Shown here: positions 1 through 64,000 of the stretch, piece by piece
Position numbering within the stretch: the first letter of the stretch is position 1
Layout: every line of letters begins with the position of its first letter
The notes under the pieces: model-generated
Seen by the model: the letters and a program-made list of their open reading frames with translations, nothing else
What the model was told of the DNA's origin: nothing
The model's database searches: none
Assembly: GCF_900142535.1 (NCBI RefSeq)
Contig: NZ_FRBE01000001.1
Location: 62,001-126,000, forward strand
DNA length: 64,000 bases
Direction of reading: 5' to 3'
From: Fibrobacter sp. UWEL
Lineage (GTDB): Bacteria; Fibrobacterota; Fibrobacteria; Fibrobacterales; Fibrobacteraceae
Translations under genes and position numbers: made by a program

Positions 1-307
1 ATTCTCCCAGGTACATGGGGAAGTTTCTGTCTAGACTATCTACGTAGAGAACGCTGCTGTCCATCTTGGAACTGTCCCCATGGAAGAGTTCCACGTAGAT
101 TTTCATGGTGTCCCCGATGCTTACGGTATCCTTGTAGTTGATGTCAGCACGATCGCTTAAGGAGGTGCTGGACTTGAAGGATGCTACAGAGGAACTGCTA
201 TCGGCTTCTTCGTCATTGCTGCTGGAAGAGCCGCTATCGCTACAGGCAGCAAGCAAGGTAAATGCTGCCAAACTAAAAGTGCCAAGAACGAGTTTCTTGA
301 AGTTCAT
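1..307 (-). CDS. Lipoprotein, 3' end cut off by window edge
   Basis: Only the first 102 codons are visible; the gene runs off the left edge. The start codon is preceded by AGGAG at good spacing. The N-terminus has a lysine pair, a hydrophobic stretch and a lipobox (LLAAC), followed by a Ser/Asp/Glu-rich linker (SSSS runs), which is the usual form of Fibrobacter surface lipoproteins. The rest shows no domain I recognise. It starts 10 nt after the stop of the upstream beta-helix gene on the same strand, so the two are probably co-transcribed and may both act at the cell surface. Function unknown. Confidence 0.8.
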   Translation of the reverse strand, partial: MNFKKLVLGTFSLAAFTLLAACSDSGSSSSNDEEADSSSSVASFKSSTSLSDRADINYKDTVSIGDTMKIYVELFHGDSSKMDSSVLYVDSLDRNFPMYLGE

Positions 308-317
308 GGATAATCTC

Positions 318-3300
318 CTAGTTCAGGATGTAGAATTTCTGTTCTGCGTTAAAGGCTTCGCCATTCACTTTCAAAATGTACTTTCCGGTGGGGAAGGCTT
401 TTGCCTTGAACTTAAAGTTGATTTTCTTTTCGCCGTCCATTTCACGTGCGGCAACCGTAAGCATTCTCTTGCCGAATTCGTTGACGATTTCAATCTGGAC
501 GAACTGGGGGTAACCAACGGTTAAGTCAAAGTTGCAGTCCAGGGAGAACTTGTCGATGTTTACCTTGGAAAGGGTGTAGCCGCCATCCATGGATTCACCA
601 CCTACGGAACGGCTGTTGTCGTAATAGCCCACGAAAAGGCTGGGGGCCAACTGCTTGCCCGTGTTGCCAGACATGATGAAAGATTCCGTAGTGTCTGTTG
701 CGGTGAGAATCAAGGTGTACAGCTTGGAATCATGCTTGCGCTTGAAGAATTCCGTAAAGGTGGGGGTGCGGAGGAATGCTCCCAGGGGTGCCTTGGGATT
801 CAAGGTGATAATACCCAGGTAGTCTGCGAACTTTGTATCCACGCCACCACCGGAGTTTTTACGGATGTTGAACTGTCCGCCAGGCTGGGGAAGATTTGCG
901 GGCGCATTTTCCCAAGTCAGTTCGTAGTCAGGCCAATCCACGCTTAACTTCTGATCACCGTAGTTCATGTTCTTGGAAGTTTCCTTCAGACCGAAAATAT
1001 TCAGCTGGATGGGCTTCTTGACGGAATCCGGATCGAATTCCAGTTTGAGAGCTACGTCAAACAAAGGACCAGGCAGTGCGGACAAGTCAAATTTCAAGTA
1101 GATCTTTCCTGCTGCGCCGCTTCTGTTGGAAAGCTGCAACGTGGGATCCGTATTGTGGGGTGTGTAGTTGTCAAATTCAGAAATCCAGGTTGCTGCACCT
1201 CTACCGCTGGGAATGTTGTCGCCCGTATGGTCCATGGTGGTATAGCGCTTGTCAAATACGTAAATGCGGCTGGTATCGGAACCGGTGGAATAACCGTCAT
1301 CGCCAGTGAAAATCACGTTATAGCGTCCACTTGCGGTAAAGGTCATGTCGGTTTCGTATTCCGTAGAGTCGGAAATAATCACCTTACCAGGACCGGAGCC
1401 CTTCTTCCATTTGACGGGAACTTCGCAGAGACCGTCCCCGCGGCCATCGTCCTGGATGGAACCGAAAATGTGGAGCTTGTTGGGCTGGACCAGCAACATT
1501 TCTTCGTGAATGGTGGCGATGGGCTTTTCGTTAGGACCTTGCTTGGGGGCGTATCCCACGAAGAGCGGCAGGAAGGAACCGCCTTCTTCACGCTGGGTCA
1601 GGTCCTTGCCGAACAGGGACTTGATCTTGGATGCGGGGCGGGATTCTTCTACAATCTTGTAGAAAGGATTTCCGCGGGTAAGAGTCTCGCGCAGACCTGA
1701 AACGGAAAGTCCGGAATTGTCGTTGATGAACAGCGGGCGATCCTTGGCCTTGTCGCTGGCGATGACTTCTACGCCCACCAGCTCTGCGGATGCCTTGTTG
1801 AAGTTATGGAGAAGGGTGTTTCCGTCCTTGGCGGTTAGACCGAGAATCCAGACGGTGCCTCCGTTATTGGAAATCTTCGGACCCTTGGTATCGCCGGTCA
1901 TGGACACCTGACGACCCCACAACTTCTGGTAGTTCAGCTGAATCGTTCCGATGGAAACGTCTTCCATAAAGACATCGCCTGTACCCACTTCGTCAGTTTC
2001 CAGGGACTTGACCATCATGTTCTTCAACAGAATGGTACGTGTGGATTTCTGGATGATGCCGCTACCGAATTCGGAGAAACGTTCAATGGTCAATTCGTTG
2101 AATGCGCCCTTTTCTACGATGAACTTGCCCTTACCGTCGATTCGACCTTCGATACCGAGAATTCGACGCACGCGGTTACGGATGTAGATGTCGCGGTTAA
2201 TGGTCCAGCGACCTCCGGGAGGGAAGTAGATGGTTTCTGCACCGTCGTCGATTGCTTCCTGAATTGCCTTGGCATCGTCAGAACCTGTGTTCATCTTGCC
2301 GCCGTAGTCGCCTACGACTGTCACCCAGTTGTCTGCCTTCTGTTCGGCGAAGTTGGGCGTTTCTGCGATAGCGATGCGCATGGACTGCTTAGGGCTGTGG
2401 CAAAGTTGCTTGCTTTCCTGGGTGGAAAATTCGAAAATTTCAGAAGTGCCGATGTCTTCGCCAACACCCTTGATGGCTGAGCGAATCTTGGTCTTATACT
2501 TGCTTACCTTGACTCCACGGGCAAAAATGTGATGGTCTACAATAATGGCGGTGGTGGGCTTTGCATTGCCCTTACCCGGATCGTATTCGAAGGTACAGTC
2601 TAGCAACGTTAAGATTCCGTTCTGTCCGTGAGAGTATACTGCGGGAACCTTTCCCTTGAAGCGAAGGGCGCGGACCGCCAGATTCATGTCTTCATTTTCC
2701 AGACCATATTTCGTCTGGGCATTTAAGGTCACATGTTCCATAGTGACGGTATTCTTTTCACCCTTGGTGTAAACACCTGTGGAGAACCCGCGGATTTCCA
2801 CGTTCTTCAAAAGCAGGGGACCAATTCCGTCGTCATGTCCCAGGTCGATGCCGTAAACACCGGTAGTATCTCCGGAATAAACCTTCACGTTGGTGATATT
2901 TCCCTGGAAGGAGGCATTGAAACGGATTCCGATGGCACCGGGATTGCCTTTACCCGTACGGATGGTCAAATCACGGATGGCGTTACGAATGCGGGGCTCC
3001 GGACCGGCACCTGTATAAATAACTGGCTTGGGATAGTCTACGTTGTCAAAACCATAGGTGCTGTCTGCCAGCTGGATGATGGTTCCGCCAATACTTTGAC
3101 CCTGCAAGATGGTTCGTCTAGAGTCGGTACCCTTCTTTCCGGTTTCAGGCCAGGTCAGCTGGTCGTTTACCTTATAGATGCCATGGGGAAGGTAAATGAT
3201 GAAGTCACCATCCGGATGGTCGTTCAAGGCCTTTTGAATAGCTTCGGTATCATCCGTCTTACCGTCACCCTTTGCAAAATAGGGGTCTCTTGTGACGTTA

Positions 3301-3383
3301 ATGACTTTTGCGCCCAAAGGGAATTCCACCTGGGCGAATGCAATTGCAGAAAAAATAAGCGCTAAAATAATCGAGCGGGACAT
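318..3383 (-). CDS. Secreted beta-helix protein with two pectate-lyase-like domains and sorting domain
   Basis: Large exported protein of 1021 residues, probably acting on plant cell-wall polysaccharide outside the cell. A signal peptide (ending near FAQ) precedes two copies of a pectate-lyase-superfamily beta-helix (about residues 25-300 and 350-560), each opening with the hallmark G..DDT/A.AIQ.A. Such tandem arrangement is known from GH55-type glucanases and related lyases, so the exact substrate cannot be told. A PKD/Ig-like segment (about 640-735) follows, then a domain like the DNRLRE/CBM96 carbohydrate-binding fold (about 750-900), then a C-terminal segment (about 940-1021, ..PTGKYILKVNGE..) resembling a type IX secretion sorting domain. 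ATG at 3383 is chosen over an in-frame GTG 6 nt upstream because AGAGGTG sits at proper distance from the ATG. Confidence 0.8.
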   Translation of the reverse strand: MSRSIILALIFSAIAFAQVEFPLGAKVINVTRDPYFAKGDGKTDDTEAIQKALNDHPDGDFIIYLPHGIYKVNDQLTWPETGKKGTDSRRTILQGQSIGGTIIQLADSTYGFDNVDYPKPVIYTGAGPEPRIRNAIRDLTIRTGKGNPGAIGIRFNASFQGNITNVKVYSGDTTGVYGIDLGHDDGIGPLLLKNVEIRGFSTGVYTKGEKNTVTMEHVTLNAQTKYGLENEDMNLAVRALRFKGKVPAVYSHGQNGILTLLDCTFEYDPGKGNAKPTTAIIVDHHIFARGVKVSKYKTKIRSAIKGVGEDIGTSEIFEFSTQESKQLCHSPKQSMRIAIAETPNFAEQKADNWVTVVGDYGGKMNTGSDDAKAIQEAIDDGAETIYFPPGGRWTINRDIYIRNRVRRILGIEGRIDGKGKFIVEKGAFNELTIERFSEFGSGIIQKSTRTILLKNMMVKSLETDEVGTGDVFMEDVSIGTIQLNYQKLWGRQVSMTGDTKGPKISNNGGTVWILGLTAKDGNTLLHNFNKASAELVGVEVIASDKAKDRPLFINDNSGLSVSGLRETLTRGNPFYKIVEESRPASKIKSLFGKDLTQREEGGSFLPLFVGYAPKQGPNEKPIATIHEEMLLVQPNKLHIFGSIQDDGRGDGLCEVPVKWKKGSGPGKVIISDSTEYETDMTFTASGRYNVIFTGDDGYSTGSDTSRIYVFDKRYTTMDHTGDNIPSGRGAATWISEFDNYTPHNTDPTLQLSNRSGAAGKIYLKFDLSALPGPLFDVALKLEFDPDSVKKPIQLNIFGLKETSKNMNYGDQKLSVDWPDYELTWENAPANLPQPGGQFNIRKNSGGGVDTKFADYLGIITLNPKAPLGAFLRTPTFTEFFKRKHDSKLYTLILTATDTTESFIMSGNTGKQLAPSLFVGYYDNSRSVGGESMDGGYTLSKVNIDKFSLDCNFDLTVGYPQFVQIEIVNEFGKRMLTVAAREMDGEKKINFKFKAKAFPTGKYILKVNGEAFNAEQKFYILN

Positions 3384-3407
3384 AAACACCTCTTACCCTA
3401 ATATTAA

Positions 3408-3415
3408 CAAATGTA
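3408..3415 (-). promoter_or_regulatory. Possible -7 element (TACATTTG) of the beta-helix gene
   Basis: Read on the minus strand this is TACATTTG, matching the Bacteroidetes-type TAnnTTTG box. It lies 24 nt before the ATG at 3383, leaving room for the AGAGGTG ribosome binding site. No clear -33 TTTG at the usual spacing was seen. Confidence 0.35.
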
Positions 3416-3441
3416 TACAAATCCCGTGGAAAGTGTGTAAT

Positions 3442-4170
3442 TTATTGCTTACATTTCTCGTGTACAAAGGGGTTATGATCGCCTTGAACTTTGAAAATGC
3501 GACGATCCCTCTCACATTCTTTGTCTGTAACGGGATACATCTTGTCCCAGGCTTCGAATAACCTACGGTCCTGATTGGATAATTTCACTCCGTAAGTCTT
3601 TTCCATGTAAAAACTGGCTCGTGCTACGATACCTCTTGCTTCTTCCCGGGGCTGGGCTTTTTTCTCCTTGAAGTCTACAATGGTTTTGCAGTTTCCGTAC
3701 ATGGGCGTGGGATTGTTGGTCCACTGGCTGTACATGAAATTGTTGCGATCTCCGTTCACTTCTCCAATGGCGGGATAGAGGTTGTGCATGTCACCTTCCA
3801 TAATCTTGAAGGTGGTATCGTTGGCGCTGCAGTTCTTGCGGCCTCCTTCTTTCCAACATGACAGAAAATGACCCATATTGTGGGCAGTAACCATATGCTC
3901 CCACTCGATGCGTTCTGCTCGCTTTGTGCTTTTGCGGTTAGGATTGTCTCGAGGCTTAAAATCGCAACTGCTGAAGTCCACATTTTTTTTATCGTCGTAC
4001 TTGCAGCCGCAATAGAGGGTTTCTTGAAGTTCCCCGTAATAGACTCTACGTAGCTGCTTGCTAGCATCCCTGTAATTATAGTGTTGGGGTGCTGCCGTAG
4101 GATCAACCTTGGCAAAGCTGACCTGAGAAATAACCAAAAGTGCTAGGACAATGAAAAAACGTAGTTTCAT
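3442..4170 (-). CDS. endA: Endonuclease I (EndA/Dns-type secreted DNase)
   Basis: A 242-residue exported nonspecific endonuclease. An N-terminal signal peptide (about residues 1-20, ending SFA) is followed by the endonuclease I fold: YRDASKQLRRVYYGE near 33-47, a Cys-rich CGC segment, the catalytic EWEHMV motif (89-94) and NLYPAIGEVNGDR (130-142), whose His/Asn/Glu residues bind the metal in Vibrio Vvn and E. coli EndA. Several cysteines suit an oxidised secreted enzyme. It would degrade DNA in the periplasm or outside the cell, for nutrient use or to clear released DNA. It stands alone, divergent from folC and 58 nt upstream of the beta-helix gene on the same strand. Confidence 0.9.
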   Translation of the reverse strand: MKLRFFIVLALLVISQVSFAKVDPTAAPQHYNYRDASKQLRRVYYGELQETLYCGCKYDDKKNVDFSSCDFKPRDNPNRKSTKRAERIEWEHMVTAHNMGHFLSCWKEGGRKNCSANDTTFKIMEGDMHNLYPAIGEVNGDRNNFMYSQWTNNPTPMYGNCKTIVDFKEKKAQPREEARGIVARASFYMEKTYGVKLSNQDRRLFEAWDKMYPVTDKECERDRRIFKVQGDHNPFVHEKCKQ

Positions 4171-4254
4171 GGACCGACCTGATGTAAAAAATGATGTATA
4201 TGAAAACTAGATTTTTTTTGAAAATGGGGAATGAACGGTATTATTCCATATTGC

Positions 4255-4262
4255 TACATTTG
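4255..4262 (+). promoter_or_regulatory. TACATTTG box 4 nt before folC start
   Basis: TACATTTG matches TAnnTTTG and ends 4 nt before the folC ATG. If it is a -7 element, transcription would begin at or next to the A of the start codon, giving a leaderless message. No Shine-Dalgarno sequence is present upstream. Confidence 0.5.
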
Positions 4263-4266
4263 AAAT

Positions 4267-5565
4267 ATGCAAAACGCAGGAATGGAATACTTGAATTCCC
4301 GACTGATGTTCGGGATGATGCCAGGGCTCACCTCCACACGAATGCTGTGCGACGCCCTGGAAAATCCTCAGAAAAAGTTTAAGACCATCCATGTGGTGGG
4401 TACCAACGGGAAAGGCTCTACCAGCTATTACCTGTCGGGTATTCTAAAGGCGCATGGCTTTAAAACTGCTCTATACACTAGTCCCCATCTGGTGAGCCTT
4501 CGGGAACGAATCCGTGTGGATGATGTTCCTATTTCCGATGAGGATTTGGATCGCTATCTCCTGCAGGTAAAAGACGCTGCTGACAAGGTGAATGCTGGCC
4601 GTGACGCATCCCAGCAGATTGAACCTACGTTTTTTGAAGTCTTGACTCTGGTGGCGTTCCTCCATTATGCAAACTCCGGCGTGGAAGTTGCCGTGCTGGA
4701 AGCAGGAATGGGCGGGCGTCTGGATAGTACTGCTGTCGCCAACGGTTCTATGGCGGTTGTGACTAGCATTGGCCTGGAACATACGGAAGTCTTGGGCCCG
4801 ACGGAATCTGCCATCCTGAAGGAAAAGATGGCGGTGCTGGGGGAGGAATCCCTGGCGGGAAAGACGTTCGTGGTGGGCGGTCTCTCTCAGGAATTGCTGC
4901 TTGAAGCCCGACAGTTTGCCTCTGATCGCGGTGCAGATTTTGTTGTACCTGATATTCGTAAGGATGTGACTCTCCCGAATTTAGGGCAACATTACGTAGA
5001 AAACGCCAGCCTTTCTCTGGCTGTTGCAAAACAGTTCATTGGATCTTCCTACGATGACGCTCTGGCGATCCGCACGTTGTCCACTCGATCTTGGGCGGGC
5101 CGCATGCAGACTCTTACCGATGCCTTTGGCAAGGTCCGTTATATTCTGGATGGCGCCCACAATTCCCATGCGGTAAAGCGCCTGGTGGAAACACTCTCCA
5201 GGTACTATCCCCAGCAGAAATTCCATTGCGTGTTCGGCGCCCTGAAGGACAAGGACGTAGGGGAAATGCTGAAGCTGATGGGTCCCCATGTCAGTCATTG
5301 GCACATCACGAAAACGCCCTATCCAAGATTCCGCGAGTTAGACGACCTCCGTAACCTTCTGGCGGGCCTAGGCTTGAATGTGGCTACCGAGGGTGAACTT
5401 TCCCGTAAGTATCTGGACCAGGTCCTTGCTGAAGCAGGGGAAGCTCCAGTCCTGATTACAGGTAGTCTCTATATGATTGGCGAATCTGTACAGGCGTTGA
5501 AGAATGACTATGAAGGACTGGCTTTCTTCCGCGGGTTGGACCAGACCACCAACGAACACCGCTAG
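4267..5565 (+). CDS. folC: Folylpolyglutamate synthase / dihydrofolate synthase
   Basis: A 432-residue Mur-ligase-family enzyme. It adds L-glutamate to dihydropteroate and/or extends the polyglutamate tail of folates in the cytoplasm, using ATP. Visible features are the start motif YL.SR..FGM.PGL, the P-loop GTNGKGS (45-51), the middle segment VLEAGMGGRLDSTAV, GLEHTEVLG, and in the C-terminal domain ILDGAHNSHA. Length is typical. The start at 4267 has no Shine-Dalgarno sequence but follows a TACATTTG box by 4 nt, so translation may be leaderless. It is a single-gene unit, ending at a bidirectional terminator shared with the convergent lipoprotein gene. Confidence 0.93.
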   Translation: MQNAGMEYLNSRLMFGMMPGLTSTRMLCDALENPQKKFKTIHVVGTNGKGSTSYYLSGILKAHGFKTALYTSPHLVSLRERIRVDDVPISDEDLDRYLLQVKDAADKVNAGRDASQQIEPTFFEVLTLVAFLHYANSGVEVAVLEAGMGGRLDSTAVANGSMAVVTSIGLEHTEVLGPTESAILKEKMAVLGEESLAGKTFVVGGLSQELLLEARQFASDRGADFVVPDIRKDVTLPNLGQHYVENASLSLAVAKQFIGSSYDDALAIRTLSTRSWAGRMQTLTDAFGKVRYILDGAHNSHAVKRLVETLSRYYPQQKFHCVFGALKDKDVGEMLKLMGPHVSHWHITKTPYPRFRELDDLRNLLAGLGLNVATEGELSRKYLDQVLAEAGEAPVLITGSLYMIGESVQALKNDYEGLAFFRGLDQTTNEHR

Positions 5566-5590
5566 GAAGTTCTTTTAATACTGGACGTAA

Positions 5591-5626
5591 AAAGAAGAAT
5601 CCGCTTAACTAAGCGGATTCTTCTTT
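5591..5626. terminator. Bidirectional rho-independent terminator
   Basis: A perfect 17-bp inverted repeat (arms 5591-5607 and 5610-5626) with A-rich and T-rich ends. It lies between folC (+) and the convergent LPP20-like lipoprotein gene (-) and can end transcription from both sides. Confidence 0.85.
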
Positions 5627-5652
5627 ATTCTGCGGAATATGTAGAACAGAAA

Positions 5653-6207
5653 TTACTTCATGTCCGGATCATTTTCCATTTCGTCGTAAGCCTTCTTGGC
5701 CTTGGCGCGGATCTTGTCAGCTGCTTCGCCGGTGATCTTGCCTGCGTTGGTCAGTTCCTTCAGGTAGCTGTCCACAACGTCGGTCTTGACGGAGACCACG
5801 CCGTAGATGCGGTACTTGCCTTCTGCAGTGGATTCCATTTCCAGGTCGTTCATGGTTGCACCGCTGAGGTGGATCTTCACCTTGTTCTTGGAGGTGCTTT
5901 CGAAGTGTTCTGCGAATTCGTCACCCACTTCTTCCTTGAAGTTCTTTACCATGGCCTTGATGTAGGAATCGATGGACTTTGCCAGGTCTACACGGGCGTT
6001 CTGGTCAGCCTTTTCCATAGCAGTCTGCTGGTCCACGGATTCGCCGATGCCGAGGCCTGCTGCAGTGCCGTCATTCCAGTATGCCTTCTTGACGTTCTGC
6101 ATCTTGAGCAGCTGGTTCACAGCCTTTTCCTGCGGGGTCTCGCCTGCACAGCCGACCATAAAGAGTGCTGCCATAGCAAAAGCGATTGCTGCCATGATCT
6201 TCTTCAT
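5653..6207 (-). CDS. LPP20-like lipoprotein
   Basis: A 184-residue lipoprotein. I chose the ATG at 6207, preceded by AGGAG, over an upstream in-frame ATG at 6249 because it opens directly with MKKIM, a hydrophobic stretch and a lipobox (FMVGC). The body carries the LPP20 pattern: GLGIGES, a helix with spaced alanines (A..KAD.NAR.DLAKSI), then a strand-rich stretch (YRIYGVVSVKTDVV) and a charged C-terminal helix. Proteins of this fold occur in outer-membrane assemblies; the precise role is unknown. A secreted LPP20-like protein encoded at 8927 may be a distant relative. The gene shares the 6208-6441 divergent upstream region with the FecR lipoprotein. Confidence 0.75.
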   Translation of the reverse strand: MKKIMAAIAFAMAALFMVGCAGETPQEKAVNQLLKMQNVKKAYWNDGTAAGLGIGESVDQQTAMEKADQNARVDLAKSIDSYIKAMVKNFKEEVGDEFAEHFESTSKNKVKIHLSGATMNDLEMESTAEGKYRIYGVVSVKTDVVDSYLKELTNAGKITGEAADKIRAKAKKAYDEMENDPDMK

Positions 6208-6441
6208 AATATTTTCTCCTTGTTGAGTTCCGTTTGGCAATTTTGCCACTTTTTGATAGAAAAATACGATTTTGAAATGAAAAAGTCAAGCAAATCACCA
6301 CTATATGGTTATAAATGTGAGATTTATCTCATGTGAGGAATGTCATACTCGCGTTCGCACAACATAATTATAAATTTGTATGAGTTTGTATGACTTTGGG
6401 TGAAATCGTTTGGAATTGCGATAAACCGTAGTTAGGTGATT

Positions 6442-7944
6442 ATGAAGAGAATTTGCGTATGTGTGGCTGCCTTGTCCATGTTGTTCTGCGCTTGTCAGGA
6501 CAAGGATGCTGCATCCCAAAAGAAAATTGAGAAAAGTTCGGAAGTTTCTAAGCCTAAAGAGGAAAAAGCGAACTTTTTGACGAAAGTCCGCAGTAGAATT
6601 GGTGAAGCGTTTTTGCTTAAAGGTGGGATGGGGGATTCCTGGACGGAGGTGAAAACAGGGATCAAGGTGATTGAAAATGATCGCCTTCGCACGAAACTGG
6701 AATCCGAAGTCCTTTTGGCTGTTCGGGATGGCTCTATTCTAAAGATCGATGAAAATTCCGATGTTGCATTAAAAACTGAAAAGGGCTCTGATGGCCGCAA
6801 GGCGTTCCTTGTGAATGTAAACGAAGGTACTATTCATTTCGATATTCAAAAACAGAAGGATAACACCTTCCGATTTAAGACCGGGACCGCAGTGGTTTCC
6901 ATTCGAGGAACCGCTGGTTTCGTAGGAAACATAAAGGGAAAGACGGTTGCCTCCTTGAAGGAAGGTAAGGTGGATGTGGCTGATTCTTCCGGTCGTACCA
7001 ATCCCATTGAACAGAACCAGACCATTCTGTTGGATGAATCCGGTACGGTGCAGAAGATAGATTTGGCTTCTTCCGGTACAGAATTCCTTGCCAAGGCTTT
7101 GGATTCTATTGCGCAGGCAAGTCCCGAAGGTGCGTCTGTGGACAATCTGGAAAAGTCCTTGAAGGACTTTGATCATACTTACGTGAACCATCAGGACGAA
7201 TTCAAGAAGAAGTTGAACTTCAGTTTTACGGAATCCATTCCTGACACCATTACAGAAAATTCCATCACCCTTGTGGCTAAAGTTACTCCGGGCGTGATTG
7301 TATCGGTGTGGGGAGAACAGGATACGGTGGGTGCAGACAGCATTTATCGTAGATCCTTGAGCTGGGATAAAAGTGCTTACGGTGTAAAACGATTCCTGCT
7401 GGGTTGTAGTGATGGAACTGTGGATGTACCCTGTGTGGATAGCGTAATGACTACGGTGTATGTTTCTACAGGTGATGAAAATGAGGAAGATGCAGAAGAG
7501 GTTGAGGATGAGTCTGAAGAAGCCTCACCTATAGAAAACATGAAGGTGGATTTGGGAGATTCCCTGGAAAGAATTCACTTGGATCTGCCTGCTACAAAGC
7601 TGGATACTGCTTTGATGATTAACCTGGATGGCGTATCAAATGCTCAACTCAAGAATGTTGAATCTATTATGGTCTATCGTGGATCGAAGGTAATCAAGGC
7701 CATTAGTGGCACGGATGTAAAGGCCCTTCCTCTTAGAATTCCCGTATCCATCGCCCGTAACAAGATTGCTAATTTCAAGGTTGTGGTTACGACTAAGGAC
7801 GAACAGACTTACAGAAGTGAGAAAACTTTTGAAGTATTCTGCCTCACAGCAAATCATCCTGGTGGAAAAGCTCGAAAGAGAATTCGCTCCCTGGCTGAAG
7901 AATACAAACGTCTCGTGAAACAGAAAAAATTGACTAAGGAATAA
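6442..7944 (+). CDS. FecR-domain lipoprotein
   Basis: A 500-residue lipoprotein with a lipobox (LFCAC) just after a short signal sequence. Residues about 55-190 form a FecR domain: V..VREDG-like LLAVRDGSILKID, then F.V..GTIHFD and the hallmark F.F.TGTAVVSIRGT.GFVG. FecR domains occur in anti-sigma and surface proteins; with no TonB partner or sigma factor nearby, a structural or sensing role at the outer membrane is more likely. A Glu-rich linker (about 345-362) precedes a C-terminal region of beta-strand character. I prefer ATG 6442 over GTG 6436 because AGGTGAT then pairs well with the anti-SD. It starts a three-gene operon (gap to next gene 14 nt). Confidence 0.75.
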   Translation: MKRICVCVAALSMLFCACQDKDAASQKKIEKSSEVSKPKEEKANFLTKVRSRIGEAFLLKGGMGDSWTEVKTGIKVIENDRLRTKLESEVLLAVRDGSILKIDENSDVALKTEKGSDGRKAFLVNVNEGTIHFDIQKQKDNTFRFKTGTAVVSIRGTAGFVGNIKGKTVASLKEGKVDVADSSGRTNPIEQNQTILLDESGTVQKIDLASSGTEFLAKALDSIAQASPEGASVDNLEKSLKDFDHTYVNHQDEFKKKLNFSFTESIPDTITENSITLVAKVTPGVIVSVWGEQDTVGADSIYRRSLSWDKSAYGVKRFLLGCSDGTVDVPCVDSVMTTVYVSTGDENEEDAEEVEDESEEASPIENMKVDLGDSLERIHLDLPATKLDTALMINLDGVSNAQLKNVESIMVYRGSKVIKAISGTDVKALPLRIPVSIARNKIANFKVVVTTKDEQTYRSEKTFEVFCLTANHPGGKARKRIRSLAEEYKRLVKQKKLTKE

Positions 7945-7958
7945 GAAGAAGAGGTTTA

Positions 7959-8927
7959 ATGATGAAGAAGATTTTTGCAACGCTTACTGCATTAAGTGCT
8001 TTGACTTTGATGTCCTGCGCAGGAAGCAAACCGGAACAGAAGGATTACGATGCCGCCCGTCGCGATGTCCAGGCCGCTTACTCTGAAGTCCAGTATGATG
8101 AAGATGGCTCTGTGAAGTCTGAAATTCAGTCTACGGAGGCCACTCCCTCTATTCAGCTTTCTTCTGCTAAGTTTAAGACTACTCCTACGGTTCTTGTTGC
8201 TCCCGCCCTTACGGGAAAAATGAACGCCAGTATTGATGTTATCCGCAAGAACCCTCTGGCAAAGACTGCCATGGAAGTAATCAATGCTTACTTGACCAGC
8301 AGGGATTATAAGGTTGTTGGCCTCGAAAGCCAGGCACAGCTGGACGAAGTGGTGGAACTGCAGTCTTCCATTGCCGGCAATGATGAAGACTTGGCTTATG
8401 TGGCTGGTCTCTCTGTTGGTGCTGACATCAATATCACCTATTCCGGCTCCATTCAGGAAAATGACATTGTCATTGACTTGAATGCCAGCGAAGCTTCTAC
8501 GGCGAACCTTCTGGCTAGTGAATCCGTTCGCATGAAAAATGACGGGAATGAGTCTCAGCGCGCTCTGGTTCAAAAGTGCATGCAACAGGCTATTGTTGGC
8601 CTGGAAAATAAGGTCCGCGAGAAGTTGGCTGCCCAGCTGGAATCTGGAAACCAGTACAAGGTGGTGGCTCACTTGACGGGTCAGTTTACGGATGATCAGG
8701 CAGAAGAGATCTCCAATATGGTGTCTACCCAGATTCGCAAGAAGTTCAGTAAGATGCAGGTGATTTCCATGAGCCGCAACACTTACGACTTGATGTTGAC
8801 CGTGGATCCGGAACAGTACGAAGATGCCCAGATGGTTTACTCTGTCTTCTATGATGGCTTGAATGGTCTTGCCAAGGTTCGCAAGCAGAACATAACCAAG
8901 AAACTGATCATCCTGGAAATTCAGTAA
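7959..8927 (+). CDS. DUF6175-like lipoprotein
   Basis: A 322-residue lipoprotein with the lipobox LMSCAG. The central part (about 60-200) opens with PTVLVAPAL and contains a helix-rich stretch with VINAYLTSRDYKVVG and a strand/turn motif YVAGLSVGADINITYSG. This recalls the DUF6175 family of Bacteroidetes, which begins with a similar KPTIMVVP strand; that match is from memory and tentative. The C-terminal part (about 215-322) resembles a TolB-N/FlgO-type domain that repeats the same strand-helix logic. It overlaps the next gene by 1 nt (TAATG), so translation is coupled. Function unknown, probably in an outer-membrane complex with its two neighbours. Confidence 0.65.
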   Translation: MMKKIFATLTALSALTLMSCAGSKPEQKDYDAARRDVQAAYSEVQYDEDGSVKSEIQSTEATPSIQLSSAKFKTTPTVLVAPALTGKMNASIDVIRKNPLAKTAMEVINAYLTSRDYKVVGLESQAQLDEVVELQSSIAGNDEDLAYVAGLSVGADINITYSGSIQENDIVIDLNASEASTANLLASESVRMKNDGNESQRALVQKCMQQAIVGLENKVREKLAAQLESGNQYKVVAHLTGQFTDDQAEEISNMVSTQIRKKFSKMQVISMSRNTYDLMLTVDPEQYEDAQMVYSVFYDGLNGLAKVRKQNITKKLIILEIQ

Positions 8928-10114
8928 TGAAAAAAATGATGCAATTTTTAACAGCAGTAATGCTTGCTCCTGCCATGGCGTTGGCCGCCAACATGGTGAC
9001 TTATACGGCGACTTCTAAAGTGTCCCAGAAGGATGCGGATAAGAAGGCTATGGAAGGTGCCGCCATGCAAATCAGTTCTTCTGTGAAGGCTTCTATGGAA
9101 ACCGTGAAGACGGAAGATAAGAATGGTAACGTTCAGTCTACGTATTCTAGCAAGAAGACTGTTGAAAGTAATGTTTTGCTGAAAGGTGCAAAAATTACTG
9201 TAGGACCTAAGAAAAATGGCGAGTACACCTCCACAGTTTCTGTGGATCTGGACCAGCTTTCTTCTGCTATTATTGTTGACTTGCAACAGATGAAAAAGCA
9301 GGCTAAGTCGCTGGATTCCTTGATTCGTGACTGTATGCTGGATCGTGATTACCGCCGTATGACTATGAATATGTCCCAGCTGGAAAAATTGACAGATGCC
9401 TATAGCGATCGCTTAAATGACCTGTCCTACTTCCAGACGGTAAGTCAGGATATGATTCTTGAATCAACGCTTGCGGAGCTGTCTGATTTCTTGATGGAAT
9501 CTATGCAGACGGTAAGTATTAAGACTAACTTGACTGATAAGGCTCTGGTGGTAACCGTAAATGACTTTGCGGGACCTATCGAGTATTTTCCCATCACCTT
9601 GACTCAGGACAGGAAAGATCTCCTGACGGATAAAACCAACGTGGATGGTAAGGTGGTATTCCCCCTGAAGGACGTTATGAAAAATAAGCCTAGCGGCGAA
9701 GTGGTGGTCCATCCGGATATGAACTTTAAGTTTGTGCGACAGTCCGCTCTTGCAAATAAGACGGTAAGCTATCAGTCTGAAAAGCAGGGATGCAAGTATA
9801 ACTTCAGTTGTCTGGGTGAAATTGCCGAATGCGGTGCCGTCCAGAAATTCCTGGATGACGCTGGCTTGAACGTTTCTTCTGAATATGGCTTGCCTGAACT
9901 GGATGCGGTTTTGACATTCTCCGACAAGCCTAATTCCGCTAAGACTCTCTACACGTCCAGAGGAACCATTGCCATTCGCTATGGCTCCACTGAAATGGTG
10001 GAACAGGTCCAGGGCGTGGGGAAAGATCCTGAATCCGCTCACATTCAGGCTGTGAAAAAGCTTCCTGCCACAAAAATTCTGAATACTTTTGCTACTAAGG
10101 GTTGCACAAAGTAA
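8927..10114 (+). CDS. Secreted protein with LPP20-like N-terminal half
   Basis: A 395-residue exported protein with a signal peptide (about 1-20, ending ALAA) and no lipobox. The N-terminal half has the LPP20 pattern of regularly spaced alanines (K.A...GAAMQISSSV) followed by a stretch ending VSVDLDQL, and the same theme returns at the C-terminus (GTIAIRYGSTEMVEQVQGVGKDPESAHIQAVK). The middle (about 130-270) contains an Ig-like strand region (ALVVTVNDFAGPIEYFPITL) of the kind that carries CarboxypepD_reg/PEGA-type repeats. It is the last gene of the operon and ends at a strong terminator. No precise function can be given. Confidence 0.6.
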   Translation: MKKMMQFLTAVMLAPAMALAANMVTYTATSKVSQKDADKKAMEGAAMQISSSVKASMETVKTEDKNGNVQSTYSSKKTVESNVLLKGAKITVGPKKNGEYTSTVSVDLDQLSSAIIVDLQQMKKQAKSLDSLIRDCMLDRDYRRMTMNMSQLEKLTDAYSDRLNDLSYFQTVSQDMILESTLAELSDFLMESMQTVSIKTNLTDKALVVTVNDFAGPIEYFPITLTQDRKDLLTDKTNVDGKVVFPLKDVMKNKPSGEVVVHPDMNFKFVRQSALANKTVSYQSEKQGCKYNFSCLGEIAECGAVQKFLDDAGLNVSSEYGLPELDAVLTFSDKPNSAKTLYTSRGTIAIRYGSTEMVEQVQGVGKDPESAHIQAVKKLPATKILNTFATKGCTK

Positions 10115-10138
10115 TTCCTGATAAATTTTTAGAATGAC

Positions 10139-10173
10139 AAAAAAGTCCTGGGTTTTATCCCAGGACTTTTTTG
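10139..10173. terminator. Bidirectional terminator
   Basis: Inverted repeat AAAAAAGTCCTGGG / CCCAGGACTTTTTT (arms about 10140-10153 and 10160-10173, loop TTTTAT). It lies between the lipoprotein operon (+) and the convergent aconitase gene (-). Confidence 0.85.
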
Positions 10174-10209
10174 ATGAATCGCTGGCTATTTCTAACCAGC
10201 GGGGTTCAA

Positions 10210-12483
10210 TTACTTATTGTTCTGCTTGATCAGGTTCAGGGCAGAACCGGCCTTGAACCATGCCCACTGCTGTTCGTTGTAGGTGTGGTTCAGCTGGATC
10301 TTTTCTTCAGAGCCGTCCTTGTGGTGGATAGCGAGGATCAAGGGCTTGCCCGGAGCAAATTCGGTGAGACCGAGAATGTCGAACACGTCCTGTTCCTGAA
10401 TCTTGTCGTAGTCGGCAGGATTTGCGAAGGTGAGAGCAAGCATGCCCTGCTTCTTCAGGTTGGTTTCGTGAATACGAGCGAAGCTCTTTACGATCACGGC
10501 CTTGACGCCCAGGAAGCGGGGTTCCATAGCGGCGTGTTCGCGGCTGGAGCCTTCACCATAGTTTTCGTCACCGATAACGATGGAGCCGATGCCCTTGTTC
10601 TTGTAGACCTTTGCAAGTTCCGGAACTTCCTTGTAGGAACCGCACTGGCAGAGAACCTTGTTGGTTTCGCCGTTGAATGCGTTTACAGCGCCGATCAACA
10701 TGTTGTTGGAAATGTTTTCCAAGTGACCACGGTAGTTGAGCCACGGACCAGCCATAGAAATGTGGTCGGTGGTGCACTTGCCCTTGGCCTTGATCAGGAT
10801 CGGAGCGCCCATAATGTCCTTGCCGTCCCATGCTGCAAACGGAGCCAGAACCTGGAGGCGCTTGCTTTCGGGGTTGATGGTCACGGTGATGGAGGAACCG
10901 TCTTCTGCAGGAGCCTGGTAGCCAGCGTCCTTCACGTCGAAGCCCTTAGGCGGCAGTTCGCACTGTTCAGGAGGATCCAGCTTAACAGCCTTGCCTTCCA
11001 TGTTAGTGAGAGTGTCGGTCATGGGGTTGAAGCGGATGTCGCCAGAGAGGGCGGCAATCACAGCCATCAGCGGAGAAGCAACGAAGGCGTGGGTGTTGGG
11101 GTTGCCATCAGCGCGCTTTGCAAAGTTACGGTTGAAGGAGTGAACGATGGTGTTCAGTTCCTTCTTGTCGGCACCAGCACGGTCCCAACGGCCAATGCAA
11201 GGACCGCAAGCGTTGGTCATGATGGTTGCGCCGAACTGCTTGAACAAGTCGATGAGGCCATCGCGTTCTGCAGTGTAACGGACCTGTTCGGAACCCGGGT
11301 TGATGATGAGCGGGCACTTGGGGGTAAGACCCTTGGCCAGAGCCTGCTTGATCATGCTTGCTGCCATGAAGAGGTCTTCGTAGCTGGAGTTGGTGCAGGA
11401 ACCGATGAGAGCTGCAGAAACCACCGGAGTAGATTCCGGCTTGGCTTCAGTAGCCTTGATAGATTCTGCCATGTCGGTGACGGCGAATGCGCGGTCCGGG
11501 CTGAAGGGGCCATTGTAATGGGGAACGAGTGTGGAAAGGTCGATTTCCACAACGCGGTCGAAGTACTTTTCCGGTTCAGCTTCAACTTCCGGGTCAGCCT
11601 TCAGGTGTTCTGCAATCTTGTCGGCAGCGGCAGCAACGTCTGCGCGGCCAGTGACCTTCAGGTAGCGGCTCATGGAATCGTCGTAGCTGAAGGTAGAGCA
11701 GGTTGCGCCCACTTCTGCGCCCATGTTAGCGATGGTTGCCTTGCCGGTAGCGGAGAGGCTGCGTGCGCCTTCGCCGAAGTATTCGATAATAGCGTTGGTG
11801 CCACCCTTAACAGTCAGGATGCCAGCCAGCTTCAGGATAATGTCCTTAGCGGTTGCGAAGCCCTGGAGCTTGCCGGTGAGCTTCACACCGATCAACTTGG
11901 GGTACTTCAATTCCCAGGGGAGGCCAACCATGGCGTCCACAGCGTCAGCACCGCCAACGCCGATAGCCAGCATACCGAGACCACCTGCGTTCACAGTGTG
12001 GGAGTCGGTACCGATCATCATGCCACCGGGGAATGCGTAGTTTTCGAGAACCACCTGGTGAATAATGCCTGCGCCCGGGAGCCAGCAGTCAATGCCGTAC
12101 TTGGCGGAAACGGACTGGAGGAAGTCATACACTTCCTTGCTGTCGGTCTTTGCCTTGGGAAGGTCAATTTCCACACCTTCCTTAGCGATAATCAAGTGGT
12201 CGCAATGTACAGAACTTGGAACAGCGACCTTGGATTTTCCAGCAGTTGTAAACTGGAGGAGGGCCATCTGGGCGGTTGCGTCCTGCATGGCGACGCGGTC
12301 TGGGTTAAATTCGGCAAAGTCAGTACCACGAGCATAGGTCTTGGATTCTGCGCCAGCGATCAAGTGGCTGTACAAAATCTTTTCGGCCAAGGTGAGGGGG
12401 CGGCCCAGCTGCTTGCGGGCTTCTGCCACACGACCGGGGATACGGGCGTAGGTGGCCTGAATCATGTCGAAATTAAAAAGCAT
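10210..12483 (-). CDS. acn: Aconitate hydratase (mitochondrial-type)
   Basis: A 757-residue [4Fe-4S] enzyme that converts citrate to isocitrate in the TCA cycle. The start ([15 protein letters not shown]) and length fit the mitochondrial-type subfamily rather than AcnB. Iron-sulfur ligands are visible as SCTNSSYED (Cys near 360) and [10 protein letters not shown] (CxxC near 423); [22 protein letters not shown] (about 155-180) binds substrate, and the swivel domain carries [17 protein letters not shown] (about 640-656). A ribosome binding site (AGAGG) precedes the ATG. It stands alone; other TCA genes are not in the window. Confidence 0.93.
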
Positions 12484-12525
12484 AGTTACCTCTGTTTGAT
12501 TTTAACGGCCAAAATTTAGAAAAAT

Positions 12526-12555
12526 GAAAAAATCGGCCGGGGATATCCGACCGAT
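12526..12555 (-). terminator. Terminator of the lipoprotein gene
   Basis: ATCGGCCGG / CCGACCGAT stem with one mismatch (arms 12532-12540 and 12547-12555), followed on the minus strand by a T-run (12527-12532). Confidence 0.7.
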
Positions 12556-12585
12556 GATTTACAAAAACCATGCCAAAAGAGCTTC

Positions 12586-13794
12586 TTACGGATTTTCTGG
12601 AACAGCTATGGGGGTAAAGGAAATGTTGGTGATCTGATGGCTCTGGACTTCTCCGTAGCAGCAGGGGAATTCTTGCTGGAGAATAGGACTTGCTTCCTTG
12701 GAGGTGACTGCGTCCAGTGTGATGGTTACCTGAAGGTTGTATTCCTTTCCGATTTCCGCATTGCTACAGGTTCCCTTGGTGGTAACAGCTTTCTTGCTGT
12801 CGTTAATCAGAAGGGCGTAATTACATTCCTTTTCGGCCTCAGGATCTTCGTTTACAGCTAGGGACATGTCCTGAACCTTCGCCTTGAATTCAAGGACGAT
12901 AGATTCCCCGCAGGTAACGTCCTTCCTGGATTGCTGAGAGGCGGTCATCAAATAGATGGGGGAGGTGCAGCTGGATCGCATTACCTTTACGCCGGGCTGG
13001 AACAACTGGAGAATGTTGAAGTTCCCTAGTACTGCAGGAGTGCAACCATCAGATGCTTTCTGGATTTCCTTGGGTGTATTGTCCTGATTGAATGCCAAGG
13101 CTCCGCAGAAAGACTCGCTTAGTTCCTTTATCTGGAATTTTTCGGTATGGGCGCTGTCCATCTGGATAGAAACATCCAGTACACCGCCGTTTCCTTCTTC
13201 ACAGCAACAGTCGGAACATCCCATGTTTTTCAGGGATGTTTCGTAGTAGGGCTTAAATGTGGTTCCCGTTACGGTTCCGTTCATTTCAGAAAGCTTTTGA
13301 GTGCTTTCGTTCACGACAATTTTATTGCCGGTGGTGTCCTGAATGCATTTTACCTTGGCAATGCTGGTAGAGCCTACTGTCCTGAATTGGAATCGAGAAC
13401 CCTTTTCCGGAAGTGTTGCCAGGGTGGCGCTTGCATAAAGAACCGTAGAATCTGGGTTTTCTGTAACGTTGGCGGTCCACCAGATGTCACCTCGGGTGAA
13501 TTCTGCTATTCTGGAATTGAGCTTTTTATACTCTTCTACGGTGGGAAGTCTGTATCCTGTAGGGCAGGCGCTGATGGCGTCCATCCAGGTGTAATGATTC
13601 TCGATGACTTCGTTTATTTCCTTGACCGTGTCCGCCAGGGTAATTAGACGTGCCGTTGCTAAATACTGAGTAAGGGTGTCCTTGACAACGGGAGCATTGC
13701 CGTTGGAGCTTGATGTTTTATCCGTGGATGTCTTATCTCCGCATGCGCAGAGGCAGAGTGCTGCGGCTAAAGAAATGAGATGTATTTTTTTCAT
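12586..13794 (-). CDS. Lipoprotein with Fibrobacter major-paralogous-like domain
   Basis: A 402-residue lipoprotein (lipobox CLCACGD). Residues about 65-155 read W..AISACP.GYRLP...EY..L followed by WWTANV...TVLYAS and a closing VKCIQD. This is the pattern of the Fibrobacter succinogenes major paralogous domain (CP.GWRLP ... WWS ... VRC), a C-type-lectin-like (FGE) fold abundant in this phylum, here in a divergent form. A Cys-rich CSDCCCEEG patch (about 195-203) and paired cysteines later suggest disulfides. The C-terminal half is beta-rich with no recognised family. Divergently transcribed from the helicase gene. Confidence 0.7.
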   Translation of the reverse strand: MKKIHLISLAAALCLCACGDKTSTDKTSSSNGNAPVVKDTLTQYLATARLITLADTVKEINEVIENHYTWMDAISACPTGYRLPTVEEYKKLNSRIAEFTRGDIWWTANVTENPDSTVLYASATLATLPEKGSRFQFRTVGSTSIAKVKCIQDTTGNKIVVNESTQKLSEMNGTVTGTTFKPYYETSLKNMGCSDCCCEEGNGGVLDVSIQMDSAHTEKFQIKELSESFCGALAFNQDNTPKEIQKASDGCTPAVLGNFNILQLFQPGVKVMRSSCTSPIYLMTASQQSRKDVTCGESIVLEFKAKVQDMSLAVNEDPEAEKECNYALLINDSKKAVTTKGTCSNAEIGKEYNLQVTITLDAVTSKEASPILQQEFPCCYGEVQSHQITNISFTPIAVPENP

Positions 13795-13876
13795 AGTAGA
13801 ATTTCCAATTGCTCAAAATATAACAACAATACTTTTTCTATCTTCTGCTTCCTAAAAAGTAGAGGAGCAGTTTTTT

Positions 13877-16396
13877 ATGGCAAATATTGTGGATGCAGGG
13901 GTCCTGGACAGGGAATTGAATGCCGAACAGGCCGCTGCCGCAAAGAAAATCGACGGTCCTATGCTGATTCTTGCTGGCGCAGGTTCTGGAAAGACCCGTG
14001 CCATCACTTACAAGATTGCCCATATCGTCTCCTGCCATAATGTGGAATCCGACCGAATTCTGGCGGTGACCTTCACCAATAAGGCTGCCCGCGAAATGAA
14101 GGATCGTATCCAGAAACTCCTGGATGCACGACTGAATTTCAGCTGGATGGGAACGTTCCACTCGGTCTGCCTCAAGATGTTGAAACTTTGCCTCTCCAAG
14201 GAATCTGTGGTGGCCGCCATGTCCGATTCCACCGGCAAGTGGTTTGACGGCAACTTCTCCATCTATGACGATGACGACCAGAAACGCATCCTGAAGGAAA
14301 TCATGAAGGCGGACAACGAAAATGTGGAAGCCTCCGACATTAAGAAGGTCCATTCCGCGATTTCCCGCTTCAAGAATACGGTTCTCTATAAGGGTGGATT
14401 TGCAACCCTGCAGACTCCGGAAGTGGCCAAGGAACGCGCTGACTATCCCGACGAAGAACTGAGAGCCAAGTATTATGGCCTCTACCAGAAGAAACTCCGC
14501 GAATCTAACGCCATGGATTTTGATGACCTGCTGTTTAACACCGTCCTGATGCTGCAGCGCCAGCCTAAGCTGGCGGAACAGTTGGCCCAGCGTTTCAGGT
14601 ATGTAGTGGTGGACGAATACCAGGATACCAACGACGTTCAGTACGAGTTGCTGAAACTCCTGATCAATGACCAGCGGAACGTGACCGTGGTGGGCGATGA
14701 CGACCAGAGTATTTATGGCTGGCGCGGTGCCAACATCAAGATTATCCGTAATTTCCATCAGGATTTTGCTCCTGTGACCGTGGTAAAGCTGGAACGTAAC
14801 TATCGCTCTACTTCCAATATCGTCCAGGGGGCAGGCTCTGTCATTGCTCATAATATCCGCCCCGAGGGTATGGAAAAGGTGGTGTTCTCCAAGGAAGAAG
14901 CAGGTGAACTGATTCACGTCCGTAATTTTATGGACGATCGCGGTGAAGCTTCTGCCATTGCAGATACCATCGCCAAGGCGGGTCCTGATTTCTATGCCAA
15001 GACAGCAGTGTTTTATCGCACGAATGCCCAGTCCCGTGCTCTTGAAAAGGCTTTGAATGATCGCCGTATTCCGTCTGTGATTTTCGGTGGAACCCGGTTC
15101 TGGGACCGCAAGGAAATCAAGGATATTCTGGCCTACTTGCGTCTTCTTTCCAATGATCGTGACGATGCCGCTTTCCTTCGCGTGATCAATACGCCTCCTC
15201 GTGCCATCGGTAAAACCACCGTGGAAAACATTCTTGAAAAGGAACGTATGGGTGAAGGCTCCTTCTGGGAAAATCTTCTGGAAGAAGCAAATGGCTTAAG
15301 CCGCTCCGCTCCTAAGCTCCGAGGCTTTACGGACTTGATCCTTACCTGGAAGGACTTAATCAAGTCTGGCGAAACTCCGCTGCCTATTCTTGCCGAACGC
15401 ATTATCAATGACATTGGCTATAAGGAATTCCTCCGTAAGGAAGACGAAATTACCGCTGATGAGCGCATTGGCAACTTGGACGAAATGGTGAACGCCATTC
15501 GTGAATTTGACGAAGATCATCCGGGTGCAACTCTGGAGGCCTTCCTTCAGGATATTTCCCTCTTGACCGATGGAGACAAGAAGGTGGATACCTCCAAGGG
15601 ACTTGTAACCCTCATGACCATTCATATGGCCAAGGGCCTTGAATTCAATACGGTCCATATTGCAGGCTGCGACGAGGAAATCTTCCCTCTGGTTCGCGGC
15701 GGAATGATGGCGTCTTCCCAGGAAATGAACGAGCAGATGGAAGAAGAACGCCGTCTGTTCTACGTGGGATGTACTCGTGCGGAAAAAATTCTGTACCTGT
15801 ACCATGCTGAACGTAGGTTCTTCCAGGGTAATATCCGCCCCTTCGCTCCTTCCAGATTTTTAAAGGAATTGGATCCTTCCGTAGTGGACGTTCAAGAATC
15901 CGGAGGCTTTGGCGATAGTTTCAACGATTTCAATCAGGACTATCCCCGTCAGGGCGGTTTCTCCAGACCCATGCGCCCCTCTTTCCCGTCTTCCTCCGGC
16001 TCCTCTTTCCCCAGACGTCCCAGTCCCTCCGGAAATTCTTTCTCCGGCAGGTCCAGTAGCTTTGGAAACAATGGCGGAAACAGCTTTAACAACGGCTTCA
16101 ACCGTCCGGCCCCCGTTCCGCCTTCCATCCGCAAGAATGACCGTCGCATTGTGTTCAAGAATCCGGTGACGGTTCCTAATCCCGCTGCGAAACCCTCCGG
16201 TCCTCGTGTGGTCTTCGATGAATTTAGCGAGAATCCCTTCCAGAATGGGGTGAAGGTCCGTCATTCAAAGTATGGCGTTGGAACCGTCATGAAGTGCTAC
16301 GGAACCGGCGACAATGCCCGAGTGGATGTGGTTTTCGGTGATAATGTCACAAGAACCATCATCTTGAAGTATGCTGCCCTGCAAATCGTGAAGTAA
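13877..16396 (+). CDS. pcrA: UvrD/PcrA/Rep superfamily 1 DNA helicase
   Basis: An 839-residue 3'-5' DNA helicase of the UvrD/PcrA type, acting in nucleotide excision or mismatch repair and in clearing replication conflicts. All SF1A motifs are visible: LNAEQ (Q-motif), GAGSGKTRAI (34-43), TFTNKAAREMK, DEYQDTN (about 249), VGDDDQSIYGWRGA (about 272-285), ERNYRS, the long TLMTIHMAKGLEFN (about 577-590) and YVGCTRAEK. Residues about 675-770 are a low-complexity Ser/Pro/Arg/Asn linker. The last 50 residues (VRHSKYGVGTV...VVFGD...I) are the Tudor-like RNA-polymerase-binding domain of PcrA. AGAGGAG precedes the ATG. Confidence 0.93.
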   Translation: MANIVDAGVLDRELNAEQAAAAKKIDGPMLILAGAGSGKTRAITYKIAHIVSCHNVESDRILAVTFTNKAAREMKDRIQKLLDARLNFSWMGTFHSVCLKMLKLCLSKESVVAAMSDSTGKWFDGNFSIYDDDDQKRILKEIMKADNENVEASDIKKVHSAISRFKNTVLYKGGFATLQTPEVAKERADYPDEELRAKYYGLYQKKLRESNAMDFDDLLFNTVLMLQRQPKLAEQLAQRFRYVVVDEYQDTNDVQYELLKLLINDQRNVTVVGDDDQSIYGWRGANIKIIRNFHQDFAPVTVVKLERNYRSTSNIVQGAGSVIAHNIRPEGMEKVVFSKEEAGELIHVRNFMDDRGEASAIADTIAKAGPDFYAKTAVFYRTNAQSRALEKALNDRRIPSVIFGGTRFWDRKEIKDILAYLRLLSNDRDDAAFLRVINTPPRAIGKTTVENILEKERMGEGSFWENLLEEANGLSRSAPKLRGFTDLILTWKDLIKSGETPLPILAERIINDIGYKEFLRKEDEITADERIGNLDEMVNAIREFDEDHPGATLEAFLQDISLLTDGDKKVDTSKGLVTLMTIHMAKGLEFNTVHIAGCDEEIFPLVRGGMMASSQEMNEQMEEERRLFYVGCTRAEKILYLYHAERRFFQGNIRPFAPSRFLKELDPSVVDVQESGGFGDSFNDFNQDYPRQGGFSRPMRPSFPSSSGSSFPRRPSPSGNSFSGRSSSFGNNGGNSFNNGFNRPAPVPPSIRKNDRRIVFKNPVTVPNPAAKPSGPRVVFDEFSENPFQNGVKVRHSKYGVGTVMKCYGTGDNARVDVVFGDNVTRTIILKYAALQIVK

Positions 16397-16400
16397 TTTT

Positions 16401-16467
16401 TTAGGGGCTAGGGGCTAGGATCTAGGGGCTAACCCTATACCCTATCCCCTGCACCCTGTACCCTATT
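16401..16467. repeat. Heptamer repeat pair, G-rich then C-rich
   Basis: A block of GGGGCTA units (with one GGATCTA) is followed directly by CCCTATA/CCCTGTA-type units, so two short tandem arrays face each other and can pair as an imperfect hairpin. The G-rich half holds three GGGG runs on the plus strand. It lies just after the helicase stop and may serve as its terminator. The architecture (7-bp units in head-to-head orientation) is the same as in the AT-rich array at 30341. Confidence 0.75.
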
Positions 16468-16540
16468 TTGCAAACGGGTGTTGACATTTTTCTTGAAAAA
16501 AATTGCTAGTTTTTACCTTGAATAATATAAAAGAGGCTTT

Positions 16541-16828
16541 ATGCTCGAAAATAGTGAAGTTTTGAAATTGGCTAAGCTGTCTCGTCTCAGCGTTTCTGAA
16601 GAAGAAATTCCGGCTCTCAAGGGCCATCTGGACAAGATGCTTGCTCATCTGGATGCCCTTCAGGCTCTGGATCTCTCCCATGTGGAACCGATGACCGCTG
16701 TTGAGAACGGCGCTACCATCCTCCGTGAGGATGAACCCACTCAGGGATTTTCTCTAGATCAGGCTTTTGCTAATGCCCCGGCAGTGGAAAATGACCACTT
16801 TGCCATTCCTAAGGTCATCGGCGGCTAA
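16541..16828 (+). CDS. gatC: Asp/Glu-tRNA amidotransferase subunit C
   Basis: A 95-residue subunit of the GatCAB amidotransferase, which converts misacylated Glu-tRNA(Gln) and Asp-tRNA(Asn) to the amide forms. The family pattern is clear: VLKLAKLSRLSVSEEE near the start, ..LDKMLAHLDAL..LDLSHVEPM (about 30-50), LREDEPT and the C-terminal F.IPKVIGG. GatC wraps around GatA and stabilises it; gatA and gatB are not in the window. AGAGG lies upstream of the ATG. The next gene, kdsB, begins 34 nt downstream on the same strand. Confidence 0.93.
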   Translation: MLENSEVLKLAKLSRLSVSEEEIPALKGHLDKMLAHLDALQALDLSHVEPMTAVENGATILREDEPTQGFSLDQAFANAPAVENDHFAIPKVIGG

Positions 16829-16862
16829 TTTTCTTAGCCTGCTGTAGCCTTTTCGGAGTCCT

Positions 16863-18033
<1,171 letters not shown>

Positions 18034-18072
18034 TTTTGTAAAGTAAAATTTTAATCATAAGTCGTTGAGTAT

Positions 18073-18987
18073 ATGAGTGATACGAAATTATACCTAGGTA
18101 TTGAAGTGGCTGACGCCTCTCTAAAGGTTGCCCTCCTGGATGGTACGGAACGTCGTGTTCTTAAAACTGCCATTCTGGAAACCGAAACCAGCCCGCTGGT
18201 GGACGTCTACGCTTTCGAAGCGGTGCTTCAGGAATGGATGAAGTTCATCAATGTGGAAAACGTTGATGCAGTTTCCGTGTCTATCCCTGCATTCCGCTCT
18301 ATTATCCGTCAGGTTTTTGTTCCCGCCGAGGCTTCCAAGAATCTGGATGACTACCTGAAGTGGTACGTGTCCCTCATTACCAATGCGGATGATGGTGTTT
18401 ACGTCATTGACTACCAGATCATGAAGGGAGACGATTCCCTGGGTTATACCGTCATGCTCATTGCGGTTCGTCGCGAATGGGTGGATAACCTCCGTAAGGG
18501 CTTCCGTAACAAGTCCTTGACCCCGAAGTCTCTGGATGTGGACGTCCTTTCCTTGATGAACCTGATGGACTTTGCCGAACATGTTGCTGAATTGGAATGT
18601 GTGGTCAAGGCTGACTATGCCGGTGTGACCATGGTTTGGCTTACCAAGGATAACCTGCAGGCAATGCGCTGCGTTTCCACCTTGAATTTGGTGAACAAGT
18701 CCAGGGAAGAAGCTTACCAGATTCTTGCCGACGGTATTGCCGAACAGATGCGCCTGGCTCAGGAAGAAAATGCGGCTATTGTTGCTAAGATCGTAAATCT
18801 GTGCGGTGAAATGGCTAGCGATCTTGCCTTTGTGGAAACTCTTCGCCAGAAGCTGAGTGACAGCCAGCTGGTGCTGATGGATTCTTTCTCTAACCTTCGA
18901 CTGCCGGTGGATGCCGAAGATGCCGCTGCAGTATTGTGCTGCTCCGGTGCAATCGGTGCTGCCCTTAATGTGATGGAGGGTGTATGA
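18073..18987 (+). CDS. PilM-like actin-fold protein
   Basis: A 304-residue cytoplasmic protein that begins LGIEVADASLKVALLDG, the first phosphate-binding strand pair of the actin/FtsA/PilM fold, followed by VDAVSVSIPAFRSIIRQVFVPA and a segment (LKWYVSLI..) like the PilM region that binds the PilN N-terminus. YTVMLIAVRREWVDNLRKGF and SLDVDVLSLMNLMD match PilM core helices. PilM forms the inner ring of type IV pilus or type II secretion machines with PilN/PilO. It overlaps the next gene by 4 nt (ATGA) as pilM and pilN do. The assignment rests on fold pattern and neighbour, not on strong identity. Confidence 0.65.
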   Translation: MSDTKLYLGIEVADASLKVALLDGTERRVLKTAILETETSPLVDVYAFEAVLQEWMKFINVENVDAVSVSIPAFRSIIRQVFVPAEASKNLDDYLKWYVSLITNADDGVYVIDYQIMKGDDSLGYTVMLIAVRREWVDNLRKGFRNKSLTPKSLDVDVLSLMNLMDFAEHVAELECVVKADYAGVTMVWLTKDNLQAMRCVSTLNLVNKSREEAYQILADGIAEQMRLAQEENAAIVAKIVNLCGEMASDLAFVETLRQKLSDSQLVLMDSFSNLRLPVDAEDAAAVLCCSGAIGAALNVMEGV

Positions 18988-19997
18988 TTCATTTGAACTT
19001 GATTGATGCTGCAGAACGTCTGTCTACTGTCGAAACAGTTGCTCCGGTTCATGTTACCAGCATTGCAGAAAGGAATAAGAAGAGCCGTAATAAGCTCTTG
19101 ACCGCTGCCGTCGCTGCAATTTTTGCTGTGGTGGGCTTCAGCTGCTTCCTTAGCGTTAACGGTGTTCCTGATCCGCTTCAGGGACTGTTCCCCGCATCCT
19201 ACTTGAACTTGATTGGTGCTGAAGATCCGTCTCTTACCGAAGTTCGAAGCGAAACTGGAATGCGGACTTCTGCCGGTGGTTCGCTTGAAAATCAGGCTTT
19301 GAATGCTGCAGCTTACGCCCGTCAGCGTGAGGCGATGACTGCAAAGCAAATCGTGGGTGAAATCAATCCCCAGGTTCTGTATAAGAAGACTCGTACGGAT
19401 TACAATTCCTATCTGCCTCTCGAAAAGGTGTCCTACCAGAAGGCTTCCTTCGGTCAGTTCATCGCTTTCCTGAATACGGCGACTCCGGATGACGTTGGTT
19501 TCTCCGACTGTATTTATAAGGCTCCTAACTTCTTCTACGTTCGTGGCGTTGCTGTGAAGCCTACTTCCCAGCGTTCCTTCCTTGAACGCATGAAGTCTGT
19601 CAGCTCTAACTTCAAGACTCCTGCTCTTCCGGAAAATGCTCCTGCTACAGACATTACCGCTTACGGCCAGTACAACGTGAATAACGTGAAGCTGAACTCC
19701 GTTAACCAGTTCGTTCCCAGCGCAGAGGTTGCCGTGGAAGTTAAGAACCTGAAGTCCATGGCTTCCAATGTGAAGGTTTCGCTGTCTGGCCTGGAAAAGC
19801 CTGTCATTGAAGACTTCGGCGTTTACAAGCGCTATGCTTTCAATGTGACTTCTTCTGCGGACTTTAGCGACCTTCAGGCCTTCTTTGCAGCTTACACTGC
19901 ATCCAATGCTCGCGTTGGTATCCAGCAGATTGAAATGAAGCACGCCAAGAAGGATCTGGTGTCCTCCATGCGCTTCGAAATGTACGTCGTTCCCTAG
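18984..19997 (+). CDS. PilN-like bitopic membrane protein
   Basis: A 337-residue protein with a short cytoplasmic N-terminus (IHLNLIDAAERL, comparable to the INLLP-type PilM-binding motif of PilN), one membrane helix (about 37-58, LLTAAVAAIFAVVGFSCFL) and a periplasmic remainder with two ferredoxin-like strand/helix blocks, the second (about 280-337) ending in LVSSMRFEMYVVP. It is longer than a typical PilN and could combine PilN- and PilO-like modules. GGAGGG lies before the ATG, which overlaps the PilM-like stop. No secretin, PilQ or pilin genes are adjacent. Confidence 0.55.
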   Translation: MIHLNLIDAAERLSTVETVAPVHVTSIAERNKKSRNKLLTAAVAAIFAVVGFSCFLSVNGVPDPLQGLFPASYLNLIGAEDPSLTEVRSETGMRTSAGGSLENQALNAAAYARQREAMTAKQIVGEINPQVLYKKTRTDYNSYLPLEKVSYQKASFGQFIAFLNTATPDDVGFSDCIYKAPNFFYVRGVAVKPTSQRSFLERMKSVSSNFKTPALPENAPATDITAYGQYNVNNVKLNSVNQFVPSAEVAVEVKNLKSMASNVKVSLSGLEKPVIEDFGVYKRYAFNVTSSADFSDLQAFFAAYTASNARVGIQQIEMKHAKKDLVSSMRFEMYVVP

Positions 19998-20009
19998 TAG
20001 AAATTCAAG

Positions 20010-20564
20010 ATGCCTATTCGAATTACCGGAGGCACCTTGAGGGGACGTAACGTCCCTTCGCCTGATACATCCAAGACAAGGCCCACAGCGTCTCGTACCC
20101 GCGAGGCTCTGTTTAATATTCTGCAAGGAGTAGAGGGCTTCCGTATGCTGGACCTGTTCTGCGGGACCGGCATTATGGGGATTGAGGCTATCAGCCGAGG
20201 TGCCGCTTCTGTTACTGCGGTGGAAATGTCCAAGGTCCAGGCCAAACTGGTACAGCAGGCTTACTCTTCCCTTAAATTGGATAGCCAGGTTAATTTACTT
20301 GTAACCAGCGCGTTGACTCTTTCAAAGGATGTCCTCTGTAAGGACGAGGGCTTCGACTTGATTTATGCGGATCCTCCCTTTAAGGATATGGAATATCCGG
20401 ATCTCCGTCCCTTCTGGGAATGGTTGAATCCTGGTGGCGTGGCGGTGTTTGAAGCGCCCACCAAGAACCTTCCGGCGTGGGCTAAGGAAGCCGAGGCCAA
20501 CGATCTTTTGCAGATTCGAAAATACGGTGAATCGTCCTTGCTTATCTACCGTCAAACTTGCTAA
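20010..20564 (+). CDS. rsmD: 16S rRNA (guanine966-N2)-methyltransferase
   Basis: A 184-residue Rossmann-fold SAM methyltransferase that modifies G966 in helix 31 of 16S rRNA. Signatures are the N-terminal RITGGTLRGR and RPTASRTREALFNIL, SAM-binding MLDLFCGTGIMGIEA (about 45-60) and the catalytic IYADPPF (about 115-121). rsmD is followed by coaD in many bacteria, as here (coaD starts 3 nt after the stop). No Shine-Dalgarno sequence is obvious. Confidence 0.92.
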   Translation: MPIRITGGTLRGRNVPSPDTSKTRPTASRTREALFNILQGVEGFRMLDLFCGTGIMGIEAISRGAASVTAVEMSKVQAKLVQQAYSSLKLDSQVNLLVTSALTLSKDVLCKDEGFDLIYADPPFKDMEYPDLRPFWEWLNPGGVAVFEAPTKNLPAWAKEAEANDLLQIRKYGESSLLIYRQTC

Positions 20565-20567
20565 TTT

Positions 20568-21098
20568 ATGGCTGTGAAAACGTCCAATAAGAATATCGCG
20601 GTTTTTGCAGGATCTTTTAATCCCTTCACTGTGGGACACCTGGACTTGGTGGCTCGCGGTGCAAAGTTGTTCGATGAACTCTATGTCTTGATCGGGGTGA
20701 ATGCTTCCAAGAAGTATATGCTCTCTACTGAAGTCCGCAAGGCAATGATTGAAAAAGCCTGTAATGGACTGAAGAACGTGAAAGTGGTCGCTTATGACGG
20801 GTTGACCACCTCCTTCATGAAAGAGATTGGCGCGAAGGTTCTTCTTCGTGGTGTTCGTAATGGATCTGATATGGATTACGAACTTTCCGTAGATTGGAAC
20901 AACAAACTGCTGTATCCGGAATGTGAGACGGTGTATCTGTCCTCTGATCGGGAACACCTGATGGTAAGCAGCAGCGTGGTTCGGGAACTCCTGAAGTGCG
21001 GCCTGGCGGAAACTGCCGATGGTCGCAAGAAGCTGAAGTCCTACGTTCCCGCATCCATTCTGAATGACTTAATTAGCGAATACAAGAAAAACAAGTAG
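20568..21098 (+). CDS. coaD: Phosphopantetheine adenylyltransferase
   Basis: A 176-residue nucleotidyltransferase of CoA synthesis, joining ATP and 4'-phosphopantetheine to dephospho-CoA. The HxGH-family motif is AGSFNPFTVGHLDLV (about 14-28); most CoaD proteins have GSFDP, so Asp to Asn here is a small variation. LLRGVRNGSDMDYEL (about 95-109) and MVSSSVVRELL (about 128-138) match the family. It sits between rsmD and the rhomboid gene with gaps of 3-4 nt, in one operon. Confidence 0.92.
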   Translation: MAVKTSNKNIAVFAGSFNPFTVGHLDLVARGAKLFDELYVLIGVNASKKYMLSTEVRKAMIEKACNGLKNVKVVAYDGLTTSFMKEIGAKVLLRGVRNGSDMDYELSVDWNNKLLYPECETVYLSSDREHLMVSSSVVRELLKCGLAETADGRKKLKSYVPASILNDLISEYKKNK

Positions 21099-21102
21099 TA
21101 TT

Positions 21103-22002
21103 ATGAGACCTTTTAGATTTTTGCCCAAGTGCCTTCGTGTGTTGCTGATTGCAAATGCTGTGGTATTTGGCATTGCTTTTATTGTTGGTGGCATTCTTGG
21201 TCTTCACCTGAATATTCCTGGCGTAGGCTATGGTAACGTTCGTGACATCATTGCTCATTTTGGCGCCTTCTGGCCTACCAATCCGCTCCAGGCCTGGCGT
21301 TATGTGACCTACATGTTTGTCCATATCGATTTCTGGCATTTCCTGTTTAATATGCTGATGCTCTGGATGTTCGGTTCCGAGGTGGCGGACATGATGGGCT
21401 CCAAGCATTTTGTGGGAATGTATTTCTTCTGTGGCATTTTTGCGGCTATCTTTAGCCTGGTCATGTGTATTCTGGGTTTGACCTACAATCCGATCATTGG
21501 TGCCAGCGGTGCCTTGATGGGAATTTTTGTGGCCTACTATAAGTTCTTCCCCAACCGCATGCTGCTCATGTTCTTCTTTTTCCCCATGCGCATTAAGTAC
21601 GCCATGTGGTTCATGGTGGCGATTGATGTGCTGATGGCACCTTCCGGTGACGGGGTTGCTCACCTGGCTCATTTGGGCGGTGTTGTGGGTGGCTTTATCT
21701 ACATGCGTCTTTATAACGGTGGTTTTGGCGGTTTACTGTCCAAACTTGGTAGCGCTGCAAAGAACGCTCGTGGTCCTAAGTTTAAGATGAATGACGGTGG
21801 TCGAAGCTATAGCGAGACCCGTCGTGCTCGCAATTCTAGTGAGCCTATTGAAGGCGAAGTCTTCGACATGGACGAAGATAAGCGTATGGATGAAATTCTG
21901 AAAAAGGTAAACCGCGAAGGAATTAATTCCCTTACGGATGCCGAACGTCAGTTCCTGCTACGTGCTGGTGAACGTATCCGCCGTCGTCGTGGAGGCATGT
22001 AA
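21103..22002 (+). CDS. Rhomboid-family intramembrane serine protease
   Basis: A 299-residue membrane protein with six predicted helices in the first 205 residues. The catalytic Ser lies in GASGALMG (about 133-140) and the His in GVAHLAHLGGVVGG (about 184-197); HIDFWHFLFNMLMLWMFG is the usual L1/helix 2 region. It would cut transmembrane segments of client proteins in the inner membrane. A soluble, basic C-terminal tail of about 90 residues follows, as in many bacterial rhomboids with the KVNREGINSLTDAER.FL motif. It overlaps the next gene by 1 nt. Confidence 0.88.
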   Translation: MRPFRFLPKCLRVLLIANAVVFGIAFIVGGILGLHLNIPGVGYGNVRDIIAHFGAFWPTNPLQAWRYVTYMFVHIDFWHFLFNMLMLWMFGSEVADMMGSKHFVGMYFFCGIFAAIFSLVMCILGLTYNPIIGASGALMGIFVAYYKFFPNRMLLMFFFFPMRIKYAMWFMVAIDVLMAPSGDGVAHLAHLGGVVGGFIYMRLYNGGFGGLLSKLGSAAKNARGPKFKMNDGGRSYSETRRARNSSEPIEGEVFDMDEDKRMDEILKKVNREGINSLTDAERQFLLRAGERIRRRRGGM

Positions 22003-22964
22003 TGAAGAAAATTCTCGGTGTTGGTGCCGCCCTCGTTGATATTCTGGCTAATGTCAGTGACGAATGGATGGACGCCCAGGGCGTTCAGAAAGGCGGCATG
22101 AATGCGGTGGACTGGCCTCAGATGGAAAAGTTCCTGAATAGTCTGGAAAAGCCTATTCGTGTTCCGGGCGGTTCTACCTGCAATACCATGGTCGGTATCG
22201 CAAAATTGGGCGGTAACGCCTCCTTCATCAGTAAGGTGGGGGAGGACGAACTGGGCCGTCTGTTCCAGGACCATCTGAAAAACTCTGGCGTGGAATCCAG
22301 GATGGGTATTTCCGATGTGGCAACGGGTTGCGTGTTCTCTGCAGTTACTCCCGATGCCCAGCGTTCCATGTGGACGTATCTTGGCGCCTCCAGCAACCTG
22401 GGGGAAACGGATTTTACCAAGTCCCTTTACGAAGGTGTGGACCTGGTTTTTGTGGAAGGCTATAACGCCTTTAATACCGAATGTTTCAAAAAATCTCTGG
22501 AGCTTGCTCACCAGATGGGTATTGAAACTGCTCTGGATTTCAGTTCCTTCGGTGTGGTTGATGCTTGCCGTAAGACGTTCGATGAACTGTTTGAACGTAA
22601 GATGATTGACATTATCATTGCCAACGAAGACGAAGCTTTCGCTTATGCCGGTGTGAAGGAAGAAGCTGCTCTGGACGTTCTTGCCAAGAAGGCTAAGGTT
22701 GCCGTGGTGAAGATTGGCAAGCGTGGCGCCTTGATTGCTAAGGATGGAATGGTCACTCGTGTGCAGGCTGGCTCTGCCAAGGCAATCGATACCACTGGCG
22801 CAGGCGACCTGTGGGCTGCAGGGTTTATCTATGGCTATATGAATGGCTGGGATATGGAACGTGCAGGCAACTTGGGCAGTGTGGTTTCTAACGAGGTGGT
22901 CCAAGTCATGGGTGCGCAGATTCCTGAAGAGGGCTGGAAGCGTATTTTGGCCCATCGAGGCTGA
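22002..22964 (+). CDS. PfkB-family kinase, adenosine-kinase-like
   Basis: A 320-residue ribokinase-fold sugar kinase. VGAALVDILANV at the start, PGGSTCNTMVGIAKLGG (about 50-65, substrate site) and the anion-hole DTTGAGDLWAAGFIYG (about 262-277) are clear. The overall pattern (YLGASSNL, VKIGKRGALI, A.NLGSVVSNEVVQVMGAQI) resembles bacterial adenosine/sugar kinases rather than fructokinase or ribokinase proper; the true substrate cannot be settled here. Last gene of the operon, ending at a hairpin terminator. Confidence 0.82.
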   Translation: MKKILGVGAALVDILANVSDEWMDAQGVQKGGMNAVDWPQMEKFLNSLEKPIRVPGGSTCNTMVGIAKLGGNASFISKVGEDELGRLFQDHLKNSGVESRMGISDVATGCVFSAVTPDAQRSMWTYLGASSNLGETDFTKSLYEGVDLVFVEGYNAFNTECFKKSLELAHQMGIETALDFSSFGVVDACRKTFDELFERKMIDIIIANEDEAFAYAGVKEEAALDVLAKKAKVAVVKIGKRGALIAKDGMVTRVQAGSAKAIDTTGAGDLWAAGFIYGYMNGWDMERAGNLGSVVSNEVVQVMGAQIPEEGWKRILAHRG

Positions 22965-23012
22965 TTTTGACACTCTAGATTGTGATAATCATTACCCTAT
23001 GAGGGTTCCTTG

Positions 23013-23042
23013 AAAAAGTCGGTTTGTAAAGCCGGCTTTTTT
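23013..23042 (+). terminator. Terminator of the kinase operon
   Basis: AAAGTCGGTTT / AAAGCCGGCTTT hairpin with two G-T pairs, followed by a T-run. Confidence 0.75.
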
Positions 23043-23073
23043 AATATATCTTAAGGATATCACTGGAGGTGTT

Positions 23074-24072
23074 ATGAATATCCTGAAAAGTATTTTAGCT
23101 TGTGGTTTGGCTTGGACTGCAGTATCCTTTGCTGACGATCGCGACGAAAATATATGCAATGAATTAGGCAACGATATTGTTAGCCTAAAGCTTGCCTATG
23201 TGGATGAATACTTATGGTATGGTGACAAGGATTTGGTTACAGCGGATTCCCAGAAAGTGGTTCGTCATGAAAGTTTTGAAAATATGGCTGCCATTGGTAA
23301 GGACTTTCCTTATAGCATTCCCTATTCTTTAAAGGCGGGCTGTATCGTCAGCAAGCAGGTGACTTACTCCTTTATGCAGTGGGATAACTCCAATAAGAAA
23401 TGGGATGTGAATGGCGATAATCACGATTACGCTACCACCATTGTAGATATTCACGGGAATAGGACGGATACATTTGATTCCACCAACGCCTACAATCTTT
23501 TGCTGGTTCTTGCCAAAAATGCGGATTTTGACAAGGAATCCTATAGTTCGGATGAATTGTTTGTTTCCAAGACTTATGAACTGGCGTTTGAAAGCTGGTT
23601 TGCTACGGCGAACGTGTATGTGTCAAAGGATACTGTCATTAACGGACAAACCTATGGGTTGAGACGAACCTATTCCGGATATGCCATGGCTCAGGATTCC
23701 CTGAAGGTGGTGACAAACGCTGTTCAGTCTGTGAATATTCCGGAAGGCGTGAATAAAGTGGAACTTCAGGTATTCCATGCGATTATGAAGGATCCCAATA
23801 GGAAAATACCTGCGGCGGAATCTTCTAGCAGTGTAGAACCTGTGGTTGCGTCCTCTAGCAGTGTTGCTCCTGCGGAATCTTCTTCCAGCGAGGTGAGCGA
23901 ACCTCCTCTGATGGTGAAGTCCTTGCAGGCTACTCCCGCAATCATGGGCGTTCGTCAGGTGCGTCGTCTGGATGGCTCTGTTGTGAAGTCTAATGAAACC
24001 ATGAAACCTGGCGTATACTATGTGCAGGGTATGGATGGCCTGTGGAAAAAGCAGTTGGTCAAGACTCGCTAG
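23074..24072 (+). CDS. Secreted protein with Ser-rich linker and short C-terminal sorting-like domain
   Basis: A 332-residue exported protein (signal peptide about 1-20, ending SFADD). The N-terminal part (about 25-245) is beta-rich with no family I recognise. Residues about 250-275 form a linker of SSSS runs with Pro, Val and Ala, typical of Fibrobacter extracellular proteins. The C-terminal block (VRRLDGSVV ... MKPGVYYVQGMDGLWKKQLVKTR) resembles a shortened type IX sorting domain. GGAGG precedes the ATG. Probably surface or extracellular; function unknown. Confidence 0.75.
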   Translation: MNILKSILACGLAWTAVSFADDRDENICNELGNDIVSLKLAYVDEYLWYGDKDLVTADSQKVVRHESFENMAAIGKDFPYSIPYSLKAGCIVSKQVTYSFMQWDNSNKKWDVNGDNHDYATTIVDIHGNRTDTFDSTNAYNLLLVLAKNADFDKESYSSDELFVSKTYELAFESWFATANVYVSKDTVINGQTYGLRRTYSGYAMAQDSLKVVTNAVQSVNIPEGVNKVELQVFHAIMKDPNRKIPAAESSSSVEPVVASSSSVAPAESSSSEVSEPPLMVKSLQATPAIMGVRQVRRLDGSVVKSNETMKPGVYYVQGMDGLWKKQLVKTR

Positions 24073-24115
24073 CTTTGGCGTGTTTTTGGATGACTGACTT
24101 TTTTATATTGCGGTT

Positions 24116-24529
24116 ATGAAATTTTTAAAGAGCTTTACCAGATTCCTTGCCTTGGTGGTCTGCATGGCCGTGACTTCTTTTGCGGAGGAACCTGCCACAG
24201 CTGATTCCGTAAAGACTGCAGAACTTCTGGAAGAAATTGCTATCCGAGATAGTGTGATGGCTATTCATGACAGTTCCTGTGCCGCAGAGAAGGATTCGCT
24301 TCGCTTTGCTATGAAAATGGAATCTTCCATGTGTGAAAGCTGGAAGCAGAGTTACGACACCATGAAGAAAAATTATGGGGAATGTAACCAGGCATTGAAT
24401 GCGTCCTTAAATGAAAATGAGAAGAGTAAGGACGATGCGGAAGAGTCTCGTCAATCTGCGGTGAAGTCCAATATCGCTTCTTTTGCTAGCGGTCTTGGTT
24501 TAGGACTTCTGTTGTTCCTGCTTTTCTAA
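24116..24529 (+). CDS. Small exported coiled-coil protein with C-terminal membrane helix
   Basis: A 137-residue protein with a signal peptide (about 1-23), a charged helical middle with several cysteines (about 50-115) and a C-terminal hydrophobic helix (about 117-137, ending LLLFLLF). The form suggests a periplasmic helix anchored in the membrane by its tail. A TATATTGC box ends 4 nt before the ATG, so the message may be leaderless. It overlaps the next gene's first possible ATG by 1 nt. No family recognised. Confidence 0.65.
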   Translation: MKFLKSFTRFLALVVCMAVTSFAEEPATADSVKTAELLEEIAIRDSVMAIHDSSCAAEKDSLRFAMKMESSMCESWKQSYDTMKKNYGECNQALNASLNENEKSKDDAEESRQSAVKSNIASFASGLGLGLLLFLLF

Positions 24530-24543
24530 TGGATGGGAACCCT

Positions 24544-25911
24544 ATGAATCGATTGCTTACTTGTGCTGTCGCATTTGCCGTGTCTGTTGCGGTGCCGTCC
24601 TTTGCCAAGAAGAATAAGGATGTTTCTGAAGGTCCCTTCCAGCTGGGGCATAGCCTGGAAATGGTTTCCCGTACGGAGCTGAACGCTGCAGAAATTGCAA
24701 CCTATGTTCCAGAACAGAAAAGGCTCTACACTGTAGGTGATGAAAAGATCATGGAAGTGGTGGACCTTTCCAATCCTGCATCTCCCAAGATTGTAGAAAG
24801 CTTTGGACTGGATGGTGTGGCCACCAGTGTAACGTCCTATGGTGACTTGCTTGCGGTAAGCCTGCTTAATGAACCTGCCTGGGAAAAAGGCTTTGTGGAA
24901 TTGCTCCAGGTTAAGGGCGAAACAATTCAGAAACTGCATACCGTTCCTGTCTGCTATCATCCGGATATGCTGACCTTTAGCCCTGATGGCAGCAAGATTG
25001 TGGTGGCCTGTGAAGGTGAACCTAGCGAGGATGGAAAGGAAAATCCCGAAGGTGGAATTGCCATTCTGGATATGACCTTGATGGCCATGGGGACGGCTCC
25101 CGCGGTGATTATTTTGCCTTTTGAAGATAAGGATGTTGAACCAGAATATGTGACTATTTCTCACGATTCCAAAGTTGCCTGGGTAAGCTTGCAGGAGAAT
25201 AATGCTCTTGCTCGTGTGAATTTGGAAACGAAAACCATTGAGAAAGTTTTTGATTTAGGATATGTGGATCATTCCAAGAAGGGCTTTGCCCTGGATGCGG
25301 AGAAGGATGGAAAGATTCGTATTGAAAATGCATTCATTCGTAGTCTTCGTCAGCCCGATGGAGTCAAGTATTTTGAAGTGAATGGCAAGCATTATGTTGC
25401 TACGGCTAATGAAGGTGCCGAGGTGAAGAACTTCAATCCCAAGACAATCTGTGGTAATGAGGAAAAATGCCGAGTCAAGTTTGGTTCTCGTTCCGTCAGC
25501 ATTTTTGATGGGGACGATGGCAAGCTAGTCTGGGATTCCGGAGAACAGCTGGAACAGACTTTTGCCAAAGTGGCTCCGGAATACTTTAACTGGAATTCCA
25601 AGAAGGGGAAGGCGAAGGTGGACGCCCGCAGCGATGATATGGGGTCTGAACCGGAGAATATTGTTATCGGGAAAGTGGGTGACAAACTCCTGGCATTCCT
25701 TGGGATGGAACGCATGAGTGGCGTTGCTGTCTTTGACTTTACGCAAGCAGGATCCGCTGCTCCCAAGCTACTGGATTACTACATGGATCCCAAGGATCGC
25801 GGCCCCGAAGGAATGCTATTCATCGATGCCGATAAGAACACCACCGGCGAAACACTCCTAATCGTCTGCTACGAATACAGTAAGACCCTCGTTGTTTACA
25901 AGGTTAAATAA
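24544..25911 (+). CDS. Choice-of-anchor-I-type secreted beta-propeller protein
   Basis: A 455-residue exported protein with a signal peptide ending SFAKK. The body is a beta-propeller of the kind annotated as choice-of-anchor I / alkaline-phosphatase-associated: YVPEQKRLYTVGDEKIMEVVDLSNPASPKIV, MLTFSPDGSKIVVACEGEPSED, GGIAILD, VSLQENNALARVNLET, DDMGSEPENIVIG and the closing LIVCYEYSKTLVVYKV. The enzymatic role of such proteins is not established. ATG 24544 is chosen over ATG 24529 because the signal peptide begins there and GGATGGGA precedes it. Its 3' end overlaps the convergent hrpB by 8 nt. Confidence 0.78.
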   Translation: MNRLLTCAVAFAVSVAVPSFAKKNKDVSEGPFQLGHSLEMVSRTELNAAEIATYVPEQKRLYTVGDEKIMEVVDLSNPASPKIVESFGLDGVATSVTSYGDLLAVSLLNEPAWEKGFVELLQVKGETIQKLHTVPVCYHPDMLTFSPDGSKIVVACEGEPSEDGKENPEGGIAILDMTLMAMGTAPAVIILPFEDKDVEPEYVTISHDSKVAWVSLQENNALARVNLETKTIEKVFDLGYVDHSKKGFALDAEKDGKIRIENAFIRSLRQPDGVKYFEVNGKHYVATANEGAEVKNFNPKTICGNEEKCRVKFGSRSVSIFDGDDGKLVWDSGEQLEQTFAKVAPEYFNWNSKKGKAKVDARSDDMGSEPENIVIGKVGDKLLAFLGMERMSGVAVFDFTQAGSAAPKLLDYYMDPKDRGPEGMLFIDADKNTTGETLLIVCYEYSKTLVVYKVK

Positions 25912-28360
25912 CGGATTCGGGCCATGGATGCTTAGGATATCTTCCGCGGAGTTCCTTTCTAACTTCGGCGTAGGTGTTCTGCCAGAATCCTGTTAAATCC
26001 CAAGTCTTCTGGATGGTGCGGAAGTTGGGCGCCAGAATGTCATAGCGGACTTTCAATTTCCCATCAGCAATATGATGCTCCCCGCGGAGGACCATCAGGT
26101 CTTCAATGCGGGCGGAAATTTCCACCAGTACACCTTCTGCACTTTGAACCGTAAGACCATCCCCAGTGTCAAAGACCTGCTGGTAGCTGTAACGGGCTCG
26201 CTTTCCGTTGGGCAGCACAAAATGATCGGGGAAAGTTTTCCCTAGCCATTGCAACATGGACTTCCCGAAGTAATCTTCTATGATAGCGCGGTAACGATCT
26301 TCGTTAATATCTCTCAAGAGGAATATGCCGTCGGTGAATTCATTGAAAATCAATTCCATATCTTCTTCGTTGAATTCTGGCAGTCCAAATTCCGGATAGA
26401 GCTTGGCCGCAAGACGCATCTTGATGAGCAACGTCTGTACGTTCTCCGTCAGGAATTTTCCGTCCCAATTTTCCTTTTCCAGTTTTTCCTTCCAGGCATC
26501 TACGGTGAGTTCCTTCAGCTTGGTTAGAACTGCGGGGGAGGCTTCCTGCGGGAGTATCTCTCGTTCAGACGCTCCTTGAATTTCCTTCCCGATAAAACGT
26601 TCCTGACCGCTGCGCCACAGCAGTTCATAACGGATGGGCTCATCGCTGTGGACCAGCAGTTCCTTGGGGACGGGAACGTAGAGATTGACGCGAAGTTCTG
26701 ACTTGGAACCGCCACCAGTTCTCAGCATGGAAAGACTGAGGATGGCGTAGGGCGGTTCTGCAACCTGTAGGCGAATGACGTTGCCGTTATCCAGCTTGTA
26801 CACTCCACCGTTTTGAGAGGCGGCCGGGGTGGCTTGCCTATCGGGATAGGAATGCAACAGCGTGCGGATTAATTGCTGCTCGTCATCTTTGCGAGTGGCG
26901 TTAGAATTGCCGAAGACGTTCTTGCGGTAGTCCTGCAGTTGCCTTAAGGTATAAGTCACTTCTCGAGGTGCGCTTCCCCCTTTCAAGGAGTCGCCTGCAA
27001 GAGAAATCAAGTTCAGAGGCTGCTTGGATTTCTGGACGAATTCCGTACCGGAGTGAATCCAAGCCATGGCGGCAAGCGTCAAGTCGGACAAGTCATCTGC
27101 GGACTTTGCTGTAGCGAGAATTAACGCCAGAGGAATGTCTGTGACGGGAGTGCGGATAGCTTTTTCGCCCAGCTCCGTAATGGCGCCTGCATCCAGCATG
27201 CCGAAGCCTTCCAGCAGTTTCAATGCAGTCTGCTTTCTGTTTTCGGGAATGTCCGTAGGCAAAGTCAAGGTGCCAACGCTCTTTTCCAGCGATGCCTTCT
27301 GCAGTAATAATTCTGAAGGTTCAATCTGCGTCATCTCGGGAATAATACCCTGGGGCATTCGCTTTTCGGCTTCCTCGCTCCATAGACGGATGGCGCAACC
27401 GTTCTGAGTTCGTCCTGAACGTCCGGAACGCTGGATGGCGTTCTGCATGGAAATGGCTGAAGTCCTAAGAACGTTTACCTTCTCGCTGTCATCGTATTCA
27501 CTGACGCGTTCAATACCGCTATCCACCACACCGCTGACGTTGGGAACGGTGATGGAGGTTTCTGCAATGTTGGTGGTAAAGATGACTCGCGGTCTTTCCG
27601 TCTCTTCGAAAATGCGATCCTGGATGTTTCTTTCCTGGCCACCAAATAAGTCCAGGTATTCTGCGGCTTGACTTCCCAATGCTTCTTCTGCTGCCGTATG
27701 GCAGCGCATAATTTCGCCCTTGCCTGGTAAAAACACTAGCGTTGTTTTCCAGACGTCATTCAATTTTAAAGTGCGCAGCGCTTTCACCACTTCCGCTTCC
27801 AGGGTGTTGCCTGTGGTGGGGTTCTGGTGGAGAATCTGAACGGGATAAAGAGGGTGGCCCAGTTCCAGACACTTAACGCCTAGGGCGCTTTCCATTTCGT
27901 CACGATTCAGTTTTGCGGACATGACGGCAATGCGAGGACCTTTTTTCAGAAGGTAACTGAACAGCAGGTCCATGTCCGCCTTGCGTTCGTGGTATTCGTC
28001 AAAGACAATCCAGTCCGCGTCTAGCTTTCCGTGAAGCAGTTCCTGCAGGAAGTTTCCGTAGGTCTGGAAAAGAATCTTGGTTTCACTGGACTTGCAACTG
28101 TCCTGGCGAACTTGGTAGCCGACGGTTCGTCCGCAGCTTTCCTCGTGGAGTTTTGCTGAATACTGGGCTAGAGAGATGGCGGCGATACGCCTGGGCTGCA
28201 GTACTACAACGCGACCTTTGCAATGCTTGGAAAGAAACCAGGGAATGTAAAGGGACTTACCAGACCCCGTGGGAGCTTCCACCAGGAGATTGCGGTGTTC
28301 ACCGATGGCTTGTTCCAGCTTTGATTCTTCTTCTGCGATGGCAAGATCTTCGTATCTCAT
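25904..28360 (-). CDS. hrpB: ATP-dependent RNA helicase HrpB
   Basis: An 818-residue DEAH-box SF2 helicase. Motif I is EAPTGSGKS (28-36), Ia LQPRRIAA, II DEYHERK (121-127; DEYH replaces DEAH), III SAKL, V TTNIAETSITVPNV, VI QRSGRSGRTQNG. The C-terminal third carries the HrpB-specific region with LPNGKRARYSYQ near the end. HrpB's cellular role is poorly known; in some bacteria it affects mRNA decay or rRNA handling. Its tail overlaps the convergent choice-of-anchor gene by 8 nt, with no terminator between them. Confidence 0.92.
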   Translation of the reverse strand: MRYEDLAIAEEESKLEQAIGEHRNLLVEAPTGSGKSLYIPWFLSKHCKGRVVVLQPRRIAAISLAQYSAKLHEESCGRTVGYQVRQDSCKSSETKILFQTYGNFLQELLHGKLDADWIVFDEYHERKADMDLLFSYLLKKGPRIAVMSAKLNRDEMESALGVKCLELGHPLYPVQILHQNPTTGNTLEAEVVKALRTLKLNDVWKTTLVFLPGKGEIMRCHTAAEEALGSQAAEYLDLFGGQERNIQDRIFEETERPRVIFTTNIAETSITVPNVSGVVDSGIERVSEYDDSEKVNVLRTSAISMQNAIQRSGRSGRTQNGCAIRLWSEEAEKRMPQGIIPEMTQIEPSELLLQKASLEKSVGTLTLPTDIPENRKQTALKLLEGFGMLDAGAITELGEKAIRTPVTDIPLALILATAKSADDLSDLTLAAMAWIHSGTEFVQKSKQPLNLISLAGDSLKGGSAPREVTYTLRQLQDYRKNVFGNSNATRKDDEQQLIRTLLHSYPDRQATPAASQNGGVYKLDNGNVIRLQVAEPPYAILSLSMLRTGGGSKSELRVNLYVPVPKELLVHSDEPIRYELLWRSGQERFIGKEIQGASEREILPQEASPAVLTKLKELTVDAWKEKLEKENWDGKFLTENVQTLLIKMRLAAKLYPEFGLPEFNEEDMELIFNEFTDGIFLLRDINEDRYRAIIEDYFGKSMLQWLGKTFPDHFVLPNGKRARYSYQQVFDTGDGLTVQSAEGVLVEISARIEDLMVLRGEHHIADGKLKVRYDILAPNFRTIQKTWDLTGFWQNTYAEVRKELRGRYPKHPWPESVI

Positions 28361-28380
28361 AACTCAAAACTCATAACTAT
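28361..28380. repeat. Short run of AACTCAT-like heptamers
   Basis: AACTCAAAACTCATAACTAT directly upstream of hrpB is two to three units of the heptamer A(A/T)CTC(A/G)T seen in the large array at 30341. Confidence 0.5.
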
Positions 28381-28406
28381 AAAAAAAGGCGCGACTTTCA
28401 TCGCGC
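28381..28406 (-). terminator. Terminator of the small membrane protein gene
   Basis: GCGCGA / TCGCGC hairpin (28389-28394 and 28401-28406) followed on the minus strand by a run of seven T (28381-28387). Confidence 0.75.
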
Positions 28407-28435
28407 AATTTTAAACTCCACGCTTCGACTTTTGA

Positions 28436-28903
28436 TTAAGCCTTAGGGTAACGGAGCTTTTCGCCGGTAGAGATGTCGTTGTAGGGCTTCTTGCCGTCAC
28501 GGAGTTTCTGGTTGATGACCAGGTTGTCAATACGGCGGCGGAGACCCTGTTCGGTCTTGCAGAAGAAGTAGGCGACCTTGTTGGTGCCGGGAACCAGGAA
28601 CATGGCCAGCTTGTACTTCTGCTTGACGGCGTTACGGAAAAGCTTCATGTCGTCCTTGCTGGGCAAGACGAAGTTGCGGCCTTCCTGGACTTCGCAGATC
28701 ATGTCTGCATCCAGAAGCAGGGCCTGGGACTTCTGCTTGAGGGCTGCAAAGTTGGGTTCTGTATTCTTCTTGATGGTTTCAAGGCTGAATGCGCCACCAC
28801 CTTCCTTCAGGGCCTTACGGACACCGCGGACGGCAAAAATGACAACAACAAGGACAACAACGATGAGGAGCACCCACCAGTAGTTGGAAAGAAAATCTAA
28901 CAT
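28436..28903 (-). CDS. Membrane-anchored protein of unknown function
   Basis: A 155-residue protein with one N-terminal membrane helix (about 9-28, WWVLLIVVVLVVVIFAV) and a soluble basic domain of about 120 residues (FAALKQKSQALLLDADMICEV, FLVPGTNKVAYFFCKTEQGLRRRIDNLVI). The soluble part reads like a small alpha/beta fold; I know no matching family. GCGAGG precedes the ATG. A TATCTTTG box lies about 30 nt upstream on the same strand. Confidence 0.7.
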   Translation of the reverse strand: MLDFLSNYWWVLLIVVVLVVVIFAVRGVRKALKEGGGAFSLETIKKNTEPNFAALKQKSQALLLDADMICEVQEGRNFVLPSKDDMKLFRNAVKQKYKLAMFLVPGTNKVAYFFCKTEQGLRRRIDNLVINQKLRDGKKPYNDISTGEKLRYPKA

Positions 28904-28933
28904 AAAACCTCGCTTATTCTTCTAAGGTTGGCA

Positions 28934-28941
28934 CAAAGATA
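28934..28941 (-). promoter_or_regulatory. Possible -7 element (TATCTTTG)
   Basis: Minus-strand TATCTTTG, matching TAnnTTTG, 30 nt before the ATG at 28903. The leader then holds a GAGG ribosome binding site. Confidence 0.4.
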
Positions 28942-29018
28942 GAAAATCAGCGGAGCGGCGTGGCTGGAAAAATCTGTAAATAGATAAAAAAACTATCTTT
29001 TGAGGAAACGGAGGTTTC

Positions 29019-30338
29019 GTGTTTTCCAATTTATGGAAAAATTTTGGCTTGAAAGAACTGGGTGCGGCACTCTTGCTGTCCCTTGCTCCCTTGCATGCGG
29101 CTGACGAACCTTCCAAAAATGAATCTGCTGGGGCTTGCGCTGAAGGGACCCTGCTTACAGGTATCGTCCTGAGTGGTTTGGAACATACTAACGAGCGTGT
29201 GGTTCGGCGAGAGCTTGTAAACCAGGTAGGGGAGGCCTACTCCTCCGAAAAGTTCGTTTCCGAAAAGCGTAAGCTGGAAGATCTGGACTTGTTCACCGAT
29301 GTTCAGTTCAGCTGCGATGCCCAGGGCGTTGCCCATTACCAGTTTAAGGAAATTTTCCGCTGGATTCCTTCTCCGGCGGGGAAGTCTACGGACCGCGATG
29401 GCCTCATGATTGGCCTGGCACTGGCTAACTTGAATGTGCTGGGTGAGGATATTCGCGCCGAAGTGCAGTATCGTACCGCCGTGTCTCCTTTCCTTAAGAA
29501 CAATGAGTATGCGTTCTATTCCAGTTCTCCTTACCTGTTTGGCTTGCCCTTAGGATGGAATTTTGAATTTCTCCGTACGGACAGCTGGGATGACCTGAGA
29601 AATTTCAATGATGCAAGCTGGTTGCTGGATCTGGACCTGGACTGGAAAATTACGTCCCACTTGTCCCTCCTGATTTCCGGTGCTTACCGCTATCTGGAAG
29701 AGGGCCCGGGACATCTGCCGGAAGCTGGCATTGGCTTTGTCTTCGATTATCGTGACGCTTCTCTGGATACTCGCAAGGGCGTGTATCTGGAGTACATGCT
29801 GACTCATGTAGGTGCAGGTGGCTTCGATCATGATGCAGAACATCTGGGCGGTGAAAACTACTGGGAACTCCTGACGGATGCACGAGCCTTCTATACTGCC
29901 TGGCGCTTTATTACAGGTGCGACAGCCTTGGTTCGTTTCCGTCCTGGCGATGTGGAACGTTATGATTTCTTCTATCATGGCGGGGCCAATACATTCCGCG
30001 GTCGTGAATCCAATGGAGACCGTCTGGGAGTCCATGAGGCTTTGCTCACGCTGGAAGAACGCTTTGTCCTGCGAGAACGTAAGGCGGCCTCCCTCGGGGG
30101 AATTAACTTCTTCTATGGTCTGCAGCTGGTGGCGGGTCTGGATGGAAGTCTATTGTGGGATAAGGGCGCTCCTGGCTGGGATAATTACGAGGGCGCCGTC
30201 TATGGCGGGCTCCACATTGTGATTCCCGCTCTGGACCGTGTGCGATTTGAAGTAGGCTACAGCCCCGACCGCGGGGAACCGGTATTCCACTTCGGCCTCT
30301 TTGACAAGACAGTCTCCGCTCGCTGGCGCAACCGGTAG
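29019..30338 (+). CDS. Omp85/BamA-TamA-like outer-membrane protein with one POTRA domain
   Basis: A 439-residue protein starting with GTG, chosen because GGAGG lies 5 nt before it and no ATG is in frame nearby. A signal peptide (about 1-28, ending LHAAD) leads into a POTRA-like domain (about 45-115: GIVLSGLEHTNERVVRREL..GEAYSSEKFVSEKRKLEDLDLFTDVQF) and then a beta-barrel of amphipathic strands with F.GRESNGDRLGVHEALLTLEERFVL, comparable to the conserved R-rich strand (VRGY) of Omp85 proteins. It probably inserts or exports proteins or lipids at the outer membrane. Shorter than BamA (five POTRAs), so it is a specialised relative. Confidence 0.75.
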   Translation: MFSNLWKNFGLKELGAALLLSLAPLHAADEPSKNESAGACAEGTLLTGIVLSGLEHTNERVVRRELVNQVGEAYSSEKFVSEKRKLEDLDLFTDVQFSCDAQGVAHYQFKEIFRWIPSPAGKSTDRDGLMIGLALANLNVLGEDIRAEVQYRTAVSPFLKNNEYAFYSSSPYLFGLPLGWNFEFLRTDSWDDLRNFNDASWLLDLDLDWKITSHLSLLISGAYRYLEEGPGHLPEAGIGFVFDYRDASLDTRKGVYLEYMLTHVGAGGFDHDAEHLGGENYWELLTDARAFYTAWRFITGATALVRFRPGDVERYDFFYHGGANTFRGRESNGDRLGVHEALLTLEERFVLRERKAASLGGINFFYGLQLVAGLDGSLLWDKGAPGWDNYEGAVYGGLHIVIPALDRVRFEVGYSPDRGEPVFHFGLFDKTVSARWRNR

Positions 30339-30340
30339 TA

Positions 30341-30579
30341 GTTATGAATTACGAATTATGAATTATGAATTATGAATTACGAAATCGTATCTCATAACTC
30401 ATATCTCATAACTCATATCTCATATCTCATATCTCATATCTCATAACTCATATCTCGTATCTCATAACTCATATCTCATAACTCATATCTCATATCTCAT
30501 AACTCATATCTCATAACTCATATCTCGTATCTCATATCTCGTATCTCGTATCTCATATCTCATAATTCGTATCTCGTAA
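30341..30579. repeat. 239-bp array of 7-bp units in two opposed orientations
   Basis: This fills the 339-nt gene-free stretch between the Omp85-like gene and ppa. From 30341 to about 30384 the units are ATGAATT/ACGAATT; from there to 30579 they are the opposite orientation, ATCTCAT, AACTCAT, ATCTCGT and AATTCGT, about 28 units. The consensus is A(A/T)(C/T)TC(A/G)T. The two halves can pair as a long imperfect hairpin. Nothing in the stretch codes for protein. 30580-30677 holds only an AT-rich region and the ppa ribosome binding site. Confidence 0.9.
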
Positions 30580-30677
30580 GTGAAAGTCCTTGACTTTCTG
30601 TAAATAAATGCTAAATTTTTATTACATATACTGAATAATCATAAAATCACGGGCTCGTGGGAGCTCGAGGAGAAATA

Positions 30678-31268
30678 ATGGCAATTAACTACTTGGACCT
30701 GCCCATTGGCAAGAAGTATCCCTACGAAGTGGATTGTGTTGTTGAAATTGGTAAGGATACTAACCTCAAGTACGAATACGATGAACGTTTGCATGTGTTC
30801 CGTCTGGACCGCTGCCTTTTGAGCTCTATGAGCTACCCCTGTACTTATGGTTTCATTCCCAGCACCAAGGCTGACGATGGTGACGCTCTGGATATGCTGA
30901 TCTATAGCCCCGCTTCCATGATGACTGGTACTGTCTGCACCTGCCGCGTCATTGGCGCTCTGGACATGACTGACGGTGGCAAGAAGGACTATAAGGTCCT
31001 GGGCGTTCCCGTTTTCAATCCCCGTCCCATTAAGGACATTACCGACGTGGACCAGATGTTCCTCCGCATCACCAAGAACTTCTTCCAGAACTACAAGGAA
31101 TTGGAAGGTAAGGACGTTCAGATTGGTGAATGGAAGAACGCTGAGTTCGCTCGCGAAAAGGTGATTGTAGCCCATCGTGCTTACTATCAGAATCAAGTGC
31201 AGATTCCGGAAACCTGCTACCAGGAACCGGAAGCTGGTGAACATCTTCCTCCCGAAGAACTGATCTAA
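30678..31268 (+). CDS. ppa: Inorganic pyrophosphatase (class A)
   Basis: A 196-residue soluble family I pyrophosphatase, which hydrolyses PPi to drive biosynthetic reactions. KYEYDERLHVFRLDR near 32-46 and the signature ADDGDALDMLIY (about 71-82) supply metal ligands; DITDV and the C-terminal EWKNAEFAREKVIVAHRAY fit the plant/Bacteroidetes-like branch of class A. The ATG at 30678 follows GAGGAG; an in-frame ATG upstream at 30657 lacks a site. A hairpin terminator follows. Confidence 0.9.
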   Translation: MAINYLDLPIGKKYPYEVDCVVEIGKDTNLKYEYDERLHVFRLDRCLLSSMSYPCTYGFIPSTKADDGDALDMLIYSPASMMTGTVCTCRVIGALDMTDGGKKDYKVLGVPVFNPRPIKDITDVDQMFLRITKNFFQNYKELEGKDVQIGEWKNAEFAREKVIVAHRAYYQNQVQIPETCYQEPEAGEHLPPEELI

Positions 31269-31284
31269 GCCTCTTGAATTACGT

Positions 31285-31311
31285 GCGCCTGGATTCGTCC
31301 GGGCGCTTTTT
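31285..31311 (+). terminator. Terminator of ppa
   Basis: GCGCCTGGA / TCCGGGCGC hairpin with TTCG loop followed by TTTTT. Confidence 0.8.
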
Positions 31312-31327
31312 ACTTACAGTTGGTTTT

Positions 31328-33190
31328 ATGCGCAAACTTCTTTTCCTTTTGCTTCTCGTACTCGCCGTAGGGTCTTATGCCAAGACCCTGGTTGCCGTCG
31401 TGGAAACGAAGGCGGAAGATGAGGCCATTAGTTCTTCGGAGCGTCGGTTTGTAACAGATAAGCTGCGTGAAATTGCCAACAAGATTCTGCCGGCTGATGC
31501 GGGCTTCAGCATCATGACTCGTGAGAATATCGAGATGATGCTTCCTCCGGGAAAGACCATCGGGGAGTGTGAAGGAAGCTGCCTGGCGGAAACGGGACGT
31601 AACATTGCGGCGGACTTTATTGCCCAGGCCCGAGTGGGGCGCTTTGGTGAAAAACTGACCCTGACGGTGGAAATGTACGAGACTAAAACGAGCAAGCTGG
31701 TCTCGAGCTTTACGGGGACCAGCCCCGATACAGAGAGTCTGCTGGATGTAATCGAAAGTGATGCTGAAAGATTCTTTAAGAAAGCCCGAAAGGGACGTGA
31801 GGACGCAGGTGACTTTATTGGTCCGGACGGTTTCTCCGATTATTCCGACGGGGAATCTTATTCCATGGCGCGGACCCGCAGTTATATCGTGCAGGTAAAA
31901 AGCAATCCTGCAGGAGCTCTCCTCAGTGTGGACGGAAAGCCTGTGCCCAGCTGTAAGGAAACGCCCTGCAAGATCCAGCTGGAAGCAGGGGAGTATCATT
32001 TTGTGATCGTTGCGGATCAGCACTTTCAGAAGGATACCCTTGTGGAGGTGCAGCAGAGTATGACCTTGAATTTCAAGCTGAAACCTCGCTTTGGATTGCT
32101 GGACGTGAGCCCCACCTACGAGAAGGAATACTACATCAATGAGCCTACGTATGCCTACTTGAATGGAGACTATATTGAGCTGGGGGTGAACCGTCTGAAT
32201 CCTGGCAGTTACAACCTGAAGATTACCAATAACTGCTATGAGCCTGTATCCGCTAGCGTGACCGTTAAAACGGGAAGTCAGCTGACCTTTGATAAGAAAA
32301 TGAAGGTGGCGAAAGGTGGACTTTCCCTAAGTGCCACTCGCGATGACGTCCCTGCGGAAGAGCCTGTTTTTGTGGATGGAAACTATGTTGGCAAAACACC
32401 CTATGACGGGGAAGTTCCAGTATGCGCCACCATTACCATCGGGGCCAATCGTGAAGTGGTTCCCGTGACCATTCCCTATCACGACGAAGCGGATTATACC
32501 TATCAGTTTGCATCCCGAAAGTCCTACGAAACTTCCTATAGCGAATTGGACGAGGATTACGGCTACGCCCCTCAGGCTGTTGCTACAAAACCGAATAGAA
32601 CGCAAAAACGTTCTGAATCCATAGTGGCGCCTGTTGCGGAGTCCTCTGGAAATAGTATCAATGGTTCCGGCTATTTCCAGGTGTTGGCGGGTATAGGATT
32701 TGACCTGCCTTTGTCTCAAACTGCATTCGATGATACAGGCTTAAACTTTATGCTGGGCCTTTATTATGTGGAGGTCTTTGCAGGATGGAAATTCAGCGGC
32801 GGTTTCTTTGCTGGTTTAGGCGCTGGCCTTGGGATTCATGATCCCTTCGTGATGGATTCTTCATCTTCCGATGGCTATAGCGACTATTACGGCATGTCCG
32901 AAGATGTAGGCAATTCTATGCTTCCATCTCCGTCTCTTGCAGGCATTCTATCTGTTGAAATGGGAAATGATTTCACGATGAATTCTGGATACAAGGCTGC
33001 TGTGGGCTTCCGTGCATCTATGGTGTTTAGCTCCTGGCCTGCCATATCCATCAGTGGTTTCTTTGAAATCTTGTCCTTCGCGGGTATGGAAGTAGGATTC
33101 ACTACCGTTACTGGCGATGACCTTTGGGACGACGGTACTGGAATTTCCATGAGGTTCTATTTCAGGTTCCCCAGCCGCCCCGGTGTTTAA
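31328..33190 (+). CDS. PEGA-domain protein with N-terminal TolB-like and C-terminal barrel-like regions
   Basis: A 620-residue exported protein. A signal peptide (about 1-18, ending GSYA) precedes an alpha/beta domain (about 19-160: LVAVVETKAED..RFVTDKLREIA, FSIMTRENIEMMLPP, ADFIAQARVGRFGEKLTLTVEMYETKTSKLV) that resembles the TolB-N/FlgO fold. Then follow PEGA-type repeats (about 195-265 with VKSNPAGALLSVDGKPVPSCKETPCKIQLEAGEYHF, and about 340-385 with PVFVDGNYVGKTPYDGEVPV), which often bind cell-wall or surface partners. The C-terminal 170 residues are Gly/aromatic-rich alternating strands like a small outer-membrane barrel. ATG 31328 is chosen because the signal peptide starts there. Confidence 0.75.
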   Translation: MRKLLFLLLLVLAVGSYAKTLVAVVETKAEDEAISSSERRFVTDKLREIANKILPADAGFSIMTRENIEMMLPPGKTIGECEGSCLAETGRNIAADFIAQARVGRFGEKLTLTVEMYETKTSKLVSSFTGTSPDTESLLDVIESDAERFFKKARKGREDAGDFIGPDGFSDYSDGESYSMARTRSYIVQVKSNPAGALLSVDGKPVPSCKETPCKIQLEAGEYHFVIVADQHFQKDTLVEVQQSMTLNFKLKPRFGLLDVSPTYEKEYYINEPTYAYLNGDYIELGVNRLNPGSYNLKITNNCYEPVSASVTVKTGSQLTFDKKMKVAKGGLSLSATRDDVPAEEPVFVDGNYVGKTPYDGEVPVCATITIGANREVVPVTIPYHDEADYTYQFASRKSYETSYSELDEDYGYAPQAVATKPNRTQKRSESIVAPVAESSGNSINGSGYFQVLAGIGFDLPLSQTAFDDTGLNFMLGLYYVEVFAGWKFSGGFFAGLGAGLGIHDPFVMDSSSSDGYSDYYGMSEDVGNSMLPSPSLAGILSVEMGNDFTMNSGYKAAVGFRASMVFSSWPAISISGFFEILSFAGMEVGFTTVTGDDLWDDGTGISMRFYFRFPSRPGV

Positions 33191-33216
33191 ATAAAAACGA
33201 CCGCATAAACAATTAT

Positions 33217-33241
33217 TAGTTATGAGATACGAATTATGAGG
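33217..33241. repeat. Short heptamer run
   Basis: TAGTTATGAGATACGAATTATGAGG: the inverse-orientation units (ATGAGAT, ACGAATT, ATGAG) of the 30341 array, in the gap after the PEGA gene. Confidence 0.55.
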
Positions 33242-33323
33242 GGTGACTTGTTGTCGCTGCTCTCGACTTAATGTATATTTTCCTCCAGCGGCCTAACTGC
33301 ATGCCTTCGCAAGCCAGGCTGAA

Positions 33324-33548
33324 ATGGATATCAAGAATGATGCTGTGACGGAAGCCCTTGAACGCCTCAAGTCCAGCGAAAAGGACGAGGATAAGCCCGT
33401 GATGACCAAGAAGGAACGTGACTGCATCATTGCCAGCCTGGAAATCGATGCGGAAAAGGCTCGTGAGAAGGCTGAACGTCTTGAGAAGCAGCTCGCCGAC
33501 AAGGATGCTCGCATCAAGGAACTTGAAGCTGCTCTTGCTGCCAAGTAA
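33324..33548 (+). CDS. Small highly charged coiled-coil protein
   Basis: A 74-residue protein almost wholly of charged helix. Residues about 38-72 show a heptad pattern (AEKAREKAERLEKQLADKDARIKELEAAL split over positions) typical of a dimeric coiled coil. No signal peptide. Its codon use and the terminator right after it support a real gene. I cannot name a family; a regulatory or scaffolding role is possible. Confidence 0.65.
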   Translation: MDIKNDAVTEALERLKSSEKDEDKPVMTKKERDCIIASLEIDAEKAREKAERLEKQLADKDARIKELEAALAAK

Positions 33549-33570
33549 CCCTTATATATAACGGTTTAAT

Positions 33571-33602
33571 GCCATCTCGAGGATTCTCGGGGTGGCTTTT
33601 AT
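33571..33602 (+). terminator. Terminator after the coiled-coil miniprotein
   Basis: GCCATCTCGAG / CTCGGGGTGGC hairpin (11 pairs, some G-T) followed by TTTTATT. Confidence 0.7.
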
Positions 33603-33660
33603 TAAACCTGCAAAAAAAAACGCCGAGAAAAGACAAATTTGTGTCACAATGGAAGAAAAC

Positions 33661-33746
33661 GCTAGATCCCCCGTCAAGCGGGGGATGACGTGCTATAATC
33701 AAGCGGGGGATGACATGTGGCTCAATCCGCGGGGGATGACGTGCTA
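33661..33746. repeat. Three tandem copies of a CCCCC/GGGGG palindromic repeat
   Basis: Three spaced copies of AGCGGGGGATGACGTG-like sequence (at about 33677, 33702 and 33728). The first is preceded by GATCCCCCGTC, so it forms a CCCCC...GGGGG hairpin. The last copy abuts the stop codon of the radical SAM gene (minus strand). The motif recalls the widely dispersed GGGGATGAC-type bacterial repeats, and may act as the transcription end of the radical SAM gene. Confidence 0.75.
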
Positions 33747-34646
33747 GAAAATCCTTACCTTTACGGGTAACTTGCTTGTGATTTTCTTTGCGACGGTTTC
33801 CATGAATTCTTTTTCCAGGGGGAGTACGTCGGGGGTTGCGGTCTGGCGGATGACGGTGTACAGCTGGACTTCCACGAAATGTTCGGGGCAGGCGTTGTAA
33901 ATGCGGGTCAGGTTCTGCAGGTAGCTTTTGATTTCTGCGTCGCTAGGAACTTCGCCCTTGATGGAGCAGAGCATGGTCTGGATGCAGATGGGATGGCACT
34001 TGATGGCCTTTTCCAAATTGGAAAGGATGGTGTCGAACTTGACTGCGGAACGGTTCACCTTCTTGTACCATTCTTCGGTACCGGCGTCCAGCTTTGCCCA
34101 GATTTCACCATCGTTTTCTAGCAGGATAGAAAGGGCGTCTTCTACGGAATCGCGACCTAGCTGGCTTGCGTTGGTAATCAGGCGCAGCTTGAAGGAGGCT
34201 GGGTTCAATGGATCGGTGGAACCTACGTGACGTGCCTGGTATTCCTGCTGGATTGCACGCATGCGCCTGCATACTTCGGCAAATTCCTTCACGATGGTGG
34301 ATTCTCCATCGCCGGAAAGACAGAGGTCCTTGATGATTTTCTTATCGTCGGCCACCTTGCCGAAAAAATCACACTTGGCGAACTCGCCGGATTCATAGAA
34401 CAAGACGAACTGACGGAGTTCCTTTTCCACTTCGTCCACATTTACGGGAACAGAAGGGTGGCCTTCCTGGGGACCGCTCTGGCAATAGGCGCAGGCAAAG
34501 GAACATTTGTGGTCAGGGTTCAGATTGACGCCAATGGACAAGCCTCCAGCCCTGCGGCTGATGACGGGATAGACCCACTTGTTGTCTTTCCACATGCGAG
34601 AGTGGTCGCTCCATGCGGCAATCAATGCTTTTTCTTGTTCTGTCAT
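33744..34646 (-). CDS. Radical SAM enzyme of unknown substrate
   Basis: A 300-residue radical SAM protein: GLSIGVNLNPDHKCSFACAYCQ (about 34-55) carries the CxxxCxxC cluster (Cys 48, 52, 55), LSGDGESTI and the later LRLITNAS strand fit the partial TIM barrel. It lacks an obvious C-terminal auxiliary-cluster Cys set. The form recalls a group of stand-alone radical SAM proteins related to the wyosine/YfkA types; the substrate is unknown. The start has no Shine-Dalgarno sequence but TATATTTG lies 5 nt upstream. Its stop codon touches the palindromic repeat at 33661-33746. Confidence 0.8.
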   Translation of the reverse strand: MTEQEKALIAAWSDHSRMWKDNKWVYPVISRRAGGLSIGVNLNPDHKCSFACAYCQSGPQEGHPSVPVNVDEVEKELRQFVLFYESGEFAKCDFFGKVADDKKIIKDLCLSGDGESTIVKEFAEVCRRMRAIQQEYQARHVGSTDPLNPASFKLRLITNASQLGRDSVEDALSILLENDGEIWAKLDAGTEEWYKKVNRSAVKFDTILSNLEKAIKCHPICIQTMLCSIKGEVPSDAEIKSYLQNLTRIYNACPEHFVEVQLYTVIRQTATPDVLPLEKEFMETVAKKITSKLPVKVRIF

Positions 34647-34651
34647 GGCCG

Positions 34652-34659
34652 CAAATATA
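34652..34659 (-). promoter_or_regulatory. TATATTTG box 5 nt before the radical SAM start
   Basis: Minus-strand TATATTTG, 5 nt from the ATG at 34646; suggests a leaderless transcript. Confidence 0.45.
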
Positions 34660-34680
34660 AAAAGGTTTTGGGTTTTATGC

Positions 34681-34688
34681 TACATTTC
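34681..34688 (+). promoter_or_regulatory. TACATTTC box 4 nt before start at 34693
   Basis: TACATTTC ends 4 nt before the ATG at 34693, the same spacing as in folC, hemA and moxR. The divergent box for the radical SAM gene lies about 20 nt away. Confidence 0.45.
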
Positions 34689-34692
34689 TAGC

Positions 34693-35856
34693 ATGCAATT
34701 GCGAAACGTAATGAAGTTTTTTTTGATGCTATTGGCTGGGGCTGTTGCTAGTTATGCCGATAGTGTTTCACCGGATGCCTTTTCTAAAAATGGAGCCGTT
34801 ACTCGTGACCGTCACTTGATGGAAATCAGTGATGTGTTGTTGGCAGGTCGTGGCGGTTATATCGATTTCGGTTTCTACTACACGCCTCTAGCAAGTCAGC
34901 ATCCATTGAAGAGTCAGTACGGTGAGCATGACGGCTTTGCCTTTAGACACCACCTGGGAACATTTGCGGCCGGTGAATTGGCTCCTCAGAAATACATGGG
35001 TGCCTTACTGTGGTTCGATCGTTCCGGTTGGGATGGGGAAGACTTTTTCTTTGTGCCTCAGTACAATGATTTTTCCATCCAGCGTTCGGTAACGACTTGG
35101 GGCTTGACCTATGCGGACCAGAAGAACCATTTTGGCGTTGCCGCTGGTATGCAACACCAGAACATGGAGTATACGGGGATTGTGTACGAGAAGGAAAACG
35201 ACTCGCTGGCCTATAGCTGGGCATACCTGCGTTATGGAAAGGCTAGTATTAGCGGTAACTTCTACAAGGCTGACTGGCGTAGTGTCCATTTCTCCCTGGA
35301 TCTTGAACACCGTTCCATTCTTGAAGATAAGATCATCAAGTATAAGGGATGGAAGAATTATTTACCTAACATAGACGTTGGTTATTATAACAAAGATGAG
35401 GAAGATAATCTTCTGCGGGTTGTCTGGAACCAGAATCTTTATGATCAGCTGATCTATGGAGAGGTGACGTATGACTTTCTGCCGGATGTGGAATTCCATT
35501 CTGCTGCATTGAAGTTCTATCCGGATCCTTCTAGACTTTTCGGGCTTGAAGCTACTTGCGTCCGTCGTGGAGTGCGCAGTGGCGCTAAGGATTTGCTGTG
35601 GGGCGGTGCCATTGACCTGGTGTTCGCTCGTATCGCTTACAATTCTTCTTATGACTATGATCATTTCTTTGGTTCCAAGGGAACCTTCCTGGTGGAATTC
35701 AAGATCAGCTTGGATTACCTGGATGGATTGGTCTTTGGTCGCGGTGCACCTCAGGCCATGCCTATGGAAACCAATATTCTTAAGGAAAAGAATAAGCCTA
35801 AGGGGAAGTCTCTGGAAGCAACCGGTATTCGTTTTGAAAATGGAGGGAACAAGTAA
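34693..35856 (+). CDS. Exported protein, probable outer-membrane beta-barrel
   Basis: A 387-residue exported protein. The signal peptide is MKFFLMLLAGAVASYA (from the internal ATG at 34711); the ATG at 34693 is preferred because the promoter-like box fits it, giving a six-residue N-terminal extension, but 34711 is possible. The mature part is rich in aromatic residues in alternating patterns (WDGEDFFFVPQYNDFSI, LAYSWAYLRYGKASISGNFYKADW, FSLDLEHRSI), as in outer-membrane barrels. No family recognised. It overlaps the next gene by 1 nt. Confidence 0.6.
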   Translation: MQLRNVMKFFLMLLAGAVASYADSVSPDAFSKNGAVTRDRHLMEISDVLLAGRGGYIDFGFYYTPLASQHPLKSQYGEHDGFAFRHHLGTFAAGELAPQKYMGALLWFDRSGWDGEDFFFVPQYNDFSIQRSVTTWGLTYADQKNHFGVAAGMQHQNMEYTGIVYEKENDSLAYSWAYLRYGKASISGNFYKADWRSVHFSLDLEHRSILEDKIIKYKGWKNYLPNIDVGYYNKDEEDNLLRVVWNQNLYDQLIYGEVTYDFLPDVEFHSAALKFYPDPSRLFGLEATCVRRGVRSGAKDLLWGGAIDLVFARIAYNSSYDYDHFFGSKGTFLVEFKISLDYLDGLVFGRGAPQAMPMETNILKEKNKPKGKSLEATGIRFENGGNK

Positions 35857-36251
35857 TGAAAAAGCAGACCCTTCATCTTTCATCATTCATTCTTCATTTT
35901 GCGATTCTTATTCCGGCGATTCTTTTGACGGGTTGTCTTTCCCACTGGTTCCTGGATACGGAAAGTCGCCTCCAGGTGGAAAACGGTACGGATGACTTGA
36001 CGTTCTACGCTCTGGACGTGCTTTCCGAAGATAGCGTTTCCTATGAAAAGTGGATTGAGGAAACGATCCTGCCGGGAGAGCGTAGCCATGTGGCTGCTGC
36101 TGACTGGGTAGGTGAATTTAATGTCCGTCTCCGTTATGGCAAGGCTGAGGGCGATACCCTTCAGGATATCCGCAAGCTGGAAATCTCTGGGGGTAGCATG
36201 TATTTGAAAATCACCGCCCAGGATGATTCCCTGGTCTATACGTTCAAGTAA
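35856..36251 (+). CDS. Small lipoprotein
   Basis: A 131-residue lipoprotein with lipobox LLTGC (Cys 27). The long signal region begins KKQTLHLSSFILHFAIL, encoded by DNA with TCATC/TTCATT repeats (35868-35897), which is odd for a signal peptide. The mature part (about 35-131) is beta-rich (LQVENGTDDLTFYALDV, EFNVRLRYGK). Translation is coupled to the upstream barrel-like gene by TAATG. The smc gene follows after 21 nt with its own promoter-like box. Function unknown. Confidence 0.65.
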   Translation: MKKQTLHLSSFILHFAILIPAILLTGCLSHWFLDTESRLQVENGTDDLTFYALDVLSEDSVSYEKWIEETILPGERSHVAAADWVGEFNVRLRYGKAEGDTLQDIRKLEISGGSMYLKITAQDDSLVYTFK

Positions 36252-36257
36252 AAAAAC

Positions 36258-36265
36258 TATCTTTG
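36258..36265 (+). promoter_or_regulatory. TATCTTTG box 7 nt before the smc start
   Basis: TATCTTTG matches TAnnTTTG. With transcription starting 5-8 nt downstream, the smc message would begin at or just before its GTG start codon. Confidence 0.45.
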
Positions 36266-36272
36266 AACTGCT

Positions 36273-39200
36273 GTGCAGATTACAAAATTAAAGATTTTTG
36301 GTTTTAAGTCCTTCGCTCAGAGGACTGAAGTGAACTTCCCGACGAAGGGTCTTACCGCTGTGGTGGGTCCTAATGGTTGTGGTAAGTCCAATATTACGGA
36401 TGCAATCCGTTGGGTGCTTGGCGAACAGAAAGCCGCCGCCCTCCGTATGGGCAAGATGCAGGACGTGATTTTTAGCGGTACCGAAGAACGTGCCGCCATG
36501 AGTCTTGCCGAAGTTTCCATCGTCATCGATAATAGCGATGGAACCCTGAATTCCGAATATTCCGAAGTGATTGTGACCCGTCGTGTCCATCGTGACGGTA
36601 CGGGTGAATACCTGATCAACAACCAGGAATGCCGTCTTCGTGACGTTCATGCCCTGTTGTTTGACTCTGGTTTGGGTTCTAGTACTTACTCCCAGATGAA
36701 CGCCGATATGATCAAGGCTGTTCTTTCGGATAAGGCTGATGACCGTCGAGTGCTTTTTGAAGAAGCTGCAGGCGTCAGTAAGTACAAGCAGCAGCGTAAG
36801 GAAACTCGCCGCCAGTTGGAACGCGTCCAGATGGATATGGAACGTGTGGAAGATAACCTGCGCAGTGTCCGCCGTTCTGTCCGTCAGTACGAAACCCAGG
36901 CAGAAAAGGTCAACGAGTATAAGCGTTTGAGCAAGCGCCTCCGTGAATTGGACTTGTCCGTCAGTATCGACAAGTTCGAAGACATGAAGGAAGGCCTTGG
37001 CACTCTGGAAACCACCACCAAGCGTATGAATCATGAGGTGGAAAGCGCCAAGACCAACGCAACCGTCCTTCAGACCAAGATTGACGAAAAGAAGCTCCTG
37101 ATTAGCGAAGACGAAACCGCCTATCGCGATTTGGAACGTGCAGTCCAGGCTGCAACTATCGAGTTGAACGACCTGGATAACCGCATTATGCGTATCCGTG
37201 ACGTGATTTCTACCTTGGAAGGCTCCAACGACAAGGCTCAGGAAGAAATCAACCAGAGCCAGAATAAGGTTCAGGAACTGACGGAAGAACAGGCTCGACT
37301 GGAAGAAGAAAACCGCGTGCTGAGTTCCGACAGCGACATGGACGAAATGAATGCCCTGCTGGAACGTGAACGTGAAACCCTCCAGGTCATGCGTGACAAG
37401 CTGGATGACTTGCGCCAGCAGTCTAGGGAATTGTCCAACGAACGTTTGCAGGCTACTCAGAAGGCTAACTCCCTGAAGAGTCGTTTTGAACGTATGGATG
37501 CTGAATCCTCCATTTTGCAGGGCAACCTGGAAAAGTGGAACGGTGAACTTGCTACTCTCAATGGCCAGAAGTCCGAGGCCAATGAAAAACTTCAGGATAT
37601 CCAGCGTGAGGTGGATGAGGCCACTCAGGAAATGGATCGCCTGAATGAACAGAAGTCCACCCGAGAAGAACGCCTGGATAGCGAACGTGCTGATCTTACA
37701 GAAGCACAGAAAAAATTACAGGACTTGACCAACGAGAGGACTCGTCTCCAGTCTCGTATCGATGTTCTCCAGAGTGTGGCAAACGAAGGTACGGACGCCA
37801 GCCGCTGGCTTGTAGAAAACAAGGCGGAATTGATTGGCGGACTCCTTTCGGAACGTATTGAAGCGGCCCCTGAATATGCTTCCTATGTGGAAGCCGCTCT
37901 GGGCGACCTGATGGATGCGGTCATCGTCGCTAATGATGGTGCTGTTGCCGACATTGTGAATTCCATGAAGGGATACAATGTGGGGAAGGCTCTCCTTGCA
38001 TTGGTGGGCGATAGCGCTCCGGCTTATGCTGGCTCTGTGGATGGTGCCGGTGTGGTGGGTTGCCTGAATCAGTTTGTTACCGCCGATGCTGAAATAGCAA
38101 CCTGGCTGTCCGGTATCCTTTCCCGCTACTTCGTGGTGGAAAATCTGGACGTGGCGATTGCTCTGGCCAAGAGCATGAGAGATCAGGACCTTTGCTTTGT
38201 ATGCCCCGACGCCATTGTCCGTACTAGCGGTCTTGTGTCCAGCGGGGCCTCTACCTCTGGTGCTCTTTCCCGCAAGAACGAAATTGCCGAAGCCAATACC
38301 CTGCTGGAAGGTGTACTTTCTGAAATTGAAGTTCAGAACGAAGAAATTGCCCGCATCCAGGATCTGGTGAACGAAGATGTCCAGATGTTGGAATCCCTGG
38401 TGGATGAAATCCGCGAGAAGTCTGATTTTGTCCGTGGCAGTTCCGCTCAGGTTTCCATCCAGAATAATGTGATTGCTGGTTGCGACCGCCGTATCGTTCA
38501 GCTGGAAAATGAAATTCGAAACGCCCAGACGAAAATTCAGGAAGCTGCTGATTCCAAGAACAGCGATGTGGAACTGAACGAAGCCAACGCCGCTGTGGAA
38601 CGTGTGGAAACGGAATACGCTCGAGTGAATGACGAATTGACCGAGCAGGATACCATCTTCCGCGAAAAGGAAGAGGACGTTCGCGAATTGGAACGTGCCG
38701 CTCAGGACAAGAACGCCAAGCTTTCCCAGAACTCAAATCGTTTGAGCAACATTCACGACCAGATTGAATTCCTGGAAAATTCCATCCGTACCCGTATGGA
38801 TGAAATCCAGAATAATACAGAATCCATCGTGAAGAATCGCGAAGATGAACAGGAACTTGCGGGCCAGCAGCAGTCAAAGGACTCTGCCCTCCGCGATCTG
38901 GAAAACCAGCGTGACCTTGCTCGTGAAAAGTACGAACTGGTGTCTGGTGATTTGGACGATTGGCAGAAGGAAGTGAATACCCTTCGCGATAGTATGATCG
39001 AGAAGATGCATGAGTTGAACGATGTGGACCGCCGTCAGCAGGCCTTGCAGGCTAACCTGGATCGTCTGGTGGAACGCATTACCAACGAGTATACCTTCGA
39101 CCTGTCCAATCCTCCCGACGAATTTGAACGTGTGGAATATAGCCAGCCGGAAGCAGACCGCGAAATTCGTGAACTCCGCGGTAAGATTAAGGAACTGGGT

Positions 39201-39830
39201 CCCATTAACGTGAACGTGATGGAAGACTACGAAGACGAAAAGAAACGTCTGGAAGAAGTGGAAAAGCAGTTCGACGACTTGGATCGCGCCCGTGCTTCTT
39301 TGGACCGCACTATCACCAAGCTGGATGATATTGCCCGTCAGCGTTACCTGGATACCTTCAACCGCATTCAGAAGAACTTCCAGTTTGTGTTCAGTAAGCT
39401 GTTCCTGAACGGCGAAACCAAGATGAGCCTGGTGGAAAAACTGGATGAAATGGGCAAGCCCATGGATATCCTGGATGCAGATATTGAAATTAACGTTCGT
39501 CCTACCGGTAAGAAGATGCGTGGCATCAAGGCTCTGTCCGGTGGTGAACACGCATTGACCGCAACGGCATTGCTGTTCGCCATCTATATGGAAAAGCCTT
39601 CTCCGTACTGCGTGCTGGACGAAGTGGACGGTCCTCTGGACGATGCAAACGTTGGTCGTTTCATGGCCTTGCTCCGTGAATTCAGTAAGCAGACCTTGTT
39701 CATCGTGGTTACCCATAACAAGCGTACCATGGCGGAAGCCGATATGCTTTACGGTGTGACCCAGGAAATTAAGGGTATTTCCCGTATTGCTAGCGTCCAG
39801 CTGGCAGACGCAACTAAGTTCGCAATGTAA
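36273..39830 (+). CDS. smc: Chromosome segregation protein SMC
   Basis: A 1185-residue SMC ATPase that organises and segregates the chromosome. The N-terminal head has KLKIFGFKSFA and the Walker A GPNGCGKSN (about 32-40); long coiled coils (about 165-495 and 660-1015) flank a hinge (about 505-650, with ELIGGLLSERIEAAPEYASYVEAALGDLMDAVIV). The C-terminal head has LSGGEHALTATALLFAIY (signature) and VLDEVDGPLDDANV (Walker B; usually DEVDAPLD). It starts with GTG and has no Shine-Dalgarno sequence, consistent with a leaderless message from the TATCTTTG box. The ScpA/ScpB partners are not in the window. Confidence 0.94.
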   Translation: MQITKLKIFGFKSFAQRTEVNFPTKGLTAVVGPNGCGKSNITDAIRWVLGEQKAAALRMGKMQDVIFSGTEERAAMSLAEVSIVIDNSDGTLNSEYSEVIVTRRVHRDGTGEYLINNQECRLRDVHALLFDSGLGSSTYSQMNADMIKAVLSDKADDRRVLFEEAAGVSKYKQQRKETRRQLERVQMDMERVEDNLRSVRRSVRQYETQAEKVNEYKRLSKRLRELDLSVSIDKFEDMKEGLGTLETTTKRMNHEVESAKTNATVLQTKIDEKKLLISEDETAYRDLERAVQAATIELNDLDNRIMRIRDVISTLEGSNDKAQEEINQSQNKVQELTEEQARLEEENRVLSSDSDMDEMNALLERERETLQVMRDKLDDLRQQSRELSNERLQATQKANSLKSRFERMDAESSILQGNLEKWNGELATLNGQKSEANEKLQDIQREVDEATQEMDRLNEQKSTREERLDSERADLTEAQKKLQDLTNERTRLQSRIDVLQSVANEGTDASRWLVENKAELIGGLLSERIEAAPEYASYVEAALGDLMDAVIVANDGAVADIVNSMKGYNVGKALLALVGDSAPAYAGSVDGAGVVGCLNQFVTADAEIATWLSGILSRYFVVENLDVAIALAKSMRDQDLCFVCPDAIVRTSGLVSSGASTSGALSRKNEIAEANTLLEGVLSEIEVQNEEIARIQDLVNEDVQMLESLVDEIREKSDFVRGSSAQVSIQNNVIAGCDRRIVQLENEIRNAQTKIQEAADSKNSDVELNEANAAVERVETEYARVNDELTEQDTIFREKEEDVRELERAAQDKNAKLSQNSNRLSNIHDQIEFLENSIRTRMDEIQNNTESIVKNREDEQELAGQQQSKDSALRDLENQRDLAREKYELVSGDLDDWQKEVNTLRDSMIEKMHELNDVDRRQQALQANLDRLVERITNEYTFDLSNPPDEFERVEYSQPEADREIRELRGKIKELGPINVNVMEDYEDEKKRLEEVEKQFDDLDRARASLDRTITKLDDIARQRYLDTFNRIQKNFQFVFSKLFLNGETKMSLVEKLDEMGKPMDILDADIEINVRPTGKKMRGIKALSGGEHALTATALLFAIYMEKPSPYCVLDEVDGPLDDANVGRFMALLREFSKQTLFIVVTHNKRTMAEADMLYGVTQEIKGISRIASVQLADATKFAM

Positions 39831-39831
39831 A

Positions 39832-40752
39832 ATGGAACCTCGTTCCTCCATAAAGGGCTTCTTTTACGGATGTGCCGCCGGTATTAGCTACGGCACCAAT
39901 CCGTTGGGAGCCCTTCATTTGTATCGGGAGGGGTTGACTCCGGACATTGTTCTCTGTTACCGTTTTGCCTGGGCGGTGCTGTTGCTTGCCTTGCTTATGG
40001 TTTTTGGCGGTTTCAAATCCGAGAGAATGAAAACATTGGCGGACAAGTTCCGTGTGAAAAAATCTGAACTGCCCGCCCTGATGATTCTGGGCTTTCTCTT
40101 TGCCGCTTGTGCCTTGACGCTTTTTGCCTCCTTCAATTACATGAGTGCAGGCCTAGCTAGTACTTTGCTGTTCCTTTACCCCATGGAAGTCGCCTTAATT
40201 ATGGGGCTTTTCTTTAAGGAAAAATTGACGGCTAAGGTGGCTTTGTCCATTGCCTTGTCCCTGGGGGGAGTTGTCCTCCTGTATCGTGGTGGGGAAGGGG
40301 GCGAGGCCCTCAGTACGGTTGGCGTATTGCTGGTTTTCCTTTCATCCTTGATGTATGCCATTTACATCGTGGTGGTGAATAAGGCCAACTTGAAAATGGG
40401 TTCCGTGAAGTTGACCTTCTATGTGATGCTATTCTGCCTCATTTTCCTGATGGGTTATTCTGTAACCCTTGGGGCTGGGGTTCCTCCCTTACCGGCGAAT
40501 CTAAACCAGCTGGGTTGGGGCTTTATGCTGGGCCTGGTTCCCTCCGTCATGTCCTTGGTTTTCATGGCCAAGGCTGTGAAGATTGTGGGGTCTACGCCTA
40601 CGGCTATTATGGGCGCTCTTGAACCTTTGACAGCAGTGGTTATAGGCGTTCTAGTATTTAATGAAGTCCTTACGGGGCGTCTGGTAGTGGGCATCGTCTT
40701 GATTCTTGTGGCGGTGACATTACTTGCCATCAAGAAACAGCGCAAGAATTAA
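39832..40752 (+). CDS. EamA/DMT-family transporter
   Basis: A 306-residue inner-membrane protein of about ten helices made of two EamA repeats (about 8-145 and 160-305). The first repeat ends with SAGLASTLLFLYPMEVALIM, the second with STPTAIMGALEPLTAVVIGVLVFNEVLTGR, both classical EamA signatures. Such proteins export metabolites such as amino acids or nucleosides; substrate unknown. ATG 39832 lies right after the smc stop (1 nt gap), so it is read from the smc transcript. Confidence 0.85.
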   Translation: MEPRSSIKGFFYGCAAGISYGTNPLGALHLYREGLTPDIVLCYRFAWAVLLLALLMVFGGFKSERMKTLADKFRVKKSELPALMILGFLFAACALTLFASFNYMSAGLASTLLFLYPMEVALIMGLFFKEKLTAKVALSIALSLGGVVLLYRGGEGGEALSTVGVLLVFLSSLMYAIYIVVVNKANLKMGSVKLTFYVMLFCLIFLMGYSVTLGAGVPPLPANLNQLGWGFMLGLVPSVMSLVFMAKAVKIVGSTPTAIMGALEPLTAVVIGVLVFNEVLTGRLVVGIVLILVAVTLLAIKKQRKN

Positions 40753-40810
40753 CTATTCCATATTGTCATTCAGAACTTGTTTCAGAATCGGCGTTTTCTT
40801 AAAAAAAGCA

Positions 40811-40818
40811 TATATTTA
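40811..40818 (+). promoter_or_regulatory. TATATTTA box 4 nt before moxR start
   Basis: TATATTTA ends 4 nt before the ATG of the MoxR gene, the same spacing as for folC and hemA. Confidence 0.45.
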
Positions 40819-40822
40819 AAGC

Positions 40823-41734
40823 ATGATTAAGTCTTTAATGAATGCTTTAAATGGGGTCCTGCTGGGTAAGCAGGATACTGTAGAACTTTTGATCATGGCA
40901 CTTCTGGCCGATGGTCATGTGCTTGTGGAAGACGTTCCTGGCACAGGCAAGACAACCTTAAGTAAGGCTCTTGCGGCCGCTTGCGGTGCTGACTTTTCCC
41001 GCATTCAGTTTACTCCCGACCTTTTGCCTGCCGATGTTACAGGTGGTGCCGTATTCAAGGCTAATACAGGCGATTTTGAAATCAAGAAGGGACCTGTCTT
41101 TACCGAAATCCTTCTGGCCGATGAAATCAATCGTGCGTCTCCTCGAACTCAGAGTTCCCTGCTGGAAGCCATGGAAGAACGCCAGGTTTCCCTGGAAGGT
41201 GAACGCCATAAACTGCCGGATCTTTTCATGGTGCTGGCAACGGAAAATCCGGTGGAATTCCACGGGGTGTTCCCTCTGCCGGAAGCCCAGATGGACCGCT
41301 TTATGATTCGTATTTCCGTTGGGTATCCTACAGCGGAGACTGAACTGGATATTTTACGTTCCCATCGTGTGGGCCGCCCCATCGATAAGGTAACCGCGGT
41401 GACGACTCCCGATGAAATTCTTGCCGCACGTAAGAAGGTTGCCGCAGTTCATATCGAGGAATCTCTGGAACGCTACATTGTGGCGCTGGTGCAGGCCACC
41501 CGAAATGACGGGGGCGTTCGTCTTGCAGCAAGCCCTCGTGCTGGTATCAACCTGGTGCGTATGGCACAGGCCTGCGCCTTTATTCAGGGTAGGGACTTTG
41601 TCAATCCCGATGACATCCAGCGGGTGTTCTTCCCGGTGATGGAACATCGCGTTTTCCCGAAGGATAGCGCAAGTCCTGACGCGTCCCGAAATATCCTGAA
41701 GAATATCTTGAAGAACGTAAGCATCCCTAGATAA
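40823..41734 (+). CDS. MoxR-type AAA+ ATPase
   Basis: A 303-residue MoxR ATPase, a chaperone-like AAA+ protein. Walker A is DVPGTGKTTLSKALA (about 36-50), Walker B LADEINRASPRTQSSLLEAMEE (about 97-118), sensor 1 VLATENPVEFHGVFPLPEAQMDRF (about 134-157). MoxR proteins mature or activate partner proteins, often with DUF58 and von Willebrand/transglutaminase proteins, as encoded by the next two genes. This trio recurs across bacteria, but its client is seldom known. The first gene of the operon. Confidence 0.9.
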   Translation: MIKSLMNALNGVLLGKQDTVELLIMALLADGHVLVEDVPGTGKTTLSKALAAACGADFSRIQFTPDLLPADVTGGAVFKANTGDFEIKKGPVFTEILLADEINRASPRTQSSLLEAMEERQVSLEGERHKLPDLFMVLATENPVEFHGVFPLPEAQMDRFMIRISVGYPTAETELDILRSHRVGRPIDKVTAVTTPDEILAARKKVAAVHIEESLERYIVALVQATRNDGGVRLAASPRAGINLVRMAQACAFIQGRDFVNPDDIQRVFFPVMEHRVFPKDSASPDASRNILKNILKNVSIPR

Positions 41735-41749
41735 CCAAACTCACCCCAC

Positions 41750-41776
41750 GTCATCCTGAGCATCGCGAAGGATCCA
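41750..41776 (+). repeat. Dispersed GTCATCCTGAGC...GAAGGATC element between moxR and DUF58 gene
   Basis: One copy of the element that is dense in the tetrapyrrole cluster. Its AAGGA (41768-41772) lies 9 nt before the ATG of the DUF58 gene and probably acts as that gene's ribosome binding site. Confidence 0.8.
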
Positions 41777-41781
41777 GAATA

Positions 41782-43020
41782 ATGAATTCTTTCTTGAAAT
41801 GGTTTGCAAATTCAATTCCCCGCGCGCCTAAGCGTCCGGGGCTCTTGATGCGAGTCTACTATTTCTGGCAGGAATACTTTACGTCTCCTGGACGTGCAGC
41901 GGCGGCATTTTTCCCGACGGCGGTTCTTATTGGCGCTGTCCCGAATTTTTGGGCGGCCTGGATTTTTTGTGGTCTAGATTTCTTGATGTTTATCGGGATG
42001 ATTTTGTCCCTCTTTGCAACTGCACGACTGACGAAAATTTCCGTAGAGGATGTGAAGGTTTCGCCTGTTTTTGAAGGTCAAACCTCCAAGATTTCCGCCA
42101 CGGTTTCTATCTGGAAATCCACGGTGGATTCCGTCCTGCTGAGTTGTTTCAGGTTGGATCCCTCCTTGAAATGTGAAGAGATGGATTATACCACCATTCC
42201 CATTAAGGAAGGTTCAAAAATACTGGAGTGTTATATCCATACGACTCGTCGTGGGGCGTTTCCCCTGACCAACGTATCCGCCTGTGTTCCTGAAATCATG
42301 GGGCTGTTGAGGAATCCTTTTGATTTCAAGGGATCTTCGGAACTGCTGGTTTATCCTCGTCCTGTAAAGGTGGGGTCCTTTCCGTTTCTTACGTCAGGAA
42401 GTAGCGGAAATTTATTCGCCCCGCTGCTCATGCCCAGCTTTACCCGCGGGATGAATTTTGTAGGTGTCCGCGAATATCGGGAGGGCGATTCCCTGAGGGA
42501 TTTGCACCATAAGGCCTTTGCCCGATATGGCCGCCCCTTCACCAAGGAATTCGAGACGGAGCGTGGCGCAGGTGCGATCCTGGTGCTAGATACGGTGGCG
42601 CCCTCCATGTCCCATCGTGCCTGTCTGGAAGATGCGATCCGGCTGGCCGCAGGTGTAGGCCGCTGGTTCATCGAGCAGAATATCTTGGGACGTTTCTTTA
42701 TTGACAATGAGGAAATCACTCTTCAGGGGCTTTCGGATCGTGACCGTATGGAAAGCCTGCTGGAAGCCTTGTCCCGCATTCCTCCCGCAAAGATTGTGGG
42801 CGGTAAAACGCCTGGCCCCTGGTCCCCAGCGGCCCGCCCCATGGATCCCGTACTTCGAATAGGCCTCTACCCGAAGGAAGATTTCCTGGTCCATAAGCAT
42901 GTTGTCGTTACCTCCAGGAAAAGTCCGGATTTCAAGGCGGAACATTTGGATAATACCCTCATGGTGGATGTAGAAGAAATCGCCTCTGCTCTCAGTAAGG
43001 AGAAGGAGGTAAATCTATGA
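41782..43020 (+). CDS. DUF58-domain membrane protein
   Basis: A 412-residue protein with two N-terminal membrane helices (about 45-90) and a von-Willebrand-like DUF58 domain carrying the hallmark REYREGDSLRDLHHKAFARYGRPFTKEFETE (about 228-260 in parts). It usually works with MoxR (upstream) and a transglutaminase-like protein (downstream, overlapping by 4 nt). The ribosome binding site appears to be AAGGA within the dispersed repeat 41750-41776. Confidence 0.88.
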   Translation: MNSFLKWFANSIPRAPKRPGLLMRVYYFWQEYFTSPGRAAAAFFPTAVLIGAVPNFWAAWIFCGLDFLMFIGMILSLFATARLTKISVEDVKVSPVFEGQTSKISATVSIWKSTVDSVLLSCFRLDPSLKCEEMDYTTIPIKEGSKILECYIHTTRRGAFPLTNVSACVPEIMGLLRNPFDFKGSSELLVYPRPVKVGSFPFLTSGSSGNLFAPLLMPSFTRGMNFVGVREYREGDSLRDLHHKAFARYGRPFTKEFETERGAGAILVLDTVAPSMSHRACLEDAIRLAAGVGRWFIEQNILGRFFIDNEEITLQGLSDRDRMESLLEALSRIPPAKIVGGKTPGPWSPAARPMDPVLRIGLYPKEDFLVHKHVVVTSRKSPDFKAEHLDNTLMVDVEEIASALSKEKEVNL

Positions 43021-44963
43021 ATCGCAGCGAAATTGTAGATATCCGCTATGTTGCCAAGATTCTATTCCTCTGTCTTACCTCCCTGAATTTTGGAAACACC
43101 TTCGACTGTATCTGGCTGGGCATTCTCTTTGCCTTGTATTTCCTAGTGATTGGCGTCTTGAATTCTTCCCGCTATCTGGAATTTTCAAGACGTCCCAAGT
43201 ACAAGAAATGGCCCGCTTACTTGGCTATTGTTCCTCTTGCCTTGTACTGGGTTATTACTCCCGGGGTTCAGAATGGCGTGAACCCGACCATGGTGTTCTT
43301 GCCGGGGCTTTATTTGTTGTTCCTTACTGCATTGCAGGAACGGAGCCGCGGGAATGGCGGCTATGAAGTCTTTGTAAACTTCAATGGCTTGCTGGTTTTG
43401 CTTTGCAGTGCGTTCCAGGCTCCCTACGGAACGTTCTCCATCGTAATTGCAGGCCTTCTGCTCCTGTTGCTTAGCGGTTGTAGGCGTGGAACTGCATTCT
43501 ATAAGTACGCTCTATTCTTGGTCCTGTTTGGAATTCTGGGCGGAATATCCTACGGGGGCTGGCAATATTGGAAACATCATCGTAATTACGAAGGGGACTG
43601 GGCCAGCGATTATGCCCGCAAGAATCAGATGATGGGCTTTGATCCTGTAGCCACTCTTGGTTCCTTTGGTGATAGCTACAATTCCAAATACAATAACCAG
43701 GTGGTCCTTCGTGTGTGGGACAAGAATCCGCCCAAGTATATGGTGGCGGCACGCTATGCCACTTATGCTGGGGGCAACTGGAAGCTTCCTCGCACTCCCG
43801 TGAAGAAGCTGACTCCCAGTTATTACCAGGTGGATTACGCCGTGATGGAAGTGATGGATTCGGTGACGCTTCAGGGCGCAGAACGTGTCTGGGTTCAGTC
43901 CACTCTGGATAATTTCGGATTTCTTTTTGCCCCTAATGGCGCCGTGGGTTTTTCCGCCAAGGATATTGACTCCCTGCAGTATTTCTCCGGTGGCATGGTG
44001 ACGGGACTGAATCAGAATGGGGAACGTTCCGACTGGAACTACTTTGTCTGCAGGGAAAGAAACTGCGCTATTCCTCGTGAACTTTTACGTCCTGATTCCA
44101 TTGACTTGAATTTGAGACCGCAATATGAAGGCCTGGTGGATACGGTCATTGATGCGATGGACCTGCGTGGAATTTCTGGACTAGAAACCCTAAAGAAAAT
44201 CAAGGAATACTTTGGATCTAAATTCCAGTATTCTTTACAAGTTCCGGAATTGGAAAAGCTAAGTAACAGGGCGGGGAAGTCCGATCCACTTTATGTTTTC
44301 TGGAAAAACAGGCGTGGGTATTGTGAGTACTACGCGACCCTTTCTGTCTTGACGTTAAGACGTTTAGGGATACCGGCTCGCTATGTTACTGGCTTTGCCC
44401 GTCCGGAGGTGACTGAGGGGAGCCCTTATGGAATCTTCCGCAGAAAGCAGGCTCATTCCTGGGTGGAAGCCTATGTAGATGGCCGCTGGCTCATTTTCGA
44501 TCCCACGCCGGTGATGGTAAATCCCTTAAGTGAGGATCCTTCCTGGTTTGCCAATTTCCTGGAAGGCGCTCAGGCAAGATTCGCCAAGTGGGGTCATGCT
44601 CTAAAGGAAGGGGAGTGGAGAAACTCCCTAAATAGCTGGCAGAACTATGTAGAAACCGCAACCAACAGTCCATGGACTTATGGTGCATTTGCCCTGCTGG
44701 TGATTGCGTTGCTTGGCCGCCGTCTCTATGTGACCCGTCACCGCAAGTCTAAAAAGATTTCTGCAAAGTCCGCTCTGGCGAAGGAGTGGGCCCGCAAGCT
44801 GATTCAGGCGGAGTACCAGCTTACTCGCGTGGAACTTCGTCGCGAGTCCGGTGAAACCGTGGGGCATTTCCTGGATAGAATAAAAAAGCAGCCCCTTGAA
44901 GGAAAGGCTGCTCTTGCGCGGAAGACTCTAGAAGAATACGAGTCGAACCGCTGGACTCTTTAA
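43017..44963 (+). CDS. TgpA-like transglutaminase-domain membrane protein
   Basis: A 648-residue membrane protein: about six helices in the first 190 residues, then a periplasmic transglutaminase-like domain and a further membrane helix (about 545-565). The catalytic triad is visible: Cys in RRGYCEYYA (about 434), His in AHSWVEAYVDG (about 478) and Asp in FDPTP (about 494). A DUF4129-like cytoplasmic tail ends the protein. Together with MoxR and DUF58 it forms a conserved trio of unknown client; TgpA is essential in Pseudomonas. Confidence 0.88.
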   Translation: MNRSEIVDIRYVAKILFLCLTSLNFGNTFDCIWLGILFALYFLVIGVLNSSRYLEFSRRPKYKKWPAYLAIVPLALYWVITPGVQNGVNPTMVFLPGLYLLFLTALQERSRGNGGYEVFVNFNGLLVLLCSAFQAPYGTFSIVIAGLLLLLLSGCRRGTAFYKYALFLVLFGILGGISYGGWQYWKHHRNYEGDWASDYARKNQMMGFDPVATLGSFGDSYNSKYNNQVVLRVWDKNPPKYMVAARYATYAGGNWKLPRTPVKKLTPSYYQVDYAVMEVMDSVTLQGAERVWVQSTLDNFGFLFAPNGAVGFSAKDIDSLQYFSGGMVTGLNQNGERSDWNYFVCRERNCAIPRELLRPDSIDLNLRPQYEGLVDTVIDAMDLRGISGLETLKKIKEYFGSKFQYSLQVPELEKLSNRAGKSDPLYVFWKNRRGYCEYYATLSVLTLRRLGIPARYVTGFARPEVTEGSPYGIFRRKQAHSWVEAYVDGRWLIFDPTPVMVNPLSEDPSWFANFLEGAQARFAKWGHALKEGEWRNSLNSWQNYVETATNSPWTYGAFALLVIALLGRRLYVTRHRKSKKISAKSALAKEWARKLIQAEYQLTRVELRRESGETVGHFLDRIKKQPLEGKAALARKTLEEYESNRWTL

Positions 44964-44976
44964 TAAGGCGGTGTCC

Positions 44977-45561
44977 TTATTTCTTCTGGGCTGCACCGAT
45001 GGAGAATACTTCGGTATAGAATGCCTGGGATTCTTCCTTGATGCCCAGCTGGGTAGAAATCTGGTTTGCGTTGAGCCAGACCTTGCCAAACTGCATTTCG
45101 ATACGTGCACCGTTGTTGGTCAAAGTGGGTTCCACGGTGACGCGAGCGGGCTTAAAGCACATGTTGTTGATGGTGGAGTTGAGGGACAGCGTGTTTCCGG
45201 AAACGGTCCAGGTACCATAAACGGGGTTACAGTCAGCCTGGGCTGCGTTGGGGCTAGCTGCGGGCCAGCTGAACTTGAACATGTCCGTCTTGATCTTGGT
45301 GCCATTGCCCTTCTTTTCTACGTCAACGTAGAATTCCAGGGAACCAGGAGCTGCTGAAAAGTCAAAGCCTTCTGCATAAGTACCCAGCTGAATGCTCTTG
45401 ACGCCATCCAAAGTCCATGTACCCAGGAGGCATTCGCGGTTGATGCCATTGGCGCAAAGTTCTGCCTTGGTGGGATCCGGTTCGGATGCGTCGCTGCAGC
45501 CAGAGAGAATTGCCAGGGATGCAAGGCTTGCGAAGGCAAGCATCTTAGTAAGCTTTTTCAT
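44977..45561 (-). CDS. Lipoprotein of unknown function
   Basis: A 194-residue lipoprotein with lipobox ILSGCSD. ATG 45561 is chosen since GGAG lies before it; an upstream in-frame ATG is weaker. The mature protein has ELCANGINRECLLGTWTLDGV early on and several strands (CNPVYGTWTVSGNTLSLNSTI), like lipocalin/META-type beta folds that measure a stabilised ligand, but I cannot assign a family. It stands alone, convergent with the TgpA-like gene. Confidence 0.7.
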   Translation of the reverse strand: MKKLTKMLAFASLASLAILSGCSDASEPDPTKAELCANGINRECLLGTWTLDGVKSIQLGTYAEGFDFSAAPGSLEFYVDVEKKGNGTKIKTDMFKFSWPAASPNAAQADCNPVYGTWTVSGNTLSLNSTINNMCFKPARVTVEPTLTNNGARIEMQFGKVWLNANQISTQLGIKEESQAFYTEVFSIGAAQKK

Positions 45562-45650
45562 ATAACTCCTCAAATTTTTTTACTGAATATAAGAAAATCT
45601 TTTTTTTACAGTACGTTTATTGACTTTATTTTACTTGCGTTTAAAAGCTT

Positions 45651-45683
45651 TTTGGTTTGATTTCGCGAAATTTTTTATATTTC
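45651..45683 (+). promoter_or_regulatory. Promoter with TTTG and TATATTTC boxes
   Basis: TTTG (45651-45654) and TATATTTC (45676-45683) lie 21 nt apart, as in Bacteroidetes -33/-7 promoters, upstream of the PPIase-thioredoxin gene at 45742. The leader of about 50 nt ends with AAGGAG. Confidence 0.45.
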
Positions 45684-45741
45684 CCTACGAAAAAACGAGG
45701 TTTAATCGCCTGTTGGTTTATACTTGATAAGGAGTCAAAGA

Positions 45742-47025
45742 ATGAATATCAAGAAGCTTGCGCTGGGTTCTATCGCCCTCGCTCTTGTTGCTTGTAATAC
45801 CGAAAGCAATACTTCCGACGTGGTAAAGTTTAACGACAAGACTACCGACGACCAGAAGTTTGCCTATATGCTGGGTGCTCAGTTCGGCGGTCAGAGTGCT
45901 TATAACATTCCCGTTCAGATGGGCGAAATGTTCAATATCGATGCTCTGGTCCAGGGTATCAAGGATAACGAAAAGGCTCAGAAGGATACTAGCTTCAAGC
46001 TTCAGATTCCTATCGATTCTCTCCACGCTCTTAACGAACGCTACTACAATGTGGCTCGTGAACGTATGGAAAAGAGCCGTCCGGATAGCGCAACTCTCGC
46101 TTCCTTCAATGGCGACTATGCAAAGGTTAACGCCTACGTGGATTCTGTCAGAAAGGCTCTTCCTGTGAACCCCGCTGATCCTCAGACTGGCCTTCCCATG
46201 ACCATCACCATGGAATCCAGCAACAACCTGAAGCTGTCCTACCTGCTGGGCCTTCAGTTCGATACCCAGCTGTTGGCTGTGGGTAAGACTCTGGACCTGA
46301 CTCTGGATGCTGACTTCTATGCAATGGGCGTTCGCGATGCTGTTGCCAAGGTGAAGGATTCCTCTTTCGTCATGCAGCTTCCCCAGGATACTCTCCAGGC
46401 AATCGGCGTACGTTACCAGCAGAAGGCTGAAGAAAAGCGTGCCGAAGCTCGTAAGAAGTTCGAAGAAGAACAGAAGGCTATGCAGGAAAAGGTCGCTTCC
46501 CTCAAGGGTGATACTCTTGCTAACGGCATGCCCCAGAAGATGAACTACACCATCAAGGTGACTGGCATTACCAACAAGGTGGAAGACCTGAGCTCCTATG
46601 CTGGTAAGCCCCTGATGATGTTCTACTTCTCCTCCACCTGCGGTCACTGCCAGCATGCAGCTCCCGAAGTTTATGCAATTGCAAAGGAACTTGCTGCTAA
46701 GGGCCTGACTACTGTGGCTGTTGCTACCGGTAGCAACAACAAGACGGGTATCCGTAAGTTCATGGACAACGCCAAGTGGGGCGACGAAATGAACGTGGTC
46801 TGGGACGAACCTCGTACCTTCGGTGAACTTTATAGCGATGGCTATGTTCCCAAGCTTTACCTGGTGAACCCGGATGGCACCTACAAGCAGTATGCCTCCT
46901 TCGAAAGCGACAAGGAAACTTTGAAGAAGGAAGCCGAAGCTTTGCTGAAGGGTACTCCGGTGGTTTGGAATCCTGAACCTCCCAAGAAGCCCGAAGCTTC
47001 CGAAGCTCCCGCAGCTGCTAAGTAA
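45742..47025 (+). CDS. Lipoprotein fusing FKBP N-terminal domains to a thioredoxin domain
   Basis: A 427-residue lipoprotein (lipobox LALVACN). Two copies of the FKBP-type-PPIase N-terminal dimerisation module are seen (about 35-120 with FAYMLGAQFGGQSAYNIPVQMGEMFNIDALVQGI; about 145-220 with LSYLLGLQFDTQLLAVGKTLDLTLDADFYAMGV). The catalytic FKBP domain is absent; instead a TlpA/AhpC-like thioredoxin domain follows (about 285-405) with FYFSSTCGHCQHAAPE (CGHC). It may handle disulfides or folding of surface proteins. A Pro/Glu/Ala-rich tail ends it. AAGGAG precedes the ATG. Confidence 0.8.
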   Translation: MNIKKLALGSIALALVACNTESNTSDVVKFNDKTTDDQKFAYMLGAQFGGQSAYNIPVQMGEMFNIDALVQGIKDNEKAQKDTSFKLQIPIDSLHALNERYYNVARERMEKSRPDSATLASFNGDYAKVNAYVDSVRKALPVNPADPQTGLPMTITMESSNNLKLSYLLGLQFDTQLLAVGKTLDLTLDADFYAMGVRDAVAKVKDSSFVMQLPQDTLQAIGVRYQQKAEEKRAEARKKFEEEQKAMQEKVASLKGDTLANGMPQKMNYTIKVTGITNKVEDLSSYAGKPLMMFYFSSTCGHCQHAAPEVYAIAKELAAKGLTTVAVATGSNNKTGIRKFMDNAKWGDEMNVVWDEPRTFGELYSDGYVPKLYLVNPDGTYKQYASFESDKETLKKEAEALLKGTPVVWNPEPPKKPEASEAPAAAK

Positions 47026-47038
47026 TTAGCTAAATTTG

Positions 47039-47076
47039 GGCGCGCCTCCCTTGGGATGGCGCGCCTTGTTTTTTTA
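47039..47076 (+). terminator. Terminator after the PPIase-thioredoxin gene
   Basis: GGCGCGCC / GGCGCGCC hairpin (47039-47046 and 47058-47065) followed by TTGTTTTTTT. Confidence 0.85.
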
Positions 47077-47093
47077 TACGGTTTGAGTCTGAT

Positions 47094-49016
47094 ATGAGTG
47101 CTATTCTCGCTGAATATGATGTTGTTGTAATCGGTGGTGGCCACGCCGGCATCGAAGCTACTCACGCTGCCTGGAAAATGGGCGTGAAGACCGCCATGCT
47201 GACTATGGATATTAACGCCATTGGCCGCATGAGCTGCAACCCTGCAGTGGGTGGCGTAGCCAAGGGACAGATTGTCCGCGATATCGATGCCTTAGGCGGC
47301 CTGATGGGGCTCTTGACTGATAAGGCTGGTATTCAGTTTCGTATGCTGAACATGAGTAAGGGACCTGCAGTTTGGGGACCCCGTGCTCAGTGTGACATGA
47401 AGTATTACAGCGAAGTTGCCCGTGAGGTCATTACAAGCCTTCCTGGTCTTGATGTACTTCAGGGTGAACTGGCTTCCTTTGACCGTATGGACGATGGACG
47501 TCTGGAATTGACCTTGCTGGATGGTAAACGCTATATTACCAAGTCCATCGTGATTACCAGCGGAACCTTCCTGGCATCCAAGATGTTTACTGGCCTTGAT
47601 ACCAGCATTGGTGGCCGCGTAGGGGAGCCTAGCTCCGACAAGCTTTCGGAATGCCTTCAGCGTTTTGGTGTGGCTTTGCGCCGCCTGAAGACAGGTACTC
47701 CTAGCCGTCTGGATCCCGATTCCATTGACTTTAACGAATGCGAAGTCCAGCGTGGGGATGATATGCCCTGGCCTATGAGTGACCGCCATCTGGACAATTC
47801 CGTACCTGGCTTTGATGCGGACTATTTCTGGGGTGACCCCAAGAATCATTTTGTCCGTAACGATTGCGTGTGCTGGATTACCCGCACTAACATCAAGACT
47901 CACGATATTCTTCGCAGTGGCTTTAAGGATAGCCCTATGTTCAGCGGCCGTATTCACGGCAAGGGCCCTCGTTACTGCCCCAGTATCGAAGACAAGATTA
48001 ACCGTTTCGGCGATCGCGACGGCCACCAGCTGTTCTTGGAACCGGAACAGGCTGACATTGGCCGCGTGTACATTAACGGCTTTAGCTCCAGCTTGCCTGC
48101 GGACATTCAGCTCCAGGCCATACATACCATTCCTGGCTTGACTCGCGCCCGAGTGCTCCAGATTGGCTATGCGGTGGAATACGATTCCGTGGACGCCACC
48201 CAGCTTTATCCGACCTTCGAATGCAAGAATGTGCCCGGCCTTTACTTTGCGGGCCAGGTTTGCGGAACCAGCGGCTATGAAGAAGCTGCAGGACAGGGCC
48301 TGATGGCTGGTATTAATGCCGCCCTCAAGGTGAAGGGGGAGGAACCCCTCATTCTGGGTCGTTCAGAGAGTTACCTGGGCGTCATGGTGGATGATCTGGT
48401 GAACGTGCTTCTGGATGAGCCTTACCGTATGTTCACTAGTCGTGCGGAATACCGCCTGTTCCTCCGTAGTGACAATGCGGATGCCCGCCTTAAGGAACAT
48501 GCCCGTCGTATCGGCATGCTGAGAGATGTGGATTATAACGACTGGATCCGCCGCAAGAACCTGATGGAAGACCTGAAAAAGCGTCTTGCTGAAGAATCCG
48601 CCCAGCCGGATGAGGCCAACAAGGTACTGGAAGCCGGTGGTCAGGCTCTGGCTACGGAACGCACCCGCTGGATGAACGTGCTCCGCCGTCCGGGAATTGA
48701 CCCGGAAGTATTCTTCAAGGTGGCGCTTCCCGATGTGGAAATCTCCCGCAGGGACCAGTGGAACATGTACGCCGAAGAAATCTATGCAGGTTTCTTTGAC
48801 CGCCAGGCCCGAGAAATTGACGACCAGAAGAAGATGGAATCCGTCAAGTTGTCTCCGGATCTGGACTACATGGCCATTACCGCCATCAGTATCGAAAGCC
48901 GTCAGCGCCTGAACGCACAGAAACCCTTGACCTTGGGTCAGGCAAGCCGAATTCCGGGGGTTCGCCCTGCAGATATTACGGTTTTGGCCCATTGGCTGGA
49001 AAATCGGGGTGCTTAA
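47094..49016 (+). CDS. mnmG: tRNA uridine-5-carboxymethylaminomethyl(34) synthesis enzyme MnmG
   Basis: A 640-residue FAD enzyme that, with MnmE, installs cmnm5U34 in tRNAs. FAD-binding VVVIGGGHAGIEA (about 10-22), PAVGGVAKGQIVRDIDALGG (about 47-66), RRLKTGTPSRLD (about 199-210), FSSSLPADIQLQA and the late GYEEAAGQGLMAGINAAL (about 395-412) are all typical; the C-terminal helical domain binds MnmE and tRNA. Length is normal. No ribosome binding site is evident; the gene starts 17 nt after the T-run of the upstream terminator, suggesting a promoter within or beside it. Confidence 0.95.
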   Translation: MSAILAEYDVVVIGGGHAGIEATHAAWKMGVKTAMLTMDINAIGRMSCNPAVGGVAKGQIVRDIDALGGLMGLLTDKAGIQFRMLNMSKGPAVWGPRAQCDMKYYSEVAREVITSLPGLDVLQGELASFDRMDDGRLELTLLDGKRYITKSIVITSGTFLASKMFTGLDTSIGGRVGEPSSDKLSECLQRFGVALRRLKTGTPSRLDPDSIDFNECEVQRGDDMPWPMSDRHLDNSVPGFDADYFWGDPKNHFVRNDCVCWITRTNIKTHDILRSGFKDSPMFSGRIHGKGPRYCPSIEDKINRFGDRDGHQLFLEPEQADIGRVYINGFSSSLPADIQLQAIHTIPGLTRARVLQIGYAVEYDSVDATQLYPTFECKNVPGLYFAGQVCGTSGYEEAAGQGLMAGINAALKVKGEEPLILGRSESYLGVMVDDLVNVLLDEPYRMFTSRAEYRLFLRSDNADARLKEHARRIGMLRDVDYNDWIRRKNLMEDLKKRLAEESAQPDEANKVLEAGGQALATERTRWMNVLRRPGIDPEVFFKVALPDVEISRRDQWNMYAEEIYAGFFDRQAREIDDQKKMESVKLSPDLDYMAITAISIESRQRLNAQKPLTLGQASRIPGVRPADITVLAHWLENRGA

Positions 49017-49039
49017 AGGACGTTTTTAAGGGTCAAGAA

Positions 49040-49070
49040 TTGTAAAAAAGCTGAAAAGTTACTACATTTG
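49040..49070 (+). promoter_or_regulatory. Promoter with TTG and TACATTTG boxes
   Basis: TTG (49040-49042) and TACATTTG (49063-49070) are 20 nt apart, matching the Bacteroidetes promoter layout, and lie upstream of the miniprotein gene at 49105, whose leader carries AAGAGG. Confidence 0.5.
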
Positions 49071-49104
49071 GCCCGTCAATTAACAATAATTCAAGAGGTA
49101 TATC

Positions 49105-49437
49105 ATGGCAGAAGAAAAAGTAGAAGAAGTTAAGGTAGAAGCTGCAGCAGCTGCTGAAGTTAAGGTAGAAGCTAAGGAAGAAGTTAAGGCTGCCGATAAG
49201 AAGAAGGCTCCCCGCAAGGGTGGCAAGCGCCCGTTCAACAAGAAGGGTGGCAAGTTCGGTGCAAAGCCGGCTGCTCCTAAGGCTCCCAAGGTATTTAGCG
49301 ACTCTCTTGAAGATCGTTTCCCCGCTCTCGCTGCAAAGCTGAAGAAGCAGATCGAAGACGGTATCAAGCAGAAGATCAAGGACGCTCAGAACGACCCCAA
49401 GGTTGCTGCTGCTTCCAAGAAGTTCGCTGACAAGTAA
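49105..49437 (+). CDS. Small Ala/Lys/Glu-rich basic protein
   Basis: A 110-residue protein with three charge zones: an acidic repeated N-terminus (EEVKVEAAAAAEVKVEAKEE), a strongly basic middle (about 30-62: KKKAPRKGGKRPFNKKGGKFGAKP) and a helical C-terminus (about 65-110, LEDRFPALAAKLKKQIEDGIKQKI). It has its own promoter and a strong terminator, so is likely well expressed. The basic centre suggests nucleic-acid or ribosome binding, in the style of histone-like or ribosome-associated proteins; this is inference only. Confidence 0.7.
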   Translation: MAEEKVEEVKVEAAAAAEVKVEAKEEVKAADKKKAPRKGGKRPFNKKGGKFGAKPAAPKAPKVFSDSLEDRFPALAAKLKKQIEDGIKQKIKDAQNDPKVAAASKKFADK

Positions 49438-49466
49438 TATAGACCTCTTCTCTTGGTTTGACCAAG

Positions 49467-49503
49467 AAAAAAGACCTCCGACTTTCACCGGAGGTCTTTT
49501 TTT
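49467..49503 (+). terminator. Terminator of the basic miniprotein
   Basis: AAAAGACCTCCG / CGGAGGTCTTTT hairpin ending in seven T. Confidence 0.88.
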
Positions 49504-49561
49504 GTGTAAAGTTTTTTTGTAAATTGAAACCCAAATTAAAGTTTATTAAAGGAGAAAAAAC

Positions 49562-50170
49562 ATGCGTAAACTTTTCTGTCTTCTTGCTCTGGGTATGAGC
49601 CTCTGCCTGATCGCTTGCGGCGGTAACGGTGGTAAGAAGGTTACCCGTATTGACGCTGCATCTACCACAGACCTTTCCGGTAAGTGGAACGACACCGACT
49701 CTCGTCTGGTTGCAGAAGAAATGATCCCCAGCTGCTTGAACAGCGGTAAGATTTCCAAGGCTATTGCTGAAATGGGTCGTACTCCCACCGTCGTGATCGG
49801 CAAGGTGAAGAACAAGAGCCACGAACACATTAGCGTTGAAACCTTCATCAAGGATATGGAACGCGTTCTCATCAATTCCGGTGACGTAGACTTCGTTGCA
49901 GGTGCAACCGAACGTCAGGCTCTCCGTGAAGAAGTTATGGACCAGCGTGGCAATGCTACCGAAGAAACCGCCAAGGAAACCGGCATGGAAACTGGCGCTG
50001 ACTGGATGCTCACCGGCTCCATCAACACCATCGTTGACCAGGAAGGTGGCCAGGCTGTGATCTTCTACCAGGTGGACCTGGAACTCACTGACCTCCAGAG
50101 CCACAAGAAGCTGTGGATTGGCGACAAGAAGATCAAGAAGTTCATCTCCAGAGATGCAGCTAAGCTCTAA
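49562..50170 (+). CDS. LpoB-like lipoprotein (penicillin-binding protein activator)
   Basis: A 202-residue lipoprotein (lipobox LIACGG). The pattern matches the LpoB/FlgO-N family: DLSGKWNDTDSRLVAEEMI (about 39-57), PTVVIGKVKNKSHEHISVETFIKDMERVLINSGDVDFV (in parts, about 74-110), GADWMLTGSINTIVDQ, and a last strand KLWIGDKKIKK. LpoB activates the peptidoglycan synthase PBP1B from the outer membrane in E. coli; a parallel role here is inference. GGAG precedes the ATG. A terminator separates it from ahbC. Confidence 0.8.
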   Translation: MRKLFCLLALGMSLCLIACGGNGGKKVTRIDAASTTDLSGKWNDTDSRLVAEEMIPSCLNSGKISKAIAEMGRTPTVVIGKVKNKSHEHISVETFIKDMERVLINSGDVDFVAGATERQALREEVMDQRGNATEETAKETGMETGADWMLTGSINTIVDQEGGQAVIFYQVDLELTDLQSHKKLWIGDKKIKKFISRDAAKL

Positions 50171-50196
50171 TCTTTAACCCTAGCGTTATTCATTTT

Positions 50197-50232
50197 GTGA
50201 AAGGCTCGGCTTATGCCGGGCCTTCACTTTTT
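50197..50232 (+). terminator. Terminator of the LpoB-like gene
   Basis: GTGAAAGGCTCGGC / GCCGGGCCTTCAC hairpin with one bulge, TTAT loop, then TTTTT. Confidence 0.8.
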
Positions 50233-50249
50233 GCGGGGTATAGAATTTC

Positions 50250-50257
50250 TACATTTA
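50250..50257 (+). promoter_or_regulatory. Possible -7 element (TACATTTA) of ahbC
   Basis: TACATTTA, 30 nt before the ahbC ATG at 50288. TTTG at 50230-50233 lies 16 nt upstream, a little closer than ideal and within the terminator T-run. Confidence 0.4.
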
Positions 50258-50287
50258 CCCCGTTAGAATTAAACCGCGAGTGATTTA

Positions 50288-51460
50288 ATGATCAGTATTA
50301 CCAAGCTTTTGATGGACGCTCCTAACTATGGAGATCAACTTCGTTACACTCCCAAGGCTCACGAATCCAAGAACGGCGTTTCCGAAGGTCGTGGCCCGGT
50401 GGTGGTGTGGAACTGCACCAAGACCTGCAACCTGAAGTGCGTTCACTGCTATGCACGTTCCGAAGCCATCAAGTATCAGAACGAACTGACTCACGAAGAA
50501 GGCTTGGCCCTCATTGATCAGCTGGCGGAATTCAATGTTCCCGTGATTTTGTTCAGCGGTGGCGAACCGCTGCTCCGTCCGGATTTCTTTGAACTGGCAA
50601 ACTATGCCGCCAGCAAGGGCATTCGCCCCACCATTTCTACCAACGGTACCTGCATTACTCCGGAAGTGGCTCAAAAGCTGAAGGATATGGGCGTTGGCTA
50701 TGTAGGTATTAGCCTGGATGGTAACGAAGCTACTCACGACAAGTTCCGCGGTAAGGAAGGTGCTTACCAGCTGGCTATTCGCGGTATCCGTAACTGCGTT
50801 GCTACTGGCCAGAAGGTGGGTCTGCGCTTTACCATTACTAAGGATAACTTCCGCGACCTCAATTCCATCTTCGACCTGATCGAAGCGGAAAATATCGATC
50901 GCGCCTGCTTCTACCATCTAGTGTATAGCGGTCGCGGCAGTGGCATTGTGGATCACGACCTGACTCACGAAGAAAGCCGCGAAGTGATGGACTTGATTAT
51001 CGATCGCGTTCTGGACTTCAAGAAGCGTGGCCTGAACAAGGAAATCTTGACGGTGGATAACCACGCTGACGCAGTGTACCTGTACCAGCGCATGAAGCGT
51101 GAAGATCCTGAACGTGCCAAGAAAATTCTGGAATTGATCCAGAGCAATGGCGGTAACCGCAGTGGCATGGCCTTCGGTAACATCGACAGTATTGGTAACG
51201 TTCATCCCGACCAGTTCACTCAGTACATTACCTTGGGTAACGTTCGTGAACGTAAGTTCGGCGATATCTGGACGGATGAATCTAATCCCATTATGGCAGG
51301 CCTCAAGAACCGCAAGCCTCTCCTGAAGGGTCGTTGCCCCAAGTGCCAGTTCCTGAACCTGTGTAACGGAAACTTCCGCACCCGCGCCGAAGCCGTCACT
51401 GGCGACTTCTGGGAAATGGACCCCGCCTGCTACCTGACCGACGACGAAGTCGTTATTTAA
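50288..51460 (+). CDS. ahbC: 12,18-didecarboxysiroheme deacetylase (radical SAM)
   Basis: A 390-residue radical SAM enzyme of the siroheme-dependent heme route, expected to remove the two acetate groups of 12,18-didecarboxysiroheme to give iron-coproporphyrin III. The family opening ISITKLL..APNYGDQLRY and VVVWNCTKTCNLKCVHCYA (CxxxCxxC at Cys 47, 51, 54) are clear, as are SGGEPLLRPD, a C-terminal cysteine set (CPKCQFLNLCNG) and the closing DPACYLTDDEV that mark AhbC/NirJ proteins. It overlaps the fused ahbA-ahbB gene by 1 nt. NirJ of heme d1 synthesis is the close alternative, but no other nir genes are present. Confidence 0.85.
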   Translation: MISITKLLMDAPNYGDQLRYTPKAHESKNGVSEGRGPVVVWNCTKTCNLKCVHCYARSEAIKYQNELTHEEGLALIDQLAEFNVPVILFSGGEPLLRPDFFELANYAASKGIRPTISTNGTCITPEVAQKLKDMGVGYVGISLDGNEATHDKFRGKEGAYQLAIRGIRNCVATGQKVGLRFTITKDNFRDLNSIFDLIEAENIDRACFYHLVYSGRGSGIVDHDLTHEESREVMDLIIDRVLDFKKRGLNKEILTVDNHADAVYLYQRMKREDPERAKKILELIQSNGGNRSGMAFGNIDSIGNVHPDQFTQYITLGNVRERKFGDIWTDESNPIMAGLKNRKPLLKGRCPKCQFLNLCNGNFRTRAEAVTGDFWEMDPACYLTDDEVVI

Positions 51461-52560
51461 TGACGGAATTCGAACTTCAAATTCTTGACATCGTCCAGGA
51501 CGGCTTTCCCATAGTGGAACGTCCTTATGCGGCTATTGCAGAGATTTATCGCGATCGTTATGGACATACGCCGGGTTCTGTGCAATCTCTCGCATGTCAT
51601 TCTGAGCGAAGCGTAAGCGAAGTCGAAGAATCTTGCTTTGCCGAACAGCAAGTTTTTGAGGCTGTCGAAAGCTTGCGCAATGAAGGTGTGATTCGTCGTC
51701 TTGGTGGCGTGTACGACACGAAGCGTCTTGGCTTGGTAAGCCGCCTGTGTGCTGGCAAAGTTCCTAGCGTCGCCACTGGTGCCGCTGACGATTCTGCCTT
51801 GGAGCAGTTTGCTGCAACGGTCATGGATATTCCGGCCATTACCCACAATTACGTTCGCTCTCACGAATACAACGTGTGGTTTACCGTCATCGCCGAAAGT
51901 GAAACTGCGCTCCAGTCCATTATAGAAAAGCTTTGTGCAGAAACCGCCCTTCACGATACACATGCCATGCCTGCGTTGAAGATGTTCAAGATCAATACGG
52001 TCATGAGTGTCATTGAAGGCCGAAAGGCAAATGTTCAGAACTCTCCCTCCGTCATTCTGAGCGGAGCGAAGAACCTAGAAAGTCTTTCCGAATTTGATAA
52101 GGCCCGCATTCGCTTGCTTAGCGGAAACATTCCTCATTCTCTGACTCCTTTTACAGATTTATTTCAAAGTGTCATTCACAGCGGCGCAAAGACTCTAGAA
52201 GAAGTTCTTGTTTCCGCAAATGAGGATTTAGCATCTAAACGTATGAGGCGTTTTGGTGCAGTTCTTCGCCATCAGAATGCGGGCTTCCCCTGCAACGCTA
52301 TGGTGTGTTTTGATGCTGGGGAGAACGCCGCTGATGCCGGTGCAAAACTTGCGGCTAACCCTCATGTTTCTCATTGCTATGAAAGGCCTCCTTTTGAAGG
52401 TTTTTCCTATAACGTCTACGGGATGTTCCACGCCCAGAGTGAAGAGGAGTTGAACGGCTTTGTGCATGAGGCTGTGGAAACGCTTGGAAACCCGCGGTTT
52501 GCGGTTCTTCATTCCCTGCGGGAATTAAAGAAAACCAGCTATCAATATTTCGCTGGGTAG
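51460..52560 (+). CDS. ahbAB: Fused siroheme decarboxylase AhbA-AhbB with in-frame repeat insertions
   Basis: A 366-residue protein with two Lrp/AsnC-like halves. The first (about 1-185) has a winged helix ending RNEGVIRRLGGVYDTKRLGL and HNYVRSHEYNVWFTVIAES; the second (about 207-366) has KRMRRFGAVLRHQNAGFPCNAMVCF and YERPPFEGFSYNVYGMFHA. These correspond to AhbA and AhbB, which together decarboxylate siroheme at C12 and C18. In most species they are separate genes. Three repeat-derived peptides are inserted in frame: CHSERSVSEVEES (about 46-58) before the recognition helix, VILSGAKNLE (about 198-207) at the junction of the halves, and VIHSGAKTLE (about 238-247). The frame stays open, so the protein is probably made. 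Translation is coupled to ahbC. Confidence 0.82.
   Translation: MTEFELQILDIVQDGFPIVERPYAAIAEIYRDRYGHTPGSVQSLACHSERSVSEVEESCFAEQQVFEAVESLRNEGVIRRLGGVYDTKRLGLVSRLCAGKVPSVATGAADDSALEQFAATVMDIPAITHNYVRSHEYNVWFTVIAESETALQSIIEKLCAETALHDTHAMPALKMFKINTVMSVIEGRKANVQNSPSVILSGAKNLESLSEFDKARIRLLSGNIPHSLTPFTDLFQSVIHSGAKTLEEVLVSANEDLASKRMRRFGAVLRHQNAGFPCNAMVCFDAGENAADAGAKLAANPHVSHCYERPPFEGFSYNVYGMFHAQSEEELNGFVHEAVETLGNPRFAVLHSLRELKKTSYQYFAG
51595..51633 (+). repeat. In-frame dispersed repeat in ahbAB, copy 1
   Basis: GTCATTCTGAGC...GTCGAAGAATCT with an internal duplication (GCGAAGCGTAAGCGAAG). Read in the frame that gives CHSER..VEES. Confidence 0.85.
52051..52080 (+). repeat. In-frame dispersed repeat in ahbAB, copy 2
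   Basis: GTCATTCTGAGC...GAAGAACCTAGAA at the joint of the AhbA and AhbB halves, read in a second frame as VILSGAKNLE. Confidence 0.8.
52171..52200 (+). repeat. Degenerate in-frame repeat in ahbAB, copy 3
   Basis: GTCATTCACAGCGGCGCAAAG..CTAGAA, a diverged copy (VIHSGAKTLE) in the same frame as copy 2. Confidence 0.6.
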
Positions 52561-52581
52561 AAAAGCAGAATATTAAATTTC

Positions 52582-52589
52582 TACATTTG
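52582..52589 (+). promoter_or_regulatory. TACATTTG box 4 nt before hemA start
   Basis: TACATTTG ends 4 nt before the hemA ATG, in the 33-nt gap after ahbAB. No Shine-Dalgarno sequence is visible, so hemA may be transcribed leaderless as well as by read-through. Confidence 0.5.
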
Positions 52590-52593
52590 GGCC

Positions 52594-53883
52594 ATGCGAA
52601 AAATCTACATGGCAGGAATGAATCATAAGATGGCGGAAATTGCCATCCGTGAAAAGTTTTATATCCCGATGGATGTAAAGACGGAGGCTCTGCAGAACCG
52701 TCCCTTTGATGAACTTTTGATTCTTGCCACCTGTAATCGCACTGAAGTTTATGCCGCTTCCGACCGAGCCCTGGAAGAGGACGAATTGGTTCGCTATGTT
52801 TGCGGCCTTGCTCACCAGAGCTACGATGATTTCGCCCAGTTTTTTTATTGTTCCGAAGGCGAAGCCGTCGTTCAACACGTAATGAACGTTTGTGCGGGGT
52901 TGGATTCCGTTGCTGTAGGGGAGGATCAGATCCTTCATCAGATTGGGCGTGCATACGAAACCGCTCATCAGCTGAATGCCACAGGCAATAGCCTGAATAA
53001 ACTTTTCCAGGGCGCCATTCATACCACCAAACGCATCAAGACGGAAACCAACCTGAGCAAACTCAGTTGCAACATTCCGTTCCTTGCCATGAAGCAGGTG
53101 CAGAAGACTTTTGACGATCTGGAAAATCGTTCGGTCTATATTGTGGGACTTGGTGAAATGGGTTCCCTGATGTTGAAATACGTTCAGGAAAATACCACCA
53201 AGATTTTTGCCTCCAGCCGTACATTTGCTAACGCGGAAAAGTACGCGGACGTCTTGACTCCGGTTCCTTTCGAGGACCGCTATAGCGTTATGGGTAAGGC
53301 GGATGTCATGATTCTTTGCACCGCCTGCCAGGAACCCATTGTGACGAAAGAGGCCTACGAGGCAGTTTTGCCTGCAGACTGTTATCCTGAGCGAATACCC
53401 GCATGTCATCCTGAGCAAGCGAAGCGCGTCGAAGGATCTAGCCTCCGCTTGGTCATAGACTTGGGTAATCCTCGAAATGCGGAGCCTTCCGTAGGGAATA
53501 TTCCCGGCGTGCAGTATGTTTGCGTGGACAATCTGGAAAAGATTGTTTCTGAAAATCGTCGTCTTCGCCTGATTGAACTGGAAGCGGCCCAGAAGATTCT
53601 CCAGGAAGGAATTGATGAATTCCTCCAGTGGTATCGTATGGATGAAGTGGCCAAGCAAGTCAACATCCAGGCTGAAAAGATGATGCAGATGGCTGAGGCT
53701 GAATCAGAAAAACTGGTTCGTTCCTTGCAGGACATTTCCGCAGAAGACCGCGATCGCATCCAGATGATGTTTGAACGTTTCGCCAAGAAAATGGCCAGCG
53801 AATACCTCTATAAGGTGAAGGATAAGAATACTCCCGAAGATGTTCAGAAGTATTTGGAATGCCTTGGCAGAGTGTCATCCTGA
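52594..53883 (+). CDS. hemA: Glutamyl-tRNA reductase with in-frame repeat insertion
   Basis: A 429-residue enzyme that reduces Glu-tRNA to glutamate-1-semialdehyde, the first step of C5 tetrapyrrole synthesis. MAGMNHKMAEIAIREKF, the active-site LATCNRTEVYA (Cys 47), GEDQILHQIG, YIVGLGEMG (NADPH site) and the C-terminal dimerisation helices are typical. Residues about 263-282 (YPERIPACHPEQAKRVEGSS) come from a full and a partial copy of the dispersed repeat, placed just before the strand LVIDLGNPR, a loop in known structures. The last residues and the stop codon come from another copy at 53874. HemL, the next enzyme, is not in the window. Confidence 0.93.
   Translation: MRKIYMAGMNHKMAEIAIREKFYIPMDVKTEALQNRPFDELLILATCNRTEVYAASDRALEEDELVRYVCGLAHQSYDDFAQFFYCSEGEAVVQHVMNVCAGLDSVAVGEDQILHQIGRAYETAHQLNATGNSLNKLFQGAIHTTKRIKTETNLSKLSCNIPFLAMKQVQKTFDDLENRSVYIVGLGEMGSLMLKYVQENTTKIFASSRTFANAEKYADVLTPVPFEDRYSVMGKADVMILCTACQEPIVTKEAYEAVLPADCYPERIPACHPEQAKRVEGSSLRLVIDLGNPRNAEPSVGNIPGVQYVCVDNLEKIVSENRRLRLIELEAAQKILQEGIDEFLQWYRMDEVAKQVNIQAEKMMQMAEAESEKLVRSLQDISAEDRDRIQMMFERFAKKMASEYLYKVKDKNTPEDVQKYLECLGRVSS
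53381..53439 (+). repeat. In-frame dispersed repeats inside hemA
   Basis: A partial copy (GTTATCCTGAGCG, from 53381) and a full copy (GTCATCCTGAGCAAGCGAAG...GTCGAAGGATCT, 53405-53439) in the CHPE reading frame. Confidence 0.85.
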
Positions 53884-53900
53884 GCGAAGTCGAAGGATCT
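53874..53900 (+). repeat. Dispersed repeat spanning hemA stop and hemC ribosome binding site
   Basis: GTCATCC-TGA-GCGAAG...GAAGGATCT: the element's TGA (53881-53883) ends hemA, and its AAGGA (53893-53897) lies 6 nt before the hemC ATG, serving as a probable Shine-Dalgarno sequence. Confidence 0.85.
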
Positions 53901-53903
53901 AAA

Positions 53904-54860
53904 ATGAAATTAAGAATTGCAACTCGAAAAAGTGCTTTAGCTCTGGCTCAGACTACTCAGGCCGCCGATGAAATCGTTGCCGTGAATCGTTCCTTGGACG
54001 GAGCCTGCGCTGACCTCACCTATGAACTAGTGTCCATGACCACAGAGGGCGACCGTCGTCTGGACAAGTCCCTGGCAAGTTTTGGCGGTAAGGGTGTATT
54101 CATCAAGGAACTTGAAGTTGCTCTTTTGGAAGGTCGTGCCGATATTGCTATCCATAGCTTAAAGGATATGCCCGCGGAAGTGCTGCCCCAGTTTAAGCTG
54201 GCTGCGGTTCTCAAGCGCGAAGACCCGCGAGATGCATTTTTGGCACGGGGCGGTAAAGACGGAGTCCGCTTTATGGACCTGCCCGCAGGAGCGAAGGTGG
54301 GTACCGGAAGCATTCGCCGTGTGGTCCAACTGAAGGCTTTGCGTCCCGATTTGGAATACGTTCCTATTCGTGGTAACATCCAGACTCGCATTTCAAAACT
54401 TGCTGAGTTGGATGGTGTAGTTCTTGCCGCAGCGGGTCTGAACCGTATGGGCCTTGCGGATCAGGTGACAGAATATTTTGATACAGACAAGATGCTTCCC
54501 GCCAGCGGTCAGGGCATTCTCGCTATTGAAACCCTCAAGGATTACGCGGCATCAATTCTCTCCCGCGTGAACCACGTTCCTACCTACTGCATTGCTGTTG
54601 CTGAAATGGCATTCCTGAAGGCTTTGGATGCGGGCTGTCAGTTCCCGGTGGCAAGCTTTGCGGAGTTTGAGGCGGGGACGGAAACTGCCTGCGGCAATTC
54701 TAGCGTCTTGAAAATCCGCGGTATTTACTGGGACGAATCTAGTCAGCGTCTTCTAAAAGCTGAAGATTCTATTTCCCTGGATTTGTCTGCTGAAACGGCC
54801 TTGCAGAACGCAAAATCATTAGGCGTCTCATTAGCTGAAAAAATCAAATCCCAGCTTTAA
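53904..54860 (+). CDS. hemC: Porphobilinogen deaminase (hydroxymethylbilane synthase)
   Basis: A 318-residue enzyme that joins four porphobilinogens into hydroxymethylbilane. LRIATRKSALALAQT at the N-terminus, FIKELEVALLEGRADIAIHSLKDMPAE (in parts, about 70-95), GTGSIRRVVQL, and ALDAGCQFPVASFA (about 239-252), whose Cys holds the dipyrromethane cofactor, are diagnostic. ATG 53904 is chosen because AAGGA from the dispersed repeat lies at good spacing and an upstream in-frame ATG (53859) would start inside hemA. A bidirectional terminator follows. Confidence 0.93.
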   Translation: MKLRIATRKSALALAQTTQAADEIVAVNRSLDGACADLTYELVSMTTEGDRRLDKSLASFGGKGVFIKELEVALLEGRADIAIHSLKDMPAEVLPQFKLAAVLKREDPRDAFLARGGKDGVRFMDLPAGAKVGTGSIRRVVQLKALRPDLEYVPIRGNIQTRISKLAELDGVVLAAAGLNRMGLADQVTEYFDTDKMLPASGQGILAIETLKDYAASILSRVNHVPTYCIAVAEMAFLKALDAGCQFPVASFAEFEAGTETACGNSSVLKIRGIYWDESSQRLLKAEDSISLDLSAETALQNAKSLGVSLAEKIKSQL

Positions 54861-54864
54861 TAAA

Positions 54865-54895
54865 AAAGGCTTCTACTTTTGTAGAAGCCTTTCTC
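54865..54895. terminator. Bidirectional terminator after hemC
   Basis: AAAGGCTTCTAC / GTAGAAGCCTTT hairpin flanked by A- and T-runs, between hemC (+) and the fibro-slime gene (-). Confidence 0.85.
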
Positions 54896-54905
54896 TTGTT
54901 GCGTC

Positions 54906-56495
54906 TTATTTGTAACAGGGAATTTGACAAACAGGTTCACCTTCCTTGGCGTCGGTGGATAATTCGCCGGGGGCAAAGCTGCTGTAGTATTCGTAGAGAT
55001 TTTCTTCCTTCAGGTTAGAATCGCTTTGGCTAGGCTTTCCGATAAGGTTTACCTTTGAAATAGAACTGCGAATCTTGAAGTTGGAACCATCGGACTGGCG
55101 TTCTGCATGGAAGAAGTGTATGTAATGAACACTACTGTCTTTCCACGCACCCTTTTCGTCGACCTTTGTGACGCAAGAATCCAGCATGGGGTCACCTTCG
55201 TGGCATCCGTGTGAATTCACTGCCAGATAGTCCATGCGGATGGTTCCGGTGGCAGGGAGATGAGTTCCGCCCAGATCTACGGCAAGAACGCCGTCAACGA
55301 AAATCCACATATCGTCATCGCCTGTGAACTGGAATATTTCGTTCGCATCCTTGTGATATTCAAAGGGGATGAAGCCCATGATGGTGAAGCCGTAGTTACG
55401 TAAATGGCTTATTCCAAAAGGAGATGTCATCGCTGCTTTAAAGGCCGCATCTTTATTTTTGGGGCCTCCATTGGTTTGCCAGAACTTACAAAGATCTGAT
55501 GTACTTTTTCCTAAGAAATCCGTTTGAGAGGATGCGTACAGATAATTGTAGGGTGGACAGTTAATAGAAAGGGATTGAGGACCATATTGGTCTAAGCCGG
55601 GTTTAGATTCGATAAAATAAAAGTTTCCATCGTCTGAAACAGAATCCAGAGGGAAGAAACCTCCGTTATTCCAGTCCTTGCGAATCTCAACATATTTGGG
55701 GTCTAATGCAGACTGGCTTAAAACCATCGTGGTATTGGAACTCTTGTTGACGGATCCTTCATCGTGGAACCAATGATCAAAATATTCATTGTCGCAGGCA
55801 AGACGATTCCTTTCGATTTCAGGGCTGTAAAAATCAATTTCACCGTCTTCACTGTGCTTAAATTGCAACTGCTGCTTGACCATACCTGGTGTGATATAGA
55901 CCGGTTTGGACCAAACGTGAACTTGGCAAATCTTGGAACAGGATTTCTCGCTATCGGGAGCGGAGATGTCCCAGGATTCCGCATTATCGGAACACAACTC
56001 CGCCGCTGAACCGCGCATTTTTTCTAAACCAAGAGGGTTTAATTCGGGATCTTGAGTGCATCGGGCAAATTCGCCATACCATGCGTACCCTTGTGCAGAA
56101 CTGATGTTTGCGAGGTAGGCGGGAAGGGTTGTTGTTGCTCCGGATGGGGTCATGATTTCCTTGGGATATCCTTCAGAACCCATTGCCAAACCAAGTGCAG
56201 GTGATTGGACACTGCCGCATCCGTAGGTTGTATTGTCGTTTCGACGGCCTAACCACTCCGCATTTCCTAGATAAGAATCTAGCCATGTGTTGATTCCAAA
56301 TCTTTCGTCTTTACCCATGCTGACTAAAGCTTCTTCCGTGAAGTTCTCGAAGTCCGGATGATTGACTTCAAAATCTCTGATGATGATGTCAAACTCCTGA
56401 TCAGTATCGTTTGTTACGATTGCCAAAGGTGTTTTTTTGGAAAGATTCTTACTTGCTTGTGCGTAGGGGAATGTCTCGGAATTGTATGGTAGCAA
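54906..56495 (-). pseudogene. Fibro-slime-domain protein, apparently lacking its 5' end
   Basis: The reading frame encodes a fibro-slime domain: FDIIIRDFEVNHPDFENF, long Cys-containing loops, FEYHKDANEIFQFTGDDDMWIFVDGVLAVDLGG (in parts) and HFFHAERQSDGSNFKIRSSIS, a PA14-like fold found in Fibrobacter and slime-mould surface proteins. The domain looks complete, but no signal peptide and no ATG occur between 56318 and the divergent cobA-hemD gene; the open frame simply runs on antisense into cobA. A TTG at 56495 with AAGG upstream is the best in-frame start. I infer a 5'-truncated gene trapped between hemC and cobA-hemD; an undetected unusual start is the alternative. Confidence 0.55.
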
Positions 56496-56548
56496 TTCTA
56501 GACCTTGAGCACATGCTTGGTCCTTGGACGCGCTTGTGGACTTTTTTC

Positions 56549-56556
56549 TAAATTTC
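56549..56556 (+). promoter_or_regulatory. TAAATTTC box before cobA-hemD
   Basis: TAAATTTC fits TAnnTTT[G/C] and ends 8 nt before the ATG at 56565. It would give the cobA-hemD/cbiX-met8/hemB genes their own promoter after the hemC terminator. Confidence 0.4.
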
Positions 56557-56564
56557 GTCGTGAA

Positions 56565-58211
56565 ATGAAGAATTACGGCAAAGTTTACTTGATTGGTGCT
56601 GGTCCTGGTGATCCGGGGTTGTTCACCCTGAAGGGCAAGGCTATTTTGGAAAAGGCTGAGGTGGTTGTCTATGACCGCCTGGTTTCTCCTGCGATTTTGG
56701 CCATGTGCAATGATAAGGCGCAAATGGTGGATGTGGGCAAGATGCCGACCCATCACAAGGTGAAACAGTCAGAGATTAATAAACTGCTGGTGAAGTTCGC
56801 CCAGGAAAATCCGGGTGCGACCATCGCACGTTTGAAGGGTGGCGATCCCTTTGTGTTTGGCCGTGGCGGCGAAGAATGTTTGGAACTGGTGGAAGCCGGC
56901 GTCGAATTCGAAGTAGTGCCTGGTGTAACCGCTGGAATCTCTGTGCCGGCCTATGCAGGAATTCCCGTGACCCATCGTGGAGTTGCCACAAGCTTGCATA
57001 TTATCACCGGACATGAAAAAGATGAGAGACTTGCTTGTCATCCTGAGCAAGCGCAGAATAATGCGTGTCATCCTGAGCAAGCGAAGCGCGTCGAAGGATC
57101 TTCTGTCTCGGGCTTGGATTTTCCGGCTCTTGCCAAGTGCCCGGGGACCTTGGTGTTCTACATGGGCATTTCCAACATGGATTTTATTGCCCGCCGTCTT
57201 ATGGAATGTGGCAAGGATCCTAAGACCCCTCTGGCATTTATTGAAAAGGGTACCACTCCTTACCAGCGTACTGTTTCCTGTACCTTGGAAACTGCGGGGG
57301 AGACTATCGTCCGTGAAAAAGTGGTTGCTCCGGCTATCACCATTATGGGTGATGTTGTTGAACTGGGCTCCTCCTTGGCTTGGCGCAAGAATCTGCCGCT
57401 GTCTGGCAAACGTTTGGTTATTACTCGCGCCGCAAAACAGGCTGGCGGTATTGCTTCGAAACTGAGTGCACTGGGCGCCGAAGTCATCGAAACCCCCATG
57501 ATTGAAACTGCCACATGTCATCCTGTAGTCTCCATATGTCATCCTGAGCGCAGCGCGCAGCGCGAAGTCGAAGGATCTAGCAGAGTGGATTTCGCAGATC
57601 TCGCAAACTTCGATATCCTGGCATTCACCAGCACCAACGGGGTGGATTCTTTCTTTGAATCTTTGTTCAAGGCCGGCTTGGATATTCGTGTCCTTGCTGG
57701 AAAGAAGATTGCAAGTGTTGGTAAGATTACCGAAAAGAAATTGCTGGAACGTGGCATTCGCTGCGATTACGTTCCTGAAGACCATACCGGCGAAGGCCTG
57801 GGTAAACTCCTCGCTGAAAAGTGTGGCGACGCAAGAATCCTCCTCCTTCAGGGCAATCTGGCAGATGATACCTTGTTGAAACTTCTCCCGAAAGCAACTC
57901 GCTGGGTGGTATACGAGACGTTGCCTGTGGCAACAATGCCCGACTGGAAACGTGAAGCCGTTGCAACCGCCGACGCCGTTGTCTTCGCAAGCTCCAGTGC
58001 CGTGGAAAACTTTGTTAAGACTGTGGGTTGCCATTGCGAAACTGTTCTAACACAGGAATCTCGTAATTCGTATCTCATACCTCGTATCTGCTTCTCCATC
58101 GGCCGCCTTACCTCCGCCACAGCCAAGAAGTATGGTTTTGAAGTAATCGAAAGTGAAGAAACCACCATGGATTCTCTGGTGAAAAAAATCGGGGAATATT
58201 TCGCGGTATGA
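56565..58211 (+). CDS. cobA-hemD: Fused uroporphyrinogen-III methyltransferase and uroporphyrinogen-III synthase
   Basis: A 548-residue bifunctional protein. Residues 1-265 are CobA/SUMT (VYLIGAGPGDPGLFTLKG; VVYDRLVSP; GDPFVFGRGGEE; GVTAGISVPAYAGIPVTHRG), making precorrin-2 from uroporphyrinogen III; about 280-548 are HemD (LVITRAAKQAGGIASKLSALGAEVIETP; FTSTNGVDSFFE; ASVGKIT). Three stretches are repeat-derived and in frame: about 158-180 in a CobA loop (two CHPEQA units), about 318-340 after IETPMIETA in HemD (CHP.. and CHPERSA..), and ESRNSYLIPRI (about 498-508), which is the AT-rich heptamer family. All fall in loops between core elements. It overlaps the next gene by 4 nt. Confidence 0.9.
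   Translation: MKNYGKVYLIGAGPGDPGLFTLKGKAILEKAEVVVYDRLVSPAILAMCNDKAQMVDVGKMPTHHKVKQSEINKLLVKFAQENPGATIARLKGGDPFVFGRGGEECLELVEAGVEFEVVPGVTAGISVPAYAGIPVTHRGVATSLHIITGHEKDERLACHPEQAQNNACHPEQAKRVEGSSVSGLDFPALAKCPGTLVFYMGISNMDFIARRLMECGKDPKTPLAFIEKGTTPYQRTVSCTLETAGETIVREKVVAPAITIMGDVVELGSSLAWRKNLPLSGKRLVITRAAKQAGGIASKLSALGAEVIETPMIETATCHPVVSICHPERSAQREVEGSSRVDFADLANFDILAFTSTNGVDSFFESLFKAGLDIRVLAGKKIASVGKITEKKLLERGIRCDYVPEDHTGEGLGKLLAEKCGDARILLLQGNLADDTLLKLLPKATRWVVYETLPVATMPDWKREAVATADAVVFASSSAVENFVKTVGCHCETVLTQESRNSYLIPRICFSIGRLTSATAKKYGFEVIESEETTMDSLVKKIGEYFAV
57037..57101 (+). repeat. Two in-frame dispersed repeats in the CobA part
   Basis: A partial copy (57037-57055) and a full copy (57067-57101), both read as CHPEQA.., separated by AATAATGCGT. 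Confidence 0.85.
57517..57578 (+). repeat. In-frame dispersed repeats in the HemD part
   Basis: A short remnant (GTCATCCTG, 57517-57525) and a full copy with an inner duplication (CGCAGCGCGCAGCGCG; 57538-57578), in the CHPE frame. Confidence 0.85.
58056..58089 (+). repeat. AT-rich heptamer units inside hemD
   Basis: Four to five units (ATCTCGT, AATTCGT, ATCTCAT, ACCTCGT, ATCT), the same family as the array at 30341, encoding ESRNSYLIPRI in frame. Confidence 0.8.
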
Positions 58212-59182
58212 AAGTCGTCCTGATTATTGCCCATAACTGCATTCAACCCGGTGCATTCCGCGGTTTCGAGGCTGTGTTGGATGGCCTTCGCAAGAACATG
58301 CCCGGGGCGCGCATTGCAAGCACCAGCCTTGTGGATTTAGATAACGATCTTCGAGCCATCTTGCGTGAGGATGTGGAATCCGTAACTTTACTGCCGTATC
58401 TTCTTTTGAATGGCCGTCATTCCAAAGGGGATATCCCCGCCATTGTTGCTGATGCCCAGAAGGATTTCCCGCAGATTCCCATGACTCTTCTGCCGCCCTT
58501 GGGTGAATGGGATGGTTTCCCCGATATGGTGGTGAACCATGTTTGCAAGGTGAACCAGAGTGCTGAACCCCGACGTCATTCTGAGCGCCCCTCCCAATGT
58601 CATCCTGAACGTAGTGAAGGATCTCGCAGTTCCCTCTTCGCCATTGAAATGAATCTTGAGGGCAAGAACGTTCTCGTGGTTGGCGGCGGCCGCATCGCCC
58701 TCCGTAAGGTAAAAACGTTGTTACCCACAGGAGCCCACATTACCGTAGTGGCCCCGCTGTTTGATCCCGAATTCCATGCTCTTGTATCTAATAGTTCGGC
58801 AGGCTCACCAACCTTAGATAAGGTCCCTGAGCTCAGCCGAAGGGCCTGTTTCTCGTCTCTCGTTTTATTAGAACGCACTTACGAAACCTTGGATTTGCGG
58901 GGTGTTTCCATGGTGTTTATCTGCACCGACCAGCCGGCGGTAAATGCCCAGGTCAGCAATGATGCTCGTGCCCGCCGTATTTTGGTGAACAATGCCTGCG
59001 ATTATCTTGATGGTGATTTTATTGTGCCTGCCCGAATGGACTTTGGCGAAAATATCACTGTCACCGTTTCCACCCAAGGCAAGGCCCCCAGCCTAGCTAA
59101 GAAACTGAAACAGAAAATCCAAACCGACTGGTCTACAGAACTGACCCAAATCGAAAAAGAATTTATAACTCATAACTCGTAA
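58208..59182 (+). CDS. cbiX-met8: Fused CbiX-like chelatase and precorrin-2 dehydrogenase joined by a repeat-derived linker
   Basis: A 324-residue protein. Residues 1-115 resemble a short CbiX/SirB chelatase (VVLIIAHN with the active-site His, VTLLPYLLLNGRHSKGDIPAIV with the second His, and LLPPLGEWDGFP), expected to insert iron into sirohydrochlorin. About 140-324 are a Met8/CysG-N precorrin-2 dehydrogenase (MNLEGKNVLVVGGGRIALRKV; MVFICTDQPAVNAQV; GDFIVPARMDFG; STQGKAPSLAKKLK). The linker (about 122-139, RRHSERPSQCHPERSEGS) is two copies of the dispersed repeat. A further related element lies inside the Met8 part (58822). The last residues (ITHNS) and stop codon come from AT-rich heptamer units. 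Confidence 0.82.
   Translation: MKVVLIIAHNCIQPGAFRGFEAVLDGLRKNMPGARIASTSLVDLDNDLRAILREDVESVTLLPYLLLNGRHSKGDIPAIVADAQKDFPQIPMTLLPPLGEWDGFPDMVVNHVCKVNQSAEPRRHSERPSQCHPERSEGSRSSLFAIEMNLEGKNVLVVGGGRIALRKVKTLLPTGAHITVVAPLFDPEFHALVSNSSAGSPTLDKVPELSRRACFSSLVLLERTYETLDLRGVSMVFICTDQPAVNAQVSNDARARRILVNNACDYLDGDFIVPARMDFGENITVTVSTQGKAPSLAKKLKQKIQTDWSTELTQIEKEFITHNS
58575..58624 (+). repeat. Dispersed repeats forming the CbiX-Met8 linker
   Basis: A partial copy (GTCATTCTGAGCG, 58575-58587) and a full copy (GTCATCCTGAACGTAG..GAAGGATCT, 58599-58624) at the domain junction. Confidence 0.85.
58822..58846 (+). repeat. GGTCCCTGAGC...GAAGGGCC element inside Met8 part
   Basis: An imperfect palindrome (GGTCCCT ... 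AGGGCC) with the same CTGAGC and CGAAGG core as the other family; encodes VPELSRRA in a loop. Confidence 0.65.
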
Positions 59183-59222
59183 TTTATAACTCATAATTCA
59201 TCATTCATAACTCGTAACTCTT
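59162..59222. repeat. AT-rich heptamer array between met8 and hemB
   Basis: About eight units (AACTCAT, AACTCGT, AATTTAT, AATTCAT, CATTCAT) that hold the stop codon of cbiX-met8 and end directly before the hemB ATG. Confidence 0.8.
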
Positions 59223-60191
59223 ATGATCGTCCGTCCTCGTCGTTTACGCCGTAATGCCACCATCCGCAATATGATTGCGGAAACTTCCGTTTCTCCCGAT
59301 TGCCTCGTTTATCCCATGTTCGTGGTAGAAGGGGAGGGCATCAAGGAAGAAATTTCTTCCATGCCCAACCAGTACCGTTTCAGCATCGATGAATTGCTGA
59401 AGGAAATCGAAACCTTCGGACCTCTGGGTCTTAAGTCTGTGCTTCTGTTCGGCATCCCGGACCATAAGGATGAAATGGCTACGGAAGCTTATGATGAAGA
59501 CGGTATTGTGCAACGTGCAACCCGCGCCATCAAGGCCAAGTTCCCTGAAATCTATGTGATTTGCGACGTGTGCCTTTGCGAATACATGAGCCATGGTCAC
59601 TGCGGTATCATCAAGGACTGCGATGTGGATAATGACCCCACCTTGGAACTGCTGGCAAAGACTGCTGTTTCTCAGGCTTCTGCTGGTGCAGACATGGTGG
59701 CTCCCAGCGACATGATGGACGGTCACATCACCGCCATCCGTGAAGCTTTGGACGAAGCTGGTTTTACCAATACTCCCATTATGGGTTACAGCGCCAAGTT
59801 CGCCAGCGCCTACTACGGCCCCTTCCGCGATGCAGCCGACTCCGCTCCTCATTTCGGTAACCGCAAGTCTTACCAGATGGACGTTCGCAACATTCGCGAA
59901 GCCATGCACGAAGTGGAATTGGACTTGGAAGAAGGTGCAGACATTGTCATGGTGAAGCCGGGCCTTGCTTTCTTGGACGTGCTCCGCGGTGCTGCAGAAA
60001 TCAGCAACGTTCCCGTAGCTGTCTATAACGTGAGCGGTGAATACTCCATGGTCAAGGCCGCCGGTAAGATGGGCTGGATTGATGAAGACGCCATCATTCG
60101 AGAAAACATGATCGCTTTCAAGCGCGCCGGTGCCGATATCATCATCACGTATCATGCCAAGGAAATCTTGGAAAAGAATTTACTTGGGTAA
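59223..60191 (+). CDS. hemB: Porphobilinogen synthase (delta-aminolevulinate dehydratase)
   Basis: A 322-residue enzyme that condenses two 5-aminolevulinates to porphobilinogen. RPRRLRRNATIRNMIAET at the start, DVCLCEYMSHGHCG (Zn/Mg site, about 117-130), VAPSDMMDG, GYSAKFASAYYGPFRDA (Schiff-base Lys, about 187-203), and MVKPGLAFLD (second Lys) are typical. It has no repeat insertions. There is no ribosome binding site: the AT-rich heptamer array ends at the ATG, so initiation may depend on read-through from met8, 40 nt upstream. A terminator follows. Confidence 0.95.
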   Translation: MIVRPRRLRRNATIRNMIAETSVSPDCLVYPMFVVEGEGIKEEISSMPNQYRFSIDELLKEIETFGPLGLKSVLLFGIPDHKDEMATEAYDEDGIVQRATRAIKAKFPEIYVICDVCLCEYMSHGHCGIIKDCDVDNDPTLELLAKTAVSQASAGADMVAPSDMMDGHITAIREALDEAGFTNTPIMGYSAKFASAYYGPFRDAADSAPHFGNRKSYQMDVRNIREAMHEVELDLEEGADIVMVKPGLAFLDVLRGAAEISNVPVAVYNVSGEYSMVKAAGKMGWIDEDAIIRENMIAFKRAGADIIITYHAKEILEKNLLG

Positions 60192-60206
60192 ATTCTCAAT
60201 CTTGGA

Positions 60207-60234
60207 ACGCCTGGTGAAACATCAGGTGTTTTTT
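60207..60234 (+). terminator. Terminator of hemB
   Basis: ACGCCTGGTG / CATCAGGTGT hairpin followed by TTTTTT. Confidence 0.75.
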
Positions 60235-60270
60235 CTTTCTTCTAGAATGTTGGATTAGGCTAACTTTTTC

Positions 60271-60278
60271 TATATTTG
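60271..60278 (+). promoter_or_regulatory. TATATTTG box 6 nt before the NusG-II gene
   Basis: TATATTTG ends 6 nt before the ATG at 60285; no ribosome binding site is seen. Confidence 0.5.
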
Positions 60279-60284
60279 CCATCG

Positions 60285-60659
60285 ATGCATCAAGAGTCCG
60301 TAATTAGAAGAATTGTTTCCTCGGTGAAGGTTCTTGATGTGGTGCTGTTTTGCGGAATTGTTGTAGCGGCACTTTGGCTGACCTTAGACAATCTTAAAGC
60401 CTCGGGCGATAGGATTGTGGTTCATGCAGGCGACCGGATGTATGAATTTAGCCTTAAGGAAGATGGTGTCCACAAGGTTCAGGGGCCTTTAGGTGAAACG
60501 GTCATCGAAATAAGGAATGGCCGGGCCCGCATCGTTGACTCCCCTTGTCCCAACAAGATTTGCATCCGTCAGGGTTTTGCGCACCCTCTTGTTTGCCTCC
60601 CTAATAAGATTGTTGTGGATGTAGAGGATTCGGAGGGCTTTGATGCGGTTGCGCGATAG
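60285..60659 (+). CDS. NusG-domain-II membrane protein
   Basis: A 124-residue protein with one membrane helix (about 17-37) and a NusG domain II fold: ..YEFSLKEDGVHKVQGPLGETVIEIRNGRARIVDSPCPNKICIRQGF (in parts, about 60-110), with the conserved SPCPNK.C pair of cysteines. Such proteins sit beside Gx-transporter genes (next gene, overlapping by 17 nt) and often near electron-transfer (Rnf/ApbE) genes. Role unknown. ATG 60285 is preferred to an in-frame TTG at 60276. Confidence 0.85.
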   Translation: MHQESVIRRIVSSVKVLDVVLFCGIVVAALWLTLDNLKASGDRIVVHAGDRMYEFSLKEDGVHKVQGPLGETVIEIRNGRARIVDSPCPNKICIRQGFAHPLVCLPNKIVVDVEDSEGFDAVAR

Positions 60660-61629
60660 GAACTACATTGCCTATCTGGGGGCGTTGACGCTTCTGTTCT
60701 CTTATGCTGAAATGTTCCTGCCTCGCACGGTGCCCTTCTTTAGGCTGGGGCTTGGAAATACCGTGGTCTTGTTGGCTTTCGGTTTGGATTTCCCGGCGTT
60801 TTTAGTTTTGCTCTTGATCAAGGCGGTGGCCTCTTCGTTGATGGCGGGTACCTTGTTTTCGCCCTTCTTTATTTTATCCCTTGCGCAGTCCGTGGCTTCG
60901 GGCGTTGTGATGTACGGGCTTTTTTACGGGACCCGTCGGATTCAAAAGTTCATCAGTCTTTATGGAATTTCCATGGTGGGGGCGGTGGCTAGCTCCCTGG
61001 TGCAAATCCTGTTGGCCAGTCTCTATTTGGGGGCGGGTTCCTATGCCTTGCTCGGCCCCATGATGCTCTTTTCCCTTTTCGCCAGTATCCTGACGGCGTT
61101 CCTAGCTCTACATTTGCATATTCCGAATCAAGCGCCTGTAATTTTGGAATCCGGTGAAAAACGGAAATCTCATTCGCCTTATAAAGTTTGGGGAATTGTT
61201 GCCGCTATTTGCGTTATGGCTGTGTTCACCTTGATGCAAAGTAATCTGATGGTGCTTGGAATCTGCCTAGGAATAAGTCTTGTGTTCCAAAAAATCTCTG
61301 GACGGCGGATCCTTTTGATGCCTCACATAACGCTCTGGATTTTTGTGTTGATTGCCAACATTCTGTCTCCCTCGGGCCGGGTGGTTTATAGCCTGGGACA
61401 ATTCAACATTACCGAAGGGGCTTTGCTGACTGGCTTGAATCAAGCGTTAAAACTATCTGCAGTTTCAGCCTTGTCACAATGTGCAGCCAGTTTGCGTCCG
61501 GCTGGCGATTCTATCATTGCCTTGTCCCTCAAGTATTTTAGAGGCCTGAGCGATGTTCTTCGAAAGTCTCCCGGCAATATCTTCAAGAAGATTCGCTTGG
61601 CTTTAGCCGCCACACAAATTGAAGAATAA
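60643..61629 (+). CDS. Gx transporter-family membrane protein with extra C-terminal membrane domain
   Basis: A 328-residue inner-membrane protein. The first half (about 1-165: YIAYLGALTLLFSYAEMFLPRTVPFFRLGLGNTVVLLAF; VASSLMAGTLFSPFFILSLAQSVASGVVMYG) is a Gx transporter (annotated in Firmicutes as heptaprenyl diphosphate synthase component I), an S-component-like fold. The second half adds about four helices and ends with GALLTGLNQALKLSAVSALSQC and a basic tail, resembling the T component of ECF transporters. That would make an S-T fusion; the second assignment is tentative. GGAGGG precedes ATG 60643. Confidence 0.75.
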   Translation: MRLRDRNYIAYLGALTLLFSYAEMFLPRTVPFFRLGLGNTVVLLAFGLDFPAFLVLLLIKAVASSLMAGTLFSPFFILSLAQSVASGVVMYGLFYGTRRIQKFISLYGISMVGAVASSLVQILLASLYLGAGSYALLGPMMLFSLFASILTAFLALHLHIPNQAPVILESGEKRKSHSPYKVWGIVAAICVMAVFTLMQSNLMVLGICLGISLVFQKISGRRILLMPHITLWIFVLIANILSPSGRVVYSLGQFNITEGALLTGLNQALKLSAVSALSQCAASLRPAGDSIIALSLKYFRGLSDVLRKSPGNIFKKIRLALAATQIEE

Positions 61630-61939
61630 TAACTTAAAGTGCTGCCGAATGTATTTTTAGTTTGTATATTTTGACTATTCTAATCCGCATACGTGCTGGC
61701 AAGTTTAACTCTCTGCTTGATGTTCGCGGCACGGGCTTTTTTTAATGCCCGCACAAAGCCGCAGGGTTCCTGGGTAAGCGCTACCTGGACAATTGACGTA
61801 GAGCACCTACAAACATTTTTCCCCATAACGGGTATTTTAACTGTTTGCGACAGAGTGCTCTCGCGTTTGTGACGAAGCGGAAAAGGCCGCCTTTCGGTGT
61901 TTTGAGACTCTCTTTTGCAGACGCAACAAGAGAATTCAA
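61630..61939. other. Gene-free stretch upstream of the Rpn nuclease
   Basis: 310 nt without a convincing gene. It contains a TTTGTATATTTTG promoter-like string near 61661, a CGGGC/GCCCG hairpin (61732-61751) with a T-run, and a GC-rich region. The antisense frame across it (61680-61961) has no signal of coding. The stretch may belong to the mobile-like Rpn unit. Confidence 0.5.
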
Positions 61940-62995
61940 ATGAATCGCGAAGAGTTTGCAAATCTTCTGAAAAATATTAAGAATGTACATGATAAGGGCG
62001 GAACGCCCGAGGATCTGGACGCATTCCTTCTGCCTTATGCCAACCGCAATGTTTACTTTTACAATGACGCTTGCGTCAAGAAGATCCTGGCCAGTCAGGA
62101 GAATATTCCCCTCACTGTGGATCTTGTGAACGCGTCCCTGGATTTGAAGGGGAGTGATTGTTTTGAGTGTCCTTCCCTGAGTAATCCTTATATTCCTGGG
62201 GAACTGGGTATCAAGAGTGTGGAACCGGATATTCTGCTGAGAAAGTCTCATCCTGTTTTTTGCGGGACGAAGCGGCCTGATGATGTGGTTTCTGTGGAGT
62301 TCCAGCACAATGGTGGTTCTATTTTTAGTGACCGGCTGATGCTTTACGTGGCACGCCATACCAGTCGGATGGTTGCTCCTGGTGATGTGGGGCCCCTTGA
62401 CAATCTCAATCTGATTAGTTTTCAGCATTTTGATACGTACCCTTGGGAAGTATGTCGGGACTACCGTTATACCATCAAGATGAGGACCCAGAACAATCTT
62501 GTGTATTACAATAAGCAGACTATTACTCTCGTGGAAGTGAAGAAGTTTTTGGATCATGCAGATTATTTCGTGGATGATGATAGTCGCTTGGCCCAGTGGC
62601 TTCGTGTCATTGATGCCTTGAACCGCGAAGATGATGATGCTTTTGCCAAGTATGCGGGTGACCCCATTTTCCAGGCCTTGCATAAGTCCGTCAAATTGTG
62701 TAACTTTGACAGTGGATATTTGCTCAAGGAGTCTAAGCATATGACTGACATCGCCTACGAAAAGTATATTGCTGCTGAGGAAGGCCGTGCTGAGGGCCGT
62801 GAAGCGGGCCTTGCAGAAGGTCGTGCAGAAGGTCGTGCAGAAGGTCGTGCAGAAGGTCGTGAAGCTGGTCTTGCTGAGGGGTCTGCCGCAAAAAGTCGGG
62901 AGATGGCAAAAAGGATGCTTTTGGCCCATGAACCTGAAGACAAGATTGTCGCCTACACAGGTCTTTCTGTTGAAGAGATACGTCAGATTAAGTAA
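61940..62995 (+). CDS. Rpn-family PD-(D/E)XK nuclease (putative transposase-like)
   Basis: A 351-residue protein of the recombination-promoting nuclease (Rpn) family: FYNDACVKKILASQENIPLTVDLVNASLDLK, SVEPDILLRKS, VVSVEFQHNGGSIFSDRLMLYVARHTSRMV (in parts), where D, E and Q form the PD-(D/E)XK site (D..., VEFQ). A Glu/Gly/Arg/Ala repeat follows (about 280-320) made of 12-bp tandem units, then the usual tail (MLLAHEPEDKIVAYTGLSVEEIRQIK). Rpn proteins occur in many copies and vary at the C-terminus; they are implicated in recombination or phage defence. Start codon is ATG with no clear ribosome binding site. Confidence 0.85.
   Translation: MNREEFANLLKNIKNVHDKGGTPEDLDAFLLPYANRNVYFYNDACVKKILASQENIPLTVDLVNASLDLKGSDCFECPSLSNPYIPGELGIKSVEPDILLRKSHPVFCGTKRPDDVVSVEFQHNGGSIFSDRLMLYVARHTSRMVAPGDVGPLDNLNLISFQHFDTYPWEVCRDYRYTIKMRTQNNLVYYNKQTITLVEVKKFLDHADYFVDDDSRLAQWLRVIDALNREDDDAFAKYAGDPIFQALHKSVKLCNFDSGYLLKESKHMTDIAYEKYIAAEEGRAEGREAGLAEGRAEGRAEGRAEGREAGLAEGSAAKSREMAKRMLLAHEPEDKIVAYTGLSVEEIRQIK
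62775..62890 (+). repeat. 12-bp tandem repeat inside the Rpn gene
   Basis: Units of GGTCGTGCAGAA and variants encode an EGRA/EGRE/EGLA repeat, which can change length by slippage without loss of frame. Confidence 0.85.
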
Positions 62996-63018
62996 GGTGG
63001 CTCAAAATACATAATGAT

Positions 63019-63050
63019 AAGCCTGGGGCAAGAGTGCCTCGGGCTTTACT
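63019..63050 (+). terminator. Terminator of the Rpn gene
   Basis: AAGCCTGGGGCA / TGCCTCGGGCTT hairpin (12 pairs, AGAG loop), followed by a weak T-rich region. Confidence 0.65.
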
Positions 63051-63075
63051 ATTTAAAGTCGCATTTCTTTGATGC

Positions 63076-63122
63076 AAAAAAAAGAACCTCCCGCCTGGAG
63101 TACTTATTAGGCAGGAGGTTCC
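63076..63122 (-). terminator. Terminator of the secreted protein gene at 63149
   Basis: GAACCTCC / GGAGGTTC hairpin extended by GCCT/AGGC with one mismatch; the minus strand then runs into a T-run (63076-63083). Confidence 0.75.
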
Positions 63123-63148
63123 GTTCTCGATTCGTAATGTCTTAGGTC

Positions 63149-64000
63149 TTATTCTGCGGAGCTGGAGGATGCCGGTTCCGGTTCTGCAGCTTCGGAAGAA
63201 GAGGAGGCAGGTGCTGCTTCAAACTTGACCTTTACAGTTGTAAGGGCCTGCAAGCCAGTAGCATCTTCGAACTTGAAGGTGAATTCGCCTCCTGCGGCAG
63301 GAAGGATGCTGGAATCAAAGACAATGTAAGGTGTAGTTGCAGAGAATGTGCCGCCATTTGCAATGGTTGTGTAATTGACGTTTCTGCCCTCGGTGACGCC
63401 GTAAGCGGTGAGCTTCAGGGTGGCCGCGCTGTTGACTGCGTCCACATTGAAGATTGCGGTTTCGCCTACGGTAAAGGTAACGCCTTCTGTAGTGAAATCG
63501 CTGATGGTTGTAGTATTGCCGCGGGGGCCCGGAGTAACAGTGACGTTACCCTTGCCTGCAGTTACACTGGCGCGGAAGGGGAGGAACATGTCGGTGTTCA
63601 AGGATACGTTGTGATTATCTTTGACAAAGTAAGTCACCTTGGTAATGCGCTTGCCGCTGAGTCCTGCAAACTGTTCGTAGGGAGGTACGCAGTTGTGGGG
63701 TTCTGTGAATTTGCTAGTGCTAAAGGCAAATTCGCGAGTCTGCAGCCAGATATGGCCAGAAGGAATTAGGCCGTACTTGTCGCCGAATTCATCTTCAATT
63801 ACGACAGCCTGGATGTTGTCTGTGGTAACTTCGAATACGTCGGCAGCGGCGAACTCAACCATGTAGTGGCCCCAGGCGGAGGCTGCATTGAGAATGGCAG
63901 TAGACGGAGTGCGGTTGGATACTGCACCATAAGTTTTACTGATGGAACCGTCTGCATTTATGACCTTATAGTTTACAGGAGCCTTTGCATCGTCAGACCA
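63149..64000 (-). CDS. Secreted surface protein, 5' part outside window
   Basis: The frame stays open to the right edge, so at least 283 residues are visible and the start lies beyond the window. It is beta-rich (FAAADVFEVTTDNIQAVVIEDEFGDKYGLIPSGHIWLQTREF in parts), with an Ig-like repeat region, and ends in a Ser/Ala/Pro/Glu linker with SSSS runs, the type that in Fibrobacter joins catalytic or binding modules, here at the very C-terminus. An in-frame ATG at 63862 is not the true start because upstream codons remain open and similar in character. Function unknown. Confidence 0.75.
   Translation of the reverse strand, partial: WSDDAKAPVNYKVINADGSISKTYGAVSNRTPSTAILNAASAWGHYMVEFAAADVFEVTTDNIQAVVIEDEFGDKYGLIPSGHIWLQTREFAFSTSKFTEPHNCVPPYEQFAGLSGKRITKVTYFVKDNHNVSLNTDMFLPFRASVTAGKGNVTVTPGPRGNTTTISDFTTEGVTFTVGETAIFNVDAVNSAATLKLTAYGVTEGRNVNYTTIANGGTFSATTPYIVFDSSILPAAGGEFTFKFEDATGLQALTTVKVKFEAAPASSSSEAAEPEPASSSSAE

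Follow-up and report, generated by a model that had tools for sequence, protein, structure and literature searches.

The heptamer array upstream of ppa

The window (the whole stretch of 64,000 nucleotides that was analyzed) is located on contig C1 of a Fibrobacter genome (G000; 3.53 Mb in 62 contigs, 99.98% complete), for which gene starts and stops were taken from a home-made codon-usage caller. A putative BamA-like outer-membrane gene, so called from the character of its sequence (ORF 29019-30338, plus strand, with the stop codon TAG at 30336-30338), is followed on the same strand by ppa (inorganic pyrophosphatase, 30678-31268; the name was given in a preliminary description of this DNA). 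Between them lies an array of 7-bp units that starts 3 nt past the upstream stop codon and that, by direct reading, contains six TTAYGAA and then 27 YTCRTAW units at 30342-30579. The left arm (30342-30383) is made of six G-strand heptamers, TTAYGAA, which read TTCRTAA on the minus strand to which the arm was assigned; TRF reported period 7, 6.0 copies and a score of 70 for it. The right arm (30388-30579, plus strand) is far longer, with ~27 C-strand heptamers YTCRTAW (TRF: 30388-30575, period 7, 26.9 copies, score 278). The period scan and the inverted-pair listing placed the junction or loop at 30384-30390, with one degenerate unit, ATCGTAT. A strict unit scan gave 6 WTAYGAR followed by 27 YTCRTAW units; together with the degenerate unit, these make up the 34 heptamers estimated in the preliminary description, including the opposite orientation of the first six. 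The variable positions of the unit also agree with that description, right-arm units differing at positions 1 (Y), 4 (R) and 7 (W).

Among periods 4-12, this array was the only period-7 stretch of the 64-kb window, which also had one period-12 stretch and none of the other periods. Neither an ORF nor a remnant of an IVP gene (see below) was found in the array, and no T-tract was read directly after it. RNA folding of 30339-30420 yielded z = -4.5 for the plus strand and -7.7 for the minus strand; the sense-RNA hairpin is weaker than the antisense one and, by reading, has A.C mismatches.

The promoter of ppa, TTGACT (30590-30595) ... TAAATT (30612-30617), lies on the plus strand between the array and ppa, begins ten nt past the array end, is outside the element and is conserved in species that lack the array. 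The ppa promoter and leader were recognizable in most of 46 Fibrobacter loci, with or without an insert, and some of the species nearest by Ppa identity (L032, L037 and L038) have no such array upstream of ppa. With promoter and leader conserved irrespective of the insert (in a comparison of one genome per species), and with the array positioned upstream of the -35 box, the earlier suggestion of a phase-variable element of ppa gains no support. In three loci of other species (L043, L055 and L065), the BamA-ppa spacer is enlarged by another long repeat (~100 nt, up to three copies, with CTCGTCAATACGAG).

Several smaller heptamer groups are present in the window. A second inverted pair, of TAGGGGC and then ACCCTAT units, is found at 16402-16466, and its family matches the arms of an IVP gene on contig C4. 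The unit scan also revealed three YTCRTAW units that overlap the start codon of a helicase-like gene, 25904-28360 (28349-28376, plus strand), three units of this family after gene 31328-33190 (33220-33240, or 95220-95240 of C1, minus strand), and five that overlap a stop codon and reach to within 6 nt of the start codon that follows (59169-59217, plus strand). At 58060-58087, 3-4 heptamers of the same family fall within a predicted CDS, in an open frame and ~40 codons from its end. Between two small genes, at 33674-33754, we also noticed roughly three tandem copies of a 25-26 bp repeat.

Distribution and polarity of heptamer repeats

A genome-wide search for the consensus revealed that similar arrays are present elsewhere: the three-unit YTCRTAW-family pattern had 73 + 67 = 140 matches in the genome vs 0 for the reversed pattern, and it was present in 14 of the 60 genomes listed. 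Across Fibrobacter species the units are diverse, including CTCGTCT, AACCACT, TAGACAG, CCTCGAG, CCCTATA and AATTCCG. When 58 ppa loci (683 kb) were scanned, period 7 accounted for 57 stretches, period 14 for 22 and any of the remaining periods between 2 and 13 for 0-4. Samples of 100 kb from eight other species (69 kb for one of them) contained 0 to 5 period-7 stretches each; in both sets, as in the all-family polarity, RAYT, RT and IVP-flank counts below, orthologous copies are included and events are not independent. The contig of the window itself, scanned nearly in full (338.6 kb), had 11 period-7 stretches.

In the same genome, inverted pairs of the YTCRTAW family were observed at 10 loci, all of them arranged as (WTAYGAR)n-(YTCRTAW)m, and the tail-to-tail pattern of this family was found 0 times; loci beyond contig C1 had been chosen for holding arrays. 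This bears out the preliminary view that period and inversion carry meaning and are not accounted for by slippage alone. Thirteen of 32 arrays with gene calls were mixed in orientation, and 13/13 of these ran left-then-right. Single-orientation arrays between co-directional genes (15 in number) followed the genes in nine cases and ran against them in six.

We then considered all heptamer families in 175 Fibrobacter sequences. By GC skew, 24 of 29 pairs were G-left/C-right, 3 were ambiguous and 2 were reversed, the latter (L059 and L066) representing one AT-rich orthologous locus. As a control, the ordinary intergenic hairpins in these sequences, 302 in number, were classified as C-left (157), G-left (91) or equal (54). 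GC skew replaced an earlier purine/pyrimidine measure after the result of the latter was known, and both counts are given here: for period 7, the first measure had yielded 17 RY, 2 YR and 10 ambiguous pairs, and both YR pairs (L194 and L196) are G-left by GC skew. Few pairs were found in cyanobacterial plasmids, of which 4 were G-left and 1 was ambiguous.

Different inserts in the same intergenic gaps

Orthologous gaps were compared across species. Upstream of rlmH, 22 of 30 loci had heptamer-type inserts of 84-193 nt (that of G022 being doubtful) with at least six unit families: YTCRTAW-like, TAGTGGT/ACCACTA, AGACGAR/YTCGTCT, TAGACAG/CTTCCTA, ATGTGGA/ACATCTC, GTCATTG-like and ATCATCA. These inserts start directly after the upstream stop codon and extend to the rlmH start codon or close to it. 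The other loci comprise five gaps of 0-13 nt, one with a single arm (G026), one with another repeat (G035) and one without an orthologous neighbor (G002). Even in G000, G009, G024 and G011, whose RlmH proteins are 98-100% identical, the rlmH-gap inserts differ. Such replacement of the unit letters between species at one site, judged from sequence comparison, argues against a single fixed DNA-binding factor, as would be expected for the protein-binding array that had also been suggested. A core hairpin, ATAATCGCGGC-nnn-GCCGCC, recurs within pairs of differing arms.

In the purN-rnhB gap, a heptamer pair (84 nt) is present only in the genome studied here and the gap is 3 nt in G030, G010, G005 and G003, the comparison being limited to rows with the downstream rnhB motif. 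Upstream of an EamA-like gene, 30 loci included seven inserts of 432-493 nt, from seven species, in which heptamer arms surround an IVP ORF, 14 gaps of 3-16 nt and five IVP-less heptamer inserts, one of them in G000. The rest were one truncated IVP insert, two other short sequences and one locus without an orthologous neighbor. The presence of empty gaps of 3 nt beside complete elements would favor, but does not prove, insertion of the element as a whole.

Two additional observations were made in these gaps. In the EamA-like gap of G016 (L337) and G002 (L342), the IVP inserts have two consecutive right-hand AATTCCG-type arrays, as if a second right arm had been gained. In some Fibrobacter species, as at L173 (G035) and L195 (G020), stop-to-start gaps of this sort are occupied by another dispersed palindrome, GTCATCCTGAGCGAAG ... 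GAAGGATCT.

IVP genes and their flanking heptamers

The ORF of the EamA-like gap belongs to PF05635 (23S_rRNA_IVP, 23S-rRNA-intervening-sequence protein), a family that was detected in 27 of 41 Fibrobacter genomes and also in other Fibrobacterota. Relatives with a known structure include 2gsc (Xanthomonas XCC0516) and 2rld. There are two IVP genes in the genome of the window. The one at C4:183155 matched PF05635 with an E-value of 1.6e-41 and bAvd (PF22296) with 2.6e-8, the latter below the cut-off of the model and indicating a distant likeness to Avd; its arms, TAGGGGACAGGGTATAGGG ... CCCTATCCCC, belong to the family of the window pair 16402-16466. The arms of the other, at C21:53110 (TTACGAGATATGAGTTATGAG ... 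AACTCGTCATTCATAACTCATCATTCGTAA), belong to the family of the window array 30342-30579. By direct reading, the C21 gene has TTAGTTACGAGATATGAGTTATGAG as its left arm and AACTCGTCATTCATAACTCATCATTCGTAA as its right arm, and the final heptamer of the left arm can contain its ATG, with its stop codon in a heptamer of the right arm.

The flanks of 33 IVP matches were then compared with those of control genes; two matches were dropped from the lag-score test and one, for short flanks, from a stricter arm rule. The mean best lag-7 score (of 21) was 15.6 on the left and 15.1 on the right of 31 IVP loci, compared with 9.6 and 9.9 in 340 control genes; lag 14 was also raised, and the remaining lags from 3 to 13 were near control. 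Terminal inverted similarity exceeded the 95th percentile of the control at 17/31 IVP loci. Under the stricter rule, arms were present on both sides of 8 of 32 loci, on one side of 19 and on neither side of 5, the corresponding numbers for 794 control genes being 4, 67 and 723 (Fisher's test with orthologous copies counted separately: p 9e-10 for both-sided arms; p 4e-22 for any arm, 27/32 vs 71/794). All 8 two-armed loci were G-left/C-right. A further 20 Fibrobacterota IVP loci (one of which was the C4 gene refetched) included 17 that were G-left/C-right, 1 reversed (L404) and 2 unclear; these 20, like a preceding set of 30 IVP loci, were best-scoring or hand-picked from longer lists.

Outside Fibrobacterota, 12 plasmid IVP loci taken from 32 records (10 cyanobacterial, Gemmatirosa and Azospirillum) had mean lag-7 scores of 15.6 and 14.1. 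A score of at least 14 was reached on both sides in 6/12, on one side in 2/12 and on neither side in 4/12; the period-7 flanks of two of the six two-sided loci (L408 and L412) are direct, not inverted. On pAfl69 of Dolichospermum, two heptamer arrays flank a gene (29091-29489) that is annotated as a four-helix bundle. It was also observed that IVP splits gene partners in plasmids of Nostoc edaphicum, Anabaena sp. 90, Pseudanabaena galeata and Picosynechococcus PCC 7003 (L407, L410, L412 and L413), the partners being two ribonucleotide-reductase genes, cas6 and cas4 (twice), and cas10 and a cmr3-like gene.

Across species, IVP was present in 18 of 22 genomes with the heptamer element and in 2 of 5 without it (Fisher p = 0.09), an association that is only suggestive. 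PF05635 was not found in G007, G012, G021, G023 and the one-armed G026 in spite of their rlmH heptamers, some of these genomes being incomplete.

Comparison with known repeats and intervening sequences

Heptamer repeats and IVS/S23p elements are each known already. Within the open-access papers that were searched, we found no work linking the two beyond a note on Coxiella, in whose 23S rRNA a 428-nt IVS is excised by RNase III; its 5' end has GACAGAT heptamers before the S23p ORF, with the RNase III site at the first repeat (PMC4990558). According to the same source, the 23S rRNA IVS of Coxiella, Leptospira and others are likewise inserts of ~430 nt with inverted ends and an ORF of the S23p/IVP family. 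In contrast to them, the Fibrobacter elements are located between protein genes, their ends have period 7 and a species-specific sequence, and most copies have no ORF. The window array has the inverted, base-pairing ends of an IVS (by its folding z-scores and the 10 head-to-head loci). It has no S23p/IVP ORF, which is present in the related elements of seven other species and in two of its own genome, and it lies between the BamA-like gene and ppa rather than in a 23S or 16S rRNA gene; we therefore refer to it as IVS-like and not as an IVS.

The window array also agrees with intergenic heptamer repeats of the STRR/SSR type, as its 7-bp units are tandem, dispersed and mostly intergenic. The name STRR is used for the heptanucleotide repeats of heterocystous cyanobacteria. 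Three heptanucleotides are cited for Calothrix PCC 7601 in PMC4679880. According to PMC4692102, the GGGAATC and GGGGAYT repeats of Xanthomonas and Nostoc form inverted pairs that are always convergent (70 and 75 cases) and resemble those of Fibrobacter in being dispersed intergenic heptamers of G-left/C-right polarity. They differ in their units, in being described as G-quadruplex repeats and in having no IVP link in the sections consulted; a Xanthomonas IVP homolog (PDB 2gsc, XCC0516) matches the IVP of the genome studied here. The TAACTGA repeats of Beggiatoaceae and the cyanobacterial STRRs are similar in that they have period 7, are intergenic and strain-variable and often end beside a start codon, but, unlike the Fibrobacter pairs, the TAACTGA sets are nearly all in one orientation, and the sections of PMC4679880 consulted mention neither an element nor an ORF for them.

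Origin of the array and alternative explanations

It is likely that the window array derives from a small heptamer-armed IVS-like element of which it has kept the arms but not the IVP gene. The layout of the element, its polarity, its location in gaps, the IVP gene in the same layout in relatives and the matching arm families in the same genome were all observed directly. A complete element would consist of an ORF encoding a four-helix-bundle IVP (PF05635), with G-strand heptamers to its left and C-strand heptamers to its right, and its inverted arms would pair in RNA as an extended, imperfect hairpin. In analogy to 23S rRNA IVS elements, RNase III would probably cut the element out of the operon transcript, and we propose that this removal would make it tolerable in stop-to-start gaps. 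Short ORF-less copies, which would share descent with the IVP elements, may then have spread into the same kind of gap. We infer such spread because the same unit families occur at many loci; the element would accordingly be mobile, and IVP may have a part in this. Neither movement or excision of an element nor a duplication of its target site was observed. The arms would afterwards gain or lose 7-bp units by slippage, the right arm of the window array having reached 27 units, and its unequal length is most simply explained as later slippage.

On the other hand, the arms of IVP genes could be older arrays into which IVP inserted. In its general form, this alternative holds that slippage in spacers makes heptamer arrays, period 7 being favored by the polymerase, and that IVP genes land there. 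We consider it unlikely, even though heptamers are over-represented among the long simple repeats of many bacteria and a polymerase-footprint idea has already been published (both according to PMC4692102 and PMC4679880). IVP-less arrays are also more numerous than IVP genes, of which this genome has 2, and the long right arm of the window array is itself best explained by slippage. However, slippage yields neither inverted pairs nor a set polarity (10 vs 0), and it gives neither one unit family at dozens of loci in a single genome nor inserts where the gaps of relatives are 3 nt.

A host-derived hairpin, either an expanded or bidirectional intrinsic terminator, as had been proposed for the ppa array, or a host-selected mRNA-stabilizing structure, is very unlikely. 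The inverted arms do fold and often begin 4-10 nt past a stop codon, but the skew of the heptamer pairs (G-left/C-right in 24/29) is opposite to the lean of the 302 ordinary intergenic hairpins, and the reading as an expanded terminator therefore fails. In addition, the arms are highly unequal, many copies lie within tight gene pairs, single-orientation arrays show a 9 vs 6 division relative to gene direction, and many species without the insert have nothing in its stead. The window array itself has neither the skew of local hairpins nor a T-tail.

Fused telomeres have G-left/C-right polarity. A telomere-like or break-repair process that extends the two 3' ends of a break with G-strand heptamers, and so leaves a head-to-head array after fusion, would account for this same polarity of the pairs and for arms that, by eye, are not unit-by-unit mirror copies, but the IVP-ORF cores between arms and the shared core hairpin need no break repair and reverse transcriptases are only sporadic, so that we give this explanation almost no weight. 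There is hardly any chance that the arrays are REP/REPIN-like elements mobilized by a RAYT (Y1) transposase: they are indeed dispersed intergenic palindromes, and Y1 transposases occur in some species, but PF01797 had no match in the genome of the window and matched in only 5 of 25 genomes, arrays are common without it, and the arms are 7-bp tandem units rather than a fixed hairpin. Both RAYT and RT had been considered as the generator of the arrays and were rejected, as their distribution does not match that of the arrays. Fold-back copying, by which one arm would derive from the other, was considered too but not retained, since by eye the arms do not mirror each other's unit variants.

Implications

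For the heptamer repeats described in cyanobacteria, Xanthomonas, Beggiatoa and others, no origin has been generally accepted, and the 23S rRNA IVS with its S23p/IVP protein has been called selfish, its way of moving being not known. A tentative extension of our results, possible rather than probable, is that the intergenic heptamer repeats of many phyla represent ends and relics that belong to a single, widespread, RNA-processed selfish family. Full members would encode IVP, a relative of Avd, the helper of diversity-generating retroelements, and would move, perhaps via RNA and a reverse transcriptase acting in trans, into the stop-to-start gaps of operons, rewriting the arm unit but keeping period, polarity and place. 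The results also caution against taking arrays of this kind for promoters, terminators or phase switches. If heptamer repeats and IVS elements are indeed one thing, both questions could be put to the test in a rumen genus that can be cultured and of which many species have been sequenced, in which IVP-bearing, IVP-less and empty states of one gap are available, together with many natural arm variants that keep the period and the inversion and change the sequence.

Follow-up and report, generated by a model that had tools for sequence, protein, structure and literature searches.

How did a single short palindrome at one gene junction of Fibrobacter sp. UWEL come to supply both the stop codon of hemA and what looks like the Shine-Dalgarno (SD) sequence of hemC, and does this arrangement reflect a function of the repeat or merely the place where one copy happened to land? 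The original prediction for this DNA took the former view: the element would carry a portable stop plus SD that could rewire operon translation, a view that would fall if intergenic copies elsewhere showed no preference for a distance of 5-10 nt to the next start codon. The stretch analysed, hereafter the window, comprises 64,000 nucleotides (C1:62001-126000) of a 3.53-Mb genome in 62 contigs; positions are numbered within it, and the hem genes and element copies placed below lie on its forward (+) strand.

The hemA/hemC junction

The two genes are hemA, encoding glutamyl-tRNA reductase (52594..53883; NCBIfam TIGR01035, E 8e-80, as well as protein alignment with relatives), and hemC, encoding hydroxymethylbilane synthase (53904..54860; TIGR00212, E 8e-87). 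Their junction (53874-53906) reads GTCATCCTGAGCGAAGTCGAAGGATCTAAAATG and holds the 26-nt palindromic element GTCATCCTGAGCGAAGTCGAAGGATC (53874..53899), composed of an unpaired T/C-GTC tag and the stem ATCCT/AGGAT. Locally, the sequence bears out what had been predicted: a TGA within the element, in its third sense frame, terminates hemA (53881..53883), and an SD-like AAGGA (53893..53897), which is the 3' stem arm, stands 6 nt ahead of the hemC ATG, so that stop and SD-like string occupy opposite arms and 20 nt separate the TGA from the ATG. Likewise, the same AAGGA (41768-41772), in the copy at 41750..41774, precedes the ATG 41782 of a gene named DUF58 by 9 nt; the name is that of the original prediction, the NCBIfam scan having given no match for that protein. 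This second copy gives no stop to its upstream gene, which ends at its own TAA (41732-41734).

The ATG at 53904 is the hemC start position in relatives too (MKLRIATR). A start at ATG 53859, with translation running across the element (MPWQSVILSEVEGSK...), is out, since relatives align only from the MKLR at 53904. The AAGGA of the element is the sole SD-like string near this start in the source genome, and hemC probably uses it as its SD.

Anatomy, reading frames and number of copies

The element is highly repeated. The window has 11 instances of GTCATYCTGA where 0.28 would be expected, and across the genome GTCATYCTGAGC marks 114 exact heads while its reversed control gives 0. A slightly looser pattern defined the 109 heads surveyed here, which took in the stretches around 91 listed matches outside the window and left out 14 further matches. 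The full form, 25-43 nt long, was present in 80 of these heads and reads T/C-GTC tag, AT[C/T]CT, a middle that usually contains an inner stem, AG[G/A]AT and C; the tag is TGTC in 49 full copies, CGTC in 28 and AGTC in 3, and the tail past ...GGATC is mostly TAG, TAA or CAG. The predicted stem begins with AT and comprises 5 bp, then an internal loop, then an inner stem of variable length.

Pairing is retained. The variable outer pair is C-G in 55 full copies and T-A in 25, never mixed, under a pattern that permitted both. Among 42-nt copies, of which 21 forms are distinct, all 105 cells of the inner stem pair, where shuffling yields 80.5 on average and at most 89; given that the copies are kin by descent, these counts speak of pairing retained and not of a number of independent events. 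AAGGA gives way to AAGAA in 25/80 full copies because it is a stem arm, with the compensating change opposite; AUCCU pairs with AGGAU in the arms of the hairpin. What is conserved, then, is pairing in the arms, not an SD. The Rfam scan of the window returned no match to a known RNA family, and among the papers listed when the literature was searched with the element's sequence, in part the top 20 of 44 and of 48 hits, none was relevant. A role as intrinsic terminator is not favoured: most copies have no T-run behind them, and separate T-run hairpins follow some (L113, L121).

In the sense direction two frames are open, giving CHPERSEGS and VILSEVEGS, and the third reads SS-stop, the stop being TGA. 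All 24 sense heads in called genes use the open frames (17 and 7) and none the TGA frame.

Ten of the 11 heads in the window fall in the hem/siroheme cluster at 51.6-58.6 kb. The siroheme decarboxylase ORF (51460-52560) has an in-frame copy of the TTCT/AAGAA form at 51596..51632 and one in the other open frame at 52051..52075. Inside hemA itself, a 3'-truncated variant head (GTTAT; 53381..53404) is followed by a full in-frame copy, CHPEQAKRVEGSS (53405..53438), in a segment that is missing or different in relatives. The uroporphyrinogen-III methyltransferase/synthase ORF (56505-58211) contains a 3'-truncated copy at 57037..57066 and full in-frame copies at 57067..57100 and 57538..57577, and the siroheme synthase N-terminal-domain ORF (58208-59182) a 3'-truncated copy (58575..58598) directly before a full in-frame one (58599..58623). 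The cluster (51596-58623) is thus a hot spot, with 10 heads in 7 kb, all in sense and most in-frame within genes.

Probable insertion of a dispersed repeat at the 3' end of hemA

What explanation accommodates these features best? With a probability of about 0.82, the junction reflects a dispersed, non-autonomous, CGTC/TGTC-tagged palindromic repeat that, in an ancestor of this Fibrobacter clade, came to lie at the 3' end of hemA by insertion. The element would have landed in its third (TGA) frame, and the native stop of hemA would have been replaced for that reason; its 3' arm, AAGGAT, would be purine-rich because it is paired with ATCCT, and the AAGGA brought to within 6 nt of the hemC start probably acts as its SD. 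The excess of heads over the control pattern, the compensating changes in outer and inner stem, the exclusive use of open frames within genes, the different hemA ends of element-free relatives, an AAGGA spacing close to that of random placement and the likeness to published CGTC repeats support this account, and the interrupted stem (5 bp, internal loop, inner stem) and TAG/CAG tail, unlike those of the published CGTC families discussed below, count against it. The insertion step is read from relatives 70-90% alike; an exact empty site in a very close strain was not seen. The repeat, we infer, spreads through a transposase acting in trans; as to the carrier, a RAYT/IS200-type transposase was not found by the Y1_Tnp (PF01797) profile, which covers one transposase family and had no match in the whole genome.

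The junction shows how a REP-type palindrome can take the place of a stop codon, and perhaps of an SD as well, while the operon is spared: reading continues in two of its sense frames and ends immediately in the remaining one, and its 3' arm is purine-rich.

The same junctions were compared in relatives; of the 60 relatives sampled, 36 belong to the genus. The ...SS-stop end of hemA is common to the source genome and its two nearest relatives, G009 and G011. In these two, the string GTCTTCCTGATGAC stands at the hemA end and a full element follows about 36 nt further on; GTCTTCCTGATGAC may represent the decayed head of a double. In the element-free relatives hemA ends differently, overlapping or abutting hemC.

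Within hemA, the linker that holds the double of the source genome (window 53381-53438; L203-L212) carries inserts that differ by species: G027, for instance, has CHSELREGS and G033 has CHSEPFGKLRAGS. It looks as though one tolerant loop had been struck by more than one family of palindromes.

Distribution across genomes and tandem doubles

The 16-nt head GTCATYCTGAGCGNAG is present in 83 of the 168 genomes of the phylum, namely the source genome, 76 of 79 congeners and 6 genomes of two sister genera. Two further genomes, whose named loci are those of Acidobacteria and Terriglobia MAGs, carry 14 and 15 copies of it. The same element, GTCATCCTGAGCGAAGCGAAGGATCTC, was seen in Acidobacteriota genomes (L216, L219, L220), hence in another phylum, at 14-15 copies per genome.

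The hemC loci of 28 relatives (L002-L030) contain 7 copies against 0.67 expected, all in sense, the relatives not being independent of one another. In other species this hemA/hemC junction is occupied by different CGTC-type palindromes, such as CGTCATTCCGCGCTTGACGCGGAATCT. Further CGTC/TGTC palindromes were noted at Fibrobacter hem loci, among them CGTCATTCCGC..GCGGAATCT, CGTCATTGCGAGG...GGCAATCT and TGTCATCCCCGCGAAGGCGGGGATCTC (L009, L011, L021, L023, L054, L056 and L031-L079). That such palindromes have entered the hem genes of different Fibrobacter species repeatedly and in one orientation bears on the question of how CGTC repeats spread.

Eighteen direct, same-strand doubles lie less than 60 nt apart; opposite-strand pairs are also present. 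The tandem doubles consist of a 3'-truncated copy and then, 21-37 nt later, a full copy (window 53381, 57037 and 58575; L112, L118, L125, L131, L137, L145, L152, L156, L161 and L164). In several of them the end of the spacer repeats a few bases flanking the first copy (tagaat, ccgag, ccctc), which suggests slippage at the hairpin.

Orientation and a possible role in 3' untranslated regions

Could the element instead work chiefly at the RNA level, as a hairpin within 3' UTRs that stabilises the upstream message or slows its turnover, or that stalls ribosomes near the stop, a role already suggested for other REPs? Several features make this conceivable. Intergenic heads lie behind a co-oriented gene in 67 of 80 cases, most within 60 nt, and the proportion holds when each tandem group is counted as one unit (56/68); nearly half of the copies in tandem gaps (14/30) lie no more than 20 nt from the stop; stem pairing is conserved; and Di Nocera et al. 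(PMC3733652) lean towards a function in RNA for those REPs that are transcribed. However, the offsets of copies along tandem gaps are not clearly different from uniform (KS P = 0.14), and the sense bias is also seen inside genes, where a 3'-end role does not apply, so that insertion itself may cause the bias. Among 90 units genome-wide the sense bias is 18:4 within genes (18/22 in sense) and 37:7 in tandem gaps, and because it thus extends into genes, a 3'-end effect alone accounts for it poorly. Such a role is less likely than not. Replication strand as the cause of orientation is not favoured either, since a contig's minority-strand copies are still 12:4 in sense, albeit in small numbers.

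Possible translational coupling of hemC to hemA

A distinct idea concerns only the hemA/hemC copy, which might be a working translational coupler: in this model AUCCU would hide AAGGA until a ribosome that terminates hemA translation at the TGA, beside the 5' arm, opened the hairpin and exposed it. If so, one hairpin would be both the hemA stop and the hemC SD, and hemC translation would depend on that of hemA. The placement of stop and SD-like string in opposite arms, with a stop-to-start distance of 20 nt, suits such a device. In predicted folds of 60-120 nt, moreover, the GGA of AAGGA is mostly paired, with AUCCU as its natural partner, and AAGGA becomes mostly unpaired once the stretch beneath a terminating hemA ribosome is held open. 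On the other hand, the short form of the hairpin is weak (-4.3 kcal/mol), and the longest fold pairs AAGGA with the interior of hemC instead of AUCCU. The nearest relatives also argue against it, as hemC in both G009 and G011 is preceded by AAGAAGG, situated downstream of the element and nearer the start, and coupling by overlap is present in element-free relatives anyway. Coupling at this junction is accordingly a tentative proposal, though one that could coexist with the insertion account as a local by-product.

Less probable still is the compound scenario in which a mobile palindrome made the hemA/hemC coupler and, in addition, the hem operons of Fibrobacter have been hit recurrently by distinct CGTC-type palindromes, in sense orientation, through a mechanism linked to transcription.

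A portable stop plus Shine-Dalgarno sequence?

If stop and SD formed a portable unit, other copies should use them alike. Only two of the 109 surveyed heads supply the stop of the upstream gene, those at hemA and at one gene in L115. Among the 30 copies in gaps of less than 400 nt with a co-directional next gene, AAGGA falls at 5-10 nt from the start in five, namely those ahead of hemC (6 nt), DUF58 (9 nt) and genes in L143 (10 nt), L149 (8 nt) and L158 (5 nt), whereas random placement in the same gaps yields about 4 (4.1; P = 0.39). The test was scored at 4-11 nt, a range in which the same five copies fall as in 5-10 nt, with gene starts taken from a simple codon-usage caller and those of hemC and DUF58 set by hand. 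Overall, the distance from an intergenic head to the next start ranges from 3 to >1000 nt. All five SD-spaced copies have AAGGA as opposed to AAGAA, which is not significant (P ~0.14). Of 317 long genes, 130 have an SD-like 4-mer ahead of them, compared with ~14% of 15-nt stretches taken at random, and SD use in this genome is therefore moderate.

Nor do orthologous junctions demonstrate a kept SD function. At the DUF58 junction, the decayed copy of G011 has AAAGA in place of AAGGA and the gene start is retained; in G009 and G004 different copies lie at a greater distance from the start, and other relatives have none at all. A kept function may exist at the L149 gene, where G009 and G011 retain the element, its AAGGA 9 nt ahead of the start; most other relatives have neither the element nor a clear SD there.

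The portable cassette retained for rewiring operon translation is hence very improbable: in its favour stand the hemA/hemC case, the five copies with AAGGA at 5-10 nt and the L149 gene, which keeps the element with AAGGA 8-9 nt from its start in three species, but those five are at the level of random placement, stops come from 2/109 heads, AAGAA with its compensating change replaces AAGGA in 25/80 full copies and AAGGA is gone at DUF58 in G011. Since intergenic copies show no preference for the 5-10 nt spacing, the outcome that the original prediction itself had named as contradicting it, a general stop-plus-SD role is unsupported; the anatomy that the prediction described holds at hemA/hemC, where operon translation could be rewired, and finds no support as a property of the copies at large. 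The arrangement of stop and AAGGA at this junction is an accident of position, not a general behaviour of the repeat.

Relationship to known palindromic repeats

The closest published counterparts of the inserted repeat are the CGTC-tagged palindromes described by Di Nocera, De Gregorio and Rocco (2013; PMC3733652), which have a stem with AT first, lie close to stops, include in-frame intragenic copies and have no known dedicated transposase. Like them, the Fibrobacter element has an unpaired tag, CGTC or often TGTC, at one of its ends, a stem beginning with AT, a position near the 3' end of the upstream ORF with varying distance to the downstream ORF, and in-frame copies within genes. In the Fibrobacter genome there is no match to PF01797, a profile that covers one transposase family. 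In the published families, however, stems are 8-9 bp with a loop of 4-5 nt, the tail is CCA and dimers are mostly head-to-head (PMC3733652), whereas the stem of the Fibrobacter element is interrupted and its inner hairpin variable, its tail is mostly TAG, TAA or CAG, and the doubles counted are direct and 3'-truncated, opposite-strand pairs being present too. Because stem and tail differ, the element is placed outside the four published CGTC families, as a related variant; Fibrobacter is absent from the text of that paper (PMC3733652).

Two other groups invite comparison. Rickettsia RPE-4 and RPE-6 (of CGTC type; PMC3733652) and RPE-1 are, like the Fibrobacter element, palindromes found in-frame in many unrelated proteins, but they differ in sequence and in host (Rickettsia versus Fibrobacterota), and the insertion is longer in RPE-1. 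GTAG REPs with RAYT transposases are similarly short, tagged palindromes that donate stops; their tag is GTAG as against YGTC, and they are RAYT-associated, in contrast to a genome with no Y1_Tnp (PF01797) match. GTAG repeats often give flanking ORFs a TAG stop (Di Nocera et al. 2013, PMC3733652), and stop donation by a REP is therefore already known.

Repeats of other kinds also occur in the window: arrays of 7-nt units (CTCATAA/CTCATAT and similar) lie in intergenic gaps at 30336-30600 and 59160-59245, and a 12-nt tandem repeat at 62780-62875, close to where the ORF at 61940-62995 ends, encodes EGRA-type repeats.
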